Assembly: GCF_034531395.1 (NCBI RefSeq)
Contig: NZ_JARVCO010000007.1
Location: 372,001-436,000, forward strand
Reading direction: 5' to 3'
DNA from: Pontiella agarivorans
Lineage (GTDB): Bacteria > Verrucomicrobiota > Kiritimatiellia > Kiritimatiellales > Pontiellaceae
Length of the DNA: 64,000 nt
Shown: positions 1 through 64,000 of the stretch, piece by piece
Numbering within the stretch: position 1 is the first letter of the stretch
Layout: the number at the start of each line of letters is the position of its first letter
Made by a program: the position numbers and the translations under genes
Notes under the pieces: generated by a model
Databases searched by the model: none
Seen by the model: the letters and a program-made list of their open reading frames with translations, nothing else
What the model was told of the DNA's origin: nothing

Positions 1-213
1 AACATCAGTTTGTCGGAATTACAGAAAAAATTGAACGAGGCCCTGCAAAACCTGTCTGAAAAGCACAGAACCGTTGTGGTGATGCATGATATGCAGGGCA
101 TTCCACACGAGGAAATCGCGAAAGTGGTGGGGGCTTCGGTAGGAACAGTTAGGTCGCGTCTGTTTTATGCCCGGAGACAAATGCAAACTGAACTAGCGGA
201 ATTTATGAAATGA
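1..213 (+). CDS. ECF sigma factor, C-terminal part (partial)
   Basis: The reading frame is already open at base 1, so only the last 70 residues are visible. They hold a complete sigma-70 region 4. A leading helix contains LSEKHRTVVVMHDMQG, the helix-turn-helix contains HEEIAKVVGASVGTVRSRLF, and a basic tail follows. That layout is typical of extracytoplasmic-function sigma factors, which bind the -35 element and redirect RNA polymerase. The stop overlaps the next start by four bases (ATGA), so the downstream membrane protein is translationally coupled and is probably its regulator. The stress it answers to cannot be told from this fragment. Confidence 0.88.
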   Translation, partial: NISLSELQKKLNEALQNLSEKHRTVVVMHDMQGIPHEEIAKVVGASVGTVRSRLFYARRQMQTELAEFMK

Positions 214-680
214 TGGACGAAAAGATGTCTACAGATCCGACGGCTGATAAACAGGCCGACCTCGTGTTACAGCAACTGCTGCACCTGAAATCGTATGAAC
301 GGCCCGATCCTTCGCGGATGACGCGAAACAAACAGAATATCATGCGCTCAGTCCGTCAGGTGCAGTCCCGAAAACGTAAACCGCTTCTGGATCTGCTCGA
401 ACTCAATATCCCGTGGTTTTTCGCGGAGCCGAAATATGGGATTGCCGCATTGTTTGTGGCCTTTCTCGGTCTGCAGTATGTGGGCATGTCAACGAGGCAG
501 AACGCAATGGAAACGGGAATTTATACTTCCAGCGACCTTGTGGCGACCTATCATCATCCAGGCGAATCTTCCGCGGTGGTTTCCAACCGCTATCCAAGCC
601 TGCCGAGCAACTACCAGCTGTTTTCCAATCCGCAGGGCGATCAGACCGTGGTCCCCGCGGCATTCAAACTTGACGAATAA
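210..680 (+). CDS. Single-pass membrane protein, probable anti-sigma partner
   Basis: This 156-residue protein is not recognised by family. Its first 70 residues are polar and basic and should be cytoplasmic. A single hydrophobic segment (about residues 76-94, YGIAALFVAFLGLQYVGM) is followed by a polar exported tail. Position directly after an ECF sigma gene, a four-base overlap and this topology fit an anti-sigma factor, but I see no clear zinc-binding anti-sigma motif, so this is inferred from context. Two start codons (210 and 213) are adjacent; the first overlaps the sigma stop. A strong terminator follows at 706-740. Confidence 0.7.
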   Translation: MMDEKMSTDPTADKQADLVLQQLLHLKSYERPDPSRMTRNKQNIMRSVRQVQSRKRKPLLDLLELNIPWFFAEPKYGIAALFVAFLGLQYVGMSTRQNAMETGIYTSSDLVATYHHPGESSAVVSNRYPSLPSNYQLFSNPQGDQTVVPAAFKLDE

Positions 681-705
681 CCCATCTTCTCCTCCTGACA
701 CCAAA

Positions 706-740
706 GCATTCTCTGCGTATTGCAGAGAGTGCTTTTTTTA
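706..740 (+). terminator. Intrinsic terminator of the sigma/anti-sigma operon
   Basis: Near-perfect 11-bp stem GCATTCTCTGC / GCAGAGAGTGC with a short loop, followed by a run of seven T residues. Confidence 0.9.
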
Positions 741-1019
741 TAAAATGCAGGATCTCTTTGTCTGTGCAGATATTTTAACAAAGCCTGTAACGGGTATGCT
801 TTCGGGGATCGGTATAGAAGCAAACGAAAGTAAGATGAAGACCGTACTTGCAACATCAGCATCATTCATTAGCGCAAGCCCGCTGTTTTCGTTCTGTCGA
901 TATCTATGGCATTGAGGCGAAGAGCGGTTTTTGGGAAAGGATTTTTACGAGCTCATTCGCTGAGGAAGACAAGGGGGATTAATACCTGCGAGAGCGAAGG
1001 GGCCCCGGGATGGAGATGC
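741..1019. other. Gene-free stretch
   Basis: Between two convergent terminators. The open frames here lack ribosome-binding sites and recognisable protein sequence. I see no RNA gene or repeat. Confidence 0.6.
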
Positions 1020-1056
1020 AAAAAAGCGCCCTCGCTGATGCGGGAGCGCTTTTTCG
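1020..1056 (-). terminator. Intrinsic terminator of the rpiB-glyA gene
   Basis: Stem AAGCGCTCCCGC / GCGAGGGCGCTT on the minus strand with a four-base loop (ATCA), flanked by A and T runs on both sides, so it may work in both directions. It lies about 20 bases beyond the glyA stop. Confidence 0.85.
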
Positions 1057-1077
1057 TTTTCCAATTTGACAGGAAAG

Positions 1078-2757
1078 TCAGGGAATCGGGAATGCGGCAG
1101 TCAGCGCAATGACCTCTTCCTTGATCTGGGCCAATACTGCGTCGTCGTCCGCATTGCGAATGGCACGCTTGATGAAGTTTGCAATTTTGACCATTTCCTC
1201 TTCCTTCATGCCGCGGGTGGTCACCGCCGGGGTTCCGATACGGATGCCGGAAGTTACAAACGGACTTTTAGTATCGAACGGGATGGCATTTTTATTCACG
1301 GTGATGGCGGCCTTATCCAGCGCAATCGCCGCATCTTTGCCGGTTACACCGGTTTTAGTCAGGTCAACGAGCATCAGATGGTTGTCCGTTCCTCCGGAAA
1401 CCAAGCGGATATCGTCGTCTTCCAGTGCCGCCGCCAGGGCCTGAGCATTTTTAACCACCTGCTGCTGATAGGTTTTGAACGACGGTTGCAGATCTTCGTG
1501 GAAACAGACTGCTTTGGCCGCGATCGTATGCATCAGCGGTCCGCCCTGGATTCCCGGGAAAACCTGCTTGTCGATGTCGGCCGCAAATTTTTCCCGGCAC
1601 AGAATCATGCCGCCGCGCGGGCCGCGCAGGGTTTTATGTGTGGTTGTGGTTACAAATTCCGCGTAGGGAACAGGATTCGGATGGCAGCCTGCTGCCACCA
1701 AGCCGGCAATGTGTGCCATATCCACCATCAGATAGGCGCCGCAACTGTCGGCGATTTTACGCAGACGTTTGAAGTCGATGATGCGGGAATAGGCCGATGC
1801 TCCGGCTACAATCATTTTCGGTTTATGTTCGTCGGCCAGAGCCTGCACCTTGTCATAGTCGATCTGCTCGGTTTCTTTATCGACGCCGTAGGGCACAATT
1901 TCAAAGAAACGGCCGGAAAAGTTCATCGGATGCCCGTGGGTCAGATGACCGCCTTCGGCAAGACTCATGGCGAGAATTGTGTCGCCCGGATTCAGCATTG
2001 CATAATAGACGGCCATGTTGGCTCCGGAACCGTGATGCGGCTGCACATTGGCATGCTCGGCACCGAACAGCTCTTTGGCGCGGTCAATCGCCAGACGTTC
2101 GGCTTCATCCACCCATTCGCACCCATTGTACCAGCGTTTTGCCGGGTAGCCTTCGGCATATTTGTTGGTCAAACGCGATCCGGAGACTTCGCGTACCGCT
2201 TTGGAAACAATATTTTCCGAGGCAATCAGCTCCAGGTTTTCCTGTTGGCGTACATCCTCTTTCTTCATGACGGCATAGATTTCGGGGTCGCTGTCATAAA
2301 CGGCGATGGTTCCGCTGTGCTCGGCGGCGTAATCTTTGATTTTATTCACGCGGCGTTCATGACGTCCGCCTTCAAAACCGGTGTTGAGCCAGGCATCTAT
2401 AATGTCTTCCAGATCGGCATCCTCGGTATATTTTCCCGAAAGGCACAGTATATTGGCATCATTATGCGAACGGGTCATCGTGGCCATTTCGGCATTCAGG
2501 CAGAGGGCTGCCCGGACGCGGGGAAATTTGTTTGCAGTAATGCTCACGCCCACACCCGTCGTGCAACAGATGATGCCCTGGTCAACGGTCGCATTGGAAA
2601 CTTTGTTGGCCACAGCTGCTGCGTAGTCGGAATAGTCGACAGCATCGGTGCTGTCGCAACCGAGGTCTTCCACTGTGACCCCTTTGTTTCGCAGTATTTC
2701 GGAGACTTTGGTTTTAAGCGTATAACCGCCGTGATCTGAACCAATTGCAATTTTCAT
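1078..2757 (-). CDS. RpiB-GlyA fusion: ribose-5-phosphate isomerase B plus serine hydroxymethyltransferase
   Basis: One 559-residue frame joins two enzymes. Residues 1-about 150 are RpiB, which interconverts ribose-5-P and ribulose-5-P: SDHGGY near the start, [14 protein letters not shown] with the catalytic cysteine, and TRSHND. Residues about 160-559 are a near full-length SHMT, the PLP enzyme moving a C1 unit from serine to tetrahydrofolate: LIASEN, the PLP lysine in [13 protein letters not shown] (about K375), and GTPAVTTRG. The join is in [17 protein letters not shown] with no stop or frameshift. ATG at 2757 has AAGGA ten bases upstream. In Firmicutes the two genes are only neighbours (ywlF, glyA), next to the same ptp and tsaC genes as here. 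Both active sites look intact, so a bifunctional enzyme is likely. Confidence 0.93.
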
Positions 2758-2776
2758 ATAAAAGCGTCCTTATTAA

Positions 2777-2795
2777 GGAAGGATTTCATCCTTCC
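2777..2795. repeat. Hairpin in the leader of rpiB-glyA
   Basis: GGAAGGAT-TTC-ATCCTTCC is a perfect 8-bp stem with a three-base loop, ending in CCGG. It resembles the hairpin at 55564. On the minus strand it lies about 20 bases before the rpiB-glyA start and has no T run, so it is more likely a processing or stability element than a terminator. Confidence 0.6.
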
Positions 2796-2880
2796 GGTTA
2801 ATGGCTATTGGTTATTGGCTGCCTGTAAAATGTATTTCCCGGCAACGAATAACAATTAACTAATAACTGCAAAGGAATGC

Positions 2881-3342
2881 CTAGGCATTCTTTTGACCCT
2901 CGCGAATAAAAAGGATCAGGTCCGAAAGGGCCCGATCAATCTCATCACGCGTTCGTTTGTAAGTATTTAGCGTTCCGCCGAACGGATCGGAAACATCGGC
3001 GGGAACTTTCGATGTTCCGAAGGCGTTAATCAAGAAAACTTTGTTTCCAACCTCCGGAAAGCGCTCGCAGATATTCGCGGCGTGGTTGGAAGACATCGCC
3101 AAAATGAAATCGGCTTCTTCAGTCAGGGCCGAAGTAAGGGGTTGGCTGCGGTGCCCGGTGATATCGATGCCGATTTCTTTCATGGCTGTAATTGAATGAG
3201 GGCTCGCTGGCGCGCCGGTGTTGGCAAAAATGCCGGCGCTGCGGGCCTCCCAGCCCATATCACCTTGCCGTTGAAGGAATAGTGCTTCGGCCATCGGGCT
3301 TCGGCAGGTATTGCCGGTACAGATAAATAAAACCATGCTCAT
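2881..3342 (-). CDS. Low-molecular-weight phosphatase, arginine-phosphatase type
   Basis: A 153-residue protein of the LMW-PTP fold. The P-loop CTGNTCRS (C8 to R14) starts the protein and the general-acid DP pair sits in SDPFGG near residue 115. Known family logic: threonine inside the loop (GNT), where tyrosine phosphatases often have isoleucine, marks the YwlE class that removes phosphate from phospho-arginine. So arginine phosphatase is the better call, though no McsB kinase is in the window. The start overlaps the tsaC stop by four bases (ATGA), so the two are coupled. A palindromic repeat in the end of tsaC supplies the GGATTGGAA stretch just before the ATG. Confidence 0.88.
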   Translation of the reverse strand: MSMVLFICTGNTCRSPMAEALFLQRQGDMGWEARSAGIFANTGAPASPHSITAMKEIGIDITGHRSQPLTSALTEEADFILAMSSNHAANICERFPEVGNKVFLINAFGTSKVPADVSDPFGGTLNTYKRTRDEIDRALSDLILFIREGQKNA

Positions 3343-3953
3343 TGTTCCAATCCCTGGAAAAAGACCTGTTGAATTTGGGAAAAGGGTACGCGACCTTCGC
3401 GAATACAGGTGAGATCGTCTCCGTCGGCTTTGATTACCGTGCTCGGAATGGCTTCGGTCGCGGAGGGGCCGGAGTCGAGCGCGAGGTCGGCTGGGATAGA
3501 GGCAATGGCCTCCTGCGCAGTTTTAGTGTCGGGTTCGCCGCTGAGGTTGGCGCTGGTGAGCGCGAGTGTACGGCCGCATATTTTGGCCAATTCTACCGGA
3601 ACGGCGTGGTCGGGAACACGATAGCCGGTCCAGCCGTCTGCGGTTTCCACAATCAGGGTCAGCGGTCCCGGCCACCATTTTGAGGCCAGAGCATCCAGAC
3701 CGGAGTTCCAATGTCTGGAAGCGGCTTTCACCTGTGTGCCGTCGGCGGCCAGACGGGCAATCGGTTTATCGCCGTCCCGTCCTTTGGCACGAATCAGTTT
3801 TTCCAGGGCACCGGGCACGGCTGGATCGCAGGCGATTCCGTAGACGGTTTCCGTCGGCACAATCACCAGTCCACCTGCATGCAGCACATCGCGTGCTGTT
3901 TTCAAGGTCTGGAAATCGGGGGTCTCCCGATTAATTGTCGCTATCAGAGTCAT
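3339..3953 (-). CDS. tsaC: Threonylcarbamoyl-AMP synthase TsaC/Sua5/YwlC
   Basis: Makes threonylcarbamoyl-AMP from threonine, bicarbonate and ATP for the t6A37 modification of ANN-decoding tRNAs. The YrdC fold is clear: PTETVYGIACD near residue 34, KGRDGDKPIA, the basic core around SKWWPGPLTLI, and TSANLSGEPDT. I use the ATG at 3953 (204 residues, normal for the short TsaC form). The frame is open to a TTG at 3992, but the added 13 residues are not family-like. Two TTCCA-N5-TGGAA palindromes lie inside. One (3706) gives SRHWN; the other (3345) forms the C-terminal FQGLEQ. It is followed by ptp and rpiB-glyA, and priA diverges from it. Confidence 0.92.
   Translation of the reverse strand: MTLIATINRETPDFQTLKTARDVLHAGGLVIVPTETVYGIACDPAVPGALEKLIRAKGRDGDKPIARLAADGTQVKAASRHWNSGLDALASKWWPGPLTLIVETADGWTGYRVPDHAVPVELAKICGRTLALTSANLSGEPDTKTAQEAIASIPADLALDSGPSATEAIPSTVIKADGDDLTCIREGRVPFSQIQQVFFQGLEQ
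3345..3359. repeat. Palindrome TTCCAATCCCTGGAA
   Basis: At the tsaC/ptp join. On the minus strand it codes F-Q-G-L-E at the end of TsaC and lies where the ptp ribosome-binding site should be. Confidence 0.9.
3706..3720. repeat. Palindrome TTCCAATGTCTGGAA
   Basis: Inside tsaC, read in the other frame as S-R-H-W-N. Confidence 0.9.
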
Positions 3954-4044
3954 TCGGCGGATTTTACCGACCGGATGTTTCAAATCAAGCAACAGGGGAT
4001 TTTTTCGTGCGTTATCAAGGTTTGGAAACTACATTGTCCCGCTT

Positions 4045-6237
4045 ATGGCACGTATTGCAAAAGTAGTGGTGGAGATTTCGCTCGACCGGGAATTTGATTA
4101 CAACATTCCGGCGCATCTCCAGCCGACCATTAAGGTGGGGTCGCAGGTAAATGTTCCGTTCCACGGACGGAACCTGCGCGGCTTTGTGGTGGGGCTGGCC
4201 AGTTTTTCTGCTTATGCCGATAAGCTGAAAGAAATCGACAGTGTTGTCGGCGAAAAACCGCTGATTCCCGACGAGATTATGAAGCTCGCCTACTGGATTG
4301 CCGACTACTATTGTGCGCCCATCGAGCAGGCCGTCCGCACCGTGCTGCCCAGCGCCGTACGTCGTCACGGAGCCCGGCATAAAAAACAGCGTTTTGTTGC
4401 TCTGACGGGAAAGGTGCCCGAGAAAATTACCGCTCTTCAGGACGCGGTTTTCCGTACATTGGAGCAGCTCGGAAGCATGTCGGTTTCGGAATTATGTGAA
4501 CGGGCGGGGTGCACGGAATCGCCGATCAAGACGCTGGAGAAAAAGGGGCTGGTTACGATTTCGGAGGAGACGGTTCAGCGCGACCCGCATGCGGGGATGG
4601 AGCTGTTGCGGACACAACCGTTTGATCTGATGGTGGAGCAGAAGGTCGCGCTGGATAAAATCTGTGCGTCAATGGACCTGAAAAAGCCGAAAACGGTGCT
4701 GCTGCACGGTGTGACGGGCAGCGGTAAAACGGAGGTTTACCTGCAGGCACTGCAGCATGCGCTGGATAAAGGGCAGGGTGCGATTGTGCTGGTGCCGGAG
4801 ATATCGCTGACGCCCCAGACGGTGGACCGGTTTCGATCGCGCTTCGGCGATTGCGTGGCGGTATTGCATTCCAATCTGTCGGATGGAGAACGGCACGATG
4901 AGTGGCATCGCATTCGTGACGGCAAAGCGCAGATTGCCATTGGCGCGCGGTCGGCCCTTTTTGCCCCGGTGGAAAATGTCGGGCTGATTGTGGTGGATGA
5001 GGAACATGAGCCGACCTATAAACAGGATGAATCTCCGCGCTATAATGCGCGTGATGTGGCGGTGATGCGCGGTCACTTGGAAACCTGTTGTGTCGTGCTG
5101 GGTTCCGCGACGCCGGCGCTGGAATCTTTTGCCAATGTGAAGAGCGGTCGGTATGAGTTGGCGGAAATGGTGCAGCGCGTGGATGATCGGTCGATGCCGC
5201 TGATGCGGGTGGTGGACATGCGGATCGAGGCGGAGAAGGAGGGGCGTCCGACAATCTTTTCGGCGGAGCTGGTGCAGGGGATTTATGACCGGCTTAATGT
5301 CGGCGAGCAGGTGATTCTTTTTCTGAACCGACGTGGTTTTTCCTCTTCGATTCAATGCGAAATGTGCGGTTACGTGGCGGAGTGCACGGAGTGCAGCATT
5401 TCAATGACCTACCACAAGCGGGCGAATAAAATGATGTGTCATATCTGCGGGCGCGAGGAGAAGGTCCCGGATAAGTGCCCGAGCTGCGGGGACCTTAATT
5501 TTAAATATGCCGGAATGGGCACGCAGAAAATTGAGGAAATTCTCGAAAAGCTGTGCCCGAAGGCCCGGGTGGCGCGCATGGATTCGGATACGATGCGCAA
5601 AAAAGATTCGTACCGCACGGTGTTAGATAAGTTTAAAACGGGAAAACTGGATATTTTGCTGGGCACGCAGATGATTGCAAAGGGGCTGGATTTTCCGAAT
5701 GTCACACTCGTTGGGGTGCTCTATGCCGACATGTCGTTACAGGTTCCGGATTTCCGGGCGGGTGAGCGGACGTTCCAGTTGCTGACGCAGGTGGCTGGTC
5801 GGGCGGGACGGGGCGAGAAGGCGGGTGAGGTGATTGTTCAGGCCTACACACCGCACCATCCGGCCATTCAGGCGGCGCGGAACCTGGATTATGAAGGGTT
5901 CTGTTCTCAGGATCTGGAGTTCCGGCGCGAGCTGGGCTATCCGCCTTTTTCGCATCTGGTGCTGCTCACGTTTAAGGGAGAGTCGGAAGTGGATGTGATG
6001 ACGACGGCGGATAAATTTTTCCAATCGTTGGAAAGTGTGCTTCCGGAGTCGGTGAATGCGGTTCCGCCGATGCCGGCCCCGCTGGCCCGGGCAAAAGGTT
6101 TCTGGCGGTATCAGATTATGCTGCGTTGCGAGCACACCGTGAAGATGACGAAGCCGATCCGGCATGTGCAAAATCGTATGCGCCTGCCGAAAGGGGTTTC
6201 CCTGAGTATCGATGTGGATGCGCTGTCGCTGCTTTAG
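4045..6237 (+). CDS. priA: Primosomal protein N' (PriA helicase)
   Basis: A 730-residue 3'-to-5' DNA helicase that reloads the replisome at stalled forks. Order seen: N-terminal DNA-binding region, Walker A GVTGSGKTEVY (about 222-232), DEEHE Walker B (about 317), then paired zinc-binding cysteines (CEMCGYVAECTEC, CHICG, CPSCG; about 437-480), and motifs V-VI with LLTQVAGRAGRGEK. Length and motif order are normal. A palindromic repeat at 6019 sits in frame as FQSLE in the C-terminal region, a spot unlikely to be conserved. The gene ends four bases into the convergent hypothetical gene at 6234. Confidence 0.96.
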   Translation: MARIAKVVVEISLDREFDYNIPAHLQPTIKVGSQVNVPFHGRNLRGFVVGLASFSAYADKLKEIDSVVGEKPLIPDEIMKLAYWIADYYCAPIEQAVRTVLPSAVRRHGARHKKQRFVALTGKVPEKITALQDAVFRTLEQLGSMSVSELCERAGCTESPIKTLEKKGLVTISEETVQRDPHAGMELLRTQPFDLMVEQKVALDKICASMDLKKPKTVLLHGVTGSGKTEVYLQALQHALDKGQGAIVLVPEISLTPQTVDRFRSRFGDCVAVLHSNLSDGERHDEWHRIRDGKAQIAIGARSALFAPVENVGLIVVDEEHEPTYKQDESPRYNARDVAVMRGHLETCCVVLGSATPALESFANVKSGRYELAEMVQRVDDRSMPLMRVVDMRIEAEKEGRPTIFSAELVQGIYDRLNVGEQVILFLNRRGFSSSIQCEMCGYVAECTECSISMTYHKRANKMMCHICGREEKVPDKCPSCGDLNFKYAGMGTQKIEEILEKLCPKARVARMDSDTMRKKDSYRTVLDKFKTGKLDILLGTQMIAKGLDFPNVTLVGVLYADMSLQVPDFRAGERTFQLLTQVAGRAGRGEKAGEVIVQAYTPHHPAIQAARNLDYEGFCSQDLEFRRELGYPPFSHLVLLTFKGESEVDVMTTADKFFQSLESVLPESVNAVPPMPAPLARAKGFWRYQIMLRCEHTVKMTKPIRHVQNRMRLPKGVSLSIDVDALSLL
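6019..6033. repeat. Palindrome TTCCAATCGTTGGAA
   Basis: In frame in priA as F-Q-S-L-E. Confidence 0.9.
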
Positions 6238-6623
6238 TTTTCAGAAATCCATTTTTCTGCATTTTCCAAGGATTGGAAAATGCGTATTTCCGCGCCCCGG
6301 TTTCTGGCGATCAACTCACCAAGCTGGTTGAGTTCGTGATTTTCCTTATTTTCGTCGTATAAGGCCACTCGGATACCTGCGCTTGCGGGAACGAATTCCA
6401 TAATAAGCTCGAACAGTTCACCTTCGGTGATGCCGCCGTCGAGGGCTTCATGGATCAGCACCCGGTTGAGTTCAAGTTTGCGGACCCGGTCGGCAATTTG
6501 TCTCCAATATGAACGGCTGGCTTCGTAGCTGTCCTCGCCGGTCAACCGGACAAAAAGATAATTGTTTCGCGTTTCAAAATGCAGGTTGAATTGACCATCT
6601 TTCACGGTCTTTATATTTTGCAC
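6234..6623 (-). CDS. Small STAS/SpoIIAA-like hypothetical protein
   Basis: A 129-residue soluble protein with no signal peptide. The mix of strands and helices (LFVRLTGEDSYEAS, then NRVLIHEALDGGIT, then RVALYDENKEN) resembles STAS or SpoIIAA-like proteins, but the match is by eye only and no function is assigned. The start is GTG at 6623 with AAGGATAT directly before it, inside the last codons of the upstream kinase gene (13-base overlap), so it is coupled to that kinase. The palindrome at 6264 encodes FQSLE near its C-terminus. It converges on priA with a four-base overlap. Confidence 0.7.
   Translation of the reverse strand: MQNIKTVKDGQFNLHFETRNNYLFVRLTGEDSYEASRSYWRQIADRVRKLELNRVLIHEALDGGITEGELFELIMEFVPASAGIRVALYDENKENHELNQLGELIARNRGAEIRIFQSLENAEKWISEN
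6264..6278. repeat. Palindrome TTCCAAGGATTGGAA
   Basis: In frame (minus) in the STAS-like gene as F-Q-S-L-E. Confidence 0.9.
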
Positions 6624-7525
6624 ATATCCTTGAATTCTGCAACACGGATTTCTATCTGATCGCGGTCGAGTTTCGTGAGTCGTTCCAGGCTGAATTCTTC
6701 AACCCCGAAGGACGCGGTAATGCTGCCGTATACCATGGCCTGACGGATACTCTCTTTGTCTGTTTTTCCGGAAGCGCAGAGCGCCCCCATCAGGCCGCCG
6801 GCAAAGGTGTCGCCTGCTCCGGTAGGATCCTTGAAGTGGTCGAGCGGATAGGCGTGCAGCAGGAAAGTATCCTCTTTGGTGAACAGCATGGAGCCGTTCC
6901 CGCCTTTTTTGATGAGCACATATTCAGTGCCGAGATCGAACAGTTTTTTGGCGGCTTTGGTCAGTGAGTGTTCGCCGGTGAAGAGCTGTGCTTCATACTC
7001 ATTGAGCGTGAGCATCGTGCATTTGCTGATAACTTTTTCGAGATCCTCTTTTGCGATGTTGATCCACAGGTCCATGGTATCGATAAGTACGAACTTGGGT
7101 TCTCTGACCTGCTCAAGCACATGAAGCTGGAGGGCGGGGTGGATGTTGCCGAGGAAGAGGTAGGGGGCTTCTTTGTAGTTTTCCGGAAGTTCCGGGGAGA
7201 AGGTTTCAAAAACGCCGAGATCGGTGAAGAGCGTATCGCGGCTATCCATATTATCATGGTATTTACCGCCCCAGCTGAAGGTTTTTCCTTCGACGGTCTG
7301 GAGCCCTTCGAGATCGATATTCATGCTGCTCCAGGTGTCGCGGAATTCCTGCGGGAAATCGGTGCCTACGACGCCAACCATGCCGGTGTGGGAAAAAAAG
7401 GAAGCGGCCGCGCAGGCATAACTGACGGAACCGCCGAGAAGGCCTTCCCGTTTTTCGGCAGGGGTTTCGATGTCGTCGATTCCGATCGAGCCGACAATGA
7501 TGAGGTCAACAGCGGGTTTGGTCAT
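6611..7525 (-). CDS. PfkB-family sugar/nucleoside kinase
   Basis: A 304-residue ribokinase-like enzyme phosphorylating a sugar or nucleoside with ATP. It shows the glycine pair GGSVSYACAAASFF (about 31-44) and the catalytic anion-hole motif DPTGAGDTFAGGLMG (about 237-251, aspartate base in GAGD). Substrate cannot be read from sequence; the short form and GGSVSYA pattern are closer to adenosine/inosine or ribokinase-like members than to fructokinase. AAAGGAGAAAATT precedes the ATG. It is the first gene before the STAS-like protein, with which it overlaps. Confidence 0.85.
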   Translation of the reverse strand: MTKPAVDLIIVGSIGIDDIETPAEKREGLLGGSVSYACAAASFFSHTGMVGVVGTDFPQEFRDTWSSMNIDLEGLQTVEGKTFSWGGKYHDNMDSRDTLFTDLGVFETFSPELPENYKEAPYLFLGNIHPALQLHVLEQVREPKFVLIDTMDLWINIAKEDLEKVISKCTMLTLNEYEAQLFTGEHSLTKAAKKLFDLGTEYVLIKKGGNGSMLFTKEDTFLLHAYPLDHFKDPTGAGDTFAGGLMGALCASGKTDKESIRQAMVYGSITASFGVEEFSLERLTKLDRDQIEIRVAEFKDMCKI

Positions 7526-7537
7526 AATTTTCTCCTT

Positions 7538-8959
7538 TTAAATGGCATAAAGCATGGCTGTCATGCCGATCGCGCCCAGCACATAGGTCTGAAGGTCACG
7601 GGCGGCAAACGCCAGCGGATCGTCGTTAATTTCTCCCCGCCAGGCGAGGTGCCAGATGCGGGTAATCCAGTAGAGGAGCAGTGGACAGAATATCCAAAGC
7701 AGCCGGGGATAGGTATAAAGCTCAGCCACTTTGTCGCTGCCCAGATACATGGTGAACACCAGCACCGCGATGTAGCCGGAGGCGGTGCCGAAACCGAGCA
7801 GCAGCGGAAGATCGTCCACGCGGTAGCCGCGTTCTCGCCTCGCCTGTTCTTCCGCGTCGGTTTCTTTGATTTCCCGCAGTTCGGACACCCGTTTCACGAT
7901 GGCAAGACTCAGAAAAAGGAAAATGGCAAATTCAATGAACCAGCCCGATGCCGCCGTTTCGGTGGCCACCGCACCGGCAAAAATTCGGCACGAAAAGAGC
8001 AGAGCAAGCGTCAGTACATCCGCAACGGCGATCTGCTTAAGTCGCCAGGAATAGATTGTGGTAATGATGTAATAGGCAATCAGCACATAGACAAAGTTGA
8101 GCGGGAGAAGCAGGCAGAGCAGCAGACTGGCAGTGATTAGAAGGGGAGTCATGAGTGCGCCGGCTGAAATGGGAAGGTCTCCGGATGCAAACGGTCGTTT
8201 TCGTTTGCGTGGATGGTGCTGGTCGGCACTGAGGTCAAACAGATCGTTCAGCAGATAGATGGACGAGGCGGCCAGGCTGAAAGCAAAAAAAGCGATCACT
8301 GTCTGGAGGATGACGGCAGGATCGGAAAAACGGTGTGCCAGAATCATCGGGGTGAAAATAAGGACGTTTTTCAGCCATTGCTGGGGACGCATGGCTTTGG
8401 CAATACAGAAAAAACAGCCGGGATGATCCACGAAGATATGGTCGGCTTTGACGGCGTAACCTTTTCTGGAGAGCGGGCAGGGGTTGGCCAGGATAACCTC
8501 GTCGGCGGCATCCCAGATCGGGAAATCGGCTTTATCGTTTCCGGCATAGCCAAAGGCTGGAAACTTTTCGCGGATGGCCTCGAGTTTATTGCTGTGCCGA
8601 AGGTTGGTGTCTGCATTGCTGGCCAGGACTTCATCGAAAATACCGAGGTGCCGGGCAACCGCCTCGGCGGTGCGGTAATTCGAGGCCGTGGCGAGGATCA
8701 GTGTACGTCCCTTACTACGTTCTTTTCTGAGCCATTGCAGCAGTGGCCCGTTGTAAGGCAGGACCGCGGCATCGAGCTCCACACGCTGCATAACCTGATC
8801 TTTAAAATGCGCCTTGCCCTTCAGCAGCCAGCCGGCAAATTTAAAAATACACGCGGGATCCCGGCGCAGCAGCAGAAAAAGAGCCTGATGCAGGGTGTCG
8901 AGTTTGACGAGGGTTCCGTCAAGATCGACGCATAACGGGATACTTTGGTCTGAGCTCAT
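7538..8959 (-). CDS. HAD phosphatase-UbiA prenyltransferase fusion
   Basis: A 473-residue two-domain protein. Residues 1-about 190 are a HAD phosphatase: DLDGTLVKLDT at 12-22 with the nucleophile aspartate, then a lysine and GYAGNDKADFPIWDAAD. Residues about 195-473 are an integral membrane UbiA domain with about eight hydrophobic segments and the metal/diphosphate motif NDLFDLSADQHHP followed by RPFASG. That signature matches the decaprenyl-phosphate phosphoribosyltransferase type better than quinone-pathway UbiA. Inference: it puts phosphoribose on a polyprenyl phosphate and the HAD part then removes the 5-phosphate, giving a lipid-linked pentose donor. The ribosome-binding GGAAAAG before the start comes from the palindrome at 8965. 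Confidence 0.82.
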   Translation of the reverse strand: MSSDQSIPLCVDLDGTLVKLDTLHQALFLLLRRDPACIFKFAGWLLKGKAHFKDQVMQRVELDAAVLPYNGPLLQWLRKERSKGRTLILATASNYRTAEAVARHLGIFDEVLASNADTNLRHSNKLEAIREKFPAFGYAGNDKADFPIWDAADEVILANPCPLSRKGYAVKADHIFVDHPGCFFCIAKAMRPQQWLKNVLIFTPMILAHRFSDPAVILQTVIAFFAFSLAASSIYLLNDLFDLSADQHHPRKRKRPFASGDLPISAGALMTPLLITASLLLCLLLPLNFVYVLIAYYIITTIYSWRLKQIAVADVLTLALLFSCRIFAGAVATETAASGWFIEFAIFLFLSLAIVKRVSELREIKETDAEEQARRERGYRVDDLPLLLGFGTASGYIAVLVFTMYLGSDKVAELYTYPRLLWIFCPLLLYWITRIWHLAWRGEINDDPLAFAARDLQTYVLGAIGMTAMLYAI

Positions 8960-8964
8960 TTCTT

Positions 8965-8979
8965 TTCCAAACTCTGGAA
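8965..8979. repeat. Palindrome TTCCAAACTCTGGAA
   Basis: Just before the HAD-UbiA start; supplies its GGAA-type ribosome-binding site. Confidence 0.88.
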
Positions 8980-8993
8980 ACTCGTATGCCCGT

Positions 8994-9008
8994 TTTCAAT
9001 CATTGGAA
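8994..9008. repeat. Palindrome TTTCAATCATTGGAA (one mismatch)
   Basis: Contains the fxsA stop codon; only 14 bases from the copy at 8965. Confidence 0.8.
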
Positions 9009-9413
9009 GTTGTCCGGGCGCTTGATATTGACTTGTATGTAGCCGTTGCGCATGCCGTTTTCCAGTTTTTTGCGCAATGCATAGCGAATCTTCCGGCGGA
9101 TGAAAGGAATCAGGAGAGCAAATCCTGCGGCATCGGTAATCAGGCCGGGCGTCACAAGAAATGCGCCGGCCAGCAGAATCATGACACCATCGATCATCTG
9201 TGGCGCGGGCAGATTTCCCAGTGCCATTTCCTGCCGGATTTTAAAGAGAATATTCACGCCTTGGCGACGTACCAGCCAGGCGCCTGCCATTCCGGTAAGC
9301 AAGACCAGCAGAACGGTCGGAATGAAACCAACCATGCCGTGCACTTTAATCAGCAGAGCGAACTCCAGGATCGGTAATCCTATAAAGAGAACGAGCAGGT
9401 AGTGCAGCGGCAT
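9000..9413 (-). CDS. fxsA: FxsA family inner-membrane protein
   Basis: A 137-residue membrane protein with the FxsA pattern: two N-terminal hydrophobic segments, GMAGAWLVRRQG, then DGVMILLAGAFLVTPGLITDAAGFALLIP and a basic tail. In E. coli, FxsA overproduction relieves F-plasmid exclusion of phage T7; its cell role is unclear. It starts 12 bases after the PpiD-like gene, so the two share a transcript. Its end is unusual: the last codons and the TGA stop lie inside a palindromic repeat (8994-9008; ...NFQ then stop). Confidence 0.9.
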   Translation of the reverse strand: MPLHYLLVLFIGLPILEFALLIKVHGMVGFIPTVLLVLLTGMAGAWLVRRQGVNILFKIRQEMALGNLPAPQMIDGVMILLAGAFLVTPGLITDAAGFALLIPFIRRKIRYALRKKLENGMRNGYIQVNIKRPDNFQ

Positions 9414-9425
9414 GGCGGGGACCGG

Positions 9426-11111
9426 TTAGGATTCCGCCGAGTCGGCGGTCTCGTTTTTTTGATTCAGATCTTCAAAACCGGCTTCGTCGAGAAGCGATTC
9501 CTGCCAGGCCTGAGCAAGGCGGGCTGCTTTTTCCTGTCGGATGCCGGCGGCGAGTTGATCGCGCATTCCCGGAAGGGTCTGTTCTTCGTTTGCGGCTTCT
9601 CTTGAGGCCACATAGGCCACCATGAATTCATCCGCAGTGCTGATCAGGTCGGTGATCGTACCTTGATCCAGCTGAATGGTGGCTCCCATAATTTCGCGGC
9701 TGAACTGACCTTCCAGCGGGGAGGAAATGCTGAAGGGTTCCGTGGTTTCGACAACGAGATTGTATTTCGAGGCTGCGTCTGCGAAAGAGGTTCCGGCTTT
9801 AACGGCTTCGGTCAGCTCTTTGTGAATTTCCTCTGTTTTTTCAATGTAGGCTTTGTCGGCGGCCTCTATACGAGCCGATTCGGTGGCGTCGGTTTCAACC
9901 ACTTCGAAGGCCGGCAGAAAATCGGGTAATTCTTTCTGTAAAGCCAGAACATAGACGGTGTCGCGGCCGGCGATGACATCGCTGTAGTATCGCGAAGGAG
10001 TGAGTTCCCGTGTGAAGGCGGCTTGAGCAAATGGGGCGGTCGGGTCAATACCGCGCGGGCGATCGGTCTGTGCAAATGCCGGGGTGTTTTTCACGATGGT
10101 TTTTCCGGATTTTTCCGCTTCGGCTTCAAAAGTGGTGCTTTCATCGGCCAGCGCGGCAACCAGTTCGTCGGCCGCCCGCGCCGCCGCCTGTTGAGCCAAT
10201 CCGTGGATGAGGATATCGACGATTTCGCCTTTGACTTCTTCGAGCGGAATGTATTCCGGAACTTCGTTGGTTGCGGTTTCCGGTTTGATATAGCGTTGCA
10301 GATTCTGCTCGTATACCTGAGCAACCTGCTCGTCGGAAACCGAAACACTGTTGGTATAATCGTTTACATCGTAGGCGACATAGTGGACGACACGTTTTTT
10401 CGGCAGTCGGAACTGATCGGGATTCTGTTCATAATAGGCTCTGGCATCATCCTGCGTCACTTCAACGGTATCGATCAGATCGCGGGGAAGAGTGACATAG
10501 TCAGCAGTAACGAGATCATTATAGAGATGGAATGCTTTTTTAATTTCGTCGTCCGTCACAAGTGCGCCCTGTGCAGCGGAAGCTGCGGCTTTTTCGATCA
10601 GAACATTCTGGGCCATCATCTGTTCAAATCCTTTAGCCGTCATACCGGCCTGCGGAAGAAAACCCTGAACAAACATGGTGTACATGTTTGCATCATACTG
10701 TCCGGTCTGCTGGTTCTGGAAGATCGGCTGTGATTTGATCATCTGTACTATCTGCTCATTGGTAACAGTTAGTCCCATTTCCTTGGCTTTTTTAAGGGTT
10801 GCCAGGCGCTGCCAGGCCCGTGTGCGCACCGCTTCTTCAATTTCATCGGTCATGCTCAGCGGCCGGCCGACCATCATGGAATACATGACGTAGGTGTTTC
10901 GGTAGGCGCTGTTATACTCCGCCGCTGTGATATCTTTTCCCCAAAGACGCCCGACGACTTCGTTGGCCGCCTTTTGGGCCTCCTTGGCACCGCCATTGGA
11001 CTTTCCGCCCGTGTATACCATCACAAAAGCCACGCTGATGAAGATCGCGAAGATCAACCATACGGTCTTGTTATGGATCAGTTTATTGAATTTAGAAATC
11101 ATCATTGCCAT
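9426..11111 (-). CDS. Membrane-anchored PpiD/SurA-like periplasmic chaperone
   Basis: A 561-residue protein with an N-terminal membrane anchor (about residues 16-35, VWLIFAIFISVAFVMVYTGG) and a large periplasmic part. Residues about 45-200 look like a SurA-N type chaperone domain (LWGKDITAAEYNSAYR, ...LKKAKEMGLTVTNEQIVQMI). I do not see a convincing parvulin active-site domain, so isomerase activity is doubtful. A strong ribosome-binding site (GGAGAGAGG) precedes the ATG. Likely role: folding of exported proteins at the outer face of the inner membrane. Gene order with fxsA suggests one envelope operon. Confidence 0.8.
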   Translation of the reverse strand: MAMMISKFNKLIHNKTVWLIFAIFISVAFVMVYTGGKSNGGAKEAQKAANEVVGRLWGKDITAAEYNSAYRNTYVMYSMMVGRPLSMTDEIEEAVRTRAWQRLATLKKAKEMGLTVTNEQIVQMIKSQPIFQNQQTGQYDANMYTMFVQGFLPQAGMTAKGFEQMMAQNVLIEKAAASAAQGALVTDDEIKKAFHLYNDLVTADYVTLPRDLIDTVEVTQDDARAYYEQNPDQFRLPKKRVVHYVAYDVNDYTNSVSVSDEQVAQVYEQNLQRYIKPETATNEVPEYIPLEEVKGEIVDILIHGLAQQAAARAADELVAALADESTTFEAEAEKSGKTIVKNTPAFAQTDRPRGIDPTAPFAQAAFTRELTPSRYYSDVIAGRDTVYVLALQKELPDFLPAFEVVETDATESARIEAADKAYIEKTEEIHKELTEAVKAGTSFADAASKYNLVVETTEPFSISSPLEGQFSREIMGATIQLDQGTITDLISTADEFMVAYVASREAANEEQTLPGMRDQLAAGIRQEKAARLAQAWQESLLDEAGFEDLNQKNETADSAES

Positions 11112-11249
11112 GGGTGTACCTCTCTCCTGTCCAGAATATGTAAAAATAACCCGCGAACCCTACCGATTGCAATTTTCGGGGTCAATGGGGAAGTCATGTG
11201 TTTAAACCCGCATTTATGTGTGATTGCCAGAGAATAATAAATCTGAAGG

Positions 11250-12224
11250 TTAAAGAATTTTCAGTTTCGGCATATCCTGGATATCAACGGCGCCGATGAC
11301 GCGGTTGGTGTCGTCGACGACGATCAGGTCGTCGATGTTGAATTGTTCGTAGATATTGAGAATATCGATGGCCAGCTGATCTTTTTTCAGGGTTTTCGGG
11401 TTAACGGTCATAATGCTGTCAACCGGCTGCTCGATCAGGTTGGGGGTTTCGATCAGGTGGCGGCGAAGGTCGCCGTCGGTCATAATGCCGGCGAGGGTGT
11501 TGTCAGGATGGACGACGGCGACGCAGCCGGCCTTTGCGCCTGTCATGGAAATCAGGGCATCCTTGACGGGGCTGCCGACGGGGACGGTGGCACTGCGTTT
11601 TCCGGTTCGCATAACATCTTCAACGCGAAGCAGGAGGGTACGGCCGATGGCGCCGCCGGGGTGCCGGCGGGCATAATCCTCCATTTTGAATCCCCGCGCA
11701 TCGAGGAGGACCATGGCCATGGCATCGCCGAGGGCGAGGGTGGCGGTGGTGCTGGCGGTCGGTGCCATATTAAACGGGCACGCTTCTTTGTCCACTTTTA
11801 CCGAAACGATGATATCGGCATATTCGCCGAGCGGGGATTCGGGTTCGCCGGTAAGTGCAATGATTTTAACGCCCATGCGTTTGACGGGCTGGAGTACGGC
11901 AATCAGTTCATCCGATGCGCCTGAATAACTCATGGCCACCACGATATCGCGTTCGGACAGAATGCCGAAATCGCCGTGCATCGCTTCAATCGGGTGCATG
12001 GCCACAGCCGGCGTGCCGGTGCTGGTGAAGGTGGCGGCCATTTTGTTGCCGATGTGCCAGTTTTTACCGACACCGGCGATGACCACTTTTCCATAGCCGT
12101 TTTCAATGGTTTGCAGAATGGCGTCGATGGCTTGAACGAAGCCGCCGTCGAGATCCGCCTTCACCCGTTTCATTCCGTCGAGTTCAATATCAAAAACTTC
12201 ATTCGCGCGCTTCAAATAGTCCAA
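11250..12224 (-). CDS. kdsD: D-arabinose-5-phosphate isomerase (SIS plus two CBS)
   Basis: Converts ribulose-5-P to arabinose-5-P, the first step to KDO for LPS. Seen: the SIS domain with GVGKNWHIGNKMAATFTSTG, HPIEAMHGDFGI and AMSYSGASDE, then two CBS domains (RTGKRSATVPVG..., DSIMTVNPKTL...). The usual GMGKSGHIG reads GVGKNWHIG here, a notable change in the phosphate loop. Start choice: the frame opens at TTG 12245 inside a palindrome, but TTG at 12224 has GGAGAGAG seven bases ahead and gives 324 residues, normal for the family. KdsD with lpxI and lpxB supports an LPS-bearing outer membrane. Confidence 0.9.
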   Translation of the reverse strand: MDYLKRANEVFDIELDGMKRVKADLDGGFVQAIDAILQTIENGYGKVVIAGVGKNWHIGNKMAATFTSTGTPAVAMHPIEAMHGDFGILSERDIVVAMSYSGASDELIAVLQPVKRMGVKIIALTGEPESPLGEYADIIVSVKVDKEACPFNMAPTASTTATLALGDAMAMVLLDARGFKMEDYARRHPGGAIGRTLLLRVEDVMRTGKRSATVPVGSPVKDALISMTGAKAGCVAVVHPDNTLAGIMTDGDLRRHLIETPNLIEQPVDSIMTVNPKTLKKDQLAIDILNIYEQFNIDDLIVVDDTNRVIGAVDIQDMPKLKIL

Positions 12225-12239
12225 CGTCTCTCTCCATAT

Positions 12240-12254
12240 TTCCAATGGTTGGAA
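12240..12254. repeat. Palindrome TTCCAATGGTTGGAA
   Basis: In the kdsD leader; the rejected upstream TTG start lies inside it. Confidence 0.9.
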
Positions 12255-12377
12255 GTTTTACCTCAACTCCTGCAGTACCTGCAAGCCGCTGCTGTCGCTA
12301 CCTGCCGCTCCGTGAGGCGGTCGTTTTTCAACCACTGAAAATTATTGATTCAAATCGCCGCGGCGCTGGGCTATGGT

Positions 12378-12392
12378 TTCCGGTCATTGGAA
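12378..12392. repeat. Palindrome TTCCGGTCATTGGAA (one mismatch)
   Basis: In the sppA leader; the mismatched arm equals the terminator arm at 44439. Confidence 0.75.
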
Positions 12393-12408
12393 AACCGGAG
12401 TGGAATAG

Positions 12409-13404
12409 ATGTCGAGTAACGGTGCAAAAGTAGGATTATGGATTGTCATTGCCATTCTGGCGTTGATGCTTTTCGGCAGTTTTCTGGCGAATGTGGGGTT
12501 GACCGCAGCGCTGGTTTCCGGAGGGGGCGGTTCGGTGGCGGGATTTGATCAGCCGCAGGATCAGATTCCTGAATTTACTGAAATCTGGTCCTATGGATAC
12601 GGGGACAAAAAGGTGGTTCGCATCGGCCTGCAGGGCGTGATTATGCGCGGACGGCAGGAACGTCTCCTCGGCTCGGATCCCGATATGGTGGAGCAGATCC
12701 TTGCGGAAATCCGGGCCGCCACGATTGATGAAGAGGTCGAGGGGATTATTCTGGAAGTTGATTCGCCCGGCGGCGGGGTGACACCCAGCGATGAAATTTA
12801 TGCGGCACTGGAAAAATTCAAACGGGTTGATGAGAATCGTGTTATTCTGGTTTTTGTCCGCGATCTGTGTGCTTCGGGCGGATATTATGCATCCATGGCG
12901 GGCGATTATATCATGGCGGAACCGACGGCCATCGTCGGCTCCGTCGGGGTCATTATGCAGACCATGAATATGAAAGGGCTGGGTGATATGATCGGCCTCA
13001 GCTCGGTTACGATTGCCTCCGGCGAAAACAAAGACATGCTCAACCCGTTTGAAGAGGTGAATCCGGCACATCTGAATATGCTGCAGACGCTGGTCGATTC
13101 TATGCAGCAGCGTTTTGCCGCGATTGTGATGGATTCCCGTGGGCTGGAAGATGATGCGTTGCTCGACGGCCGTGTTTTCAGCGTCGGTCAGGCGCTGGAG
13201 GAAAATCTGATCGATGGGGTCGGTTATTGGGAAGATGCCGTTGAAAAAATGTGTGAACTGCTGGATGTGGATGAGCTTTATCTGGTTCGCTATGGCCGTG
13301 AAATGGGCTTCCTGGACAGCTTGTTTGCCTCGAAAACTCCGCATGTTCCGACGCTGGATCTTGCGGTTGATCCGCCCCGTTTTATGTATCTTTGGAAACC
13401 CTGA
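12409..13404 (+). CDS. sppA: Signal peptide peptidase SppA (S49 family)
   Basis: A 331-residue membrane-anchored serine protease that degrades released signal peptides. One N-terminal hydrophobic anchor (about 6-30) is followed by the S49 core: [14 protein letters not shown], the serine motif [23 protein letters not shown], and the catalytic lysine in [11 protein letters not shown], as in the short Bacillus-type SppA. Length is that of the single-domain form. A degenerate palindrome (12378) lies between kdsD and this gene, and GGAGTGG-like sequence precedes the ATG. The next gene follows after 19 bases. Confidence 0.92.
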
Positions 13405-13423
13405 TTTATTGGAGTACGTTGAA

Positions 13424-13954
13424 ATGAAAAAATCGTATTTACTTGTTATACCCGCACTGGCTGTTTTAACCGGCTGTGAAACCCTTCAGACCCCGCAGCA
13501 GCGCCGGACTGTGCAGGCTCGTGAGCAGGCGGCCGCCCGTCAGGCCGAAGAACGTGCGTATCGTATGCAGGGTGCGGTGGAAACGGTGGAGATGGAAAAT
13601 GCCCGGCTCATGCAGGAGCTTCAGTCGCTGCGCAGCCAGGTGAATGCGATGAATGGTCAGATCAGTTCGCTCAACAGTAAAATGAATGCACTGGATGCCC
13701 GGCAGAAAAAGGAGATGGCCAACCTTATTAAAGAGGTGCAGGCTCTCCTGCGTAAGGGTGCTGCCAGCCGGCCCGCATCTTCCGGAAGTTCCTCCGTTCA
13801 CCGGGGTTCCGGTCGCGAACATATTGTCGAATCCGGTCACACTCTTTCTGCTATTGCCCAGGCCTATGGCACAACGGTCAAGGCCATTAAGCAGGCGAAT
13901 AACCTGAAATCCGACCAGATCCGCGTTGGTCAAAAGCTGTTTATTCCGGAATAA
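13424..13954 (+). CDS. LysM lipoprotein with coiled coil
   Basis: A 176-residue exported lipoprotein. Signal peptide and lipobox LTGC put the lipidated cysteine at residue 19; a long Q/R/E-rich coiled coil (about 25-115) follows, then a serine/proline-like linker, then one LysM domain (about 131-176, [20 protein letters not shown] to KLFIPE) that binds peptidoglycan. Architecture suggests an outer-membrane-to-wall tether, functionally like Lpp or Pal-type proteins. I use ATG 13424, which has GGAG about ten bases upstream, instead of the longer frame from 13214 that overlaps sppA. Confidence 0.88.
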
Positions 13955-13960
13955 AACGAA

Positions 13961-16600
13961 TCAGGGTTCTTCTACCTTGAGTCGGAAGTAACGAACTGGA
14001 CTGTCGTCGACCGGACCTTGTTCCTGTGCCGGTGAGTTTGCGGCCGGGAATGAGGGGGGCGCGGGATTCAACTCGGTCCACTCAACCAGATTGGTGCTGG
14101 TTTCGATGTTGAAATCGAGTCCGGCCAGTTGGTTATAGGAAAAGTTCAGCATATTGCCGTCGATTTGGAAATCATACTGGAGACGATCCTGTGCATTGTA
14201 GGGATCGGTGCGGGCAATCCGTTCGCGATCGTTGGTGACGCCGTCGCCATCCGGGTCCTCGTCGGGACCGCCGGGATCGGTGGTTTGCTGGGCCCGCCAC
14301 TCTTCATAGGTCGGGTAGAGATGGAGTTCCTGTTCAATCCAGTCGCTGATGACCTGTTCTGCTATGAGATCGCGGCGGTTGGATCCGATAGGTGGCATGC
14401 GTTGAAACGGTGACGTCCCGGCCATTCGGTCGAGGATTACCGAATTCTCGGGTTCTCCGGCCACGGCAAAACAGGCATTACTGTTCCCGTTATCGAAGCC
14501 GATTGCGCCGTTGTAGATTTCCGCATTCACGAAGGGGTCCGCCATTAGTCCATTCCAGGCCGAAGGTGTTGCGCTTTCCGGGCGGTGACAATGTGAACAG
14601 TTGACATCAAAGTACGAGCGTACACGGGCGTGAAGACTCTGGCTTTCATCGTCAATCGGGAATATGCGGGGAAGAGAGGTGACGTCATCGACGGTATTGC
14701 TGAAAAAACCGGACTGTGCCAGCTGTGAGACCTGATTGGTTATCACATTTCCGAACGTATAATCACGATTGAGCTGACGGGTATTGAAGGAGAGGGCGTA
14801 TCCACCGGCTTTGGTGTGGCACTGCATGCATTCGCTTCGGCTGGGATAGCCCCAGGTCTGCTGGTAGGTGCTGTTATCCGGCTGTGTGACGGTATAGGTT
14901 ACATTGGTTCCTTCAGCGGGGACCAGATAGGCTTCCGTATCGGTATCATTCCACTGATAAGTGATGCCGTAAATGCCATCTTCGGTTTTTACAATAAACC
15001 GGGTTTCCAGGCGCTTCCATACCCCGGGTTCTCCAAGATCGGTGCGCAGATCAAAGTGTTTAATCCATACCGCGCCGGTTGGGAGTTCCCAGTTTTTGTC
15101 CCGGGCCCAGCCAGCGTGATCGTTGGGGTCGGGAATGGAGAACCATCGTTGTTTTTCGGCGTCATCGGACCAGAGATCCGCATTGGTTTCGTAGGCAACG
15201 ATTCCGCTGTTCGGGGTCAGCGAGGCTAGATCGGAAAAAGCCCCGGTATCGGTCAGAGTGGCGGGCAGTGAGCCGGTTGCCGGCCCGCTCGCAGTAAGCT
15301 GTTTGATTTTCCCGTCGATATAATCGGCCGCCAGAATCTCTTTGGTGGCGGGATGTTCGCCGAAAGCCACGAGAAAGGATTCTGTTGCAATCACCTCATC
15401 GGTGAAAACGCCGGAGCCTTCTTCTGTTTCGGTCAGTGCCCATACGCGGCCATCATACGATTCAGAGAAGATATATTTTCCGAACAGTTGGGGCAGGCTT
15501 TCTCCGCGATACACGCGTCCGCCGATAACACTGTATGAACCGGATTCATGAGGGTATTCGAAGATGGGATCGGCCGGGTTGAATCCGGGCGGGGGTGTCG
15601 GTGCTCCGATCCTTTCGATGGTACCTTCCAGATAATCCCATCCGCAGTTGTCGCCTTTATTGACCAGATGGATCTCCTCCCGTGCGTTTTCGCCGACGTC
15701 TCCGACAAAAAGACGGCCCGTCAGTGGATCAAACCCCATTCTCCAGGGGCTGCGCAGGCCGGTGGCCCAGAATTCGGTCCGGATATTTCCCGTCAGCGGG
15801 ATTCCGTTATAATGCGTTGCGCCCACAAAGGGATTGTCGGGGGGGATGCCGTACCGGGCGATACCGTTATCTCGGATAACGGCATCCGTGCCCTGATCAT
15901 CGTGTGGATTGGGTTCCAGGCTCCCCGGTTTTTTATCGACATCAATCCGGATGATTCCCGAGAAAAAATTCAATTCAATATTCTGGCTGTTTTCATAGCG
16001 GTCTTCTATTTCGCCCTCGTCACCGAGGGGGATATAAAGGTAGCCGTCCTCTGGCCCGAAATGCAGGTCACCTCCGTTATGGTTGGGGCTGTCATCCGGT
16101 TGGTCAATAAGAATGTATTCGGTTGAAAGGTCAACGGTTCCGGAACTATCCCAGTCGACGGGGGCGGTAAACCGGCTTAGTCGGTCCCGGCGAGGAAAAG
16201 AGGTCGTGTAGAAAACATAGAAATAGCGGTTACTTTGAAAGTTCGGATGAAAAGCGAGTCCGAGAAGACCTTGGTCATAAGAGAGGCCAATTCGGCTGGA
16301 AAAGTCTGCAAATGTCGATTTCTGTGGTGTGCCATCCAGATCGGTGATGCGCATGATTTTTCCTGGCTGCTCGACAATAAAAAGCATATTGCTTTCGCCG
16401 GGCGGGCTAACAATGGCAACGGGTTTTTCGAACGGACTGAGCGTAGGAAAGGCATCGGTAAAAGCAAAGCTGTTGTATTCGGGCGCTGCGGCCGGAAGGT
16501 TCAGTGTGGTATTGGCTTCGCGCACAAGTTGAGAGAAGGCACTTCCTGTGCAGATAATGAGCAGGATAAAAAGACGTATCAGTCTGTTGGATATATGCAT
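13961..16600 (-). CDS. Secreted PQQ-type sugar dehydrogenase with two haem-binding motifs
   Basis: An 879-residue exported protein with a signal peptide (about 1-24). Residues about 45-440 form a glucose/sorbosone-dehydrogenase-like six-bladed propeller (LGLAFHPNFQSNRYFYVFY, SPNHNGGDLHFG, RSPWRMGFDP, GDNCGWDYLEG). A second region has two c-type haem motifs, CMQCH and CSHCH, with distal residues beyond. After a calcium-binding DPDGDGVTND stretch comes a beta-rich C-terminal domain of the kind PVC bacteria attach to secreted proteins. Likely role: periplasmic oxidation of a sugar with electrons passed to the attached cytochrome part. Substrate and cofactor are inferred from family. No neighbour helps, since both flanking genes are unrelated. 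Confidence 0.82.
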   Translation of the reverse strand: MHISNRLIRLFILLIICTGSAFSQLVREANTTLNLPAAAPEYNSFAFTDAFPTLSPFEKPVAIVSPPGESNMLFIVEQPGKIMRITDLDGTPQKSTFADFSSRIGLSYDQGLLGLAFHPNFQSNRYFYVFYTTSFPRRDRLSRFTAPVDWDSSGTVDLSTEYILIDQPDDSPNHNGGDLHFGPEDGYLYIPLGDEGEIEDRYENSQNIELNFFSGIIRIDVDKKPGSLEPNPHDDQGTDAVIRDNGIARYGIPPDNPFVGATHYNGIPLTGNIRTEFWATGLRSPWRMGFDPLTGRLFVGDVGENAREEIHLVNKGDNCGWDYLEGTIERIGAPTPPPGFNPADPIFEYPHESGSYSVIGGRVYRGESLPQLFGKYIFSESYDGRVWALTETEEGSGVFTDEVIATESFLVAFGEHPATKEILAADYIDGKIKQLTASGPATGSLPATLTDTGAFSDLASLTPNSGIVAYETNADLWSDDAEKQRWFSIPDPNDHAGWARDKNWELPTGAVWIKHFDLRTDLGEPGVWKRLETRFIVKTEDGIYGITYQWNDTDTEAYLVPAEGTNVTYTVTQPDNSTYQQTWGYPSRSECMQCHTKAGGYALSFNTRQLNRDYTFGNVITNQVSQLAQSGFFSNTVDDVTSLPRIFPIDDESQSLHARVRSYFDVNCSHCHRPESATPSAWNGLMADPFVNAEIYNGAIGFDNGNSNACFAVAGEPENSVILDRMAGTSPFQRMPPIGSNRRDLIAEQVISDWIEQELHLYPTYEEWRAQQTTDPGGPDEDPDGDGVTNDRERIARTDPYNAQDRLQYDFQIDGNMLNFSYNQLAGLDFNIETSTNLVEWTELNPAPPSFPAANSPAQEQGPVDDSPVRYFRLKVEEP

Positions 16601-16638
16601 GGGTTGTCCCTTTGCAGATGCGTTTGAATTTTTTTTGA

Positions 16639-17595
16639 TTAAATAGCCCAGGCGAGCAGGAGAGGAATGGTGATGACGCCGGCAATGTGGGTGACGAGCA
16701 GGGTGGAGGCAATAAAGTCGGAATCGCCGCCGAAACGTTCACTGAAAATCAGGCTGGTGACGGCGGCGGGCATCGTAGCGATGACGCAGAGAATACCGTA
16801 TGCGGTTTCCTCCATTGGAATCATTTTAAGAACCAGGATGAAAAGGATCGGGGTGGCGATCAGGCGTAATGCGGAGAGCAGCCAGACATGTCCATCGAAC
16901 GCGGCTTTGACATCGAGCGCGGCAATGCGGCTGCCGGATACCACCATTGAAACAGCGACAGCGGCGCGGCCGATGGTTTCGGCCCCGAAGTCTGCCAGTT
17001 CCAGTATGCGCAGAACCAGATCGGAGGCGATTCCAACATTTGGAATTTCCGGATGAAGCAGATCGCGAACGCAGACCCAGCAGATGGAAAAAATCAGAAC
17101 GATCAGCGGCGGGCCGAACATCATGCGTATGCCTTCGCTCAGTTTACTGGATCGGTTGAACAGAAAAACGCCGACGGTCCAGACGGTAAGCTCGAAACCC
17201 ATAGAGGCAAAGACGAGCAGTGCAACGCCTTTTTCGCCCCAGGCGAGCATGACGAGAGGGAGAGGCAGGAACAGATAGTTGTTAATGGTGTTCTGGAAGA
17301 GAAAGGCACTGGCACGCTGCCGGTCGATGCCTTTCAGAAATTTGAGTGCAAGGAGGCCGAGCAACAGGCCGGTTCCGGCAATAGCCAGCGCCATTACGGG
17401 CATAATCCAGTTGGCCGCAAGTTCCCGGGCATCGAGTTTGGTGACGGAGGAAAAAATGAGGCAGGGATAGATTACTGCGATCAGCACCCGAACCATTTCG
17501 GACGTGCCTACTGCGCTGATCATACCGCGTTTTCGGACAATGAAGCCGATCAGCATCAGGATCAGAATAAATAAAATCTGGAGCGCGTAGTTCAT
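16639..17595 (-). CDS. AEC family (auxin-efflux-carrier-like) transporter
   Basis: A 318-residue inner-membrane protein with about ten hydrophobic segments in two halves. The N-terminal MNYALQILFILILMLIGFIVRKRG and IAVIYPCLIFSSV are characteristic of the AEC/YfdV/MdcF group, which moves small carboxylates such as malate or malonate in bacteria. I start at ATG 17595; the frame runs open to 17793 but the extra 66 residues are polar, overlap the divergent LDH start and are not family-like. A divergently transcribed D-lactate dehydrogenase-like gene 123 bases away makes a carboxylate substrate plausible. Confidence 0.86.
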   Translation of the reverse strand: MNYALQILFILILMLIGFIVRKRGMISAVGTSEMVRVLIAVIYPCLIFSSVTKLDARELAANWIMPVMALAIAGTGLLLGLLALKFLKGIDRQRASAFLFQNTINNYLFLPLPLVMLAWGEKGVALLVFASMGFELTVWTVGVFLFNRSSKLSEGIRMMFGPPLIVLIFSICWVCVRDLLHPEIPNVGIASDLVLRILELADFGAETIGRAAVAVSMVVSGSRIAALDVKAAFDGHVWLLSALRLIATPILFILVLKMIPMEETAYGILCVIATMPAAVTSLIFSERFGGDSDFIASTLLVTHIAGVITIPLLLAWAI

Positions 17596-17718
17596 AAAAT
17601 TTCCAATGTCTGGGGTAGGGAATAAGCCGACTCGCCTGGATTGGAAAGTACCATTTTTGTTTTTTAACGTTAAAAGGGTTCGAGCCGGTGCCCGGGATGC
17701 GGTAAATGAAACCTCATT

Positions 17719-18717
17719 ATGAAGATAGCATTTTTCAGTACCAAACCTTATGATAGAAAGTTTTTCGATCGGTGTAATGAGGGCTTCGGCCATGAGATTA
17801 CCTACTTCGATACGCGTCTTGTCCGGGAAACGGTTAAGCTTGCAGAGGGCTTTGAATGTGTCTGCGTTTTTGTGAATGACCGCGTGGATGCCTCTGCGCT
17901 GATTGCGCTGGCGGCGCAGGGTACCCGGCTGGTGGCGCTGCGGTGCGCCGGATTTAATAATGTCGATATCAAGAGCGCGAAAGAGCTGGGTGTGACTGTG
18001 ATGCGTGTTCCGGCGTATTCACCGTATGCGGTGGCGGAGCACACCGTTGGGCTGATGCTGGCACTGAATCGTAAGATTTATTGGGCCAATTCGCGCGTTA
18101 AAGAAGGTAATTTTTCACTGGACGGTCTGTTGGGCTTTGATATGCGGACTCGGACGGTCGGGTTGGTGGGTACCGGAAAAATCGGGGAGCGTGTGGCCAG
18201 TGTGCTTTCGGGCTTCGGTTGCCGGATTATTGCGCACGACAAAGTGGAAAATCCGGTTTGTAAGGAACAGTTCGACGTCGAATATGTGAGTCTGGATGAG
18301 TTATTTTGCACCTCGGATATCATTTCGCTGCATTGTCCTCTTTTCAAAGAAACCATGCATCTGATCAACAGTGAGACGATTTCGAAAATGAAAAAAGGCG
18401 TCATGATCATCAATACCAGCCGCGGCGCGCTGATTGATGCCAAAGCGGCGATCGAGGGGCTGAAGTCGGAAAAAATCGGCTATCTGGGCATCGATGTTTA
18501 CGAAGAGGAGGAGGAACTCTTTTTCGAAGATAAAACGTTTGAAATTCGAACCGACGATGTTTTTGCTCGTCTGACGACTTTCCCGAATGTGGTGATTACC
18601 GGTCACCAGGCCTACTTTACGCAGGAGGCGGTTACTGCCATTTCAAAAACCACGCTCGAAAATATCACAGCCTATGAAAACGGCGGCGAGCTGGAGAATG
18701 CAGTGATTTCGGACTGA
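17719..18717 (+). CDS. ldhA: D-2-hydroxyacid dehydrogenase, D-lactate dehydrogenase type
   Basis: A 332-residue NAD-dependent enzyme close to fermentative D-LDH: MKIAFFSTKPYDRKFFD start, LRCAGFNNVD, Rossmann loop GLVGTGKIGERV (about 146-157), catalytic arginine in NTSRGALID, glutamate in DVYEEEEE and histidine in ITGHQAYFTQEA. It reduces pyruvate to D-lactate, regenerating NAD+. Complete and standard in length. The intergenic region upstream (17596-17718) should hold its promoter and that of the divergent transporter, but I cannot fix the -35/-10 boxes. Confidence 0.92.
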   Translation: MKIAFFSTKPYDRKFFDRCNEGFGHEITYFDTRLVRETVKLAEGFECVCVFVNDRVDASALIALAAQGTRLVALRCAGFNNVDIKSAKELGVTVMRVPAYSPYAVAEHTVGLMLALNRKIYWANSRVKEGNFSLDGLLGFDMRTRTVGLVGTGKIGERVASVLSGFGCRIIAHDKVENPVCKEQFDVEYVSLDELFCTSDIISLHCPLFKETMHLINSETISKMKKGVMIINTSRGALIDAKAAIEGLKSEKIGYLGIDVYEEEEELFFEDKTFEIRTDDVFARLTTFPNVVITGHQAYFTQEAVTAISKTTLENITAYENGGELENAVISD

Positions 18718-18748
18718 TGTCGTTTTTTCGATGACAGGGAATGCTGAT

Positions 18749-18763
18749 TTCCAGCCTTTGGAA
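18749..18763. repeat. Palindrome TTCCAGCCTTTGGAA
   Basis: Between ldhA and rpsA. Confidence 0.88.
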
Positions 18764-18919
18764 AAAGAGGAATTACCGCTTGCATGAGAGCAGGATACGT
18801 CTATTATGGCGCGCTCGTTCATGGGAGAAGTGTGTTTCGGCTGAGTGGCCGGCGCTTTGAACATGGTTGTAAATAAAATTAAACAAAAAGGTCAGGGTGC
18901 GCGTGTGCCCGCTTTAAAC

Positions 18920-20644
18920 ATGGAATCAACAACTAACAAAGACCTGGGTGCGGACAACGCAGCCATGGAAGCAATGTACGACGAAACCCTGAAAAACTTC
19001 ACGGAAGGTTCGATCGTACCCGGCAAAATCCTGAGCGTAATTGACGGCGATGTGCTCATCGATATCGGATACAAATCCGAAGGCATCGTTCCTGTACAGG
19101 AATTCAAAGATCTCGACGAAGATCCCGTCGGCCAGGAAACAGAAGTTTTCCTCGAACAGCTCGAAGACAAAGACGGAATGATCGTCATTTCCAAACGCCG
19201 TGCTGAACAGCAACGTGCATGGGACTACGTCGTTAACGAATGTGAAGAAGGCAGCATTGTTGAAGGCACCATCAAGAACATCGTTAAAGGCGGCTTCATT
19301 GTTGATGTCGGTGTTGACGCGTTCCTTCCGGGCTCCCAGCTCGATGTTACCCCGGTTCGTAATCCTGACGAACACATGGGTAAAACCTATCAGTTCCGTA
19401 TCCTCAAGATTAACCTTGAGCGTAAAAACATCGTTGTATCCCGCCGCGAACTCATTGAAGAGTCCCGCCGCGAATCCCGCCGTAAGATCCTTGCGGAAAT
19501 CCAGGTCGGCCAGGTCCGTCCGGGTGTGGTCAAGAACATCACCGACTTCGGTGCATTCGTTGATCTCGACGGCATCGACGGCCTGCTCCATGTCACCGAT
19601 ATGACTTGGGGCCGCATCAACCATCCGTCCGAGCTGCTTAAGGTCGGCGATGAACTGAATGTGATGATTCTCGATATCGACCTCGAGAAAGAACGCATCA
19701 GCCTCGGCCTCAAGCAGACCATGGATAATCCGTGGGAAGAAATCGAAGCCCGCTACCCGATCGGCGGCCGTGTACACGGTAAAGTCGTCAACCTCGCTCC
19801 GTATGGTGCGTTCGTTGAGCTCGAAGAGGGTGTCGAAGGTCTTGTTCACGTTTCTGAAATGTCCTGGACTAAACGGATCCAGCGCGCAGCAGACGTTCTG
19901 AGCGTCGGCGACGAAGTGGATGCAGTGGTTCTGAATGTCAGTACCGATGACAAGAAGATCTCCCTCGGCATGCGCCAGACCGAAGAAAACCCGTGGGAAG
20001 TGGTTGCCGGTAAATACCCGATCGGTTCGCTGGTTGAAGGTAAAGTCCGCAACTTCACCTCATACGGTGCGTTCGTTGAACTCGAAGAAGGTGTTGATGG
20101 CATGATTCACGTGTCGGATATGTCCTGGACCCGCAAGGTCAACCATCCGTCTGAAGTCCTCAAGAAGGGCGAAGAAGTTCAGACCGTGGTTCTCGAAATC
20201 GATTCCACCAATCAGCGTATCAGCCTCGGCCTCAAGCAGGCGCAGGATGATCCGTGGGCCGGCATTGTTGACCGCTACCCGATCGGTGCGAAAGTCAGCG
20301 GCATCGTCACCAAGATCTCGTCCTTCGGCGCATTCGTTGAAATCGAAGAAGGTATCGACGGTCTGGTTCACATCAGCCAGATCTCCGATGATCACGTTGA
20401 AAAAGTGAAAGACGTTCTGAATGTCGGTGATACCATTGAAGCCCGTGTGGTGAAAGTGGATCCGGTTGAACACCGCATCGGCCTGAGCGTCAAAGCCGCC
20501 AAGGTTAAAGATGACGAATTCGAAGTTCAGGAAGACATGCTCGAAGGACTGCAGTCCGGTGAAGAGCTGGTCGACCTCGGCTCCGCCTTCGATAACGCCT
20601 TCGGTGATGCCCTCGAAGAGTGGCACCCCGGTGACAAGAAATAG
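18920..20644 (+). CDS. rpsA: 30S ribosomal protein S1
   Basis: Six S1 (OB-fold) domains in a row, each with the G-x-V-x-G...F-G-A-F-V pattern: residues about 25-95, 110-175, 190-262, 275-347, 362-434 and 449-521 (574 residues). Domains 3-6 share near-identical DNA stretches. Codon use is strongly biased, as in highly expressed genes. Start choice is open: ATG 18920 (MESTTNKD) is my preference; ATG 18863 and GTG 18845 add an AT-biased basic leader. Both ATGs are preceded by nearly the same bases (CGCTTTgAACATGG and CGCTTTaAACATGG). None has a strong Shine-Dalgarno, which is common for S1. It ends at a strong terminator. Confidence 0.95.
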   Translation: MESTTNKDLGADNAAMEAMYDETLKNFTEGSIVPGKILSVIDGDVLIDIGYKSEGIVPVQEFKDLDEDPVGQETEVFLEQLEDKDGMIVISKRRAEQQRAWDYVVNECEEGSIVEGTIKNIVKGGFIVDVGVDAFLPGSQLDVTPVRNPDEHMGKTYQFRILKINLERKNIVVSRRELIEESRRESRRKILAEIQVGQVRPGVVKNITDFGAFVDLDGIDGLLHVTDMTWGRINHPSELLKVGDELNVMILDIDLEKERISLGLKQTMDNPWEEIEARYPIGGRVHGKVVNLAPYGAFVELEEGVEGLVHVSEMSWTKRIQRAADVLSVGDEVDAVVLNVSTDDKKISLGMRQTEENPWEVVAGKYPIGSLVEGKVRNFTSYGAFVELEEGVDGMIHVSDMSWTRKVNHPSEVLKKGEEVQTVVLEIDSTNQRISLGLKQAQDDPWAGIVDRYPIGAKVSGIVTKISSFGAFVEIEEGIDGLVHISQISDDHVEKVKDVLNVGDTIEARVVKVDPVEHRIGLSVKAAKVKDDEFEVQEDMLEGLQSGEELVDLGSAFDNAFGDALEEWHPGDKK

Positions 20645-20665
20645 ACTTCTTGCGCTGAATGTTGA

Positions 20666-20696
20666 AAACCTGCCCGGATTCGGGCAGGTTTTTTTG
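20666..20696 (+). terminator. Intrinsic terminator of rpsA
   Basis: Stem AACCTGCCCG / CGGGCAGGTT with a short loop and seven T residues, 20 bases after the stop. Confidence 0.93.
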
Positions 20697-20769
20697 TGAC
20701 TTTCGTGCGTGTTTGTGGCTAAATGCGCGCTTTATTTTCTGTAACGAATAAATCGGTTTGAGCAAACAC

Positions 20770-21975
20770 ATGAATATTGAAGAGCAAGTTGATTTCCTGA
20801 CAGCACGGTCGGTGGACTTTGTGAGCCGGGACGAGCTGAAAAAGAAACTCGAAAAATGCGCGGCCGAAGGGCGCGGGCTGCGGGTGAAATATGGTGCCGA
20901 CCCATCCGCACCGGATATCCATCTCGGCCATGTGGTCGGGCTCAATAAATTGCGCGAATTTCAGGATGCCGGCCATACGGTCGTTTTTATTATCGGCGAC
21001 TTCACCGGGATGATCGGTGATCCATCCGGAAAATCAGCCACGCGCCCTGCGCTGTCGAAAGAGCAGGTTGCAAAAAATGCCGAGAGCTATAAAGAGCAGG
21101 TTTTCAAGATACTCGATCCGGAAAGAACCGAAGTCCGTTTCAATTCTGAATGGCTCGGCGAAATGAAATTTGAAGACGTGATTCGTCTGACGGCCCACGT
21201 CACTGTTGCACAGATGCTGGCGCGCGATGATTTTTCCAAGCGCTATGCGGAAAACCGTCCGATCTCGCTGGTGGAATTTCTTTATCCGCTGGTGCAGGCC
21301 TACGACTCGGTCATGATCGAGGCCGATATTGAGCTCGGTGGAACCGATCAGCTTTTCAATCTGCTGCTCGGCCGTGAACTGCAGAAAGTGATGGGGCAGG
21401 AACCGCAGTGTGTGATGACGCTACCGCTGATCGAAGGGCTTGACGGCGTGCAGAAAATGTCGAAGTCGCTCAATAACTATGTGGGCGTCAACGAAGAAGC
21501 GCGCGATATGTACGGTAAATTGATGAGTGTGCCGGATGACCTGATGTGGAAATATTTTGAATATATTCTCTGCTGGCCGGCCGAAAAAGTGGCTGAAACA
21601 AAAGCCAAGGTGGAACACGGAGAACTGCATCCGCGTGCGGTGAAGGATATGCTCGGTCAGGGCGTGGTTTCCCGGTTTATCGGTGAAGCCGAAGCTAAAG
21701 CAGCTTCCGAAGAATTTACGCGTATCTTTGCGCAGAAGGAACTTCCGGACGATATTCCGGAAGTCATCGTGCCGGCTGGAGAAATCGGGTTGCTCAGCCT
21801 GATGGTGCAGGCCGGGCTCTGTAAGAGCAACGGTGAAGCACGACGCCTGATCAAGCAGGGCGCGGTAAGGATTAACGACGAAAAAGTGACGGACGAACGC
21901 GCTCAGATCACGCCGGAAGACGGCATGATTATCCGCTCCGGAAAGCGTGGCTTTGCTCAGGTCAAAATTGGATAG
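20770..21975 (+). CDS. tyrS: Tyrosyl-tRNA synthetase
   Basis: A 401-residue class I synthetase charging tRNA-Tyr. HLGH (the HIGH box, in DPSAPDIHLGHVVG, about residue 45), the tyrosine-binding region VQAYDSVMIEADIELGGTDQ, the KMSKS loop in VQKMSKSLNN, and a C-terminal S4 RNA-binding domain (LMVQAGLCKSNGEARRLIKQ) are all present. It belongs to the longer (TyrZ-like) bacterial group. ATG 20770 and TTG 20758 are both possible starts; neither has a clear Shine-Dalgarno. A long imperfect hairpin separates it from yebC. Confidence 0.95.
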   Translation: MNIEEQVDFLTARSVDFVSRDELKKKLEKCAAEGRGLRVKYGADPSAPDIHLGHVVGLNKLREFQDAGHTVVFIIGDFTGMIGDPSGKSATRPALSKEQVAKNAESYKEQVFKILDPERTEVRFNSEWLGEMKFEDVIRLTAHVTVAQMLARDDFSKRYAENRPISLVEFLYPLVQAYDSVMIEADIELGGTDQLFNLLLGRELQKVMGQEPQCVMTLPLIEGLDGVQKMSKSLNNYVGVNEEARDMYGKLMSVPDDLMWKYFEYILCWPAEKVAETKAKVEHGELHPRAVKDMLGQGVVSRFIGEAEAKAASEEFTRIFAQKELPDDIPEVIVPAGEIGLLSLMVQAGLCKSNGEARRLIKQGAVRINDEKVTDERAQITPEDGMIIRSGKRGFAQVKIG

Positions 21976-21978
21976 GTT

Positions 21979-22040
21979 CGTGACGAGTGAGCGTTGAGGC
22001 GTGATCAGCATCAGGCACACCTCAATCATCACTCATCGCG
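21979..22040. repeat. Long imperfect inverted repeat between tyrS and yebC
   Basis: Arms of about 24 bases (CGTGACGAGTGAGCGTTGAGG... and ...CCTCAATCATCACTCATCGCG) around a 12-base loop. No T run follows, so termination is unlikely. Confidence 0.6.
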
Positions 22041-22064
22041 CAGACAACACGGAGGTTAGATACA

Positions 22065-22820
22065 ATGGCAGGTCATAGTAAGTGGGCTAACATTAAGCAC
22101 AAAAAAGCGGCGGCCGATTCGGCGCGCGGTAAAATTTTCAGTAAAATCGCCAAGGAAATCATCGTGGCGGCAGCGGCCGGCGGCGGCAATGTGGATGACA
22201 ATATTCAGCTGCGTGCTCTGGTACAGAAAGCCAAAGGCGTTTCCATGCCGAAGGACAACATCGAACGTGCCATCAAGAAGGGGACGGGCGAGCTTGAAGG
22301 GGGGACTCTTGAAGAAGGTTCCTACGAATGCTATGCCGCCGGGGGAATTGCCGTGGTGGTGAAAGTGCTGACCGACAATAAAAACCGCTCGGCATCCGAA
22401 GTGCGCCATGCTTTCACCAAAGCCGGAACGGAGCTGGCCCCGCCCGGATCGGTCAGCCGTATGTTCCAGCGCAAAGGACAGATTTTTATTGAGAAAGATC
22501 AGACCGATGAAGATACGCTGATGGATGTTGCGCTCGAAGCCGGCGCCGAAGATTTGAAGACGGATGGCGATCAGTTTGAAGTGATTACCGAGCCGAATGA
22601 TTTTGATAATGTTTCCGATGCCATTACCAAAGCCGGTATTGAAATGGCTGAATCAGAAATTACGATGATTCCGGATCTCGTGACGGAAGTGACGGATGTG
22701 GATCAGGCCAAAAAAATTATGGGCTTTATTGAAGCGCTGGAAGCGCTTGATGATGTTCAGGATGTCTATTCCAACTTTGACATTTCGGATGAAATTGCGG
22801 CGCAGCTCGAAGCTGAGTAG
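22065..22820 (+). CDS. yebC: YebC/PmpR family protein
   Basis: A 251-residue TACO1/YebC protein: the canonical opening MAGHSKWANIKHKKAAADSARGK is clear, followed by the three-domain body with YECYAAGGIAVVVKVLTDNKNRS and the acidic C-terminal domain. The family has been described both as DNA-binding regulators and, more recently, as factors that help ribosomes through proline stretches. ACGGAGG precedes the ATG. It is followed by ruvC, the usual bacterial order (yebC-ruvC), but ruvAB are not here. Confidence 0.94.
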   Translation: MAGHSKWANIKHKKAAADSARGKIFSKIAKEIIVAAAAGGGNVDDNIQLRALVQKAKGVSMPKDNIERAIKKGTGELEGGTLEEGSYECYAAGGIAVVVKVLTDNKNRSASEVRHAFTKAGTELAPPGSVSRMFQRKGQIFIEKDQTDEDTLMDVALEAGAEDLKTDGDQFEVITEPNDFDNVSDAITKAGIEMAESEITMIPDLVTEVTDVDQAKKIMGFIEALEALDDVQDVYSNFDISDEIAAQLEAE

Positions 22821-22845
22821 CACATCTGTGCACAGTGTGGTTGAA

Positions 22846-22875
22846 GGGCGCGAATTTGTTCGCGTCCTTTTTTGT
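22846..22875 (+). terminator. Possible terminator/attenuator between yebC and ruvC
   Basis: GGGCGCGAA / TTCGCGTCC stem with one wobble pair and a short loop, then six T residues. It lies 20 bases before the ruvC start, so it would reduce rather than abolish read-through. Confidence 0.7.
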
Positions 22876-22894
22876 TTTCAGGGATGCTGTAGAT

Positions 22895-23407
22895 ATGGCG
22901 AAAGAGACAGTCAGAATTCTGGGGATTGATACGTCGCTGCGTTCGACAGGCGTTGCGGTGATTGAGGTTCGGGGGCAGGATATGCGGGCGTTGGCCTATG
23001 GCCGGATCCATAATAAACCAAAGCTTCCGCATTCCCAGTGTCTGGAAAATATTTATAAAACGATTTCCGACCTGATTGAGGATCATCAACCGGACTATGC
23101 TGCAATCGAGGGAGCTTTTTTTGCAAAAAACCCGAAAACAGCGATGGTGCTCGGGCAGGCGCGCGGCGCGGCGATTGCGGCTTGCGCGGTGCAGCAGTTG
23201 AGCATCTCCGAGCATACGCCGCGCAAAGTAAAGTCCTCTGTGGTGGGCACCGGGACAGCCGATAAAACGCAGGTTGCAAAAATGGTGATGCGTCTACTGA
23301 ATCTTAAAGAGCAGCCTCAGGAAGATGCCGCAGATGCGCTGGCCATTGCCATCTGCCATCATCATCAGCTGGCTCTTCCGGCAGAGATGCAGGCAAAGAC
23401 GATTTGA
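22895..23407 (+). CDS. ruvC: Holliday junction resolvase RuvC
   Basis: A 170-residue endonuclease that cuts Holliday junctions. The four acidic active-site positions are visible: GIDTSLRSTG (D at about 11), AIEGAFF (E about 69), and EDAADALAIAI (two D near 145). I use ATG 22895 (MAKETVRILGID); the frame extends upstream through the terminator and has no family similarity there. Complete. ruvA and ruvB are absent from this neighbourhood. Confidence 0.94.
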   Translation: MAKETVRILGIDTSLRSTGVAVIEVRGQDMRALAYGRIHNKPKLPHSQCLENIYKTISDLIEDHQPDYAAIEGAFFAKNPKTAMVLGQARGAAIAACAVQQLSISEHTPRKVKSSVVGTGTADKTQVAKMVMRLLNLKEQPQEDAADALAIAICHHHQLALPAEMQAKTI

Positions 23408-23487
23408 AATGATATTTTTCCTCACAGCGGACTCCAAGGTCACGGCGGACTCAGCGTTATTGTGCTCCAGCGAAGCGGGGGTGAAAA

Positions 23488-24216
23488 ATGATTAAAGATG
23501 TATGGGAGACCGAATTTGAGATTCGCTCGTATGATGTGGATACGAATTGTACGGCCCGTTTAGCAGTGTTTTGCAGATTTATGCAGGAGGCGGCCTACCT
23601 GCATGCTGAACATTTCGGGCTGGGTCACACCCACCTGGCTCCATCCAATATGGCCTGGGTGCTCGCGCGTATGCGGCTGGAAATTGAACGTTTGCCGAAA
23701 TGGGGGGAACGCGTAACGCTTCGTACCTGGCCGTCGGGCCGCGATCGTCTTTTTTATTATCGTGATTTTGAATTTACGGATGCCGCCGGCGAAACCATTC
23801 TGCTTGCGAGCACCGCCTGGTTTGTCATCGATTACAAAAAGCGCGTGCGGGTCAGTCCTGACTGGTGGACCCGTGCGGATTTTCCGGCCGGAAGAAAGCT
23901 CTTTGATTCAAAGCTGTCGAGGCTGAAAACCTGTGGTTGCACTGCGGGATCATCTATGTCGGTGAATTACGGGGATCTCGATCAAAACGGCCACGTCAGC
24001 AATATTCGGTATGTGGAATGGATCATGAATAACCTGTCGTTGGAATTTCATCAGTCACACAGGATTCTGGCTCTGGAAGTGAACTATCTTTCTGAAGCGG
24101 TCTATGGCCAGGAAGTGTCCATTTGTCAGCTTCAGGACGGTCATCTTATTAACCATGGGATTATGGCCGGCGGAGAAGACCTCTTTCGTGCACAGACGAA
24201 ATGGAAAACAATCTGA
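23488..24216 (+). CDS. Acyl-ACP thioesterase (FatA/FatB-like)
   Basis: A 242-residue double-hotdog protein that releases fatty acids from acyl carrier protein. The first hotdog opens with FEIRSYDVDTNCTARLAVFCRFMQE and has the WVLARMRLEIERLPKWGE and RTWPSGRDRLFYYRDFEF strands. The second holds DLDQNGHVSNIRYVEW, with the Asn and His of the catalytic set. GGGGGTGAAAA precedes the ATG. In anaerobes such enzymes may help tune membrane fatty acids. The 80-base spacer upstream carries GCTCCAGCGAAGCGGGGGTG, echoed before lpxB at 63150. Confidence 0.88.
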   Translation: MIKDVWETEFEIRSYDVDTNCTARLAVFCRFMQEAAYLHAEHFGLGHTHLAPSNMAWVLARMRLEIERLPKWGERVTLRTWPSGRDRLFYYRDFEFTDAAGETILLASTAWFVIDYKKRVRVSPDWWTRADFPAGRKLFDSKLSRLKTCGCTAGSSMSVNYGDLDQNGHVSNIRYVEWIMNNLSLEFHQSHRILALEVNYLSEAVYGQEVSICQLQDGHLINHGIMAGGEDLFRAQTKWKTI

Positions 24217-24234
24217 TTAACCCAGGAGATGGTG

Positions 24235-25146
24235 ATGATAAACAGAACAAATTTCATAGCAGCAATGGCTGCAGCTTCAGGAACGGTTACTTTTGCCGGA
24301 GGGCGTCAGCCGAAACCGCAGTTCAATATTTCGTTGGCGCAGTGGTCCGTCCGTAAGCTGCACCGCGGTGAAGAGCCGGGGGCCGAAAAGCTTTCTCCGC
24401 TCGATTTTGCGGTCTATGCAAAGAACTCCTGCGGTATCAGTGCGCTCGAATACGTCAACTCGTTCTATTTCGGGAAAGAGGGGAATGAAGCCTATTTTAA
24501 TGAACTGAAAAAACGGGCCGATGATCAGGGCGTTAAGAGTTTGCTGATCATGTGTGATCGCTGCGGGCGCGTAGGTGATCCGAAAGAAGCCGCGCGTATA
24601 ACAACCGTTGAAAAACACAAGCCCTGGATGGAGGCCGCTGCGCAACTCGGCTGTCATTCCATCCGTGTGAATGCGGGGAGCTCAGGGAGTTTTGAAGAAC
24701 AGCAGAAACTGGTCGCTGACGGACTGATCAGACTGGCGGAAGTTGCGAAGCCTTATGGACTGAACGTGATTGTTGAAAATCACGGCGGTCTATCCAGCAA
24801 CGGGGCCTGGCTTGCCGGTGTAATGAATCGGGTGAATCTTCCGACCGTTGGAACGCTTCCGGACTTTGGAAATTTCATGATCAACCGTAAAACCGGCGAG
24901 GAATACGACCGCTACAAAGGTATGGAAGAGCTGATGCCGTTTGCTAAAGGGGTCAGTGCAAAAAGTCATGCATTTGATGCCGAAGGCAATGAAACGACCA
25001 AAGACTATTATCGGATTATGAACATTGTGGCCGATTCCGGCTATTCCGGATACATCGGTGTTGAGTGGGAAGGCGCTGCGCCGGGAACCACCGAAGGGAT
25101 TCTGCTGACCAAAGCGCTGATTGAAAAGGCCATTGCCGCGTTGTAG
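24235..25146 (+). CDS. Exported sugar-phosphate isomerase/epimerase-like TIM barrel
   Basis: A 303-residue member of the xylose-isomerase-like AP-endonuclease-2 barrel family. A hydrophobic N-terminus (FIAAMAAASGTVTFAGG) suggests export, as is usual for PVC homologues. Probable metal ligands are in IVENHGG, LPDFGNF, KSHAFD and VEWEG. The family isomerises or epimerises sugars and inositols; the substrate is unknown. Start: AGGAG at 24224-24228 fits ATG 24235 (six-base spacing) better than ATG 24229, which abuts it. The gene lies 18 bases after the thioesterase and may be co-transcribed, though the roles look unrelated. Confidence 0.85.
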   Translation: MINRTNFIAAMAAASGTVTFAGGRQPKPQFNISLAQWSVRKLHRGEEPGAEKLSPLDFAVYAKNSCGISALEYVNSFYFGKEGNEAYFNELKKRADDQGVKSLLIMCDRCGRVGDPKEAARITTVEKHKPWMEAAAQLGCHSIRVNAGSSGSFEEQQKLVADGLIRLAEVAKPYGLNVIVENHGGLSSNGAWLAGVMNRVNLPTVGTLPDFGNFMINRKTGEEYDRYKGMEELMPFAKGVSAKSHAFDAEGNETTKDYYRIMNIVADSGYSGYIGVEWEGAAPGTTEGILLTKALIEKAIAAL

Positions 25147-25189
25147 CAAAGGTTCCGCCTGCGCCTTTCCGGGGCGGAGCACTGAAGGT

Positions 25190-25226
25190 AAAAAAGCCGA
25201 AGGTCCCGGACCTTCGGCTTTTTGAT
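25190..25226. terminator. Bidirectional terminator between convergent genes
   Basis: Stem AAAAGCCGAAGGTCC / GGACCTTCGGCTTTT with A run before and T run after, serving the isomerase on the plus strand and rubrerythrin on the minus strand. Confidence 0.93.
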
Positions 25227-25248
25227 TTAAGTCGACATCGGCCGATTT

Positions 25249-25824
25249 TTAGTAGTTTTCGCCGAGCACTTCGAAGTGTGCCTGCGGATGTGCACACGCG
25301 GGGCACATTTTCGGGGCTTCTTCGGCTTCGTGAATGTATCCGCAGTTCCGGCACTGCCAGATGACCACACCGTCTTTCTTGAAGACCTTGCCGGCTTCCA
25401 GATTGGCGAGCAGATCGCGGTATTGTTTTTCGTGCTGTTTTTCGGCGATGGAAATTTTTTCCCAGATGACCGCTGCGGCTTCAAAACCTTCCTCCCGGGC
25501 TTTGGCTGCGAAGGCCGGATAGAGATCGGACCACTCTTCATGTTCGCCTTCAGCTGCCGCTTTCAGGTTTTCTGCAGTGGTTCCGATTACCCCGGCCGGA
25601 AATTCCGCAGTGATTTCGCACATGCCGCCTTCCAGCTGTTTAAAGAAGCGCTTGGCGTGTTCTTTTTCCTGATCCGCGGTTTTGGCAAACATCGCCGAAA
25701 TCTGAACGAGACCTTCTTTTTTGGCCGCGCTGGCAAAGTAGGTGTAGCGCATGCGCGCCTGGGATTCCCCGGCGAATGATTTCATCAGATTCTTTTCAGT
25801 TTCTGTACCTTTCAGGCTTTTCAT
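25249..25824 (-). CDS. rbr: Rubrerythrin
   Basis: A 191-residue NADH-linked peroxidase of anaerobes that reduces hydrogen peroxide. The N-terminal four-helix di-iron domain has the E-x-x-H ligands (FAGESQARMRYTYFA, DQEKEHAKRFF, EHEEW, AEKQHEKQY), and the C-terminal rubredoxin FeS4 site is WQCRNCGY ... MCPAC. AAGGAGTACACATC precedes the ATG. It is last in the operon POX-GltS-fur-rbr; its regulator is immediately upstream and two upstream enzymes carry matching rubredoxin modules. Confidence 0.95.
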   Translation of the reverse strand: MKSLKGTETEKNLMKSFAGESQARMRYTYFASAAKKEGLVQISAMFAKTADQEKEHAKRFFKQLEGGMCEITAEFPAGVIGTTAENLKAAAEGEHEEWSDLYPAFAAKAREEGFEAAAVIWEKISIAEKQHEKQYRDLLANLEAGKVFKKDGVVIWQCRNCGYIHEAEEAPKMCPACAHPQAHFEVLGENY

Positions 25825-25846
25825 GATGTGTACTCCTTGTTGTTAG

Positions 25847-26296
25847 TTAACTTGATTTACAGTTGTGGCAGACGCCGTGTACCTGCAGATGCAGAGACTC
25901 AACCTCGCCTAGATTTTCAATACCCTCCGGCAGGGCGGGAGGGGTGCTCAAATAGATGTCGGTAATTTTTCCGCATTTAGTGCAGATATAATGGTGGTGC
26001 TCGTCGGTATTGGCATCAAATCGCGCGCGCCCGCAAACGGGATTCACGCGGCTGATCAGTCCGGTCTCCTCCAGCGAGGCCAGCGTACGGTAGACCGTAT
26101 CGGGGGAGATGGTCGGCAGGCGTTTCCGCACCCGTTTGAAAATGGTGTCCGCATCCGGATGTTCGCCGGAGGCGGCGACCTCCCGGAAAATTTCCATCCG
26201 CTGATGCGTCATACGCAGGCCGTTGGCGCGACACGTTTCAGTCAGCTGCCCGAGGCGCTGCTCTATTTCTGCTGGATCAATCTTATGCATGTTCAA
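25847..26296 (-). CDS. Fur/PerR family metalloregulator
   Basis: A 149-residue regulator with the winged helix (RMTHQRMEIFREVAASGEHPDADTIFKRV, TISPDTVYRTLASLEETGLI), the metal site HHHYICTKCGK and a second cysteine pair CHNC at the end, which complete a structural Zn(Cys)4 site. Neighbours (rubrerythrin and rubredoxin-linked enzymes) favour a PerR-type peroxide sensor over iron-uptake control, but I cannot decide the sensor residue set by eye. Its start overlaps the upstream gene by 14 bases. A candidate operator is at 29622, ahead of the operon. Confidence 0.88.
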   Translation of the reverse strand: MNMHKIDPAEIEQRLGQLTETCRANGLRMTHQRMEIFREVAASGEHPDADTIFKRVRKRLPTISPDTVYRTLASLEETGLISRVNPVCGRARFDANTDEHHHYICTKCGKITDIYLSTPPALPEGIENLGEVESLHLQVHGVCHNCKSS

Positions 26297-27665
26297 TATC
26301 GGTATGCGCCGAAATCTCCGCGTTGGTGGTGACCAGGTTTCTGGTATTCAGGTCCGACACTTCCGTGTGGCCGGTGATGCGGGAAAAGGTTTTCAGCTCT
26401 TCCGTGCAGACGTTCAGATAGTTGGCCAGACGCTGTGCCGATTGGTCGATGTCGAAGCGTTTCCGCAGTTCGGGATCCTGGGTGGCAATCCCCACGGGAC
26501 ATTTTCCTGAATTACACATACGGTACTGCTGGCAGCCGATCGCCATCATCGCGGCGCTGGCCACGGCCACGGCATCAGCCCCCATCGCCAGCGCTTTAGC
26601 CATATCCGATGAAACACGGAATCCGCCGGTGATGATCAACGATACTTCGGAGTTTACGGCATCGAGATATTTGCGCGCACGGTGCAGGGCATAGATGGTT
26701 GGAATCGAGGTGGAATCCTTGATGTATTTCGGGGCGGAGCCCGTGGCACCGGCCCGGCCGTCGAGCGTGATAAAATCGGGATTGGCCGTCAAAGCAAACG
26801 CCAGGTCATCTTCGATATTTCCCGCCGCCATTTTGATGCCGATCGGCCGGCCGCCGGAGGCTTTCCGCAGTTCATCCACCTTGGCTTTCAGGTCATCGGC
26901 GGTTTGAATGTCGGGAAAGGTCGAGGGACTGATAATTTCTTCGCCGACTTTACGGCCGCGTACAGCGGCAATCTCATCGGTCACTTTATCGGCCGGCAGA
27001 TGGCCGCCCATGCCGGGTTTGGCTGACTGGCCGATTTTAATTTCGATGGCATCTGCGCGCTGCAGATTTTCATCTGTCACGCTGTAACGGTTCGGGACAT
27101 ATTCAAAGATATACTTATGCGCGGAGCTGATGCTCTCTTCAAGAATACCGCCCTCGCCGGAACACATCCCGGCTCCGGCCAGCGCACTGCCTTTGGCCAG
27201 TGCAATTTTGGCTTCTTTCGAAAGCGCCCCGTAGGACATGTGCGAAACCAGAATCGGGATATTCAGCTCCATTGGTTTGGCGGCGTTTCTGCCGATGACG
27301 GTTTGGGAGGAAACGTCGGCATCGTGCGCCAGCGGCATGGGATTGAGCTGGGCGCCCCGGAACAGCAGATCATCCCAGGAAACAACCGGGAGTTTCGTCC
27401 GCATCGGTTCATAAATAGAGTGCCCGGTTTTGGCCATTTCATGGATGTCCTTCATCCCGTTTTCGGTTTCATCGGATGGCCGCTCCCACTCTTTCAGATA
27501 GGGAGAGGTTTCCTCGTGCGGCAGCAGGTTGGTTGAATGGCCGACCGGTTCTGCTTCCGGTTTTTTATCGAACAGCTCTGCACCGGCACCGCAGACCGGG
27601 CAGGCTTCGGGGGCTTCGGGGCCCTCGTGTTCATAACCGCAAACCGTGCATATATATGTTGTCAT
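26283..27665 (-). CDS. Rubredoxin-glutamate synthase-like FMN protein
   Basis: A 460-residue protein. Residues 1-30 are a rubredoxin-type FeS4 knuckle pair (C6, C9, C22, C25 in ICTVCGYEHEG...ACPVCG). Residues about 70-460 are the FMN-binding barrel of the glutamate synthase large subunit: SHMSYGALSKEAKIALAKG, CSGEGGILEE, KIGQSAKPGMGGHLP, DGRAGATGSAPK, and the 3Fe-4S-like CQQYRMCNSGKCPVGIATQ. There is no glutaminase domain, as in archaeal-type single-domain GltB proteins, whose true substrate is often unclear. The knuckle would feed or drain FMN electrons. Middle gene of the redox operon. Confidence 0.86.
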   Translation of the reverse strand: MTTYICTVCGYEHEGPEAPEACPVCGAGAELFDKKPEAEPVGHSTNLLPHEETSPYLKEWERPSDETENGMKDIHEMAKTGHSIYEPMRTKLPVVSWDDLLFRGAQLNPMPLAHDADVSSQTVIGRNAAKPMELNIPILVSHMSYGALSKEAKIALAKGSALAGAGMCSGEGGILEESISSAHKYIFEYVPNRYSVTDENLQRADAIEIKIGQSAKPGMGGHLPADKVTDEIAAVRGRKVGEEIISPSTFPDIQTADDLKAKVDELRKASGGRPIGIKMAAGNIEDDLAFALTANPDFITLDGRAGATGSAPKYIKDSTSIPTIYALHRARKYLDAVNSEVSLIITGGFRVSSDMAKALAMGADAVAVASAAMMAIGCQQYRMCNSGKCPVGIATQDPELRKRFDIDQSAQRLANYLNVCTEELKTFSRITGHTEVSDLNTRNLVTTNAEISAHTDIEHA

Positions 27666-27728
27666 TGTTTTCGCCTAATCCATTTACATTTTTAAAAACA
27701 GTCGTTTGTCAGCAGCATCGTGCGCCGT

Positions 27729-29603
27729 TTAAATCAGTTCCGGATCGCACATGATTTCCACCAATGCGGGTCCTTCATGCGCCAGTGCGGTTTTCACGGC
27801 GTCAGCAATTTCATCTGCTTTAGTAACCCGGAACCCTTTGGCGCCGCAGATTTCGGCATACGCGGAAAAGTCCGGATTGTGCAGGCCGGTTTCCCAGACC
27901 GTCATTTCAGCCATGCGCTGTTCAGTACTGATTTTTCCGAGCTCATGGTTGTTGATGAGGATATGGGTGATGTTCATGCCGTACTTCACAGCCGTGCAGA
28001 GTTCGCCCATGTACTGCCCAAACCCGCCGTCGCCCGTCAGGGCAATAATCGGTCGGTCCGGGGCTGCCGCCCAGGCCCCCATGGCGGCGGGATAGCCGAA
28101 TCCGATCGAGCCGAGATACCCCGACATCAAAACCGGTTGACCCTTGCTTTCAAAATAGCGCCCGAACGAATAGGTGTTGTTGCCCACGTCCACGGCAATT
28201 ACGGCATTTTCCGGAATCAGTTCGCTGAGTGTTTCAAAGACGATCGCTGCATTCAGGCCATCACCCTGATCTTTAGCCGCGCGATTTTGTTTCTCGGTTT
28301 TCCATTTGGCCTTTTTCTCCGCAATTTCAGTACGGCGGTCTTTACTCGCCGGATCTTCCAATCCCTGTAAAAGCAGACCGGCGGTTTTTCCGATGTCTCC
28401 CACCATTGGAACATCAACCGCATGGAATTTTCCGAGGGTGATCGGATCGCGGTCCACCTGAACGGTTGCAATATCCGGGGTAATGCCGGTATGGGCGGAA
28501 AAGGAAGCGCCGAAAACGAGGAGGAGGTCGGCGGAGTTCATAAAGTGGGCGGAAACCGGTGTGCCGCTGCGGCCGAGTACACCGCAGCCCAGTTCATCGT
28601 CGTCGCGGATCAGCCCTTTAGCTTTAAAGGTGGTGATCACCGGGCAATTGAGTTTTTCGGCCAGCTTTTTAACCGCGTCCATTTCAAACCGTGCGCCGTG
28701 GCCGACGATGATGGCCGGTCGTTCGGCTTTGTTTAAACGTTCCAGTGCCTGGGAAAGAGAAGATGCTGACGGTGAAATTGCAAGATCCGGAAGCCGGCCT
28801 TCCGGATTGCCAGGGGGTTGATTCGGCACGGGCAGCGTCTGTACTTCGTTCGGGAAAATCAGGTGGCCGACATCGCGTTGCAGAATGGCATTTTTCAGCG
28901 CAAGATTCATCAGTTCCGCATGATGACTCGTTTCAAGCACCGTCTGGCTCCAGCAGGCGACACTGGAAAAGGCTGACGCGAGATCCACCTCCTGAAACGC
29001 TCCGGGGCCGAGCACCTGCGTGTCGATCTGTCCGGTAAGGGCCAGAACCGGAACGCGGTCCATGCGGGCATCCCAGAGTCCGGTGAGCAGGTTGGTGGCA
29101 CCGGGGCCCGCAATAGAAAGACATGCAGCGGGTTTGCCGGTGAGTTTCCCGTAGGCCGAGGCCGCAAACGACGCCGCGCCTTCGTGCCGGATGCCGATAT
29201 ACTTCAGTTTGCCTGCTTCGCATTGCTTACGGATCGCATCCGCCAGTCCGAGATTGGAATGGCCGACCATACCGAAAACGGTATCAACGCCCCAGTTGAC
29301 CATGGTTTCGGTCATGACTTCGGAAACAGTCCGCGGTGCTGCCGGATTTTGTCCGGGTACCGGTGTTTCAGCGACCACTTCAGTAAATTGATCTGCAGGA
29401 ACACCGCAGACCGGGCAGGTCTCCGGCGGCTCCGGGCCTTCGTGTTCGTATCCGCAGACGGTGCATTTCCAAAGCCTGGAAGCCGGTGAAGCGGCCGAAG
29501 TTTCCCGTTCAAAAACCGAGGCGGGTGCGCTGCACACGGGGCAGGTTTCCGGAGCCTCTTCGCCTTCGTGAATATATCCGCATACTGTGCACTTCCACGT
29601 CAT
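27729..29603 (-). CDS. Tandem rubredoxin-pyruvate oxidase-like ThDP enzyme
   Basis: A 624-residue protein. Two rubredoxin-type FeS4 sites come first: C5/C8/C21/C24 and C47/C50/C63/C66. Between them sits a palindromic repeat (29467) encoding SRLWK. Residues about 85-624 are a complete ThDP enzyme of the POX/acetolactate-synthase family: RHEGAASFAASAYGK with the catalytic glutamate, SIAGPGATNLLTGL, the central FAD-type domain (FGASFSAHTG), and TGDGGFGQYMGE...INN for ThDP-Mg. Sequence is closer to pyruvate oxidase/PoxB than to IlvB, and no regulatory subunit gene is near. Inference: pyruvate is decarboxylated and electrons pass from flavin to the rubredoxins. First gene of the operon. Confidence 0.87.
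   Translation of the reverse strand: MTWKCTVCGYIHEGEEAPETCPVCSAPASVFERETSAASPASRLWKCTVCGYEHEGPEPPETCPVCGVPADQFTEVVAETPVPGQNPAAPRTVSEVMTETMVNWGVDTVFGMVGHSNLGLADAIRKQCEAGKLKYIGIRHEGAASFAASAYGKLTGKPAACLSIAGPGATNLLTGLWDARMDRVPVLALTGQIDTQVLGPGAFQEVDLASAFSSVACWSQTVLETSHHAELMNLALKNAILQRDVGHLIFPNEVQTLPVPNQPPGNPEGRLPDLAISPSASSLSQALERLNKAERPAIIVGHGARFEMDAVKKLAEKLNCPVITTFKAKGLIRDDDELGCGVLGRSGTPVSAHFMNSADLLLVFGASFSAHTGITPDIATVQVDRDPITLGKFHAVDVPMVGDIGKTAGLLLQGLEDPASKDRRTEIAEKKAKWKTEKQNRAAKDQGDGLNAAIVFETLSELIPENAVIAVDVGNNTYSFGRYFESKGQPVLMSGYLGSIGFGYPAAMGAWAAAPDRPIIALTGDGGFGQYMGELCTAVKYGMNITHILINNHELGKISTEQRMAEMTVWETGLHNPDFSAYAEICGAKGFRVTKADEIADAVKTALAHEGPALVEIMCDPELI
28356..28370. repeat. Palindrome TTCCAATCCCTGTAA (one mismatch)
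   Basis: Inside the rubredoxin-POX gene as L-Q-G-L-E. Confidence 0.75.
29467..29481. repeat. Palindrome TTCCAAAGCCTGGAA
   Basis: In the linker between the two rubredoxin knuckles (S-R-L-W-K). Confidence 0.9.
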
Positions 29604-29621
29604 GGACCCAATCCCCGTAAA

Positions 29622-29636
29622 TAAGAACTATTCCTA
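29622..29636. promoter_or_regulatory. Candidate Fur/PerR operator ahead of the redox operon
   Basis: TAAGAAC-T-ATTCCTA is a 7-1-7 inverted repeat (five of seven arm positions match) 19 bases before the first gene, in the usual Fur-family box layout. Placement, not consensus match, is the main support. Confidence 0.4.
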
Positions 29637-29706
29637 TATCGGAGATAACGGAAGCAGGCCAGAGCAAAAAGCCGGGGTGGAGAATAGGTATTTTGTCTAA
29701 ATAGAT

Positions 29707-30297
29707 CTATGTCTTGCGGGCCAGTAACTGCACAACGGCACCGGGGCCGTAATGTTTGCTGCCTTCGTTGACTTCGCGCTCGGTTTCCAATGCCTGGAAA
29801 ACTTCCAGGGATTGGAAATCATCTTTCAGCATTCCGGCGCTGTACAGGAGCTCCGGAACCGGGGGGCCGCCGGTGCCGGGCATCTCCAATTGCCGGGGAG
29901 TGTAGGCCTCGAGTAGAAAAATACCGTTTTCAGTCAGCGCCTCGGCTGAAGCGGCATGAACCTTTTTGCGGAGCGGGGGCGGGAGATGACAGAAAATGGA
30001 GACGATGTTGTCCCAGCAGTTCGGCTCTTCCGCATAGTCGTTCAGGTCCGCACAGATCGTGTTTATTTCCACGTTGTTTGCTTCGGCCAGTTCGCGGGCT
30101 TTGGCCAGCCCGGTTTCGGAGAGGTCGACCGAGGTGACCTCAAACCCCAGTTTTGCCAGATATACGCCGTTTCGTCCTTCGCCGTCCCCCAGACAGAGGA
30201 CGCTGCCGGGTTTCAATTTATCGGTGTTGGCTTTAAGGAAGGCATTGGGTTCTGTGCCGTAGACAAATTCATCGGTTGAATAGGTTTTGTCCCACAT
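29707..30297 (-). CDS. SAM-dependent methyltransferase, TehB-like
   Basis: A 196-residue class I methyltransferase beginning MWDKTYSTDEFVYGTEPNAFL, the common opening of TehB-like small-molecule methyltransferases. SAM site LCLGDGEGRNGVYLAK (about 43-58), then SVDLSETGLAKA and the ICADLNDY loop. I use ATG 30297; the frame runs to 30381 without family similarity. Two palindromic repeats lie back to back inside it (29785, 29803), coding FQSLEVFQALE. It borders the defence-like island, and a second start of the same kind (MWDEKFKP) survives as a 14-codon fragment on the other side of that island, at 37354. Confidence 0.87.
   Translation of the reverse strand: MWDKTYSTDEFVYGTEPNAFLKANTDKLKPGSVLCLGDGEGRNGVYLAKLGFEVTSVDLSETGLAKARELAEANNVEINTICADLNDYAEEPNCWDNIVSIFCHLPPPLRKKVHAASAEALTENGIFLLEAYTPRQLEMPGTGGPPVPELLYSAGMLKDDFQSLEVFQALETEREVNEGSKHYGPGAVVQLLARKT
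29785..29817. repeat. Two tandem palindromes inside the methyltransferase
   Basis: TTCCAATGCCTGGAA (29785-29799) and TTCCAGGGATTGGAA (29803-29817), three bases apart, coding FQSLE-V-FQALE. Confidence 0.92.
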
Positions 30298-30446
30298 TTC
30301 TTTGTACCTTGTTTTTTTGACACGATAACAGGATTCGCTGGAGTTGTGAACCTTGCTAATGCGCTTGCAAATATACCCCATCTACGTTGTTCTCTATCGT
30401 GTGCCTAGAAACTTTAAAATACAGGATGTGGGGGAAGGGTGTGATC

Positions 30447-33400
30447 ATGATTGATGTGGCGATTGCGGGAAAACTGTCGGCGTTATTGCAAATGTCCACG
30501 AGGCATCTGTGCAATTGGCTGCGCGATTCTTTGTCAAAGCTGGATCAGGACTGGTGGAACTCGTTGGTTCTTTCCAATCTGTCGTATCAGCAGCGCCGGC
30601 GGGTGGAGCAAAGCGGGGTGACAACTCTTTCGCAGCTTGATCTAGCGGCTTTGTTACGTGTGTTGGATCGCAACTGGTATGAGATCTCGACGCGGTTCAA
30701 TCTGACGAATCAGGATCGTAACTATCTCAAGGAGATGCAGACCGTGCGCAACCGTTGGGCGCATATGGATGCGCATGGGATTGAGCCTGACGACGTTTAC
30801 CGCGATGTTGATACGCTTCAGCGTTTCTTGCGCGCCTTGGATGCGCCTGACACCCTGCTCGATTCCGTCGGACAGGTGAAAGATCTTGTCCGGAATGCGG
30901 AAATCGCGGGGGCGGGATCCGTGGAGCAACCCGATATTCTGCAGGAACCCCCGAAACCGGATGAACCGGAATCATCCGGTTTTTTTAGTGTCGGCAGTTT
31001 GGTTGCGCTTATTAGTAATCCTGAAAAAACGGGCGTGGTGATGAGTTCCGATGGTTCGGGCGATTCCGCCAAGTACACGGTCTTTTTGGATGGGAGGCCT
31101 CAGCCGTTTTATGTCACTCAACTTCAGCTCGCGGATCAGGTGTCCGATAAAAAGGTGGTCGAACTCAACGAGCTGCATAGTCTCTTGACGGGATTGCAGA
31201 TTAGGCATCCTTCTCTTTCGACCCTCTATTCTCTGAATGCCGCCCGCATCGATTTCGTTCCATATCAGTTTCGTCCGGCGCTGAAAATTATTCAATCCGA
31301 TCAGCCGCGCCTTTTGATTGCCGATAGCGTTGGTGTGGGCAAGACCATCGAGGCGGGGTTGATCCTGCGTGAGCTGCAGGCGCGGAGTAATGTGGAGTCC
31401 GTGCTGATTGTTTGTCCCAAGCCGCTCGTTGCCGAGCGCAAGTGGGAGCTGGAAATGAAGCGTTTCGATGAGCGCTTTGTCCCGCTTGACGGCAAAGCTC
31501 TGCGCCATTGCATTCATGAAACTGATTTGGATGGGGAGTGGCCGGACTCGCATGCCAAGGCCATCCTTCCGTACTCACTTCTTCAGGATGAGGCTTTGTT
31601 GAACGGCAATGCGAATGGTCGGAAGAAGCAACTGGGTCTGCTCGATCTCGATCCTCCGCCTAGGTTCGATCTGGTTATCGTGGATGAGGCGCACCATGTC
31701 AGGAATGCCTCTACCCACGCTTATAAAGCGGTTAGCTATTTTTGTGAGCATGCCGAGGCGGTTGTTTTGCTCACGGCAACCCCGGTGCAAATGGGCAACA
31801 ACGATCTGTTTACGTTGCTGAATCTGTTGCGCCCTGATCTGGTGATCGATCCTGAAACCTTCGGGCACATGGCCGAACCCAATCCCTTCATCAACAAAGC
31901 CGTTAATCTGACGCGTGCGGGAGATGACGATTGGCAGGCAGGTGCTGTGGAAGCTCTGAACAATGCCGCGGGTACCGCATGGGGACAATCCATCCTAAAG
32001 AACAGTCCCGGATTCCAGACTTTGGTGAACGCGCTCGAAAAAAGCCCGTTATCGCGGGAAGAGCGTGTTGGTCTTGTGCGTCAGATGGAGGGATTCCACA
32101 GTTTTTCGCGGCTGATTAATCGAACGCGGCGCAGGGATATAGGAACCTTTTGTACCCGCAAGCCGGAGACCGTGGCGGTTGATTTCACGGAAGCTCAAAA
32201 GCAACTGCATACCGATCTGTTGAATTTTCAGGCCAAGGCGTTGGCGATTGTGCACGGTAGCCAAAACGTGCAGTTCATGATGAGCACGATCCGTCGTCAG
32301 GCGGCAAGCTGCATCTTTGGTTTGGCGCCGTTTATCTCCGATATTGTTCAACGACGGATCTCTGAACTCGAATGGCAGGAATCAGCGGACGATAACGGCG
32401 AACCGCCTGAATTTGTTAAGGTGCTGGAAAAAGAGGCGCGGGATATTGTCGCAGCGGCGAATGCATTGCCTCCGGAAGATCCCAAATATGACGCACTTCG
32501 GCGCATCGTGAACGGGAAGATTGAATTGCCGAATAACAAGCTGATGGTTTTCAGCACCTTCCGGCACACGTTGGCTTACCTAGAGCGGAAACTCCGCGCC
32601 GACGGTATTCGCGTTGGTATGGTGCACGGGAACGTTAAGGATGAAGACCGTCTTGTGCTGCGCAACCGTTTCGAGCTTCCCAAGGAAGATTCCGCCGCTT
32701 TGGACGTGCTGCTCTTTTCCGAGGTTGGGTGCGAGGGCCTCGACTATCAGTTCTGCGACATGATGGTCAATTATGATCTGCCGTGGAATCCCATGCGGAT
32801 CGAGCAGCGCATCGGCCGCATCGATCGCCGTGGGCAAAAGAGTGAGGCGGTCGGCATCTACAACATGGTTACGCCCGGCACGGTTGACGCGGACATTTAC
32901 AACCGCTGTCTATCGCGTATCGGCGTCTTCGAGGCCAGCATCGGGGAGTGCGAAGAAATTTTGGGGGATATCACCCGCGAGATCAGGAATATCGCCGATA
33001 ACCTCGAGCTCACAAAAAAAGAGCGTCAGTCAAAGCTGGAGCAACTGGCCGACAACGAAGTCCGCAAGGTTCAGGAACAGCAGCGTTTGGAAGAGCGTGA
33101 GCACGAACTCTTTGGCCTGAGGCTTCCCCGCAATGTCCCCGATGCCGAACTACGGGCATCCGAAAGCTATTGGCTTTCGTCGGCATCTCTTCAGCGCTTT
33201 GTGCTTCAATATCTGAACCGGCGCCTCGGTCAATCGGAATATATCTTGGGCGAAAAACCGCTGAAAACCCTGCGCCTGTCGCAGGAGGCCCGTGGAAAGC
33301 TGTTGGAGGACTATCGCAAGTTGGCCGTCTCTAAGACTCCCATGAATCGGGATTGGGAAAAATGGCTCAAGGGGGCCGAACTCCATGCCTCCATCACCTT

Positions 33401-34016
33401 CGACTCCGCCTGTGCCGCGGATCATCGCGAGTCGCTATTCATCATGCCCCTGCACCCGTTGGTGCGGCAGGCCGCGAGCTATCTCGATGTCGCCGAACCC
33501 GTCCACACGGCGTTGCGCGTGCGGGGCAATGGACTGGTTCCGGGCAGTTATCCTTTCGCTGTCTATGCATGGGAAATCAAAGGACTTCGTCCGGAACTTC
33601 GGCTTGTTCCCGTTTGCGACAACGAAGAAATAAGGCTGGGCTTCTTCGACTTCCTTGAATCGGGCGCCGCGGTTGATCCCGTGCAACATCCGGTGCAGGA
33701 GGTGGAGGTTGACTCCCTCGATAAGGTGCATCATGAGTTATGGTCATTGGAGAAGGCGGAGCATCAGGCCCAGACCGCCGAGATGGTTCGGTTCCGGCAG
33801 GAAAGTCTCGAAACCAGTACCCGGGGGCGAGTGAATCTGTTGGAGGGTCGGCTTAGCGAGGCAACCAATGCGAATATCCAAAGAATGCGAGAGAGTCAGC
33901 TTAAAAAATGCCGCGTTGATTATGAGCGGAAGAGGGCAGAACTTGAATCTGCACAATTAACCGCTGACATTCATGCTCGGCCTGTTGTGTTTGGAGTCTT
34001 GGTGGTGGAGGAGTAA
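30447..34016 (+). CDS. HEPN (Swt1-type)-SNF2 helicase, candidate defence protein
   Basis: A 1189-residue protein. Residues about 1-150 form a helical Swt1-type HEPN domain with the R-x4-H ribonuclease motif RNRWAH (101-106). Residues about 280-830 are a SNF2/RapA-like helicase: Walker A DSVGVGKTIEAG (about 292-303), DEAH in VDEAHHVRN (about 411), LLTATPVQMGNNDLF, and the second half with VHGNVKDEDRL and RIGRIDRRGQ. The last 150 residues are coiled-coil-rich. ATG 30447 follows GGGGAAGGG and is preferred over the open frame from 30387. No palindromic repeats occur in it, unlike most of the window. Paired with the GHKL/HNH gene. Antiviral role is inferred from architecture; no phage genes are adjacent. 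Confidence 0.85.
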   Translation: MIDVAIAGKLSALLQMSTRHLCNWLRDSLSKLDQDWWNSLVLSNLSYQQRRRVEQSGVTTLSQLDLAALLRVLDRNWYEISTRFNLTNQDRNYLKEMQTVRNRWAHMDAHGIEPDDVYRDVDTLQRFLRALDAPDTLLDSVGQVKDLVRNAEIAGAGSVEQPDILQEPPKPDEPESSGFFSVGSLVALISNPEKTGVVMSSDGSGDSAKYTVFLDGRPQPFYVTQLQLADQVSDKKVVELNELHSLLTGLQIRHPSLSTLYSLNAARIDFVPYQFRPALKIIQSDQPRLLIADSVGVGKTIEAGLILRELQARSNVESVLIVCPKPLVAERKWELEMKRFDERFVPLDGKALRHCIHETDLDGEWPDSHAKAILPYSLLQDEALLNGNANGRKKQLGLLDLDPPPRFDLVIVDEAHHVRNASTHAYKAVSYFCEHAEAVVLLTATPVQMGNNDLFTLLNLLRPDLVIDPETFGHMAEPNPFINKAVNLTRAGDDDWQAGAVEALNNAAGTAWGQSILKNSPGFQTLVNALEKSPLSREERVGLVRQMEGFHSFSRLINRTRRRDIGTFCTRKPETVAVDFTEAQKQLHTDLLNFQAKALAIVHGSQNVQFMMSTIRRQAASCIFGLAPFISDIVQRRISELEWQESADDNGEPPEFVKVLEKEARDIVAAANALPPEDPKYDALRRIVNGKIELPNNKLMVFSTFRHTLAYLERKLRADGIRVGMVHGNVKDEDRLVLRNRFELPKEDSAALDVLLFSEVGCEGLDYQFCDMMVNYDLPWNPMRIEQRIGRIDRRGQKSEAVGIYNMVTPGTVDADIYNRCLSRIGVFEASIGECEEILGDITREIRNIADNLELTKKERQSKLEQLADNEVRKVQEQQRLEEREHELFGLRLPRNVPDAELRASESYWLSSASLQRFVLQYLNRRLGQSEYILGEKPLKTLRLSQEARGKLLEDYRKLAVSKTPMNRDWEKWLKGAELHASITFDSACAADHRESLFIMPLHPLVRQAASYLDVAEPVHTALRVRGNGLVPGSYPFAVYAWEIKGLRPELRLVPVCDNEEIRLGFFDFLESGAAVDPVQHPVQEVEVDSLDKVHHELWSLEKAEHQAQTAEMVRFRQESLETSTRGRVNLLEGRLSEATNANIQRMRESQLKKCRVDYERKRAELESAQLTADIHARPVVFGVLVVEE

Positions 34017-34133
34017 AATGCCGCCGCCGAAGCCCGTAATCGTTTTGTCATCCAAAACGCTGATGATTTATACATCCCCCACAAAACTCCTGGCGGTATG
34101 CGCGATCGGTTCTTGAAGGAAATGGAGAAATAA
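34017..34133 (+). pseudogene. 38-codon gene end in frame behind the helicase stop
   Basis: Directly after the TAA at 34014 the same frame stays open for 38 codons and ends in TAA at 34131. It has no ATG of its own at its beginning. Its composition is protein-like: EARNRFVIQNADDLYIPHKT, then GGMRDRFLKEMEK. GGAG in its last codons is the ribosome-binding site of the next gene. It looks like the 3' end of a deleted gene that once sat between the two island genes; a nonsense mutation in a longer helicase is the alternative. Family not recognised. Confidence 0.5.
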
Positions 34134-34135
34134 CA

Positions 34136-37100
34136 ATGCCCAGTGATTATGAATCGATAACCAAAAGCAACATTAAGGATTTGGGAGAACGGACTTCGTC
34201 CAGAAAATCGCAGGTTAATCTATACTCACAGCCTACCCACTTTATCTATGAGCTATTGCAGAATGCCGACGACTATGGTGCGACAACAGTCGAGTTTCGG
34301 CTAAATCCAGACGAATTAATTTTGGAGCACAACGGAACACCTTTTCAGGAAGAAAATGTCCGGGCAATCAGCGATTTTGAAAATAGCACAAGCAAGGATG
34401 ATGAAACTAAAACCGGGCGGTTTGGCCTGGGCTTCAAGTCCGTCTTCGCTTTTACAGCAACCCCGCAGATTATTTCAGGAGATGAAAGTTTTGAGATATA
34501 CGGATTATACCGATTGCGGGGAATAGATCAGCCTGACGATTTCCCCAACGAGAAAACCCGTATCGTGCTCCCCTTTAACCACTCCACAGAAAACCCCGAT
34601 TTTGTCGAGCAGGAAAAAAAAGCCGAAGATGCTTATGAAGAGATAAGCGCAAAACTACAGGACATTGGCCTGACGACGCTCTTGTTTACCAAAAATGTGC
34701 AGGAAGTCAGGTGGTCGTTTGGCAGTGCGACTGGCCACTATTTGAAGGAGATTTATGATAATGGGCAAGTCTATCTCACGGATGGAGAGTCGGAGCAGAC
34801 GTATCTTGTGTTCCAAAAATCTATCGAATGGGAGGAGGAGAAGCTAAATCCCATATCCATCGCATTTCTCATGGAAAATGGACGTATAGTGGAAGCTCCG
34901 AATCGAAGTCTGTTTGTTCTGTTTGAAACCGCATTGGAAACGCATCTTGGTTTTTTGGTCAATGGCGCATTCCGTACAACTCCCAGCCGCGAGAACATTC
35001 GCTATGAAGATGCGTTGAATAAGCATCTCATTCTGCAATTGGCAGAGCTCTTGGGTGAGAGTATGGGACAAATTAAAACCATGGGCTTACTGGATGTTTC
35101 TTTTGTGCAAAGTCTGCCTATAAAAGTTACTGATGTTAGCAGTTGGGGAAAGGCAGACTGGCAACCGGATTATCCAAGGCAGTGGCCATTCATGCCCTTG
35201 TACCAGCGCGTAAGGGAATGTTTTCTTAATGGGGAGTATTTGCCAAAAGATCAGGATGGAAAACACGCGAATGCAGGAAATGCACTGCTTGCCCGCGGGG
35301 AAGAGTTGCGTGCATTGTTCCCGGAAAATATATCCAAGTATATTTGGGGAAAGCCACGGATGTGGCTCGATGGTGGCATAACGACGGATAAGACGCCCGC
35401 GTTACGGGACTACTTGATTCATGAGCTTGCGGTAAAAGAGGTTTCCCCTCCGGATGTTCTGGGGCGTCTGGGAACATTGGGGACTTTGGCTATCCCACTC
35501 TTCGAGAATTCGTCTCTGGCATGGTTGATTCAATTCTTCCTATTTGCGAATGCGAAAAAATCCCACAAAATAGAGGTTCTTAGTAAAAATGTCCATTGCA
35601 TTCCGTTACAGTCCGGCGAATGGGTTGGCGCAAAAAATGGGAATGTCGTGTTCCATGAGAAGGCTACTGTTTCAACCGATATACCTATGTTGTTGTTCCT
35701 GCTAAAAGAAGAGGCTGGCGAGAAATGGGAAGATGTGAAGGAGTTTCTTGAATTTCTTGGGGTTCATCAATTTAACAGCCGGGACGAAATTTGGATTTTG
35801 CTGAATACGGTGTATTGCTCTGAAAAAAAAGTTACGATTTCCGTTCAAGCTCATTTGAATCATATGCGTACGTTCGTTGCTTATTGGGAGGATAATAGAT
35901 ATGACGCACATGCTTTGTTTTCAGGGGTTCCAATCTTTTTGGTGGATGAGTATCCCGGTGTCGAAGACGGGGTGTTGCTGAAAACTGAACAGGTCGATTT
36001 CTTCTTGCGAGGGAGCCAGTGCTATATCGATCAACCGATTAAAACAACCTTCTTGTCGGATGTGTTGAGTTGCAATGACGAAAATACCCGTTCACTACTA
36101 TCCCATTGTTACGTTGGTCTAGGTCAGGAATTCATTGATTTCGCAGAAAGTTTGGGCGTTCAAGGTAAGATAGAACCAATTAAGTGCAATGGGTGGGAGA
36201 GTGAAGGGATAAAGAGGGAGTTTAACAGGGAGAGATCAACATTATGTCACTCGAATTATAAGTTGCCGGAATATTTGGAGGATTTATTGAAGAAGGCCGT
36301 TGCGCCGGATAGTTTGGAATACGAACGGAAATTCAATGCCTCAGTTCTAATATGGGAGCTGATGTGCAAGGCAGGTGAACCTCATTTAACCGCACAGTAT
36401 CAGGCCAACAGAAACCGTAATACCCAGTTTCAATCCTCGAAATTAATACAGCAATTAGCGGAATTCCCTTGGTTGTTGCATAAGGATGGTGGCTGGAAGC
36501 GTCCTTGCGATTTGACTAATGAGACGCTTTACACGGGGGTGACGGATGATGATCCAACACCGACTTTCGATATTTCAGAGGCAACGAATGGTTGGTTAAA
36601 GCTTGTTGGCTTTGGGCAAAGCGAGGAACGGCAGGCGGCAGCAAGGGTTTTAGGCATCGAACAGGATGACGTGCTGGTACTTGAGCAGTTGAAAAAGGAT
36701 CCTAAGCAATATGAAAAGCTCCGTTCACAGTGTTCAGAAAATGAATCTGTTGAGATTGCCACAATCAATGTGGAGGAAGGTATGGGCGACAGTTTTAACA
36801 AGCCAGGGAAAACAGAACTGAATGAACATTATGAGTCCGAGGATGATTCCTTTTCGGAAACTTCAAAAAATCCCGTGCAGAGGGAGAAAAAGCTGGATGC
36901 AGGGGTCAAAGAACGAAAAAGGAGTGAACCCCCGTCTTCTGTAAGAAAACAGGTGCGGGTGAGTGAAACTCTTGAGTGCAAAGATTCACAAACGAGGGAA
37001 ACGATACTTCAGTGGTATAAAGGTAAATGTCAGATTTGTGGCGAGACTTGGCCAAAACGGAATGGGAAACCGTATTTTGTGGCGGCATATCTCATCGAAC

Positions 37101-37363
37101 ACAAAAAGGGACGTTGGATTGATGAGCCCGGCAATGCGATATGTCTATGTGCGAAACATTTTGCGCAGTGGCGTCATGCATCGAAGCAGCAATGCTATGA
37201 GATTCCCGAGTGGATTATGGCGCAGAAAACATCGAAGGAAGGCGGGATGTTTCCTTTGAGGCTGGAGTTTGAGCTGTTGGGTAAAAAGGAGAGTATCAAA
37301 TATCGCGAGGATCATTTCCTTGCGTTGCGCTCAATGGTGAAAAGTGACCATGATCAACGGTAA
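34136..37363 (+). CDS. GHKL (sacsin/MORC-like) ATPase with C-terminal HNH-like domain
   Basis: A 1075-residue protein, visibly more AT-rich than its surroundings. The N-terminus is a sacsin-type GHKL ATPase: N-box YELLQNADDYGA (38-49), LEHNG (63-67, G1), and GRFGLGFKSVFA (94-105, G2). A long middle region of unknown fold follows, then an acidic, low-complexity linker (about 870-950). The C-terminus (about 960-1010) has C965-x2-C968, H989, N1000 and C1005-x2-H1008, the spacing of an HNH nuclease finger. Start is ATG 34136 with GGAG nine bases upstream. Inference: ATP-driven clamp with a DNA-cutting tail, working with the HEPN helicase. Other reading: the finger is structural only. Confidence 0.82.
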   Translation: MPSDYESITKSNIKDLGERTSSRKSQVNLYSQPTHFIYELLQNADDYGATTVEFRLNPDELILEHNGTPFQEENVRAISDFENSTSKDDETKTGRFGLGFKSVFAFTATPQIISGDESFEIYGLYRLRGIDQPDDFPNEKTRIVLPFNHSTENPDFVEQEKKAEDAYEEISAKLQDIGLTTLLFTKNVQEVRWSFGSATGHYLKEIYDNGQVYLTDGESEQTYLVFQKSIEWEEEKLNPISIAFLMENGRIVEAPNRSLFVLFETALETHLGFLVNGAFRTTPSRENIRYEDALNKHLILQLAELLGESMGQIKTMGLLDVSFVQSLPIKVTDVSSWGKADWQPDYPRQWPFMPLYQRVRECFLNGEYLPKDQDGKHANAGNALLARGEELRALFPENISKYIWGKPRMWLDGGITTDKTPALRDYLIHELAVKEVSPPDVLGRLGTLGTLAIPLFENSSLAWLIQFFLFANAKKSHKIEVLSKNVHCIPLQSGEWVGAKNGNVVFHEKATVSTDIPMLLFLLKEEAGEKWEDVKEFLEFLGVHQFNSRDEIWILLNTVYCSEKKVTISVQAHLNHMRTFVAYWEDNRYDAHALFSGVPIFLVDEYPGVEDGVLLKTEQVDFFLRGSQCYIDQPIKTTFLSDVLSCNDENTRSLLSHCYVGLGQEFIDFAESLGVQGKIEPIKCNGWESEGIKREFNRERSTLCHSNYKLPEYLEDLLKKAVAPDSLEYERKFNASVLIWELMCKAGEPHLTAQYQANRNRNTQFQSSKLIQQLAEFPWLLHKDGGWKRPCDLTNETLYTGVTDDDPTPTFDISEATNGWLKLVGFGQSEERQAAARVLGIEQDDVLVLEQLKKDPKQYEKLRSQCSENESVEIATINVEEGMGDSFNKPGKTELNEHYESEDDSFSETSKNPVQREKKLDAGVKERKRSEPPSSVRKQVRVSETLECKDSQTRETILQWYKGKCQICGETWPKRNGKPYFVAAYLIEHKKGRWIDEPGNAICLCAKHFAQWRHASKQQCYEIPEWIMAQKTSKEGGMFPLRLEFELLGKKESIKYREDHFLALRSMVKSDHDQR

Positions 37364-37395
37364 GCAGTCAAGGGTTTAAATTTTTCGTCCCACAT
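37354..37395 (-). pseudogene. 5' fragment of a second methyltransferase gene
   Basis: ATG at 37395 with a good ribosome-binding site (TTTGGAGAAAGCC) begins MWDEKFKPLTAYR and then stops. The opening MWDEKF matches the start of TehB-like methyltransferases such as the intact gene at 29707-30297. After about eight codons it runs into the end of the GHKL gene. This suggests the island joined the chromosome within a methyltransferase gene. The fragment is very short, so chance is possible. Confidence 0.45.
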
Positions 37396-37414
37396 GGCTT
37401 TCTCCAAATAAGAA

Positions 37415-37466
37415 GCCACAGATGAACACGAACGGATATCCGTGTTTTTCCGTGTTGATCCGTGGC
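37415..37466. repeat. Inverted repeat at the island's right edge
   Basis: GCCACAGATGAACACGAACGGAT pairs imperfectly with ATCCGTGTTGATCCGTGGC-like sequence across a short loop. This cacagatgaacacg...ccgtgttgatccgtgg wording recurs between genes in many environmental bacterial genomes. It lies between the methyltransferase fragment and ahpF. Confidence 0.6.
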
Positions 37467-37472
37467 CGAAAA

Positions 37473-39029
37473 TTATGTGTATGCGAGCTGACTAATCTTT
37501 CCGCGGGCAAAATCTTCAAAGGCGGAGAGTCCGGCTTTGGCGCCTTCACCCATCGCGATGATGATCTGTTTGTAGGGAACGGTGGTCAGATCGCCGGCGG
37601 CATAGATGCCGGTTTTGTCGGTGCGGCAATGACCGTCCACGACAATTTCACCCATTTGGTTCATTGCAACGAGATCCTTGAACGGCGCGCTGTTCGGACT
37701 CAGACCGATCTGCACAAAGATACCGTCGGCATGCACCGTCCGGGTTTCGTTCGACACGCGGTCGGTGAATTCGATCCCGGAAACCTTGTCGCCGTTATCG
37801 AGTACCCTGGAGGCCGCCGCATTCGTGTGAATGGTGACGTTGTTCAGCGAACGGGCTTTGTCGATCAGTACGCCGTCGGCTTTCAGTTCATCCGCAAATT
37901 CAAGCAACGTTACCTGTGAGCAGATGCCGGCGAGGTCGATGGCGGCTTCGACGCCGGAGTTTCCGCCGCCGACCACGATGACCGGTTTATCTTTATAGAA
38001 CGGGCCGTCGCAGTGCGGGCAGAAGGCGACGCCGCGGCCGATATTTTCCTTTTCGCCCGGGATGCCGAGCTGTCGCCATTTGGCTCCGGTAGCCAGCACC
38101 AGTGCGCCGGTGGTGACTGTTTCGCCGCCTTTCATATGCAGTGTTTTTCGGGTGCCGTCCTCTATGCCTTCGACGCGGCGGTGCTCCAGAATGTCGATCG
38201 GATATTCGCTGATGTGTTTGAAGAGGCTTTCGGCCAGGTGCGGGCCTTCGGTGTAGGGAATGGAAATCAGATTTTCAATGCCTTTGGTTTCGTTCACCTG
38301 TCCGCCGATCTTTTCCGCAATGATGGCGGTTCGGAGTCCTTTACGGGCGGTGTAGATGGCGGCTGATGCGCCGGCGGGACCGCCGCCGATAATGGCAACG
38401 TCATATTCTTTCACTTCGCCGGCCTGGACTTCGCCGGCCCCGTAGTGTTCTTCCAGTTTATCAAGCAGTTCGGAGAGTTCCGCCTTTCCGGCGTGGATCA
38501 GCGTGTCGTCGGCAAAAACAGCGGGAACGCCCTGAATTTTACGTCCGGAAATTTCTTCCTGAAAGTGGGTTCCTTCGACCATTTCATGATGGAAGTTGTC
38601 GTGAATCAGCGCCATCTGGTTGAGTGCCTGCACTACGTCCGGGCAGTTGACACACGACGTGGAGACATAACTCACCAGCTTGACGGGACCTTTGAGTGCG
38701 GCGATGCGGTTTTTGATGCCGTCATCCGGCCACTTGCCTTTTCCGTCGGCATTGAGGATGGCGAGAATCAGGGTGGTGAATTCGTGGCCGCCGGGAATAC
38801 CGCGGATGATGATCGGGAGCACTTCGCCGTTGCGTTCAATCTGGAACTGCAGCCCTTCGGCCTCCTGTTCGACCACGGAGATTTTATCGGAGGTGGAGGC
38901 GACTTCGTTAAGCATTCCGACCAGTTCTTTTTCCGCCGGATGTCCCTTGGCGGAAACCAGCAGGCGATAGGTGGAATTCAGTTCGGCGTAGACGCCTTTA
39001 AGTTGCTCTTTAACGGCTTGTTCTAACAT
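37473..39029 (-). CDS. ahpF: Alkyl hydroperoxide reductase subunit F
   Basis: A 518-residue flavoprotein that passes NADH electrons to AhpC. Two thioredoxin-like folds come first with the cysteine pair in STSCVNCPDVVQALN (about 129-132 region), then the thioredoxin-reductase-like FAD/NAD part: GGGPAGASAAIYTARKG, CPHCDGPFYKDK (redox CxxC), and GGGNSGVEAAIDLAGI, ending with GIYAAGDLTT. Full length. AGGAGATAACCT precedes the ATG. It follows ahpC on the same strand, separated by 249 bases of strongly folded non-coding sequence. Confidence 0.95.
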   Translation of the reverse strand: MLEQAVKEQLKGVYAELNSTYRLLVSAKGHPAEKELVGMLNEVASTSDKISVVEQEAEGLQFQIERNGEVLPIIIRGIPGGHEFTTLILAILNADGKGKWPDDGIKNRIAALKGPVKLVSYVSTSCVNCPDVVQALNQMALIHDNFHHEMVEGTHFQEEISGRKIQGVPAVFADDTLIHAGKAELSELLDKLEEHYGAGEVQAGEVKEYDVAIIGGGPAGASAAIYTARKGLRTAIIAEKIGGQVNETKGIENLISIPYTEGPHLAESLFKHISEYPIDILEHRRVEGIEDGTRKTLHMKGGETVTTGALVLATGAKWRQLGIPGEKENIGRGVAFCPHCDGPFYKDKPVIVVGGGNSGVEAAIDLAGICSQVTLLEFADELKADGVLIDKARSLNNVTIHTNAAASRVLDNGDKVSGIEFTDRVSNETRTVHADGIFVQIGLSPNSAPFKDLVAMNQMGEIVVDGHCRTDKTGIYAAGDLTTVPYKQIIIAMGEGAKAGLSAFEDFARGKISQLAYT

Positions 39030-39116
39030 AGGTTATCTCCTGGCTTTAAGCAGTCGTGCACTGCGGTGCGCAAAATCCCTGGGGATTGCGGTGTGCTGCG
39101 GTATGGAAATAGATTC

Positions 39117-39144
39117 AAGGAGAGCACCCCGCTCTCCTTTTTTT
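39117..39144 (+). terminator. Orphan plus-strand terminator between ahpC and ahpF
   Basis: GGAGAGC / GCTCTCC stem with a five-base loop and seven T residues on the plus strand. No plus-strand gene leads into it; ahpC and ahpF run the other way. It could end a small RNA made from about 39040. Confidence 0.65.
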
Positions 39145-39152
39145 GAAGGATG

Positions 39153-39184
39153 CCTCCCGCCCCGAAGGGGGGCGGGGCGGGAGG
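39153..39184. repeat. Strong GC-rich hairpin between ahpC and ahpF
   Basis: Twelve-base arms CCTCCCGCCCCG / CGGGGCGGGAGG with an eight-base loop. Without a T run; fits an mRNA-stability or processing element between the abundant ahpC message and ahpF. Confidence 0.7.
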
Positions 39185-39278
39185 ACTTGGGATGGTGTTT
39201 TTTTAGGGAAAGGGATAGGAGGGTCGCCGTCTCCGACGACCGTAGACAGCAAGGGTGCTGTCGCTCCGGGGTTTCGGT

Positions 39279-39842
39279 TTAGATTTTTCCGACGAGGTCC
39301 AGACCGGGGGTCAGGGTATCAGAGCCGGGTTTCCAGTTGGCCGGGCAGACCTGGTCGCCGTGTTCGTGAACGAACTTGGCGGCTTCGAGTTTGCGCAAGG
39401 CTTCCGCAGCGGAACGGCCGATACCGAGATCGTGGATTTCAGCGGTTTTCAGTACGCCGTCGGGATCAATGATGAAGGTGCCGCGCAGGGCGAGACCTTC
39501 TTCTTCGATGTAAACACCGAACTGTTTGGAAACGGCACCTGTCGGGTCAGCGCCCATCGGGTAGTTGACTTTGCCGATGGCTTTGGATTCATCGTGCCAG
39601 GCTTTGTGCACGAAGGCTGTGTCGGTGGAAACGGAAATGACTTCAGCACCGTTTTCCTGGAATTTCGGGTAGAGTTCCGCCAGCTCTTCGAGCTCGGTCG
39701 GGCAGACAAAAGTGAAGTCAGCCGGATAGAAGGCCACAACGACCCATTTGCCTTTATAATCCGACAGCGCGATATCCTTGATTTCGTCGTTCTGGAAGGC
39801 GGCCATGTTGAACTCTTCTACGGGTTGTCCGATTTTTACCAT
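39279..39842 (-). CDS. ahpC: Alkyl hydroperoxide reductase subunit C (peroxiredoxin)
   Basis: A 187-residue typical 2-Cys peroxiredoxin: peroxidatic C47 in DFTFVCPTE, resolving C166 in DQVCPANWKPG, and the structural arginine in the region IGRSAAEALRKL. It reduces peroxides and is recycled by AhpF. ATG 39842 follows AGGAGATAGAAAA; the open frame to 39950 is upstream leader. Divergent from oxyR across 188 bases, the classical arrangement for OxyR control. Confidence 0.96.
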   Translation of the reverse strand: MVKIGQPVEEFNMAAFQNDEIKDIALSDYKGKWVVVAFYPADFTFVCPTELEELAELYPKFQENGAEVISVSTDTAFVHKAWHDESKAIGKVNYPMGADPTGAVSKQFGVYIEEEGLALRGTFIIDPDGVLKTAEIHDLGIGRSAAEALRKLEAAKFVHEHGDQVCPANWKPGSDTLTPGLDLVGKI

Positions 39843-40030
39843 TTTTCTATCTCCTAGTTGTTCGTTGTATTTTTTATTCCTGGCAGGAACTGAACGTTTA
39901 GTCCGTTTCGGGATCCTGCCGTTCAAAGTTTGTTTCCCTTCGATGCGCAATAACCTGATCCATAATTCATATTTTGTAAAATATATAGAATTTACTGGAA
40001 TGATAACTTTTATTTATGGATGGTTCGGCC
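39843..40030. promoter_or_regulatory. Shared ahpC/oxyR control region
   Basis: 188 bases between divergent starts. The stretch 39958-40018 is very AT-rich (ATATTTTGTAAAATATATAG) in an otherwise GC-rich window and is the likely site of both promoters and OxyR binding. I cannot point to one clear ATAG-N7-CTAT set. Confidence 0.55.
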
Positions 40031-40909
40031 ATGAATTTACAGGCATTCAAATATCTGATGGCATTGGATGAACATGGCGGGTTTCATAAGGCGGCGGATG
40101 CCTGCCACGTGAGCCAGCCGGCCCTGAGCATCCAGATTAAAAAGTTTGAAGAGGAGCTGGGCATCTCACTGCTGGAGCGCGGACACAAGGAATTTATCTT
40201 TACGCCGGCGGGTCTCGAGGTGCTGGAACGCGCGCGGGGCATTATGCGGCGGGTCGGGGAGATTGAGGAGCTTTCCAGGCTTTGGAACGATCCCTATTCC
40301 GGTGAGCTTTCCATCGGGGCGTTTCCGACGCTGGCACCGTATTATTTTCCGCAGATTCTGGATCATTTTATCGACAGCTATCCGGAGCTGCGTATCAACC
40401 TGATCGAAGAAAAGACGCATGTGCTGATTGAGCGGCTGAAGGCGGGGACGCTGGATGCGGCCTTTCTGGCGGAGCCGGTCGAGGATGCCGCACTGGAGCA
40501 CGGCACGATTTTTTCGGAAGAGTTTTATGTGGGTATTCCACCGAACCATGCGCTCTCAAAACGTAAGACCGTGGATCCGGCTCAGCTCTCTGCCGAAAAA
40601 CTGCTGTTGCTTGAAGAGGGGCACTGCCTGCGCGGTCAGGCGCTGGAATATTGTTCTACGGCCGGCATGGGGGAGGTATTAAACTTTCGGGCTTCATCGA
40701 TGGAGACGCTGCTGCAGATGGTGGCGATGGGGCGCGCCATTTCGCTGATTCCCGACTGCGTTGCGAAACGCAATCCGCAGATTCATTATGTGAAACTCAA
40801 GGGTGGCGGGGCGATGCGCACCATCGGTCTCTACTGGCGCCGTTCGAGCGTTCGGAAAGACCTGATGCGCGAACTGGTGGATGATTTGAGCCGGGAGTAT
40901 GGGAAGTAA
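40031..40909 (+). CDS. oxyR: Peroxide-sensing LysR regulator OxyR
   Basis: A 292-residue LysR protein. The winged helix-turn-helix is at the start (HGGFHKAADACHVSQPALSI). The redox pair is in GHCLRGQALEYC and falls exactly at C199 and C208, the E. coli OxyR numbering and sequence pattern, so disulfide peroxide sensing is well supported. A palindromic repeat (40273) encodes SRLW in the linker helix between DNA-binding and sensor domains. ATG 40031 (MNLQAFKYL) matches family starts; ATG 40016 is possible. It faces ahpC, its expected target. Confidence 0.94.
   Translation: MNLQAFKYLMALDEHGGFHKAADACHVSQPALSIQIKKFEEELGISLLERGHKEFIFTPAGLEVLERARGIMRRVGEIEELSRLWNDPYSGELSIGAFPTLAPYYFPQILDHFIDSYPELRINLIEEKTHVLIERLKAGTLDAAFLAEPVEDAALEHGTIFSEEFYVGIPPNHALSKRKTVDPAQLSAEKLLLLEEGHCLRGQALEYCSTAGMGEVLNFRASSMETLLQMVAMGRAISLIPDCVAKRNPQIHYVKLKGGGAMRTIGLYWRRSSVRKDLMRELVDDLSREYGK
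40273..40287. repeat. Palindrome TTCCAGGCTTTGGAA
   Basis: In oxyR as S-R-L-W, in the linker after the DNA-binding domain. Confidence 0.9.
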
Positions 40910-40966
40910 CGCCGCTGGAAGCCGGCGATACGCAAAACATACCGCCCGCTTTCAGCTGGCCATGGA

Positions 40967-42397
40967 TTACGCGAGGGGAATCCGGATCGTGAAGACGGCA
41001 CCGCCGTCGTTGTGGACATCGATTTTTCCGCCGTGAGCTTCGACGAGGCTTTTCACGATAGAGAGGCCGAGTCCGGCACCGCCCTGTTCGCGGGAGCGCG
41101 ATTGATCGGCGCGGTAAAAGCGTTCAAAAATCCGGGCCAGCGAATCTTCGGGAATTCCGGAGCCTTCATCGGAGATTGTGATTTCTGCAAAACCGTTTCT
41201 TGGGGTTAAAGCAACATGAATCGGGCAACCGTCAGGATTGTGCAGGATGGCATTGCGGATCAGATTCATCAGTATTTGCTGAATACGGGTTTCATCCACA
41301 TCGGCATTGAGCGAAGTTTCCACAGAGTGGAAATCGACGGGATGCAGATCGGAGAGAAAAGCTGCGTCTTCAACGGTTTGGAAAACGATGTTGTTTAGGG
41401 ATTGTACGGTTTTGTTCAGAGGAGCTTCTTTCCCATCGATACGGGTCAGATCGAGCAGGCTGTCGGCCATGGATTTCATCCGTGTTCCGGCCCGCAGACA
41501 GGCTTCCAGGATCAATTGATATTCGGCAGGAGTACGCACTTTTTTCAGTCCGGCCTGGGTCTGGGCCAGCACGACGGCGATGGGGGTGCGCAGTTCGTGC
41601 GAGGCATCGGCGGAAAAACGTTTCTGATTTTCGATGGCGGCGTCGAGGTGATCAAAGGAACGGTTCAGTGTGCCGGCCAGGCTTTCGAGTTCTTTCGGAG
41701 CATCGGCGAGTTCAATTCTGCGGCTGTGTGCTCCGGCCGAAATCTCTTCTGCCGTCCGGCTGATTTCCCGGATGGGTTTCAGTGCCCGGCCGATCATGAT
41801 GCGTCCGCCGCCGAAGCCGAGCAGAAAAATTCCGCCGCCGATAAGGATAAGGTATCCCCGCAGGTTTCGGAGCTGCCGGCTGACTTCATCCAGGGGTTTT
41901 CCAATCACAACGAGGGCTCCGGTTGGGTGCCGGGTGACCAATTCCCGGGCACCCTGCCGGACGATGTACATTCGGTCTTCAGTCAGTTGTTCATAATCAG
42001 TGTATTGCACTTCAGGGGTCTGACCGATGTGGTGGGTGAGGCGGCCTTCCGGATCCCAGGCCATCAGATAAAGGTTGTCGTCGGGCAGCTGCTCGAGAAA
42101 CTGCTGGGTTTCGGTCTCCAGCATGGAGACTTCGTCATTCTGGGGGCCGAGGTTCGGCAGTTCGTGATCCGGCGGCGGCCGGTCGAACCGGGACTGGAAT
42201 CCGGTGCGGCGGGCGTCCGGCGGGGCGACGGTGGGGAGGACTTCGATCAGGGTACTTTGCAACGTGGCATCGATCCGGTTGATGGCCGAAGTACGCTGCA
42301 GATGATAGTGCAGGAACAACAGCGTGATCAGCACTGCAGCGAGCAGCAGCATATTCCACATGATCAGCATCCAGCGGATGGAACGGTGGGATTTCAT
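40967..42397 (-). CDS. Sensor histidine kinase (two TM, HAMP)
   Basis: A 476-residue membrane kinase. First TM about 9-29, periplasmic sensor about 30-170, second TM about 180-200 followed by HAMP (RALKPIREISRTAEEISAG). The H-box is DASHELRTPIAVV (phospho-acceptor His), and the ATPase has N-box LMNLIRNAILHN, DEGSGIP and GGAGLGLSIVKSLVEAHGG. It begins the base before the regulator's stop triplet, so the two are tightly coupled. Signal unknown; its likely regulon is the adjacent EF-hand and redox genes. Confidence 0.93.
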   Translation of the reverse strand: MKSHRSIRWMLIMWNMLLLAAVLITLLFLHYHLQRTSAINRIDATLQSTLIEVLPTVAPPDARRTGFQSRFDRPPPDHELPNLGPQNDEVSMLETETQQFLEQLPDDNLYLMAWDPEGRLTHHIGQTPEVQYTDYEQLTEDRMYIVRQGARELVTRHPTGALVVIGKPLDEVSRQLRNLRGYLILIGGGIFLLGFGGGRIMIGRALKPIREISRTAEEISAGAHSRRIELADAPKELESLAGTLNRSFDHLDAAIENQKRFSADASHELRTPIAVVLAQTQAGLKKVRTPAEYQLILEACLRAGTRMKSMADSLLDLTRIDGKEAPLNKTVQSLNNIVFQTVEDAAFLSDLHPVDFHSVETSLNADVDETRIQQILMNLIRNAILHNPDGCPIHVALTPRNGFAEITISDEGSGIPEDSLARIFERFYRADQSRSREQGGAGLGLSIVKSLVEAHGGKIDVHNDGGAVFTIRIPLA

Positions 42398-43051
42398 TCA
42401 GGCGCCCATCGTGTAGCCGAGGCCGCGGCGGGTTTTGATGTATGCACCGCCCAGCTTGCGACGTGCATTGCAGACGTGGACATCCAGCACATTTGAGAGG
42501 GAGTCGTCGTCCTCGTTGAAAAGATGTTCATACAGTTCGGTGCGGCTGACGACGGCATCGCGATGCATCATGAGATAGTGCACCAGCGCATATTCCAACG
42601 CGGTGAGTTTGACGGGAGAACCTTCGACGGAAACGGTTTTTTTGACGGTATCAATTTCCAGCTCCTGGAAGGAGAGTGTGGCGGTTGATTTTCCTGCGGC
42701 GCGCCGGATCAGGGCCCGAAGGCGTGCGGCGAGCTCATCCATATCGAACGGTTTGACCATAAAATCATCGGAGCCCAGATCCAGTCCGCGTATCCGGTCA
42801 TCCACAGCACCGCGTGCGGTCAGAATCAGCACCGGTGTATCTTTAACTTTGCGCAGTTTTTCCATCACTTCCCAGCCGTTCATGCGGGGCATCATGATGT
42901 CGAGAATGATGGCGTCATAGTTCCACTCCACCGCCATATAAAAACCCTCTTCGCCATCTTCGGCCTGGTCGACGGCATAGCCCTCATCTTTCAGGGCCAT
43001 GGCCAGCGCTTCTCTGAGATCCGCTTCATCTTCCACAATCAGCAACTTCAT
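42398..43051 (-). CDS. OmpR-family response regulator
   Basis: A 217-residue regulator: receiver with acidic pocket (EDEAD near 7-11), phospho-Asp in DAIILDIMMPRMNGW (about D51), and the lysine in MVKPFDMDELAARL; C-terminal winged helix ending LDVHVCNARRKLGGAYIKTRRGLGYTMGA. AAGGAGACAGCT precedes the ATG. Direct-repeat boxes of the kind OmpR/PhoB proteins bind lie ahead of this gene, the EF-hand gene and the ferredoxin operon at identical promoter positions (43085, 43769, 44490), pointing to autoregulation and activation of the neighbours. Confidence 0.93.
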   Translation of the reverse strand: MKLLIVEDEADLREALAMALKDEGYAVDQAEDGEEGFYMAVEWNYDAIILDIMMPRMNGWEVMEKLRKVKDTPVLILTARGAVDDRIRGLDLGSDDFMVKPFDMDELAARLRALIRRAAGKSTATLSFQELEIDTVKKTVSVEGSPVKLTALEYALVHYLMMHRDAVVSRTELYEHLFNEDDDSLSNVLDVHVCNARRKLGGAYIKTRRGLGYTMGA

Positions 43052-43084
43052 AGCTGTCTCCTTGATGCATACTGTAATGCGATC

Positions 43085-43118
43085 TTTATAGAGCGGCGAA
43101 CCTTAAGATCAGATTAAG
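43085..43118 (-). promoter_or_regulatory. Response-regulator box and -10 ahead of the two-component operon
   Basis: On the minus strand CTTAATCTGATCTTAAGG (43118-43101) holds two CTTAA units 11 bases apart. Exactly 10 bases later comes TATAAA (43090-43085), a fitting -10. Confidence 0.72.
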
Positions 43119-43144
43119 ATGAGGATGTCACTTTTTTCGATTAA

Positions 43145-43264
43145 ACGGGGCGTTACTATCAACGGGCCGGTGTTCTTTCGGACGATGTGTGGCCGTTCTA
43201 CGGTATTATGAATTGCCTGGCCGCTCTGGGTGAAACCGAGGCGCTGTTGGATATTGCGGAATAA
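43145..43264 (+). pseudogene. Protein-like remnant, 3' end of a lost gene
   Basis: A 39-codon frame with no start codon encodes GRYYQRAGVLSDDVWPFYG and then IMNCLAALGETEALLDIAE before TAA. The helical, amphipathic tail resembles a repeat-type (TPR-like) C-terminus. It has no ribosome-binding site and lies between divergent unrelated genes. Could be chance; no family assigned. Confidence 0.35.
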
Positions 43265-43274
43265 AATACGGGAT

Positions 43275-43547
43275 TTAGCACAGGGCGTTTTTCGAATCAT
43301 CTTCACCGTCGGTTTGCAGCCGGTGTTCCCGGATCCGAGCCGGTCTTCGCACAAAGCAGTAGGTCAGCGAACCGATAATTCCGATCAGAATAATAACGAT
43401 CAGCCAGACCAGTCTGTCACTTCCTTCGGCCGATTCATGCTTTGAGCAATCGACTATCGTCCAAATCCAGAAAACAGTCGGCAGGATCAGGAGCAGCACC
43501 ACCAGTCCGTCCGGTCCTCCGGATATTCCAAAAGAAATCGCATTCAT
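43275..43547 (-). CDS. Small PLDc-N type membrane protein
   Basis: A 90-residue protein with two hydrophobic segments (LVVLLLILPTVFWIWTIVDC and LVWLIVIILIGIIGSLTYCF) separated by KHESAEGSD, then a basic tail. This is the phospholipase-D-nuclease N-terminal (PLDc_N) membrane module as a stand-alone protein, common in bacteria and without a known function. ATG 43547 is preferred to the frame's open start at 43613 because the module begins there. Confidence 0.75.
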   Translation of the reverse strand: MNAISFGISGGPDGLVVLLLILPTVFWIWTIVDCSKHESAEGSDRLVWLIVIILIGIIGSLTYCFVRRPARIREHRLQTDGEDDSKNALC

Positions 43548-43768
43548 ATTATTCCCCAATGCTGTACTGCCGGAATTCACAGGCCGCAGGAAGCCGACTT
43601 TTCCGACATTCAACGCATTGTTTCATATATGCGTATGATGCGTCAGTATATATGTCGATTTTCCTGTCCGGGGTGAGGCGTTGCACCATACCCGGAAGGA
43701 AGGCTGCGGAGACGAACGATGGTGGCGTTGAAGTAGATAAATCCTGAATAAATCAAATCCGCTCTCCG
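43548..43768. other. Non-coding stretch before the EF-hand promoter
   Basis: No credible gene. It holds AT-rich sequence near 43625-43665 (possible promoter of the PLDc-N gene on the minus strand) and ends at the regulator box at 43769. Confidence 0.5.
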
Positions 43769-43802
43769 CTTAACGTATTCTTAAGGCAGCGGGTGCTATG
43801 TT
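43769..43802 (+). promoter_or_regulatory. Response-regulator box and -10 ahead of the EF-hand gene
   Basis: CTTAACGTATTCTTAAGG (43769-43786), then 10 bases, then TATGTT (43797-43802). The predicted transcript start lies about 50 bases before the ATG. Confidence 0.75.
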
Positions 43803-43858
43803 CACATTCAACGATCGAAAACAGCACAGAACATTTCACCAACAAGAATGGAGATACT

Positions 43859-44350
43859 ATGAAAACACAACTCATCATCGCAGCCGTATTCGCCGCCGGA
43901 GCCGCTCTTGCACAACAGCAGGGCGGGCAGGAACGCCGTGAACCTCCGACCGCGGAGCAGCTGATTGCCCGGCTGGATAAGGATAACGACGGAAAAATAT
44001 CGAAGACGGAATTCGACGGACCGTCTGAACATTTTACGCAGTTTGATGCCAACGGGGACGGTTACCTGAGCAGCAACGAACTGCCGTCCGGTCCGCCGTC
44101 CACCGGCCGGTCCGGTCAGCAGGGTATGCAGAACCCGGCGGGGGCGCAGCAGGGGACTGTCTCCGGGAGCCGTTCCGAAGCGGACTTTGTTACGCGGTTG
44201 GATAAAGACGGCGACGGCAAGGTTTCGAGCTCTGAATTTGACGGACCGTCCGAACACTTCACGCAGCTCGACCAGAACGGCGACGGATATATCAGCTCTT
44301 CCGAAGCGCCGTCGGGTCCTCCGCAGGGACAGCGCGGCGGACGTCGGTAA
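43859..44350 (+). CDS. Secreted protein with four EF-hands
   Basis: A 163-residue exported protein with signal peptide MKTQLIIAAVFAAGAALA. Four calcium-binding loops occur as two duplicated pairs: DKDNDGKISKTEF and DANGDGYLSSNEL, then DKDGDGKVSSSEF and DQNGDGYISSSEA. The phrase FDGPSEHFTQ follows the first loop in both pairs, so the pair was duplicated. Pro/Gly/Gln-rich spacers separate them and resemble the insert in the flavoprotein at 45416. A promoter with the response-regulator box lies directly upstream. Possible roles: calcium buffer or partner of the exported redox enzyme. Confidence 0.88.
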   Translation: MKTQLIIAAVFAAGAALAQQQGGQERREPPTAEQLIARLDKDNDGKISKTEFDGPSEHFTQFDANGDGYLSSNELPSGPPSTGRSGQQGMQNPAGAQQGTVSGSRSEADFVTRLDKDGDGKVSSSEFDGPSEHFTQLDQNGDGYISSSEAPSGPPQGQRGGRR

Positions 44351-44438
44351 TCATCTGTTCGACGGTCCGGGGGCATCTGCCTCCTCCACCTTCCGGGATC
44401 CCCCGGGCGGTCGACGTTATCTTTCCTCCCAACAACCG

Positions 44439-44477
44439 ATCCGGTCATTGGACGTGTTCCAATGGCCGGATTTTTTC
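44439..44477 (+). terminator. Terminator of the EF-hand gene, built on the palindrome
   Basis: ATCCGGTCATTGGA / TCCAATGGCCGGAT stem with a five-base loop and six T residues. Confidence 0.9.
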
Positions 44478-44489
44478 CGGCGCCGGTCG

Positions 44490-44523
44490 CTTAACCTTTC
44501 CTTAAGGTTTCTTCCGCTAATCT
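44490..44523 (+). promoter_or_regulatory. Response-regulator box and -10 ahead of the ferredoxin operon
   Basis: CTTAACCTTTCCTTAAGG (44490-44507), 10 bases, TAATCT (44518-44523). Spacing is the same as at 43769 and 43085. Confidence 0.75.
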
Positions 44524-44526
44524 GGA

Positions 44527-44541
44527 TTCCAACAATTGGAA
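44527..44541. repeat. Palindrome TTCCAACAATTGGAA
   Basis: Just downstream of the ferredoxin-operon -10, in the untranslated leader. Confidence 0.9.
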
Positions 44542-44564
44542 ACCAACCCATGGAGGCCGTGCTT

Positions 44565-44780
44565 ATGGCAATCGAACGAATAGACGGATGTATTGGATGC
44601 GGAACCTGTGTTTCCGCATGTCCCACCGATGTGTTGAGGCTGAATGAAAAAAACGGCAAGGCGGAGATTAAATACCTGCAGGAATGTCAGGTGTGCTACC
44701 TGTGCCAGCAATACTGTCCGGTGGATGCGATCACTATTACCGATGGACGGGTCATTCCTTCCGTAACCGCATGGGGATAA
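44565..44780 (+). CDS. 2[4Fe-4S] ferredoxin
   Basis: A 71-residue electron carrier with two four-cysteine sets: CIGCGTCVSACP and CQVCYLCQQYCP. Start is ATG 44565 with GGAGG eight bases upstream; ATG 44550 is possible but has no site. First gene of a three-gene operon with a membrane cytochrome (four bases on) and a Tat-exported flavoprotein. This resembles the iron-sulfur partner of fumarate-reductase-like complexes, although such small ferredoxins stay in the cytoplasm, so electrons would have to cross through the membrane cytochrome. Confidence 0.92.
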   Translation: MAIERIDGCIGCGTCVSACPTDVLRLNEKNGKAEIKYLQECQVCYLCQQYCPVDAITITDGRVIPSVTAWG

Positions 44781-44784
44781 ACCG

Positions 44785-45429
44785 ATGAAAAAAATGATAT
44801 TTCTAACGCTCTATTTTGCTCTATTCGCCGGTGTTCCGGTGCTGCTGGCTCTGGGGCAGGATGTGCCGGTCGGGCATACCTATCAGCAGTGGGTGCTCTT
44901 TCTGAGTCTGGCCGGTTTCGGGCTGCTGCTGGGCCTTTTCTGGCTTTCCCGGCTCTATGCCCGCGAGGCCGCGCCCATGAAATTTTCCAGCACGATGCGC
45001 TGGCATAAATATATCGGCTATGTGGGCGGCCTGTTCATGCTCGTGCATCCGGTGTTGATGATCGGCCGTCGCTTTCTGGTGGAGGAGTCGAATCCGCTGG
45101 AGAATCTTATTCTGATGGTTAAATCGCCGTTAATGCTCACGGGGATCATTGCCTGGTTCCTGCTGCTGCTGATTGTTGCTCTGGCCTTTGTTCGGAAATA
45201 TTTAAACTATCAGACGTTCCGCATCATTCACGGAATCCTTTCATTGGTGTTTGCCGTCTTTTCAACCTGGCATGTCATCCGGATCGGACGGCACAGCAAC
45301 CTGGTGATGTCGGTTTTCTGGATCCTGGCGGCCGGGACCGCATGTATCAGCCTGCTGCTGGCCTATCTGCCGGTGCATAAAGCAGCCCCTGTAAAAATTT
45401 ACGAAGGAGAAACGCATGAACCCGCTTAA
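44785..45429 (+). CDS. Ferric-reductase-like b-type cytochrome
   Basis: A 214-residue membrane protein with about six hydrophobic segments. Histidine pairs WHKYIGYVGGLFMLVHPV (about 71-88) and FRIIHGILSLVFAVFSTWH (about 150-168), each spaced by 13-14 residues on one helix, would hold two b haems as in the ferric-reductase/cytochrome b561-like fold. No FAD or NAD domain is attached, so reductant must come from the neighbouring ferredoxin. The stop overlaps the flavoprotein gene by 14 bases. Likely role: carry electrons from ferredoxin outward to the exported flavoenzyme. Confidence 0.85.
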   Translation: MKKMIFLTLYFALFAGVPVLLALGQDVPVGHTYQQWVLFLSLAGFGLLLGLFWLSRLYAREAAPMKFSSTMRWHKYIGYVGGLFMLVHPVLMIGRRFLVEESNPLENLILMVKSPLMLTGIIAWFLLLLIVALAFVRKYLNYQTFRIIHGILSLVFAVFSTWHVIRIGRHSNLVMSVFWILAAGTACISLLLAYLPVHKAAPVKIYEGETHEPA

Positions 45430-47191
45430 TACCAAATTTAAACGTCGCGGATTTCTCGGTGCGGTCGGTGGCGGCTGTGCGGTGATCAGTGCCGCCGCTT
45501 ACGCAAACCGGGAAATGCCGGCCGGCACCGAAGCCCGCCCGCCGATATCGCATGGTGTCGGCCCGTCGGTGAAAAAGAAAAATGCAACCGCAGGAAAGCT
45601 GATGCAGGTGACTGCCGATGTGCTGGTGGTCGGCGGCGGTATGGCCGGGGTGTTTGCCGCGGTGAAGGCGCACGACAGCGGGGCACGGGTGGTGCTGGTG
45701 GACAAGGGCGCGGTCGGCCGGTCCGGCCAGACCCCGTTTGCCCGCGGTATTTTCCGGTTCGATGAAAAGGACGGAATGAGCAAAGCGGAATACTTAATGA
45801 AAACCGCCGAAGCGGCAGAGTATATGAACAACCCGGCTTACACGGAACTGCTGCTCGATCAGTCGGCCGCTGTGGTTGATGAACTGGAATCCTGGGGCTT
45901 TTTTGAAGAGGCCACCTATACCAAGGCGATGAACAAACCGCTCAAAGAACGAAAGATCCGGGTCATTGAGCGCGTCATGCTCACTCATCTTCTGGAGAAA
46001 GGCGGAAAAGCGGCCGGAGCGATGGGACTTTACATCGATAAAAACGAGTCCATTGCCATTCATGCCAGGAGCGTCATTCTCTGCACCGGAGCCAGCGGAT
46101 TTAAACCAACCGGCTGGCAGATCGGAGCCCAGACGGCCGATGGGGATGCCATGGCCTACCGTATCGGGGCCGAGATCAGCGGAAAAGAGTGGGTAGACGG
46201 ACATGGCGGAACCAATTTCGGTCTGGAAGGAAAGCCGATGATCACCGCTTCGAATACCGAGGAAATCCGCGGCATGCTCGGCGTTGAGCAGAATATTGAG
46301 GTCGAAAAAAACGGCCCGTCTGTCGGCGGCATGATGGGACCGCCTCGCGGCGGCGGTGAAAAGGGCGCGCACCGCGGCCCGCCGCCCGGCGGCGGCGAAT
46401 CCGGGGATCGGCGCGGCCCGCCTCCGGACGGGGATAAAATGGCCGGTGGTCCGGGAGGTCCTCCCGGAGGCGGCGGTCATGGCGGCCCGCCGCCCGGAGG
46501 AAAAGGAAGCAAGGGACCCATCGTGATCGGCGGGGTTTCGGCGGGGATGTCGAATCATAAGGCGGAAGGGCTGTTTCCTCAGGATGATCAATGTTCTTCC
46601 AATATTCCGGGACTCTATGCTGCCGGTGATTCGCTTTGCTCCATGCAGAACGGTGGAATTTATACACAGGTCGGCTCTTCGCTCGCCGGTTCCGCCGCGC
46701 AGGGAGCGCTGGCCGGAAAAACTGCGGCGCGTTATGCAGCGACAGTACAGGCGAGCCGGGTGACCGATGAAGATCTGAACCTGATCCGGAGCGATATGTA
46801 TGCCCCCTATCTGCGGGAACGCGGTTTTTCCCCGCGCTGGGTGACCCAGACCATGCAGAGTGTGATGATTCCGAATTTTATTCTTTATGTTAAAAGCAAA
46901 GAACGGCTGCAGGCTGCGCTGACCTATATTGAATATATCCGCGATCATCAGGTTCCGCTGCTGAAAGCGGATGATCTGCATGAGCTGCGCCTCTGTCATG
47001 AAACCGCGAATATGGTGCTCAATGCCGAGATGAAACTGCGGGCATCGCTGATGCGAACAGAAAGTCGCGGAAGCCATTACCGTGAAGATTATCCGGAGCG
47101 CAACGACGATGAATGGCTCTGCTGGATTAAGATCCGTCAGGATAAAAACGGAAATATGGAAACCGTGAAACATCCGGTTCCTGCAGTCTGA
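45416..47191 (+). CDS. Tat-exported FAD oxidoreductase (fumarate-reductase-like)
   Basis: A 591-residue flavoprotein. Twin-arginine signal FKRRGFLGAVGGG starts it, then the FAD site VLVVGGGMAGVFAAVKAHDSGARV (with G-x-G-x-x-G) and VDKGAVGRSGQTPFARG, and later GLYAAGDSLCSMQNGG. The fold is that of fumarate reductase/succinate dehydrogenase flavoproteins; I do not see a certain set of fumarate-binding residues, so substrate is open. Very unusual: residues about 300-366 are an insert of Gly, Pro, Arg and Asp (GPPPGGG repeats), in frame and with normal codon use. It is exported folded, opposite the ferredoxin, via the membrane cytochrome. Confidence 0.86.
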   Translation: MNPLNTKFKRRGFLGAVGGGCAVISAAAYANREMPAGTEARPPISHGVGPSVKKKNATAGKLMQVTADVLVVGGGMAGVFAAVKAHDSGARVVLVDKGAVGRSGQTPFARGIFRFDEKDGMSKAEYLMKTAEAAEYMNNPAYTELLLDQSAAVVDELESWGFFEEATYTKAMNKPLKERKIRVIERVMLTHLLEKGGKAAGAMGLYIDKNESIAIHARSVILCTGASGFKPTGWQIGAQTADGDAMAYRIGAEISGKEWVDGHGGTNFGLEGKPMITASNTEEIRGMLGVEQNIEVEKNGPSVGGMMGPPRGGGEKGAHRGPPPGGGESGDRRGPPPDGDKMAGGPGGPPGGGGHGGPPPGGKGSKGPIVIGGVSAGMSNHKAEGLFPQDDQCSSNIPGLYAAGDSLCSMQNGGIYTQVGSSLAGSAAQGALAGKTAARYAATVQASRVTDEDLNLIRSDMYAPYLRERGFSPRWVTQTMQSVMIPNFILYVKSKERLQAALTYIEYIRDHQVPLLKADDLHELRLCHETANMVLNAEMKLRASLMRTESRGSHYREDYPERNDDEWLCWIKIRQDKNGNMETVKHPVPAV

Positions 47192-47218
47192 TTCTGCTCC
47201 TGTGCTCAGGTGGTACCG

Positions 47219-47256
47219 TTCCGGCCGTTGAAATTTCCAATGGCCGGATTTTTTTC
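47219..47256 (+). terminator. Terminator of the ferredoxin-cytochrome-flavoprotein operon
   Basis: TCCGGCCGTTG / CAATGGCCGGA stem around an AAATTTC loop, then seven T residues. Its right arm (TTCCAATGGCCGGA) is the same as in the terminator at 44439. Confidence 0.9.
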
Positions 47257-47280
47257 AGGACGGTATCGGGGAGTGCTGCA

Positions 47281-48333
47281 TTATTTAAGATAGCGAAGGA
47301 CAAACTGAACCATCGCTTCAAAGGGGGCGGAGCGGGAGTCGTAGTCGGCACTGGTGGTCCGGACATAATCAATGTTCAGTTTATCCATGGCTTCAGCCAG
47401 ATGGATGCCGAAGTCGGGATGATGAATGTTGCCGGGCTGGCGGGTTTTTTCCGAGTGGTAGATGAAGACCGGCGGGTCATCCGCAGTCAGATGATTGATG
47501 GGCGAGGCCTCTTTGATCAGCGCATCGAGTTTTTTGTCGACCGGGTCCGTTTCCCAGTTCCAGTCGGCGGGAAGTCCGTAGAACGGTTTTAACGCGGAAT
47601 CATCGAAGGCGATGCCGGGAATGATTTTCTGTATTACACGCGGATCGTAGGTGGACTGCATACTGAAGGCCAGGGCACAGGTGAGGCGGGTGGACTGTTG
47701 TTCAACAGGGTCCTGGCTTTCCGGATTTTTAAGGTCGTCATGAAATGCAAGCCACTGGGCAATGCCGGATCCGGCCGAACCGCCGCCGGCCGCGACCTTT
47801 CCGGGATGAATATTCCATGCTCCGGCTTTGGATCGGAGGAACTGGATGGCCCGGGCGCTGTCGTGCATCTGAGCCGGGAAAGGGGCGATCCCGGAAAGAC
47901 GATAGTTGATCGAGGCCACGGATACGCCGTTGGATAGAAAACCTTCGAGCAGAATCGGGTTGAGGGTCGATTTATCGCCGCTTCGGAATCCGCCGCCGTG
48001 AATGAAAACGAAAAGCGGAGCGGGGGTCTGTGATTCCGCCTGCCAGAAATCGAACGTCATGGAATCATATGCTCCGTAGGAAACATCGGAAAAGGTCGGG
48101 GTGCGTTTCTGCAGCCGTTTCCGCTGATTATTCTGCGGCTGTTTTTTTATCTGACCGCGAGCGGCCCGCAGTTCGGCCAGAGTTAAAATCCCGTCGTTGT
48201 CGGCATCGAGCTCCGGCCGCCGCTCCAGCAGCTTTTTCAGCCGGTCATCATTTGTCGATGTTGGTGCGCTGCGCTGGGCAAATCCCGCTGACACGGTCAG
48301 AAGGGCAAAAAATATCGCGGTTTCTTTTTTCAT
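47281..48333 (-). CDS. Secreted alpha/beta-hydrolase with N-terminal EF-hand
   Basis: A 350-residue exported esterase. Signal peptide to about residue 19 (AGFAQ), then one EF-hand DADNDGILTLAEL, then the hydrolase fold: oxyanion motif FIHGGGFRSGD and nucleophile GGGSAGSG. This matches the BD-FAE/esterase-lipase group typical of planctomycetes and verrucomicrobia that deacetylates plant or algal polysaccharides. The catalytic histidine is hard to place at the C-terminus (expected near ADYDSRSAPF), so activity deserves doubt. It converges with the flavoprotein operon. Confidence 0.84.
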   Translation of the reverse strand: MKKETAIFFALLTVSAGFAQRSAPTSTNDDRLKKLLERRPELDADNDGILTLAELRAARGQIKKQPQNNQRKRLQKRTPTFSDVSYGAYDSMTFDFWQAESQTPAPLFVFIHGGGFRSGDKSTLNPILLEGFLSNGVSVASINYRLSGIAPFPAQMHDSARAIQFLRSKAGAWNIHPGKVAAGGGSAGSGIAQWLAFHDDLKNPESQDPVEQQSTRLTCALAFSMQSTYDPRVIQKIIPGIAFDDSALKPFYGLPADWNWETDPVDKKLDALIKEASPINHLTADDPPVFIYHSEKTRQPGNIHHPDFGIHLAEAMDKLNIDYVRTTSADYDSRSAPFEAMVQFVLRYLK

Positions 48334-48538
48334 GATTGATGTCCTTTTTCAATAAACGCTGATTTTACGGATTTTAGTGCATCTTCATCATTAACTTAAT
48401 GAAACCGGTGTTATGTTTATGTCCCCTTCATGGGGAACTTCACCAGCATGAAGGCTTTCTGTTTACTGGTATTGACGGCGCTCATTTCCGGCTGCTGGAT
48501 TTCCCGGCGGCCGGAATATTTCACGTGTATGATTGCTT

Positions 48539-48553
48539 TTCCAATGCCTGGAA
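48539..48553. repeat. Palindrome TTCCAATGCCTGGAA
   Basis: In the leader of the NagD-like gene. Confidence 0.9.
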
Positions 48554-48593
48554 AAGGGGGTATCGTGTGCAGACTTTTCAATCAGGAGCAATC

Positions 48594-49373
48594 ATGGAAA
48601 TTCTGCGGAATAAAAAGGCGTTCATTTGCGATATGGACGGGGTGATTTATCACGGTAAAAATCTGCTGCCCGGTGTTGCGGAGTTTGTGAACTGGCTGAA
48701 GACGGAGCATAAAAAATTTCTGTTTCTCACGAATAACAGCGCGCTGACCTTGCGTGAGCTGAGCGAAAAACTGGGACGCATGGGGCTGGATGTCGATGAA
48801 TCCCATTTTTATTCCAGTGCCCGGGCAACGGCGGCTTTTCTGGCCAGCCAGAAGCCGAACGGAACAGCTTATGTGATCGGTGATGCCGGGATCATCAATG
48901 CGCTTTATGATGAAGGGTATTCCATCAACGATACCAATCCGGATTATGTGGTGGTGAGCGAAGGCGACAATTATGATTATGCCCGCATCTGCAAAGCCAC
49001 CCGGCTGGTGAACGAAGGAGCCAAGCTGATCGGTACCAATCCGGATCTCACCGGCCCGGTGGAGGGCGGCGTGCTGATTCCTTCAACCGGGGCGCTGCTG
49101 GCGCCGATTGAGCTGGCGACCGGCAGTAAGGCCTATTATGTCGGGAAACCCAATCCGCTGATGATGCGCAATGCGCTGAAAAAGCTGGGGTGTCAGCGTG
49201 AAGAGACGGTGATTGTCGGGGACCGTATGGATACGGATATGATCGCGGGTATTGAAGCGGAGATTGCCACCTGCCTTGTGCTGAGCGGAGTCAGTTCGCG
49301 CGAGAATGTCAAACAGTTTGCCTATGGTCCGGATTATATTCTCAACGGCGTCGGTGATATTGTGCCGTCATAA
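48594..49373 (+). CDS. HAD-IIA phosphatase, NagD-like
   Basis: A 259-residue HAD hydrolase: FICDMDGVIYHGKNLLPG (nucleophile D and acid D at the start), FLTNNS, the lysine near KAYYVGKPNPLMM, and GDRMDTDMIAGIEAEI. That set is the NagD/phosphoglycolate-type subclass IIA, dephosphorylating nucleotide monophosphates or small sugar phosphates. ATG 48594 follows AGGAGCAATC; the frame runs back to 48399 but without homology. A palindrome at 48539 lies in the leader. Confidence 0.9.
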   Translation: MEILRNKKAFICDMDGVIYHGKNLLPGVAEFVNWLKTEHKKFLFLTNNSALTLRELSEKLGRMGLDVDESHFYSSARATAAFLASQKPNGTAYVIGDAGIINALYDEGYSINDTNPDYVVVSEGDNYDYARICKATRLVNEGAKLIGTNPDLTGPVEGGVLIPSTGALLAPIELATGSKAYYVGKPNPLMMRNALKKLGCQREETVIVGDRMDTDMIAGIEAEIATCLVLSGVSSRENVKQFAYGPDYILNGVGDIVPS

Positions 49374-49398
49374 AAAATCTGCTGGATGTGCTGCGTAT

Positions 49399-50625
49399 TC
49401 AGTATTGAAGTGCATTCAGCGAAAATCCGAGCAGGCAGACATCGTCCCCCAGTTTGCTGCTGCCGGCATGCGCCCGGGCAGCTTCAAGAATCCGGGGAAA
49501 CAGCGCTTTCAATGTGACCTCGTTTTCACGGATAAGAAGCTCCTGGAGCCGTCGTTCGCCAAACTCCTCGCCGGTTTCATTTTCAGCTTCAACAATGCCG
49601 TCGGTATACATCAGCACTTCATCACGGGGCTGAAGCTGAAGGGCGAACGTGCTGTATTCAAAATCGGGAGTGATGGCCAGGGCCGGGCCGGTATCCGATT
49701 CGGCGATCGGAAGCGGTTCGGCACTGTGTTCTCCGGGACGGATCAGATAGGGGGCCGGGTGGCCCGCGACCGCCCCGGTCAGTTCGCCGGTGCGTACATC
49801 AACAACAAGGCAGCAGGCGGTGGCAAAAAGAAAGGCATCTTCACTTTGTAGCATAGGATGAAGCTGCCGGTTCAGCGTGGTCAGAAATTCGCCGGCGGAG
49901 GACAGGTGGGTTGCCAAATGGTCGCTAATGCACCGGATCAGGCCGGTAATTAATGCGGCGCGTACGCCGTGGCCCATCACATCGCAGATCAGCAGCCCGG
50001 CGCGGTGGTCGTCGAGCCGATGCACGGCACAGTAGTCGCCGCCGAGTTTATTGTCGGCTTCATAGAAATAGTGGAAATCGAGGAGCGGTTTGCCATCGCC
50101 GGAAAGAAAAACCGGATAGTTGTGAGGCAGGAAGGTCTGTTGCAGATGTGCGGCCATCTGGAGGTCGCTGGCAATCTGCTCGTTGGCCTGCCGCAGCAGC
50201 GCATTGGTCCGTCGCAGTTCGTTCAATGCGGCTTCGAGTTCTTCCTCTTTCTGTTTCAGTTCGGTGATATCGCGGCCGATACCGATGCATCCGGTAATGT
50301 GTCCATCGCGGTCGCGCAAGGGAACTTTGGTGGTGGATACCCATTTCATGTGCCCGTCTTCCCACTCCACATGTTCCTCTTTGGCTTTAAGCGGTTCGCC
50401 GGTTTCAAAAATATGCAGTTCATCATTTCGGGCGGTTCGGGCAAACTCTTCCGACAGCAGGTCAAAATCATCTTTTCCGATCGCAGCCTGCGGGTTTTCA
50501 AATCCGTTCCACTGGGCGCAGGAGCGGTTCATCAGAATAAAACGGGAATCGCGGTCCTTAAAGAAAATGTTATCCGTCATGTTGTCCAGCAGCTGCTGAA
50601 GCAGTTCTGTATTTTCAGGTGTCAT
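49399..50625 (-). CDS. PAS-SpoIIE phosphatase
   Basis: A 408-residue soluble regulator. A PAS domain (about 5-125, DNIFFKDRDSRFILMN...VSTTKVPLRDRDGHITGCIGIGRDIT) senses a signal, a coiled coil links it (about 128-165, LKQKEEELEAALNEL), and a PP2C/SpoIIE domain follows (GGDYCAVHRLDDHRAGLLICDVMGHG, ...VLMYTDGIVEAEN) with the metal aspartates. Such proteins dephosphorylate anti-sigma-factor antagonists; no antagonist gene is adjacent, but the STAS-like protein at 6234 is a candidate partner. AGGAGG precedes ATG 50625. Confidence 0.9.
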   Translation of the reverse strand: MTPENTELLQQLLDNMTDNIFFKDRDSRFILMNRSCAQWNGFENPQAAIGKDDFDLLSEEFARTARNDELHIFETGEPLKAKEEHVEWEDGHMKWVSTTKVPLRDRDGHITGCIGIGRDITELKQKEEELEAALNELRRTNALLRQANEQIASDLQMAAHLQQTFLPHNYPVFLSGDGKPLLDFHYFYEADNKLGGDYCAVHRLDDHRAGLLICDVMGHGVRAALITGLIRCISDHLATHLSSAGEFLTTLNRQLHPMLQSEDAFLFATACCLVVDVRTGELTGAVAGHPAPYLIRPGEHSAEPLPIAESDTGPALAITPDFEYSTFALQLQPRDEVLMYTDGIVEAENETGEEFGERRLQELLIRENEVTLKALFPRILEAARAHAGSSKLGDDVCLLGFSLNALQY

Positions 50626-50772
50626 ATGGCCTCCTGTTTCCATGCCTTCCGAGCGGAAAGCAGTATAGGACGGGCCGCTGGAATGCACAAGAAGAAGGAT
50701 GGCTGGGAGGTCAGATCCTGTTCCGTGATCCGGTGAAGCGTAAAAAAGCGAAAGCGCAGTTTGGCATAGGGC

Positions 50773-51093
50773 TTAATGTACCGTTGTCAATTTCAGGCCG
50801 ATGATGCCGGCAACAATGAATGCAACACTGATCAGCCGGCCTGCATTTGCCGGTTCGCCAAAGAGTATAATTCCGAGAATCACGGTGCCGACTGCGCCAA
50901 CGCCGACCCAAACCCCATAGGCGGTTCCGACCGGCAGCGTCTTCATGGAAACACTGAGCAGCCACAGGCTGATCAGCATGGTTGAGATGGTCCACAGTGT
51001 GGGACCTGGTCGTGTAAAACCCTTTGTGAATTTAAGGCCCACCGCCCATCCCATTTCAAACAGTCCCGCGAGAATCAGGATTGCCCAATTCAT
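50773..51093 (-). CDS. gdx: SMR-family guanidinium exporter (SugE/Gdx type)
   Basis: A 106-residue four-helix transporter. The essential glutamate is in LAGLFEMGWAVGLKF (E13), and the SugE signature WVGVGAVGTVILGIILFGE is present in helix 3. Known family biology: SugE/Gdx proteins export guanidinium by proton antiport, and they are commonly switched by guanidine riboswitches. A guanidine-II riboswitch is indeed found just upstream (51114-51159), which supports Gdx over a multidrug EmrE. AAGGA lies six bases before the ATG. Confidence 0.92.
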   Translation of the reverse strand: MNWAILILAGLFEMGWAVGLKFTKGFTRPGPTLWTISTMLISLWLLSVSMKTLPVGTAYGVWVGVGAVGTVILGIILFGEPANAGRLISVAFIVAGIIGLKLTTVH

Positions 51094-51113
51094 AATTTGT
51101 CCTTTCTTTTCCC

Positions 51114-51159
51114 GGGGCCGTCCCCAACGCATTACGGAGCGGTGAGGTCGTCCTCACTT
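51114..51159 (-). promoter_or_regulatory. Guanidine-II (mini-ykkC) riboswitch
   Basis: On the minus strand two short hairpins have the diagnostic ACGR tetraloops: GTGAGG-ACGA-CCTCAC (51157-51142) and GGGG-ACGG-CCCC (51125-51114), joined by 16 bases. The second ends about 10 bases before the gdx ribosome-binding site, where ligand binding can expose it. A possible -10, TTAAAAT, lies just upstream (about 51163-51169). Confidence 0.9.
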
Positions 51160-51659
51160 CCATTTTAAATCGACAGATGCGATCGATGAAACGTGGTGTC
51201 ATAACCGTTAAAGCAGGGCCGGACGTCCACTATGGGATAATCTGTATTTTTCATCCGTTGATTATGACGCAGCGTGTTTCTGTCATAGCTTTGATCGCTT
51301 CTATTTCATTTGCAGACAAAATAGAGCTTTTCAACTTCTTTTTTGAGGGGGCTCTGAAAGAGCTGTTTCTTTATCGGGTTTGATTTCAGCCACGATAATT
51401 CAGTTACAACTGTTTTACAGTCTCTTTGCTGATAGGTGCGGGAGCTTGATATGGGGAAGACCGGCACGAAAACTTACATGACTGAGAGCAGGCGAATAAT
51501 TTCACATGAAGATCGGAATGGGGGGCAGTTAAGTTTTTCCACGGGTTGGAAAGCTGAAGTTTTTTGGGCGGGTGAATTTGCTCTTCTACGCTCGCGTGTA
51601 TTGTTCAAACGGTTTGTGATCCGAGTACGGTTCCGGGAAAATGGGTCAAATCTTGAAAA
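51160..51659. other. Gene-poor stretch
   Basis: Two short plus-strand frames (51177-51383, 51436-51702) lack family features; neither is convincing. One palindrome (51537) lies here. No RNA gene seen. Confidence 0.5.
51537..51551. repeat. Palindrome TTCCACGGGTTGGAA
   Basis: In the gene-poor stretch between gdx and the GntR gene. Confidence 0.88.
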
Positions 51660-52754
51660 TCAGTCGATGGGGCCGCAGGAGGATTCGCGGATGACGAGCT
51701 GACCTCTGAGGGTGACGCGGACGGGCGGGCTGTCGGGGGTTTTGATGCGGTTGATCATTACGCGCGCGGCAACGCGACCGATGTCTTTGGTGGGTTGCCG
51801 GTAGGAGGTGAGCGGGACGCTGAGCAGCGAGGCGTATTTTACATCGTCGAAACCGCAGACCTGCATTTCGTGGGGAAGGTCGATTCCGAGATCGAGCAGT
51901 GCGCGGAGCAGAGGGGCTGCGGTGGCATCGTTGGCGCAGATAATGCCCTGAACGCCTGCTTTGCGAAGGGCTTTGGCTGCACGTTCCGGCTGATCGGCAT
52001 CGAGTTCCACATCAAGCAGGGTGTTGGCCCGGTGGCCGGCCTGAACGAGAGCTTCGTGGCTGCCGATGCGGCGCAGCTGCACGGTCACGGCGGGGTAGGT
52101 ACCGGAGACGAAAGCGAGTTTTTTACAGCCGTTGCCCAGCAGGTGGTTGGCCATAATGTAGCCGGCTTCGATGTTGTCGATGCCGATAAGATCGTAGGGG
52201 GTCTGGCGCGGCCAGGGATAGACGTCGCGGTCGAGCAGTACAACGCGGATACTTTCGCGCCCGAGCCGTTTGATGATTTCCAGATTAAATTCCTGCTGTC
52301 CGGGGATGTGTTCAATGGGGGTGAAGAAAACCCCGTTTACCCGGGCATCGATAAATTCCTCGGTCATTGTTTCGGCAAAAGCGCGCGGGTCATGTTCACG
52401 GCTGAATTCCGAAGACTGGATAATCTGCATTCCGGCTTCAGCGGCGGTCTGAGTGATGCCGGCGCAGATGGGTTCAAAAATCTCGGTTTCATGGATGCGC
52501 GGAATGAGGAAGGCGGCGGTGAGGGCGGATTTGCCCGGTGCCAGCACCTGGGTGCCGAATCCGGCGCGGCGCCGGACCAGTTTTTCGTCGGTCAGCAGCT
52601 TCAGCGCCTTGGCGACGGTGGGGCGTGAGGCCCCGTATTTTTTTGCCAGATCCTGTTCCGCGGGAAGGAGATCGCCGGGTTTATACGTCTGGTTCCGGAT
52701 TAAAATACGAATTTTCTCTGATATCTGTAAGTACTTTGGTTTGGAGGGGTTCAT
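51660..52754 (-). CDS. GntR-headed, LacI-type sensor regulator
   Basis: A 364-residue regulator. Residues about 5-70 are a GntR winged helix (YKPGDLLPAEQDLAKKYGASRPTVAKALKLL); residues about 85-364 are a LacI/periplasmic-binding-like sensor (LTAAFLIPRIHE...LPHEMQVCGFDDVKYASLLSVPLTSYRQP). This mix is typical of AraR-like sugar repressors. ATG 52754 fits family starts, but the frame is open to ATG 52829 and neither has a clean ribosome-binding site. It diverges from the sugar-alcohol operon, its likely target; the inducer is unknown. Confidence 0.88.
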   Translation of the reverse strand: MNPSKPKYLQISEKIRILIRNQTYKPGDLLPAEQDLAKKYGASRPTVAKALKLLTDEKLVRRRAGFGTQVLAPGKSALTAAFLIPRIHETEIFEPICAGITQTAAEAGMQIIQSSEFSREHDPRAFAETMTEEFIDARVNGVFFTPIEHIPGQQEFNLEIIKRLGRESIRVVLLDRDVYPWPRQTPYDLIGIDNIEAGYIMANHLLGNGCKKLAFVSGTYPAVTVQLRRIGSHEALVQAGHRANTLLDVELDADQPERAAKALRKAGVQGIICANDATAAPLLRALLDLGIDLPHEMQVCGFDDVKYASLLSVPLTSYRQPTKDIGRVAARVMINRIKTPDSPPVRVTLRGQLVIRESSCGPID

Positions 52755-52799
52755 GAATAAAATGTCATGTAAATGATAATAATAAGCAATCATATAATT

Positions 52800-52813
52800 T
52801 ACAAATAAATGTA
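52800..52813. promoter_or_regulatory. Candidate operator between the regulator and the sugar-alcohol operon
   Basis: TACAAATAAATGTA, arms TACA/TGTA, in an AT-rich spacer between the divergent genes. GntR proteins often bind TNTACA-type boxes. Confidence 0.4.
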
Positions 52814-52891
52814 CAAACCGACATTTCATGAGAGTCTGTGCCTATCAACTCAGGAAAGTCAACAGACCCGAGAGGGATGAAGGAGAGAGCC

Positions 52892-53806
52892 ATGAATAGA
52901 ACATTTAATGTAGCAGGAATCGGCGAACTGCTCTGGGATGTGTTTCCGGAACATAAGCGCCTGGGCGGCGCACCGGCCAATTTTTCCTGTCATTGCGGCC
53001 AATTGGGTGCCAATGCCAAACCGGTAAGCTGTGTGGGAGCGGATCCGCTCGGTAAAGAACTTCGCGAAAGCCTGAAGGAGCTGGGCATGTCGGCGGAGTT
53101 TATTTTTGAAAGTGCGGAGTATCCGACCGGCACGGTGGAGGTGGTGCTGAATGAAATGGGTAAACCGACATATCAGATTCATGAAGATGTGGCGTGGGAT
53201 CATATTCCGTGTCCGGATGCGCTGAAAGATTTTGCGGCCTCGCTGGATGCGGTCTGCTTCGGATCGCTTTCGCAGCGTGCCGGAGAATCGCGCGGCTCGA
53301 TCCGTTCTTTTATCCGGGAGGTGCCGGATAACGCGCTGAAAATTTATGATGTGAATCTGCGGCAGGCCTTCTTTTCGAAACAGATTGTTTCGGAATCGCT
53401 GGAGCTGGCCAATGTGCTGAAGCTCAGTGATGAAGAGCTGCCGGTGCTGGCGGGCTATTTTGATCTGACGGGTGATACCGAAGAACAGCTGACGGCATTG
53501 CGCCGCATGTTCAGCCTGAAGCTGATCTTTTTCACCCGCGGGAAAGACGGGAGTCTGCTGCTGAGTGCTCATGAGACGGATGACTGTCCCGGCTGTGAAG
53601 GGTTGGCGGTGGATTCCGTGGGGGCCGGCGATTCGGCCACGGCTGCGCTTTGCATGGGCGTGTTGCAGGGGTGGCCGCTGAGCAAAGTAAATCTTTATAC
53701 CAACGAGGTTTCCACGTTTGTCTGCATGCAGAAAGGGGCTACTCCGGTGCTGCCGGAACGCCTGGTTAATTATGAGCCTGTTACTGAAAGTGAGGAGAGA
53801 GCATGA
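52892..53806 (+). CDS. Fructokinase-like PfkB kinase
   Basis: A 304-residue kinase: VAGIGELLWDVFPEHKRLGGAPANFSCH (PfkB entry), VVLNEMGKPTYQIHEDVAWD with the D-fructose-type lid, and catalytic DSVGAGDSATAAL (about 239-251). This pattern is that of bacterial fructokinases. In an operon with a mannitol-family dehydrogenase it would phosphorylate the ketose (fructose or xylulose) produced. AAGGAGAGAGCC precedes ATG 52892. The stop overlaps the next start by four bases. Confidence 0.92.
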   Translation: MNRTFNVAGIGELLWDVFPEHKRLGGAPANFSCHCGQLGANAKPVSCVGADPLGKELRESLKELGMSAEFIFESAEYPTGTVEVVLNEMGKPTYQIHEDVAWDHIPCPDALKDFAASLDAVCFGSLSQRAGESRGSIRSFIREVPDNALKIYDVNLRQAFFSKQIVSESLELANVLKLSDEELPVLAGYFDLTGDTEEQLTALRRMFSLKLIFFTRGKDGSLLLSAHETDDCPGCEGLAVDSVGAGDSATAALCMGVLQGWPLSKVNLYTNEVSTFVCMQKGATPVLPERLVNYEPVTESEERA

Positions 53807-55551
53807 ATACACGATTCCAACATCTGGAGAGCGTGAGCGAAGAGCAGCTGCCGGTCTCAAAGCATAAACTGCACGGCTGGGGACATTTTCTCGGCCTCTA
53901 CGCCGGCGAGCACGTCGCCGCCACCGAGTTTGTCATCGGGGCCACCTTTGTTGCGCTGGGTGCAAAAACCATGGACATTATTCTCGGGCTGCTGATCGGT
54001 AATATTCTGGCGATTCTCAGCTGGACGATGATCACCTCACCGATTGCCGTGGATACACGGATGAGCCTTTACAACTATCTGCATAAAATTGCGGGCGATA
54101 AAATGACGGCGCTGTACAACTGGGCGAACGTCATCATCTTCACGGTGATATCGGCCGCCATGATCACGGTGTCATCGACGGCGGTGCGGTTTCTGTTCAA
54201 AATACCGGCGCAGCTGGCGTGGTATCCCACCAATCCGTGGTTTGTTGTGGTGGTGCTCGCCGTGGGCATCATTGTGGTCTTCGTGGCGATGTACGGTTTC
54301 AATGCGGTTTCTGAATTTTCGGGAATCTGTGCGCCTTGGCTGTTTGTCATGTTTACCAGCGGATCGCTGGTGCTGATGCCGGCGCTGTCCAATGCTGTAC
54401 TGGGCAAAACGGTGCTGGACGGATTCGGTGATTTCATGGCCATCGGCAATCAGTCGATCTGGACCGGTGTGAATGCCGTCGGTGAACCGGGGATCGGCCT
54501 GCTGGAAGTGATCGGTTTTGCCTGGGCGGCAAATACCATTACGCATTTCGGCCTGATTGATATGGCGCTGTTCCGCTACGCAAAGAAAAAAGTATACGGC
54601 CTCTGCACCAGTTCGGGGATGCTGTTCGGTCATTTCATTGCCTGGATTTCCGCAGGCATCATGGGCGCCGGCACTGCGGTGCTGCTGAAAACAACGATCA
54701 CCGAGCTTGATCCCGGCGACGTGGCCTACTATGCCCTCGGTCTTTCCGGATTCGTGATTGTGATTATCGCCGGCTGGACGACGGCCAATGCCAATCTCTA
54801 TCGGGCCGGTCTCGCGGCACAGGCGATTTTCTATAAACACTCCCGCAAAAAAACCACGCTGGCGGTCGGTGTTGTGACGGTGGTTGTGGCGTGTTTTCCG
54901 TTTGTATTCACCAAAATGCTTCCGCTGCTGACCTATGCCGGGCTGCTGGTGGTTCCGGTGGGGGCCATTGTGTTTGCCGAGCATGTGATTTTCCCGAAGA
55001 TCGGATTCACCCGCTACTGGGCGCGATACCGCAAGCTGACCCATAGTACGCCTGCGATCGCCTCGTGGATTGCCGGTCTGGTTTTCGGTTTCGGTCTGAA
55101 TGCCCTGAATGTAATGTCATTCTACTATCTCTTCATTCCGACCTGGATCTTCACGATTGTGCTCTACACGCTGATGGCGAAAAAATACGGCGCGGCGGAA
55201 TCCTATCCTGAAGAGGTGGCTGCCGATGAGGTTTATGATGCTGAAGTTGCCGCGTATCAGGATTATCTGGCGGCCCGCACGCCGCAGCCGGTAAAGGATA
55301 CTTCCGCGCTGACCCGGATTCTGACCTGGGCCTCGATCATCAGTCTCGTCATTACCATGGTTCTGGCCTGCATCACCATGTGGGGCAGTCCGGATATGGA
55401 AACGTATGATGTGAATCGCGCGGTCTTCTACCGCTACGGCTTCATCTGCACCATCGTATATTTCGTGCTGGCCTACTGGGCGATGCGCCGCAAGAAAGCC
55501 TCGGTAGAGGAGCCGGTCATTGCTGCGGATCCCGAGGCCGTCGTTTCATAA
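53803..55551 (+). CDS. NCS1-like purine/cytosine-permease-family transporter
   Basis: A 582-residue protein with about twelve hydrophobic segments. The start (GHFLGLYAGEHVAATEFVIGATFVALG) and the pattern of helices are those of the nucleobase:cation symporter-1 family, but the protein is 80-100 residues longer than usual because of a hydrophilic loop and tail near residues 465-510. It stands between a fructokinase and a polyol dehydrogenase, with no nucleobase gene near, so a sugar alcohol is the likelier substrate. FQHLE near the N-terminus comes from a palindromic repeat (53815). Coupled to the kinase gene (ATGA). Confidence 0.82.
   Translation: MNTRFQHLESVSEEQLPVSKHKLHGWGHFLGLYAGEHVAATEFVIGATFVALGAKTMDIILGLLIGNILAILSWTMITSPIAVDTRMSLYNYLHKIAGDKMTALYNWANVIIFTVISAAMITVSSTAVRFLFKIPAQLAWYPTNPWFVVVVLAVGIIVVFVAMYGFNAVSEFSGICAPWLFVMFTSGSLVLMPALSNAVLGKTVLDGFGDFMAIGNQSIWTGVNAVGEPGIGLLEVIGFAWAANTITHFGLIDMALFRYAKKKVYGLCTSSGMLFGHFIAWISAGIMGAGTAVLLKTTITELDPGDVAYYALGLSGFVIVIIAGWTTANANLYRAGLAAQAIFYKHSRKKTTLAVGVVTVVVACFPFVFTKMLPLLTYAGLLVVPVGAIVFAEHVIFPKIGFTRYWARYRKLTHSTPAIASWIAGLVFGFGLNALNVMSFYYLFIPTWIFTIVLYTLMAKKYGAAESYPEEVAADEVYDAEVAAYQDYLAARTPQPVKDTSALTRILTWASIISLVITMVLACITMWGSPDMETYDVNRAVFYRYGFICTIVYFVLAYWAMRRKKASVEEPVIAADPEAVVS
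53815..53829. repeat. Palindrome TTCCAACATCTGGAG (one mismatch)
   Basis: At the start of the NCS1 gene as F-Q-H-L-E. Confidence 0.8.
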
Positions 55552-55563
55552 GGAATTAAAAAT

Positions 55564-55582
55564 GGAGGGACAACGTCCCTCC
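55564..55582. repeat. Hairpin between permease and dehydrogenase genes
   Basis: GGAGGGAC-AAC-GTCCCTCC, perfect 8-bp stem, three-base loop, ending CCGG; no T run. Layout matches the hairpin at 2777. Confidence 0.65.
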
Positions 55583-55603
55583 GGAAACTCTGAGGAGAGT
55601 GAC

Positions 55604-57109
55604 ATGAATAAATCCATTAAACTGAACCAGGAAAACCTTCCGCTGCTGGCGGATAAAATGATCATCCCGACCTACGACCGCAGTAAAATGAAAGCCGGTA
55701 TCGTACACGTCGGTGTCGGCGGATTCCACCGCTCCCACGAAGCGTATTATACCGGATCGCTTATGAATGAATCCGATGCACTGGACTGGGGCATCTGCGG
55801 CGTCGGGCTGCGGGAATCGGACCGGAAAATGCGGGATATTCTCAAGGAGCAGGATTTTCTGTATACCCTGATGTTCAAGCATCCCGACGGCACTGTCAAA
55901 GCCCGCGTCATCGGTTCGATCATCGACTTTATGCTGAGTGTGGATGACCCGATGGCGGTGATCGACCGCATGGCGCATGAGGACACCAAAATCGTATCGC
56001 TGACGATCACGGAGGGCGGTTATAATTTTCATCCCGCCACCGGCGAATTTATGTTCGATAATCCGGATGTGCAGCACGATCTGGCTCATCCGGAAGCCCC
56101 TCGGCTGGTGTTCGGCTATCTGACTGCCGCACTGAAAAAACGGCGTGATTCCGGGCGTCCGCCGTTTACCGTTCAGTCGTGCGATAATGTGCAGCACAAC
56201 GGCGATATGACCAAAAAAATGCTGCTGGCTTTCGCCGGCCGGCTGGATCCTGAGCTGGCGGAATGGATCGAAGCCAACGTCTGTTTTCCGAATGCCATGG
56301 TGGACCGCATCACACCGGTTACCACGGCATCCGATATTGAATATCTCCGGACTGAATTCGGGGTGCGCGGAGCATGGCCGGTTACCTGCGAGCCGTTTTG
56401 TCAGTGGGTAATCGAGGATAACTTTTCCAGCGGCCGTCCGGCCTGGGAAAAAGTCGGTGCGCAGTTTGTTCCGGACGTCACGCCGTATGAAAAAATGAAG
56501 ATTCGGCTGCTGAATGCCGGGCACTCCGTGCTCGGTCTGCTCGGTTCGATTCATGGTCATGAAACGATCGACGGTGCCGTTACGGATCCGCTGTTCGCTA
56601 AATATCTTCGGGCATTTATGGATGTGGAAGCCACGCCGGTGCTGGATGAAGTCGAGGGCATTAATCTTGATGACTACAAGGACAGCCTGATCGAACGTTT
56701 CGGCAATCCGAATATCAAAGACAGCCTGGCGCGCATCTGTCTGGAAAGCTCGGCCAAACTGCCGAAGTTTCTGATTGCAACCATCAATGAAAACCTCGCG
56801 GCCGGCGGCAGTATTGATTATGCCACGCTGGTGATTGCCGCCTGGTGTTATTACAGCGACAAAGGTCTCAGCCGTCACGGCGTGGAGCTGGATATTGTGG
56901 ATGAAATGAAAGACGAGCTGCATCTGGCGGCGATGGGAACGGAAGATGATGTACTTTCGTTCCTGAGACTGGAACCGATCTTCGGGGATCTGATCAACAA
57001 CGAACGCTTCACCCAAACCTATGCGGCCATGGTGCAGGCGCTTTACGAAGATCCTGACATTGCCCGGCTGATGACGCAGATTCTGGCCGAAGAGCAACAG
57101 ACGGTCTGA
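55604..57109 (+). CDS. Mannitol-dehydrogenase-family polyol dehydrogenase
   Basis: A 501-residue long-chain NAD-dependent enzyme oxidising a polyol to a ketose (mannitol or related to fructose). Entry motif IVHVGVGGFHRSHEAYY (about 26-42), then KMRDILKEQDFLYTLM, the catalytic lysine and asparagine-histidine in KIRLLNAGHSVLGLL (about 297-310), and the all-helical C-terminal domain. Length matches mannitol 2-dehydrogenase, D-arabinitol or sorbitol dehydrogenase; substrate is not decidable. TGAGGAGAGTGAC precedes ATG 55604. It feeds fructokinase, two genes upstream. Confidence 0.92.
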   Translation: MNKSIKLNQENLPLLADKMIIPTYDRSKMKAGIVHVGVGGFHRSHEAYYTGSLMNESDALDWGICGVGLRESDRKMRDILKEQDFLYTLMFKHPDGTVKARVIGSIIDFMLSVDDPMAVIDRMAHEDTKIVSLTITEGGYNFHPATGEFMFDNPDVQHDLAHPEAPRLVFGYLTAALKKRRDSGRPPFTVQSCDNVQHNGDMTKKMLLAFAGRLDPELAEWIEANVCFPNAMVDRITPVTTASDIEYLRTEFGVRGAWPVTCEPFCQWVIEDNFSSGRPAWEKVGAQFVPDVTPYEKMKIRLLNAGHSVLGLLGSIHGHETIDGAVTDPLFAKYLRAFMDVEATPVLDEVEGINLDDYKDSLIERFGNPNIKDSLARICLESSAKLPKFLIATINENLAAGGSIDYATLVIAAWCYYSDKGLSRHGVELDIVDEMKDELHLAAMGTEDDVLSFLRLEPIFGDLINNERFTQTYAAMVQALYEDPDIARLMTQILAEEQQTV

Positions 57110-57131
57110 CGAAAATATACCTTATCAAAAC

Positions 57132-57153
57132 CCGGGGTGCGGCAGCATCCCGG
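57132..57153. repeat. Hairpin before the porin gene
   Basis: CCGGGGTGC / GCATCCCGG (one wobble/mismatch), loop of four; could set relative expression of the porin versus the upstream genes. Confidence 0.55.
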
Positions 57154-57179
57154 TGCAGTTGAAAACCGGAGGAGAAACC

Positions 57180-58388
57180 ATGAAAAAATCAGTGTTGCTA
57201 TTGAGTGCCGCAGTTTCGGCGAGTGCCGTTGCTGAACAGGGTCCGCAGGAAAAAGCCTGGTATCAGGAAGACCGGCTGTTTGATCGGTATGAAAGTATGG
57301 AAGCCTCGGGGATCTCGCCGTTTCTATACTTTGATTCGATTTATGCGGCGAATGTCGACGGCGGTGTTGATACGGCTGATAACTATACGGCCCAGACTTA
57401 TGCCGGTGTCGATCTCGATCTGGAAAAGCTGATCGGCTGGGATAACACCACCATGAAAATTTCCATGGTTAATCGTTCGGGGAACGGTATTGCCAACGAT
57501 GTCGGCGGAATTTATGACCCGATGTGCATCAATGGCGGGCCCGACGGGCAGGTGACCTGGCTCTATCAGGTCTGGATCGAAAAAATGTTCGGTGAAAACC
57601 TGGCGGTGAAATTCGGACGCACGTCGATGGATGAGGATTTTGCGGATAATGGGCTGAATCGATATGCTCTCAGTACGGCCATCAACGGACCGATCCGTTC
57701 GATGATGCTGGAGAGTCCTCAAATTTATTCTTTTCCGCTGGCGCTGTGGGGCGGTCGGTTGAAATATACACTGAATGAAAATCATCAGTTCCAGCTTGGT
57801 GCGTATCAGATTAACGCTTCCATCTGGGATGATTATGTGCCGGGAACTGACTGGAGCTGGCGCAGCGATGACGGGGTCACTTTCATGGCGCAGTATGACT
57901 GGACGCCCGCCGTTTTTGAGCGCCCGTCCCGCTTCTATCTCGGGATTGCCGATTCGGTGTATGAATATGATGATTTTGACGGCGGCGAAACCTCCAATCT
58001 GCTGCGTTTTTACGGTCACGCGGAGGTTGAAGTGGTCGAAAACCTTCGGCTCTTTGCCTTCGGCGCCTACACCACGCAGGATGAAACCGCCAAGGTTCCG
58101 CTTCAGCTCAGCGGCGGGGCGAACTGGAAGGGGCTGATTCCCGGCCGTGAAAATGATCACACCATGTGCTTTGTGACCTATGGCCAGATCAGCGATGAAT
58201 ATGGCGAGTATGTGACGCTGGACGATGTGGATGCCGAAATGGTCTATGAATTCGGCCACCGTATTCAGATTATCCCGAGTTTCTATATTCAGCCGTCCGT
58301 GCAGTATATCGTGGATCCCGGCGGCGGGACCAACGGCGATGTGGATAACGCCCTTGTGCTCGGGGCCTGGGTTGGTGCGGCGTTTTAA
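57180..58388 (+). CDS. Carbohydrate-selective outer-membrane porin (OprB-like)
   Basis: A 402-residue beta-barrel. Signal peptide of about 19 residues (KKSVLLLSAAVSASAVA), then alternating amphipathic strands with aromatic girdles (NYTAQTYAGVDLDLEKL, WIEKMFGENLAVKFGRTSMDEDF) and C-terminal ALVLGAWVGAAF ending in Phe, as in barrel proteins inserted by BamA. Matches the OprB family of sugar porins. In this operon it is the outer-membrane entry for the sugar alcohol. GGAGGAGAAACC precedes ATG 57180. It ends at a terminator made from two palindromes. Confidence 0.88.
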   Translation: MKKSVLLLSAAVSASAVAEQGPQEKAWYQEDRLFDRYESMEASGISPFLYFDSIYAANVDGGVDTADNYTAQTYAGVDLDLEKLIGWDNTTMKISMVNRSGNGIANDVGGIYDPMCINGGPDGQVTWLYQVWIEKMFGENLAVKFGRTSMDEDFADNGLNRYALSTAINGPIRSMMLESPQIYSFPLALWGGRLKYTLNENHQFQLGAYQINASIWDDYVPGTDWSWRSDDGVTFMAQYDWTPAVFERPSRFYLGIADSVYEYDDFDGGETSNLLRFYGHAEVEVVENLRLFAFGAYTTQDETAKVPLQLSGGANWKGLIPGRENDHTMCFVTYGQISDEYGEYVTLDDVDAEMVYEFGHRIQIIPSFYIQPSVQYIVDPGGGTNGDVDNALVLGAWVGAAF

Positions 58389-58414
58389 AAAATCTCTCCT
58401 GAACAACCAAGCGG

Positions 58415-58452
58415 TTCCAGCCATTGGAAATTTCCAATGGCTGGAATTTTTT
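58415..58452 (+). terminator. Terminator of the sugar-alcohol operon, built from two palindromes
   Basis: TTCCAGCCATTGGAA and TTCCAATGGCTGGAA stand as an inverted pair and form one long stem, followed by six T residues. Confidence 0.9.
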
Positions 58453-59335
58453 ATATGAGTGTTTTCAGGTGTTCGCCCGTGGTTCCGCAGCATCCGCCGA
58501 GCATCTGGATGCCGGGATTACGGTGGAGATCGAGCATGCGTTCGGCCCAGTCTTCGACGGAGTCGGATTTCAGGGAAGGAGAGGCATCGAGTTCGGCGTG
58601 GCTGAGCGATGAGGCGTTGGCCTGGATGGAAATCATGCGTCCGGCGGCATTTCCGGAAAGTTCCGAGGCCTGGAGAAAGGCCGGATAGCAGCAGTTGACG
58701 CCGTAGCCGGTCGGGGAACGCTGCGTGGCTGAATCGATCGTTTCAATGGCCTGTTCGAGCGAGGTGCCGTCAAGGATACGGCCGTCTTTACCGATCACAA
58801 AACTGATGAGATATGGGCGGCCCGTTGCGGCCATGGCCTGTGCGATGCCGAGCGCCTCGCCGACATCCGGCAGGGTGACGGCATAGAGAAAATCGGCTTG
58901 AGTCAGCCGTTCGATCTGCCAGGCATGGAAATCGAAAGCTTCCCCGGTGCTCAGCGCTTCTTCCGGTTTGTAGCAGTCGTTTTTACAGCCGATCTGTCCG
59001 GCGATGAGGACGTTGGCATATTCCTGTTTGAATTCCATTTCAAATGCAACGGCCCGGTTATTCAGATCCTCTGAAATGTTATTTTCGGCGCTGCGGAGCC
59101 GGTCGAGCCGCCAGGTCGGTGTGCCCAGAACAATCGGCAGTCCGGCGGTTCGGGCAATGGCGATATATTCGCGAACAAATCCGCGAAGGATTTCACGCCC
59201 TTCCAATGATTGGATGAGCAGGGAGGTGGCCAGCCGCGGATGAATGTGTTCGGGATGCGCACGGCGCACCCGTTCGGCAATGGCGGCTTCCATCAGAAGT
59301 TTCGGCTCGGTCTGGAGGATCTGTTCAGCGTTCAT
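58451..59335 (-). CDS. Homocysteine S-methyltransferase-family protein
   Basis: A 294-residue protein of the homocysteine-binding barrel. The zinc cysteines are GVNCCYP (about 211-217) and GGCCGTT (280-286), the set that activates homocysteine thiolate. It has no cobalamin part, so it resembles MmuM/S-methylmethionine-type or an orphan methyltransferase; the methyl donor is unknown. The N-terminus is atypical for the family: it starts MNAEQILQTEPKLLMEAAIAER and lacks the usual ...DGA(M/T)GT opening. The ATG lies 15 bases after the pfp terminator without a visible ribosome-binding site. A palindrome (59201) gives IQSLE. Confidence 0.82.
   Translation of the reverse strand: MNAEQILQTEPKLLMEAAIAERVRRAHPEHIHPRLATSLLIQSLEGREILRGFVREYIAIARTAGLPIVLGTPTWRLDRLRSAENNISEDLNNRAVAFEMEFKQEYANVLIAGQIGCKNDCYKPEEALSTGEAFDFHAWQIERLTQADFLYAVTLPDVGEALGIAQAMAATGRPYLISFVIGKDGRILDGTSLEQAIETIDSATQRSPTGYGVNCCYPAFLQASELSGNAAGRMISIQANASSLSHAELDASPSLKSDSVEDWAERMLDLHRNPGIQMLGGCCGTTGEHLKTLI
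59201..59215. repeat. Palindrome TTCCAATGATTGGAT (one mismatch)
   Basis: In the homocysteine methyltransferase as I-Q-S-L-E. Confidence 0.8.
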
Positions 59336-59349
59336 AACGGTACTAAAGC

Positions 59350-59380
59350 AGAAAAAGCGCCCCGGGCGGGACGCTTTTCT
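59350..59380 (-). terminator. Terminator of the pfp gene
   Basis: AAAAGCGTCCCG / CGGGGCGCTTTTT-type stem on the minus strand followed by T-rich sequence; flanked by A residues on the other side. Confidence 0.85.
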
Positions 59381-59440
59381 GGTGTGATTTATGACGGGTA
59401 ATCCGTGAGATATTCACGGCTTAATCGTCTCTTTTCACGT

Positions 59441-60667
59441 TTAGTGGCTGACTTCGACTTTGGCACCTTTGGCCTGGCCGATGTCGGCGAGCAGTTCACC
59501 GAACCACGGTTCGTCGATGTTGAACGGTTTTCCGCCGGCGATGCGCGGGAATTCGCAGGCGCGGAGTTCGTCGTTCTTATCTTCGTCGTGACCGACGACA
59601 CCGCCGATGCCTGCGATGGCGGAATCGACCGCAACGTCGCAGCATTCTTTGATGAGTTTGAGGTCGGCTTCGTTGGAAGCTGCGGCACGGGCATAGTAAC
59701 CGGATTTCTGAATCAGTACTTTTTCAGCACCGAGCAGTTTGGCGAACTGTTTGCCGAACCAGGCACCGGGATTAATGGTGTCGAGTTTCACGTGACCGAA
59801 GGCATCGCGGACAATTTCTTCGCCGGCGGCTTCTTTTTCCTTAATGATGGCATCAACGCCGGCTCCTTCGGAAATGAAGATGTTCACGTTATCGACGTCG
59901 TCCATGACCTTTTTCAGGCGGGCGGCTTCAGCGGCAATATCGACATCCATTTCCGGAACGAAGACGGCGTGGACATCTTTGCGTTCTTTGGAAAGACCGA
60001 TGTTGGGCAGGAAGTCGAGCTCTTCGAGACGTTCGTGGTAAACTTTTGCAGTGTAGGCGGTGAGCCATCCGCAGTTGCGTCCCATGACTTCGTGGATGAT
60101 GAGCATGCGCGGGTTGGCGTTATGTTCGGCCACTACATTTTCGAAGTAGCGCGCGCCTTCTTCGGCTGCGGTCCATGCGCCGAGGGACTGTTTGATCGGG
60201 AAGACGTCGTTGTCGATGGTTTTGGGCAGGCCGACCACGATCAGCTTGTAATCATTTTCGGCGAGATAGGCCGCAAGATCGGCCGCCGTGGTGTTGGTGT
60301 CGTCGCCGCCAATGGTGTGAATCACATCGACGCCGTCTTTGACCAGCTGGTCGGCCGCGACCTGCAGCGGATCCTGACCGGGCTCGACGAGGCCGCGTTT
60401 TTCGCAGTCTTTCACGTTGGTGAGTTTGACGCGGCTGTTTCCGATCGGGGAGCCTCCGTGTTTGTAGAGGATGGACGCATTCTGGCGGATTTCATCAGTA
60501 ACCGTGATGGAATCGCCGAGCAATAGGCCTTTATAGCCGCCGACATAGGCGATGATTTCTGTTTCCGGTGAAACTTCAGTGTAACGTTCGATCAGGCGAC
60601 CGACTGCGGTGGAGAGACAGGGCGCGAGTCCGCCGGCAGTCAGTAGAGCAACTTTCTTAACAGCCAT
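59441..60667 (-). CDS. pfp: Pyrophosphate-type 6-phosphofructokinase
   Basis: A 408-residue enzyme of the PFK group: GGLAPCLSTAVGRL at the start, GGDDTNTTAADLA (D after GGD) and GLPKTIDNDVFP. Known rule: GGDD plus PKTIDND marks PPi-dependent enzymes, while ATP-PFKs have GGDGS and PGTIDND. So PPi-dependent phosphorylation of fructose-6-P, reversible, is the likely reaction and fits an anaerobic, energy-saving glycolysis. ATG 60667 has AAAGGAATTAAAC ahead. Its terminator is at 59350. Confidence 0.92.
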   Translation of the reverse strand: MAVKKVALLTAGGLAPCLSTAVGRLIERYTEVSPETEIIAYVGGYKGLLLGDSITVTDEIRQNASILYKHGGSPIGNSRVKLTNVKDCEKRGLVEPGQDPLQVAADQLVKDGVDVIHTIGGDDTNTTAADLAAYLAENDYKLIVVGLPKTIDNDVFPIKQSLGAWTAAEEGARYFENVVAEHNANPRMLIIHEVMGRNCGWLTAYTAKVYHERLEELDFLPNIGLSKERKDVHAVFVPEMDVDIAAEAARLKKVMDDVDNVNIFISEGAGVDAIIKEKEAAGEEIVRDAFGHVKLDTINPGAWFGKQFAKLLGAEKVLIQKSGYYARAAASNEADLKLIKECCDVAVDSAIAGIGGVVGHDEDKNDELRACEFPRIAGGKPFNIDEPWFGELLADIGQAKGAKVEVSH

Positions 60668-60905
60668 GTTTAATTCCTTTCGATTGAGGTGTTTAAAAAT
60701 GAAGCGCAAATAATGGGAATCGAGGCCGAAAACGCAAGCGGGAATTGCCTGCAATCGGTAAGGTGTTTTCAGGCGCGGATCCCATGGAGTGAAGAATCGG
60801 CCGCGATCCGGTCAGTTGATACGGCTCCATTTGCGGTTCAGCGAGGTTGAGCTTCCGGTCGTCAGCATGCTAACCTGCTGGCGAACAGAACGGGATATTT
60901 TTTTT

Positions 60906-62234
60906 ATGGCGGATCTATTCATTGTACGGGGACGGTTACGTTTTTCGGCCCTGCTCGGGCTGGTACTGACGGCCTTGTCCGGTTTGGCCACCTGGCATTT
61001 TTACGGGCAGCTCGAATTTGAACTCGATGACCGGAAGTTTCTTTTTTCAGCGATTCTCACGGGGGCACTGGCGCTGGGAACGGTTGGGTTGTTTATCACA
61101 TTTCTGGCGGCTCAGTGGTTTATGAATCCGTCGCGGAGTCTGACGGACCGGCTCGATTCGTTTCCATGGTGGGTTGTGGGCATGCTGTTGGTGCTGGTGC
61201 TGATCGGCGGGGCCGGATATTTTGTGGCGCACTACCAGAGTGCGGCACAAAGCGAGTTTGATCTGCTGAGGGCGGGAAAGTGGAGTGAGCTGGAACAGCG
61301 GGTTTCTGCCAATCCCCGGCTGTTCACCCGGAAAGATGCTGCCGGACAGACGATGATTCAGGTGGCCTATCGTGAAAATTATCCCGAGGCTTTCGGGCTG
61401 CTGGCCAATCTCGGCGCTCCGCCGGTGGATCTTGATCCTCGCGGCGGAAGTCCCGTGCTGGCTTCGTTGGGCAACCTTCCGATGCTCGAAGTGCTGCTTA
61501 ATGCCGGGCTGACCCCGAGTATTAACGATGTTGACGGTACTCCGGCTGTGCATCGTGCGGCGGAACGATCCGATTCCGCCGCACTCAAGCTGCTTATCAA
61601 GGCCGGCGCAGGAGTCGATGAGCGCAACGGTCTTTACCGCACCGCACTGATGCAGTGTGTCGGGAATGCTGCGCTGCAACAGGCCCGTGTCCTGTTGGCG
61701 GCTGGTGCAGATGTGAACACATTCGATCAGCGCGGAGACACGGCTCTGCATATTGCAGTTCGGCGTCGCAGTGTTCCTGCTGTTGAGCTGCTGTTGGAGA
61801 ACGGCGCGGATGCGGATAGTTTTAATTTTTTGCACCAAACCCCGCTGCACCTTGCCGCTGAAGGAGGGCAGGATCAGCTGGTGAAATTATTTGCCGATAC
61901 TCTTGAAAATATTGATTTGATTGATGAGGAAAATCGCACCCCGCTTGAAACCGCACTGGCTAACCGGCACTATGAAACCGCCACCCTGCTCATGGAGTCC
62001 GGAGCCGATACGGACCGTATTCTTGGCGATAGAAAAACCATACTTCATCATGCAATCGAGAACCGGGAATATGCCATTGCCCGTTTCCTGCTGCGTTCCG
62101 GAGCCCGTGCGGATATTCCTGATAGCGACGGACTGACCGCTCTCGATGTGTGCAAAGTCAAAGAACTGCAGGGACTCGTTGAAATGATTGAAGGTGTTCC
62201 TGACTCTGAAGAAGATCTGCCCGAAGAAAATTGA
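60906..62234 (+). CDS. Membrane-anchored ankyrin-repeat protein
   Basis: A 442-residue protein. Two hydrophobic segments (about 15-35 and 48-70 and a third around 88-108) anchor it, then from about 130 to 430 come eight to nine ankyrin repeats (DGTPAVHRAAERSDSAALKLL, RGDTALHIAVRRRSVPAVELLL, RKTILHHAIENREYAIARFLL). These bind other proteins. Function unknown. ATG 60906 is the start with the first membrane segment; the frame runs back to 60789. The ribosome-binding site is weak. Confidence 0.85.
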   Translation: MADLFIVRGRLRFSALLGLVLTALSGLATWHFYGQLEFELDDRKFLFSAILTGALALGTVGLFITFLAAQWFMNPSRSLTDRLDSFPWWVVGMLLVLVLIGGAGYFVAHYQSAAQSEFDLLRAGKWSELEQRVSANPRLFTRKDAAGQTMIQVAYRENYPEAFGLLANLGAPPVDLDPRGGSPVLASLGNLPMLEVLLNAGLTPSINDVDGTPAVHRAAERSDSAALKLLIKAGAGVDERNGLYRTALMQCVGNAALQQARVLLAAGADVNTFDQRGDTALHIAVRRRSVPAVELLLENGADADSFNFLHQTPLHLAAEGGQDQLVKLFADTLENIDLIDEENRTPLETALANRHYETATLLMESGADTDRILGDRKTILHHAIENREYAIARFLLRSGARADIPDSDGLTALDVCKVKELQGLVEMIEGVPDSEEDLPEEN

Positions 62235-62273
62235 TTTTCCAAGGGTTGTTTTTTGGGGCACTATGCCGCGGAT

Positions 62274-63131
62274 ATGAACGAGGTACCTGAATCACTGATC
62301 ATTGTTGCCGGGCGTGATGCCTATCCGCTGATGCTGGTGCGTGCTGCACGCGACGCCGGGGTGAAGCGCATTGAGGTGCTTGCTTTTAAAGGGGAGACGC
62401 GCCGCGAAATTGCAGCGATGGCGGATAAAATGCATTGGGTGAATCTCGGCAGTATGCAGCGCTTTCTGGATACGCTTGCTTCCATTGGAATTCCGAAATG
62501 CATGATGGTTGGGCAGATTGCACCGAAAAATCTTTTTACCGTCCGGATGGATAAACTTGCGCTTGAGATGTACCGCAAGCTGGATTTCAAAAATGCACAC
62601 ACCATTTTTGGCGCGGTGGTGGAGGCTGTTGAAAATCTCGGAATTGAAATTCTTCCGGGCAATACGTTCATGGAATGCTATACACCGAAAAAGGGACTGC
62701 TCAGTAAACGGGCTCCGACGGAGCGGGAGCAGGCCGATATTGAGCTGGGACTTAAACTGGTTAAGGGCACCAGCGACTTCGAAATCGGCCAGACTGTGGC
62801 TCTTAAAGAGGGCATGATTGTTGCGGTTGAGGCGTTCGAGGGGACCAATCAATGCATCAAACGTGCGGGCCGGGTTGGTAAAGCCGGCTGTGTGGTTGTG
62901 AAAGTTCCAAAGGTTGGACACGATATGCGGTTTGATATTCCGGTGGTTGGAACCAAAACCTTTAAAATCATGAAGCGCGCCAGGGTTTCCTGTCTGGCGG
63001 TGGAGGCCGGAAAAACGATCCTGCTTGAACAGGAAAAACTGATTCAGCTTGCCGATCAATTCGATATGGCCTTTGTGGCAGTGGATACCCGTTTTTCTAC
63101 TGCAGAGAACGCGGAGACACAGAGAACATGA
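62274..63131 (+). CDS. lpxI: UDP-2,3-diacylglucosamine diphosphatase LpxI
   Basis: A 285-residue protein of the LpxI (DUF1009) family, which hydrolyses UDP-2,3-diacylglucosamine to lipid X in lipid A biosynthesis; it replaces LpxH. Seen: IIVAGRDAYPLMLVRAAR, MVGQIAPKNLFT, QTVALKEGMIVAVEAFEGTNQ, and the C-terminal VLVEKT-like region. ATG 62274 begins the Rossmann-like domain. Followed by lpxB, the next enzyme in the pathway, as in other LpxI organisms. Confidence 0.92.
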   Translation: MNEVPESLIIVAGRDAYPLMLVRAARDAGVKRIEVLAFKGETRREIAAMADKMHWVNLGSMQRFLDTLASIGIPKCMMVGQIAPKNLFTVRMDKLALEMYRKLDFKNAHTIFGAVVEAVENLGIEILPGNTFMECYTPKKGLLSKRAPTEREQADIELGLKLVKGTSDFEIGQTVALKEGMIVAVEAFEGTNQCIKRAGRVGKAGCVVVKVPKVGHDMRFDIPVVGTKTFKIMKRARVSCLAVEAGKTILLEQEKLIQLADQFDMAFVAVDTRFSTAENAETQRT

Positions 63132-63179
63132 GCCTCTGTGTGTTTCAATATGCTCTGGCGAAGCGGGTGGTTGATTAAG

Positions 63180-64000
63180 ATGAATCAATCCCTTCTAGTG
63201 GTAGCCGGCGAGATTTCGGGGGATTTGCATGCCTCGAAAGTGGTGCAGCGGTTTAAGGATCAATCGCCCGACATCGTGTGGTGGGGGATCGGCGGCGATC
63301 ATCTGAAGGCCGAAGGGGTGGAGCTGTTGCAGCATACGGACCGCATGGGGGTCATGGGCATCGTCGAGGTGCTGAAGCAATATTCCTTTTTCAAGGGCGT
63401 GCTGAAACAGGTTTTGGAGGAAGTGGATAAGCGTAAGCCGGAAAAAGCGCTGCTGGTTGATTATCCGGGGTTCAATTTGCGTCTGGCTCCGGAGCTTAAA
63501 AAACGCGGGGTGAAGGTCTGTTATTATATTTCGCCGAAGGTCTGGGCCTGGAATAAAAAGCGGATTCCGAAAATGGCGGAATGCATTGATCATCTGATGG
63601 TTATTTTTCCGTTCGAAGTGGAGCTGTTTAAGGGAACGGGGCTGAAAGTCGATTTTGTCGGTAATCCGCTGGTGGAGCAGATCGACGATTTTATGAAAAC
63701 GGAACCGTTGGATCTGCCCTGGCAGTCAGAGCGGCGAGTGGCCCTGTTGCCGGGGAGCCGGAAGCAGGAGATCGAGCGGATTCTGCCCTCTATTCTTTCT
63801 GCGGCAAAATTGCTGGAGCAGAAAATTCCGGATCTTTCATTCATGATTGCCACGCCGAATGAGCGGATCGAAAAGCGGGTGAATGAACATATTTTCCAAT
63901 CCTTGGAAAAGCCGGCGCGGCTGAATGTGGTCTGCGGAAATGCGCGCGAGGTGATGCGTCAGGCCGATGCGGCGATGGTGACGTCGGGGACGGCGACGCT
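63180..64000 (+). CDS. lpxB: Lipid-A-disaccharide synthase LpxB (truncated by window end)
   Basis: Open from ATG 63180 to the window end; 273 residues visible. LVVAGEISGDLHASKVV (about 5-21), WWGIGGDHLKAEG, MGVMGIVEVL, the LLVDYPGFNLRLA block, VCYYISPKVWAWNKKRI, and LLPGSRKQEIERILPS identify LpxB, which joins lipid X to UDP-diacylglucosamine. A palindromic repeat at 63894 encodes FQSLE. The last visible residues (TSGTATL) are within the conserved C-terminal part; about 100 residues are missing. lpxI lies 48 bases upstream. Confidence 0.95.
   Translation, partial: MNQSLLVVAGEISGDLHASKVVQRFKDQSPDIVWWGIGGDHLKAEGVELLQHTDRMGVMGIVEVLKQYSFFKGVLKQVLEEVDKRKPEKALLVDYPGFNLRLAPELKKRGVKVCYYISPKVWAWNKKRIPKMAECIDHLMVIFPFEVELFKGTGLKVDFVGNPLVEQIDDFMKTEPLDLPWQSERRVALLPGSRKQEIERILPSILSAAKLLEQKIPDLSFMIATPNERIEKRVNEHIFQSLEKPARLNVVCGNAREVMRQADAAMVTSGTAT
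63894..63908. repeat. Palindrome TTCCAATCCTTGGAA
   Basis: In frame in lpxB as F-Q-S-L-E. Confidence 0.92.

Follow-up and report, generated by a model that had tools for sequence, protein, structure and literature searches.

A mobile helicase–GHKL ATPase gene pair that is probably an unnamed anti-virus system

We found that a HEPN-SNF2 helicase gene and a sacsin-type GHKL ATPase gene in Pontiella agarivorans belong to a conserved, horizontally carried operon in which the GHKL gene is swapped as a cassette beside a constant helicase. The pair lies in a 64,000-nt stretch of DNA, called the window below; both open reading frames are intact and arranged in tandem on the + strand (30447–37363; Table 1). 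Exchange of the GHKL gene is a new observation and the most informative feature of the pair, which is probably an unnamed anti-virus system, and it offers a direct way to test which part recognises the invader. The original prediction, a defence pair made of a HEPN-helicase and a GHKL ATPase with an HNH-like tail, was supported in its domains, acquisition, conservation as neighbours, active sites and genomic context, while an HNH nuclease and an obligatory HEPN domain had to be given up.

Table 1 Features of the helicase–GHKL locus in window coordinates
Feature	Position	Strand	Remarks
Gene 1	30447..34016	+	1189 aa; HEPN_Swt1, aa 1-140; RapA/DrmD-like SNF2 ATPase, aa ~181-1189
HEPN RNase motif RNRWAH, aa 101-106	30747..30764	+	RNxWAH (RxxxxH-type HEPN motif) kept in 64 of 65 HEPN-bearing relatives
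Walker A GVGKT, aa 296-300	31332..31346	+	Kept in 91 of 92 helicases
Walker B DEAHH, aa 413-417	31683..31697	+	DEAH kept in 91-92 of 92 helicases; D, E and first H in all 92
Spacer between genes	34017..34135	+	119 nt, unusually long in this family; in-frame open stretch of 38 aa (NAAAEARNRFVIQNADDLYIPHKTPGGMRDRFLKEMEK)
Gene 2	34136..37363	+	1075 aa; sacsin/Hsp90/GyrB-type GHKL ATPase; fast-evolving middle; C-terminal putative zinc finger
GHKL ATPase and S5-like region, aa 27-330	34214..35125	+	E39, N43, D46, G94, G97, G99 and R285 invariant in an alignment of 50 relatives
Putative degenerate McrA-type HNH zinc finger, aa 940-1075	36953..37360	+	C965, C968, C1005 and H1008 kept; A984-Y985 stand in for the catalytic HH and F1009 for the last His
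Remnant similar to the start (5') of the neighbouring methyltransferase gene (ATGTGGGACGAAAAAT...)	37377..37408	-	Right insertion border; short match, 83-86% over 24-29 nt

Architecture and conservation of the pair

Profile searches upheld the predicted domains of gene 1. HEPN_Swt1 (PF18731) scored 62.9 bits against a family cut-off of 27.5, SNF2-rel_dom and Helicase_C were matched as well, and the RNRWAH motif occupied exactly the residues expected. RapA was the closest solved relative by sequence and by fold, matching the AlphaFold model (mean pLDDT 80) over 738 residues (Z 21.4, rmsd 10.5). A HEPN match was absent from 27 of 92 helicases, of which at least one and perhaps a few are truncated, and at least seven losses or gains of the domain were needed on the tree, such that the obligatory core is the helicase plus the GHKL ATPase. 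Two HEPN-less helicases (L055:3217-6597 and L058:9770-13150) carried another N-terminal extension of ~70 aa where HEPN would be, and one locus (L042:9016-9624) encoded a HEPN protein on its own, ~200 aa long with ~50% identity to the window HEPN and no helicase fusion.

The sacsin-like GHKL call for gene 2 was likewise sustained by both profile and fold. The sacsin ATPase domain (SACS) scored 71.2 bits against a cut-off of 32.8, a profile search matched sacsin SR1 structures (8.5e-25), ELLQNADD and GRFGLGFKS lay where predicted, and E39, N43, D46, G94, G97, G99 and R285 were invariant in an alignment of 50 relatives. The AlphaFold model (mean pLDDT 81) matched the folds of sacsin, GyrB and Hsp90 at Z ~15–16 (sacsin 15.9) over the first 440 residues, the whole-protein search barely probing the middle (aa ~440–900). 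Across homologues, active-site residues of the HEPN, helicase and GHKL domains were near-invariant, the exception being the HNH catalytic histidine.

For the tail of gene 2, the predicted spacing of C965/C968, H989, N1000 and C1005/H1008 was present. The GHKL family profile found the HNH domain of EcoKMcrA (1.4e-8), and C965, C968 and C1005 were conserved across GHKL relatives. The catalytic histidines that a nuclease would need were missing: EVHHVIP of McrA aligned with FEAVEL in the family and VAAYLIE in the window, its final CH with CA and HF, respectively, and of the 55 relatives whose motif could be resolved, just 2 had a His at the McrA catalytic site. This loss, in the window and nearly all relatives, together with an HNH_2 score below the cut-off (14.5 vs 21 bits), ruled out an HNH nuclease as far as sequence can tell, and the tail appears from its residues to be a zinc finger descended from an HNH domain.

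The helicase and GHKL genes form a conserved operon. An alignment of the helicase core, used to scan GTDB genomes, gave at least 559 relatives, of which the best 80 were fetched with their flanks, along with four viral contigs. As predicted, the two genes were conserved neighbours, with GHKL directly downstream of the helicase in 81 of the 83 loci that had enough downstream sequence; the genes overlapped in 39 of these loci and were at most 20 nt apart in 26. Both exceptions were defective, one being a nearly truncated contig and the other a decayed copy. Helicase and GHKL distances co-varied (Mantel r = 0.58, a value reached in none of 999 permutations). Among the best 80 of at least 559 loci, many of them in metagenome bins, labels came from ~20 phyla and included one archaeon, and over this range a single mobile operon unites proteins that annotation tools file apart as DrmD-like and TmtA-like. 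No GHKL gene was found in the readable flanks of four remoter DrmD-like helicases (~30% identity; L038, L164, L165 and L166).

Clustering of 822 neighbour proteins revealed no third conserved gene, every family being confined to 8 loci or fewer. Individual loci did contain additional genes. One (G003, L035:3983-5104) had a YhcG-type PD-(D/E)XK (DUF1016) gene between helicase and GHKL, and four others (L066:3935-4582, L067, L051 and L055) had in that position a common protein of ~200–270 aa (215 aa in L066) with no Pfam match. Three HEPN-less rhizobial pairs (L030:8280-8834, L031:8294-8824 and L032:8285-8815) were preceded by a gene of 176–184 aa that overlapped or abutted the helicase start; it had no Pfam match and is possibly a third component.

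Cassette exchange, mobility and genomic context

Across the set, mean identity was 57% in the helicase core vs 21% in the GHKL middle region. Closely related loci showed the same contrast in helicase and GHKL identity (L070 and L128, 92% and 22%; L061 and L128, 88% and 22%; L062 and L050, 89% and 29%; L054 and L050, 86% and 26%; L055 and L058, 89% and 34%), as did the window and the same-genus copy in genome G005 (82% and 26%). In close pairs, DNA homology continued up to ~5–40 nt from the helicase stop codon and broke off there; in several it picked up again where the GHKL gene ends or beyond it. A fossil GHKL C-terminus lay directly 3' of the present gene in 6 of 65 loci, and some of these tails were clearly of another type, with that of L128 matching the L070 GHKL and that of L062 the L048 GHKL. 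The identity contrast, sharp breakpoints and fossils together indicate that the GHKL gene was replaced in place, since evolutionary speed alone is insufficient to account for them. By analogy with HsdS, such exchange would change recognition specificity, although fast evolution and exchange of GHKL could also fit other arms races, for example plasmid or element competition.

The window copy is an insertion, which bears out the acquisition suggested in the original prediction. In two same-genus genomes (G025 and G005), orthologues of its flanking genes, a TehB-like methyltransferase (29707) and AhpF (37473), lie side by side; the ~7-kb block between them in the window was therefore inserted into what is elsewhere an empty site. 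These genes adjoin in relatives without the pair, and the oxidative-stress gene cluster in which the window copy sits is kept there. The predicted AT-richness of gene 2 was confirmed (45% GC vs 54% for the helicase and the remaining window). Gene fragments had been proposed at the edge of the island and within it: at the edge, 37380–37408 does match the methyltransferase start, while the candidate inside, the 38-aa spacer tail, is possibly a remnant of a replaced gene and had no relative among the fetched loci that would identify its source. We found no direct or inverted repeats inside the insertion edges, and promoter and terminator scans performed no better than shuffles. In genome G017, a 737-aa ORF (L141:6011-8376), judged by eye to be a probable catalase-peroxidase, fills the same AhpF–methyltransferase interval, which may therefore act as a small hotspot.

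Copies elsewhere are associated with mobile elements. G005 has its own copy at another position, beside tRNA-Pro and a tyrosine integrase; upstream of the pair in this element, one ORF (L034:6432-8627) fuses methyltransferase, HNH_4 and Peptidase_S24 domains. Rhizobial plasmids, one of them conjugative, carry copies, as does an archaeal plasmid, there among restriction-modification (R-M) genes; some of the plasmids that carry the pair are large. Complete pairs also occurred on viral-sorted contigs (L125, L126, L128 and L167, from IMG/VR and from a faecal phage clone that lacks annotation), which may be prophage cargo or misclassified islands. The distribution is patchy, with high-scoring members of the family in only 3 of 388 genomes from the phylum, and the tree intermixes phyla and one archaeon. 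Vertical inheritance is likely in Poribacteria, where seven loci form one clade and five share neighbour genes, a point against reading the pair as a horizontally carried anti-invader operon.

Flanking regions were directionally richer in defence matches than controls, consistent with the predicted proximity to defence genes. Using PADLOC matching at 1e-15, 205 families were matched among 114 flanking proteins from 14 loci, including type I and III R-M, vs 24 families, each via a single protein, among 108 control proteins from elsewhere in the same genomes; these counts are of families rather than proteins and give direction, not fold enrichment. The flanks contained R-M, Res and phage-integrase domains. 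No modification methylase was linked to the pair in the window.

Proposed mechanism and its alternatives

We lean towards a two-gene anti-invader operon, most likely anti-phage and horizontally carried, in which a RapA/DrmD-like SNF2 translocase would be the constant motor, the N-terminal HEPN RNase, where present, the effector, and the GHKL ATPase a variable sensor whose exchange alters what is recognised. The sensor role is assigned to GHKL on the basis of its low identity relative to the helicase and its cassette exchange with fossil tails. The GHKL protein, likely an ATP-driven dimeric clamp with an HNH-derived zinc finger, would form a complex with the SNF2 motor that stays idle while on the host's DNA or RNA polymerase. 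Capture of an invader cue in the middle region of GHKL would close the GHKL dimer and engage the motor, which would then juxtapose HEPN domains. Because HEPN RNases work as dimers, this pairing would lead to RNA cleavage and an arrest of growth (abortive infection). HEPN cannot be the sole effector, given the helicases that lack it, and HEPN-less members would have to use another effector or rely on a block by the motor itself. More tentatively, we propose that a sacsin/Hsp90-type ATPase serves as a swappable invader sensor licensing a HEPN-SNF2 effector, which would make the pair a widespread unnamed immune system that has the modularity of type I R-M specificity subunits but uses a chaperone-type clamp and does without DNA methylation. 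If GHKL is the sensor, the pair would serve as a bacterial model of the way in which nucleic-acid effectors are gated by sacsin/Hsp90/MORC-type ATPases.

The main rival, which we regard as plausible yet rather unlikely, is a restriction-like DNA mechanism of the kind put forward for MORC operons, where operons of GHKL, SWI2/SNF2 and HNH proteins were predicted to be R-M-like (Iyer et al. 2008, PMC2292703). Foreign DNA would be captured and looped or translocated by the SNF2 motor together with the GHKL clamp, cutting would fall to a nuclease that is separate or has escaped recognition, and HEPN would be no more than a back-up suicide module. Homology of the C-terminal finger to the EcoKMcrA HNH domain, the dispensability of HEPN and the YhcG-type gene lying between the two genes of one pair are in keeping with such targeting, but the catalytic His of HNH is lost in nearly all members, no DNA nuclease family reaches more than 8 loci and, with no methylase linked in the window, self-protection would lack an explanation.

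Maintenance of plasmids or other mobile elements, or competition among them through exclusion of rivals or HEPN addiction, is an improbable substitute for phage defence. HEPN toxins are common in addiction modules, and copies do occur on plasmids, beside an integrase and, as complete pairs, on viral-sorted contigs; many others, however, are chromosomal and lie among R-M genes, and the window pair sits by itself in a chromosome, unaccompanied by genes for replication or transfer. A housekeeping or stress complex, combining RapA-like RNA polymerase recycling with an Hsp90-like chaperone, seems very improbable: RapA, whose role in recycling RNA polymerase rather than in defence counts against a defence reading, is the closest full-length solved structure, the partner has a sacsin/Hsp90 fold and the window copy sits among oxidative-stress genes, but the family is very patchy, much transferred and cassette-exchanging in a defence neighbourhood, and relatives keep the stress cluster without it.

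Comparison with known systems

The original claim that the pair corresponds to no exact named system stands for the open-licence literature, in which we found no name for it, and gene 1 scored below the DISARM and RapA cut-offs. DISARM is a related system (PMC9142583). PADLOC DrmD was the best family match of gene 1 (386 bits, aa 183–1054) and 40 of 40 family members matched it, whereas the score against the NCBIfam equivalog (NF038317) was 287.5 bits vs a cut-off of 610. The window pair also differs in its HEPN fusion and GHKL partner and has no DrmA, DrmB or methylase beside it, and DISARM membership was ruled out by the DrmD cut-off and these missing genes. RapA shares its fold with most of the length of gene 1, but membership was ruled out by a score of 202 bits vs the NCBIfam RapA equivalog cut-off of 576.

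TmtA of Tiamat is an ATPase that forms a single-gene defence system. All 26 family GHKLs tested matched PADLOC TmtA models, for which no cut-off is given (best 2.4e-146), and window gene 2 matched at 1.8e-55 over aa 27–839, covering only part of the longer model. Unlike Tiamat, the GHKL here has an upstream helicase partner in 81 of 83 loci, a count that describes paired GHKLs only because loci were found via the helicase. Some Tiamat annotations may thus be one half of a helicase–GHKL pair.

GHKL ATPases are known to adjoin SWI2/SNF2 helicases, often with HNH nucleases, in laterally mobile MORC/paraMORC operons (Iyer et al. 2008, PMC2292703). That set is defined by MORC and paraMORC1-5, and the portions of the paper considered here describe neither a sacsin type nor a HEPN-SNF2 fusion; the HNH of the present pair, moreover, is dead. 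HEPN domains have been independently fused to SWI2/SNF2 helicases, and a Swt1-like family occurs in R-M operons (Anantharaman et al. 2013, PMC3710099), with neither a linked sacsin-type GHKL gene nor cassette exchange described in the corresponding portions of that paper. ARMADA represents a related idea (PMC12458937).

The pair resembles type I R-M in having a swapped part beside a constant motor part. In type I R-M the specificity part, HsdS, is exchanged while the motor part remains constant, whereas the present pair has no methylase and the part that it exchanges is a GHKL ATPase.
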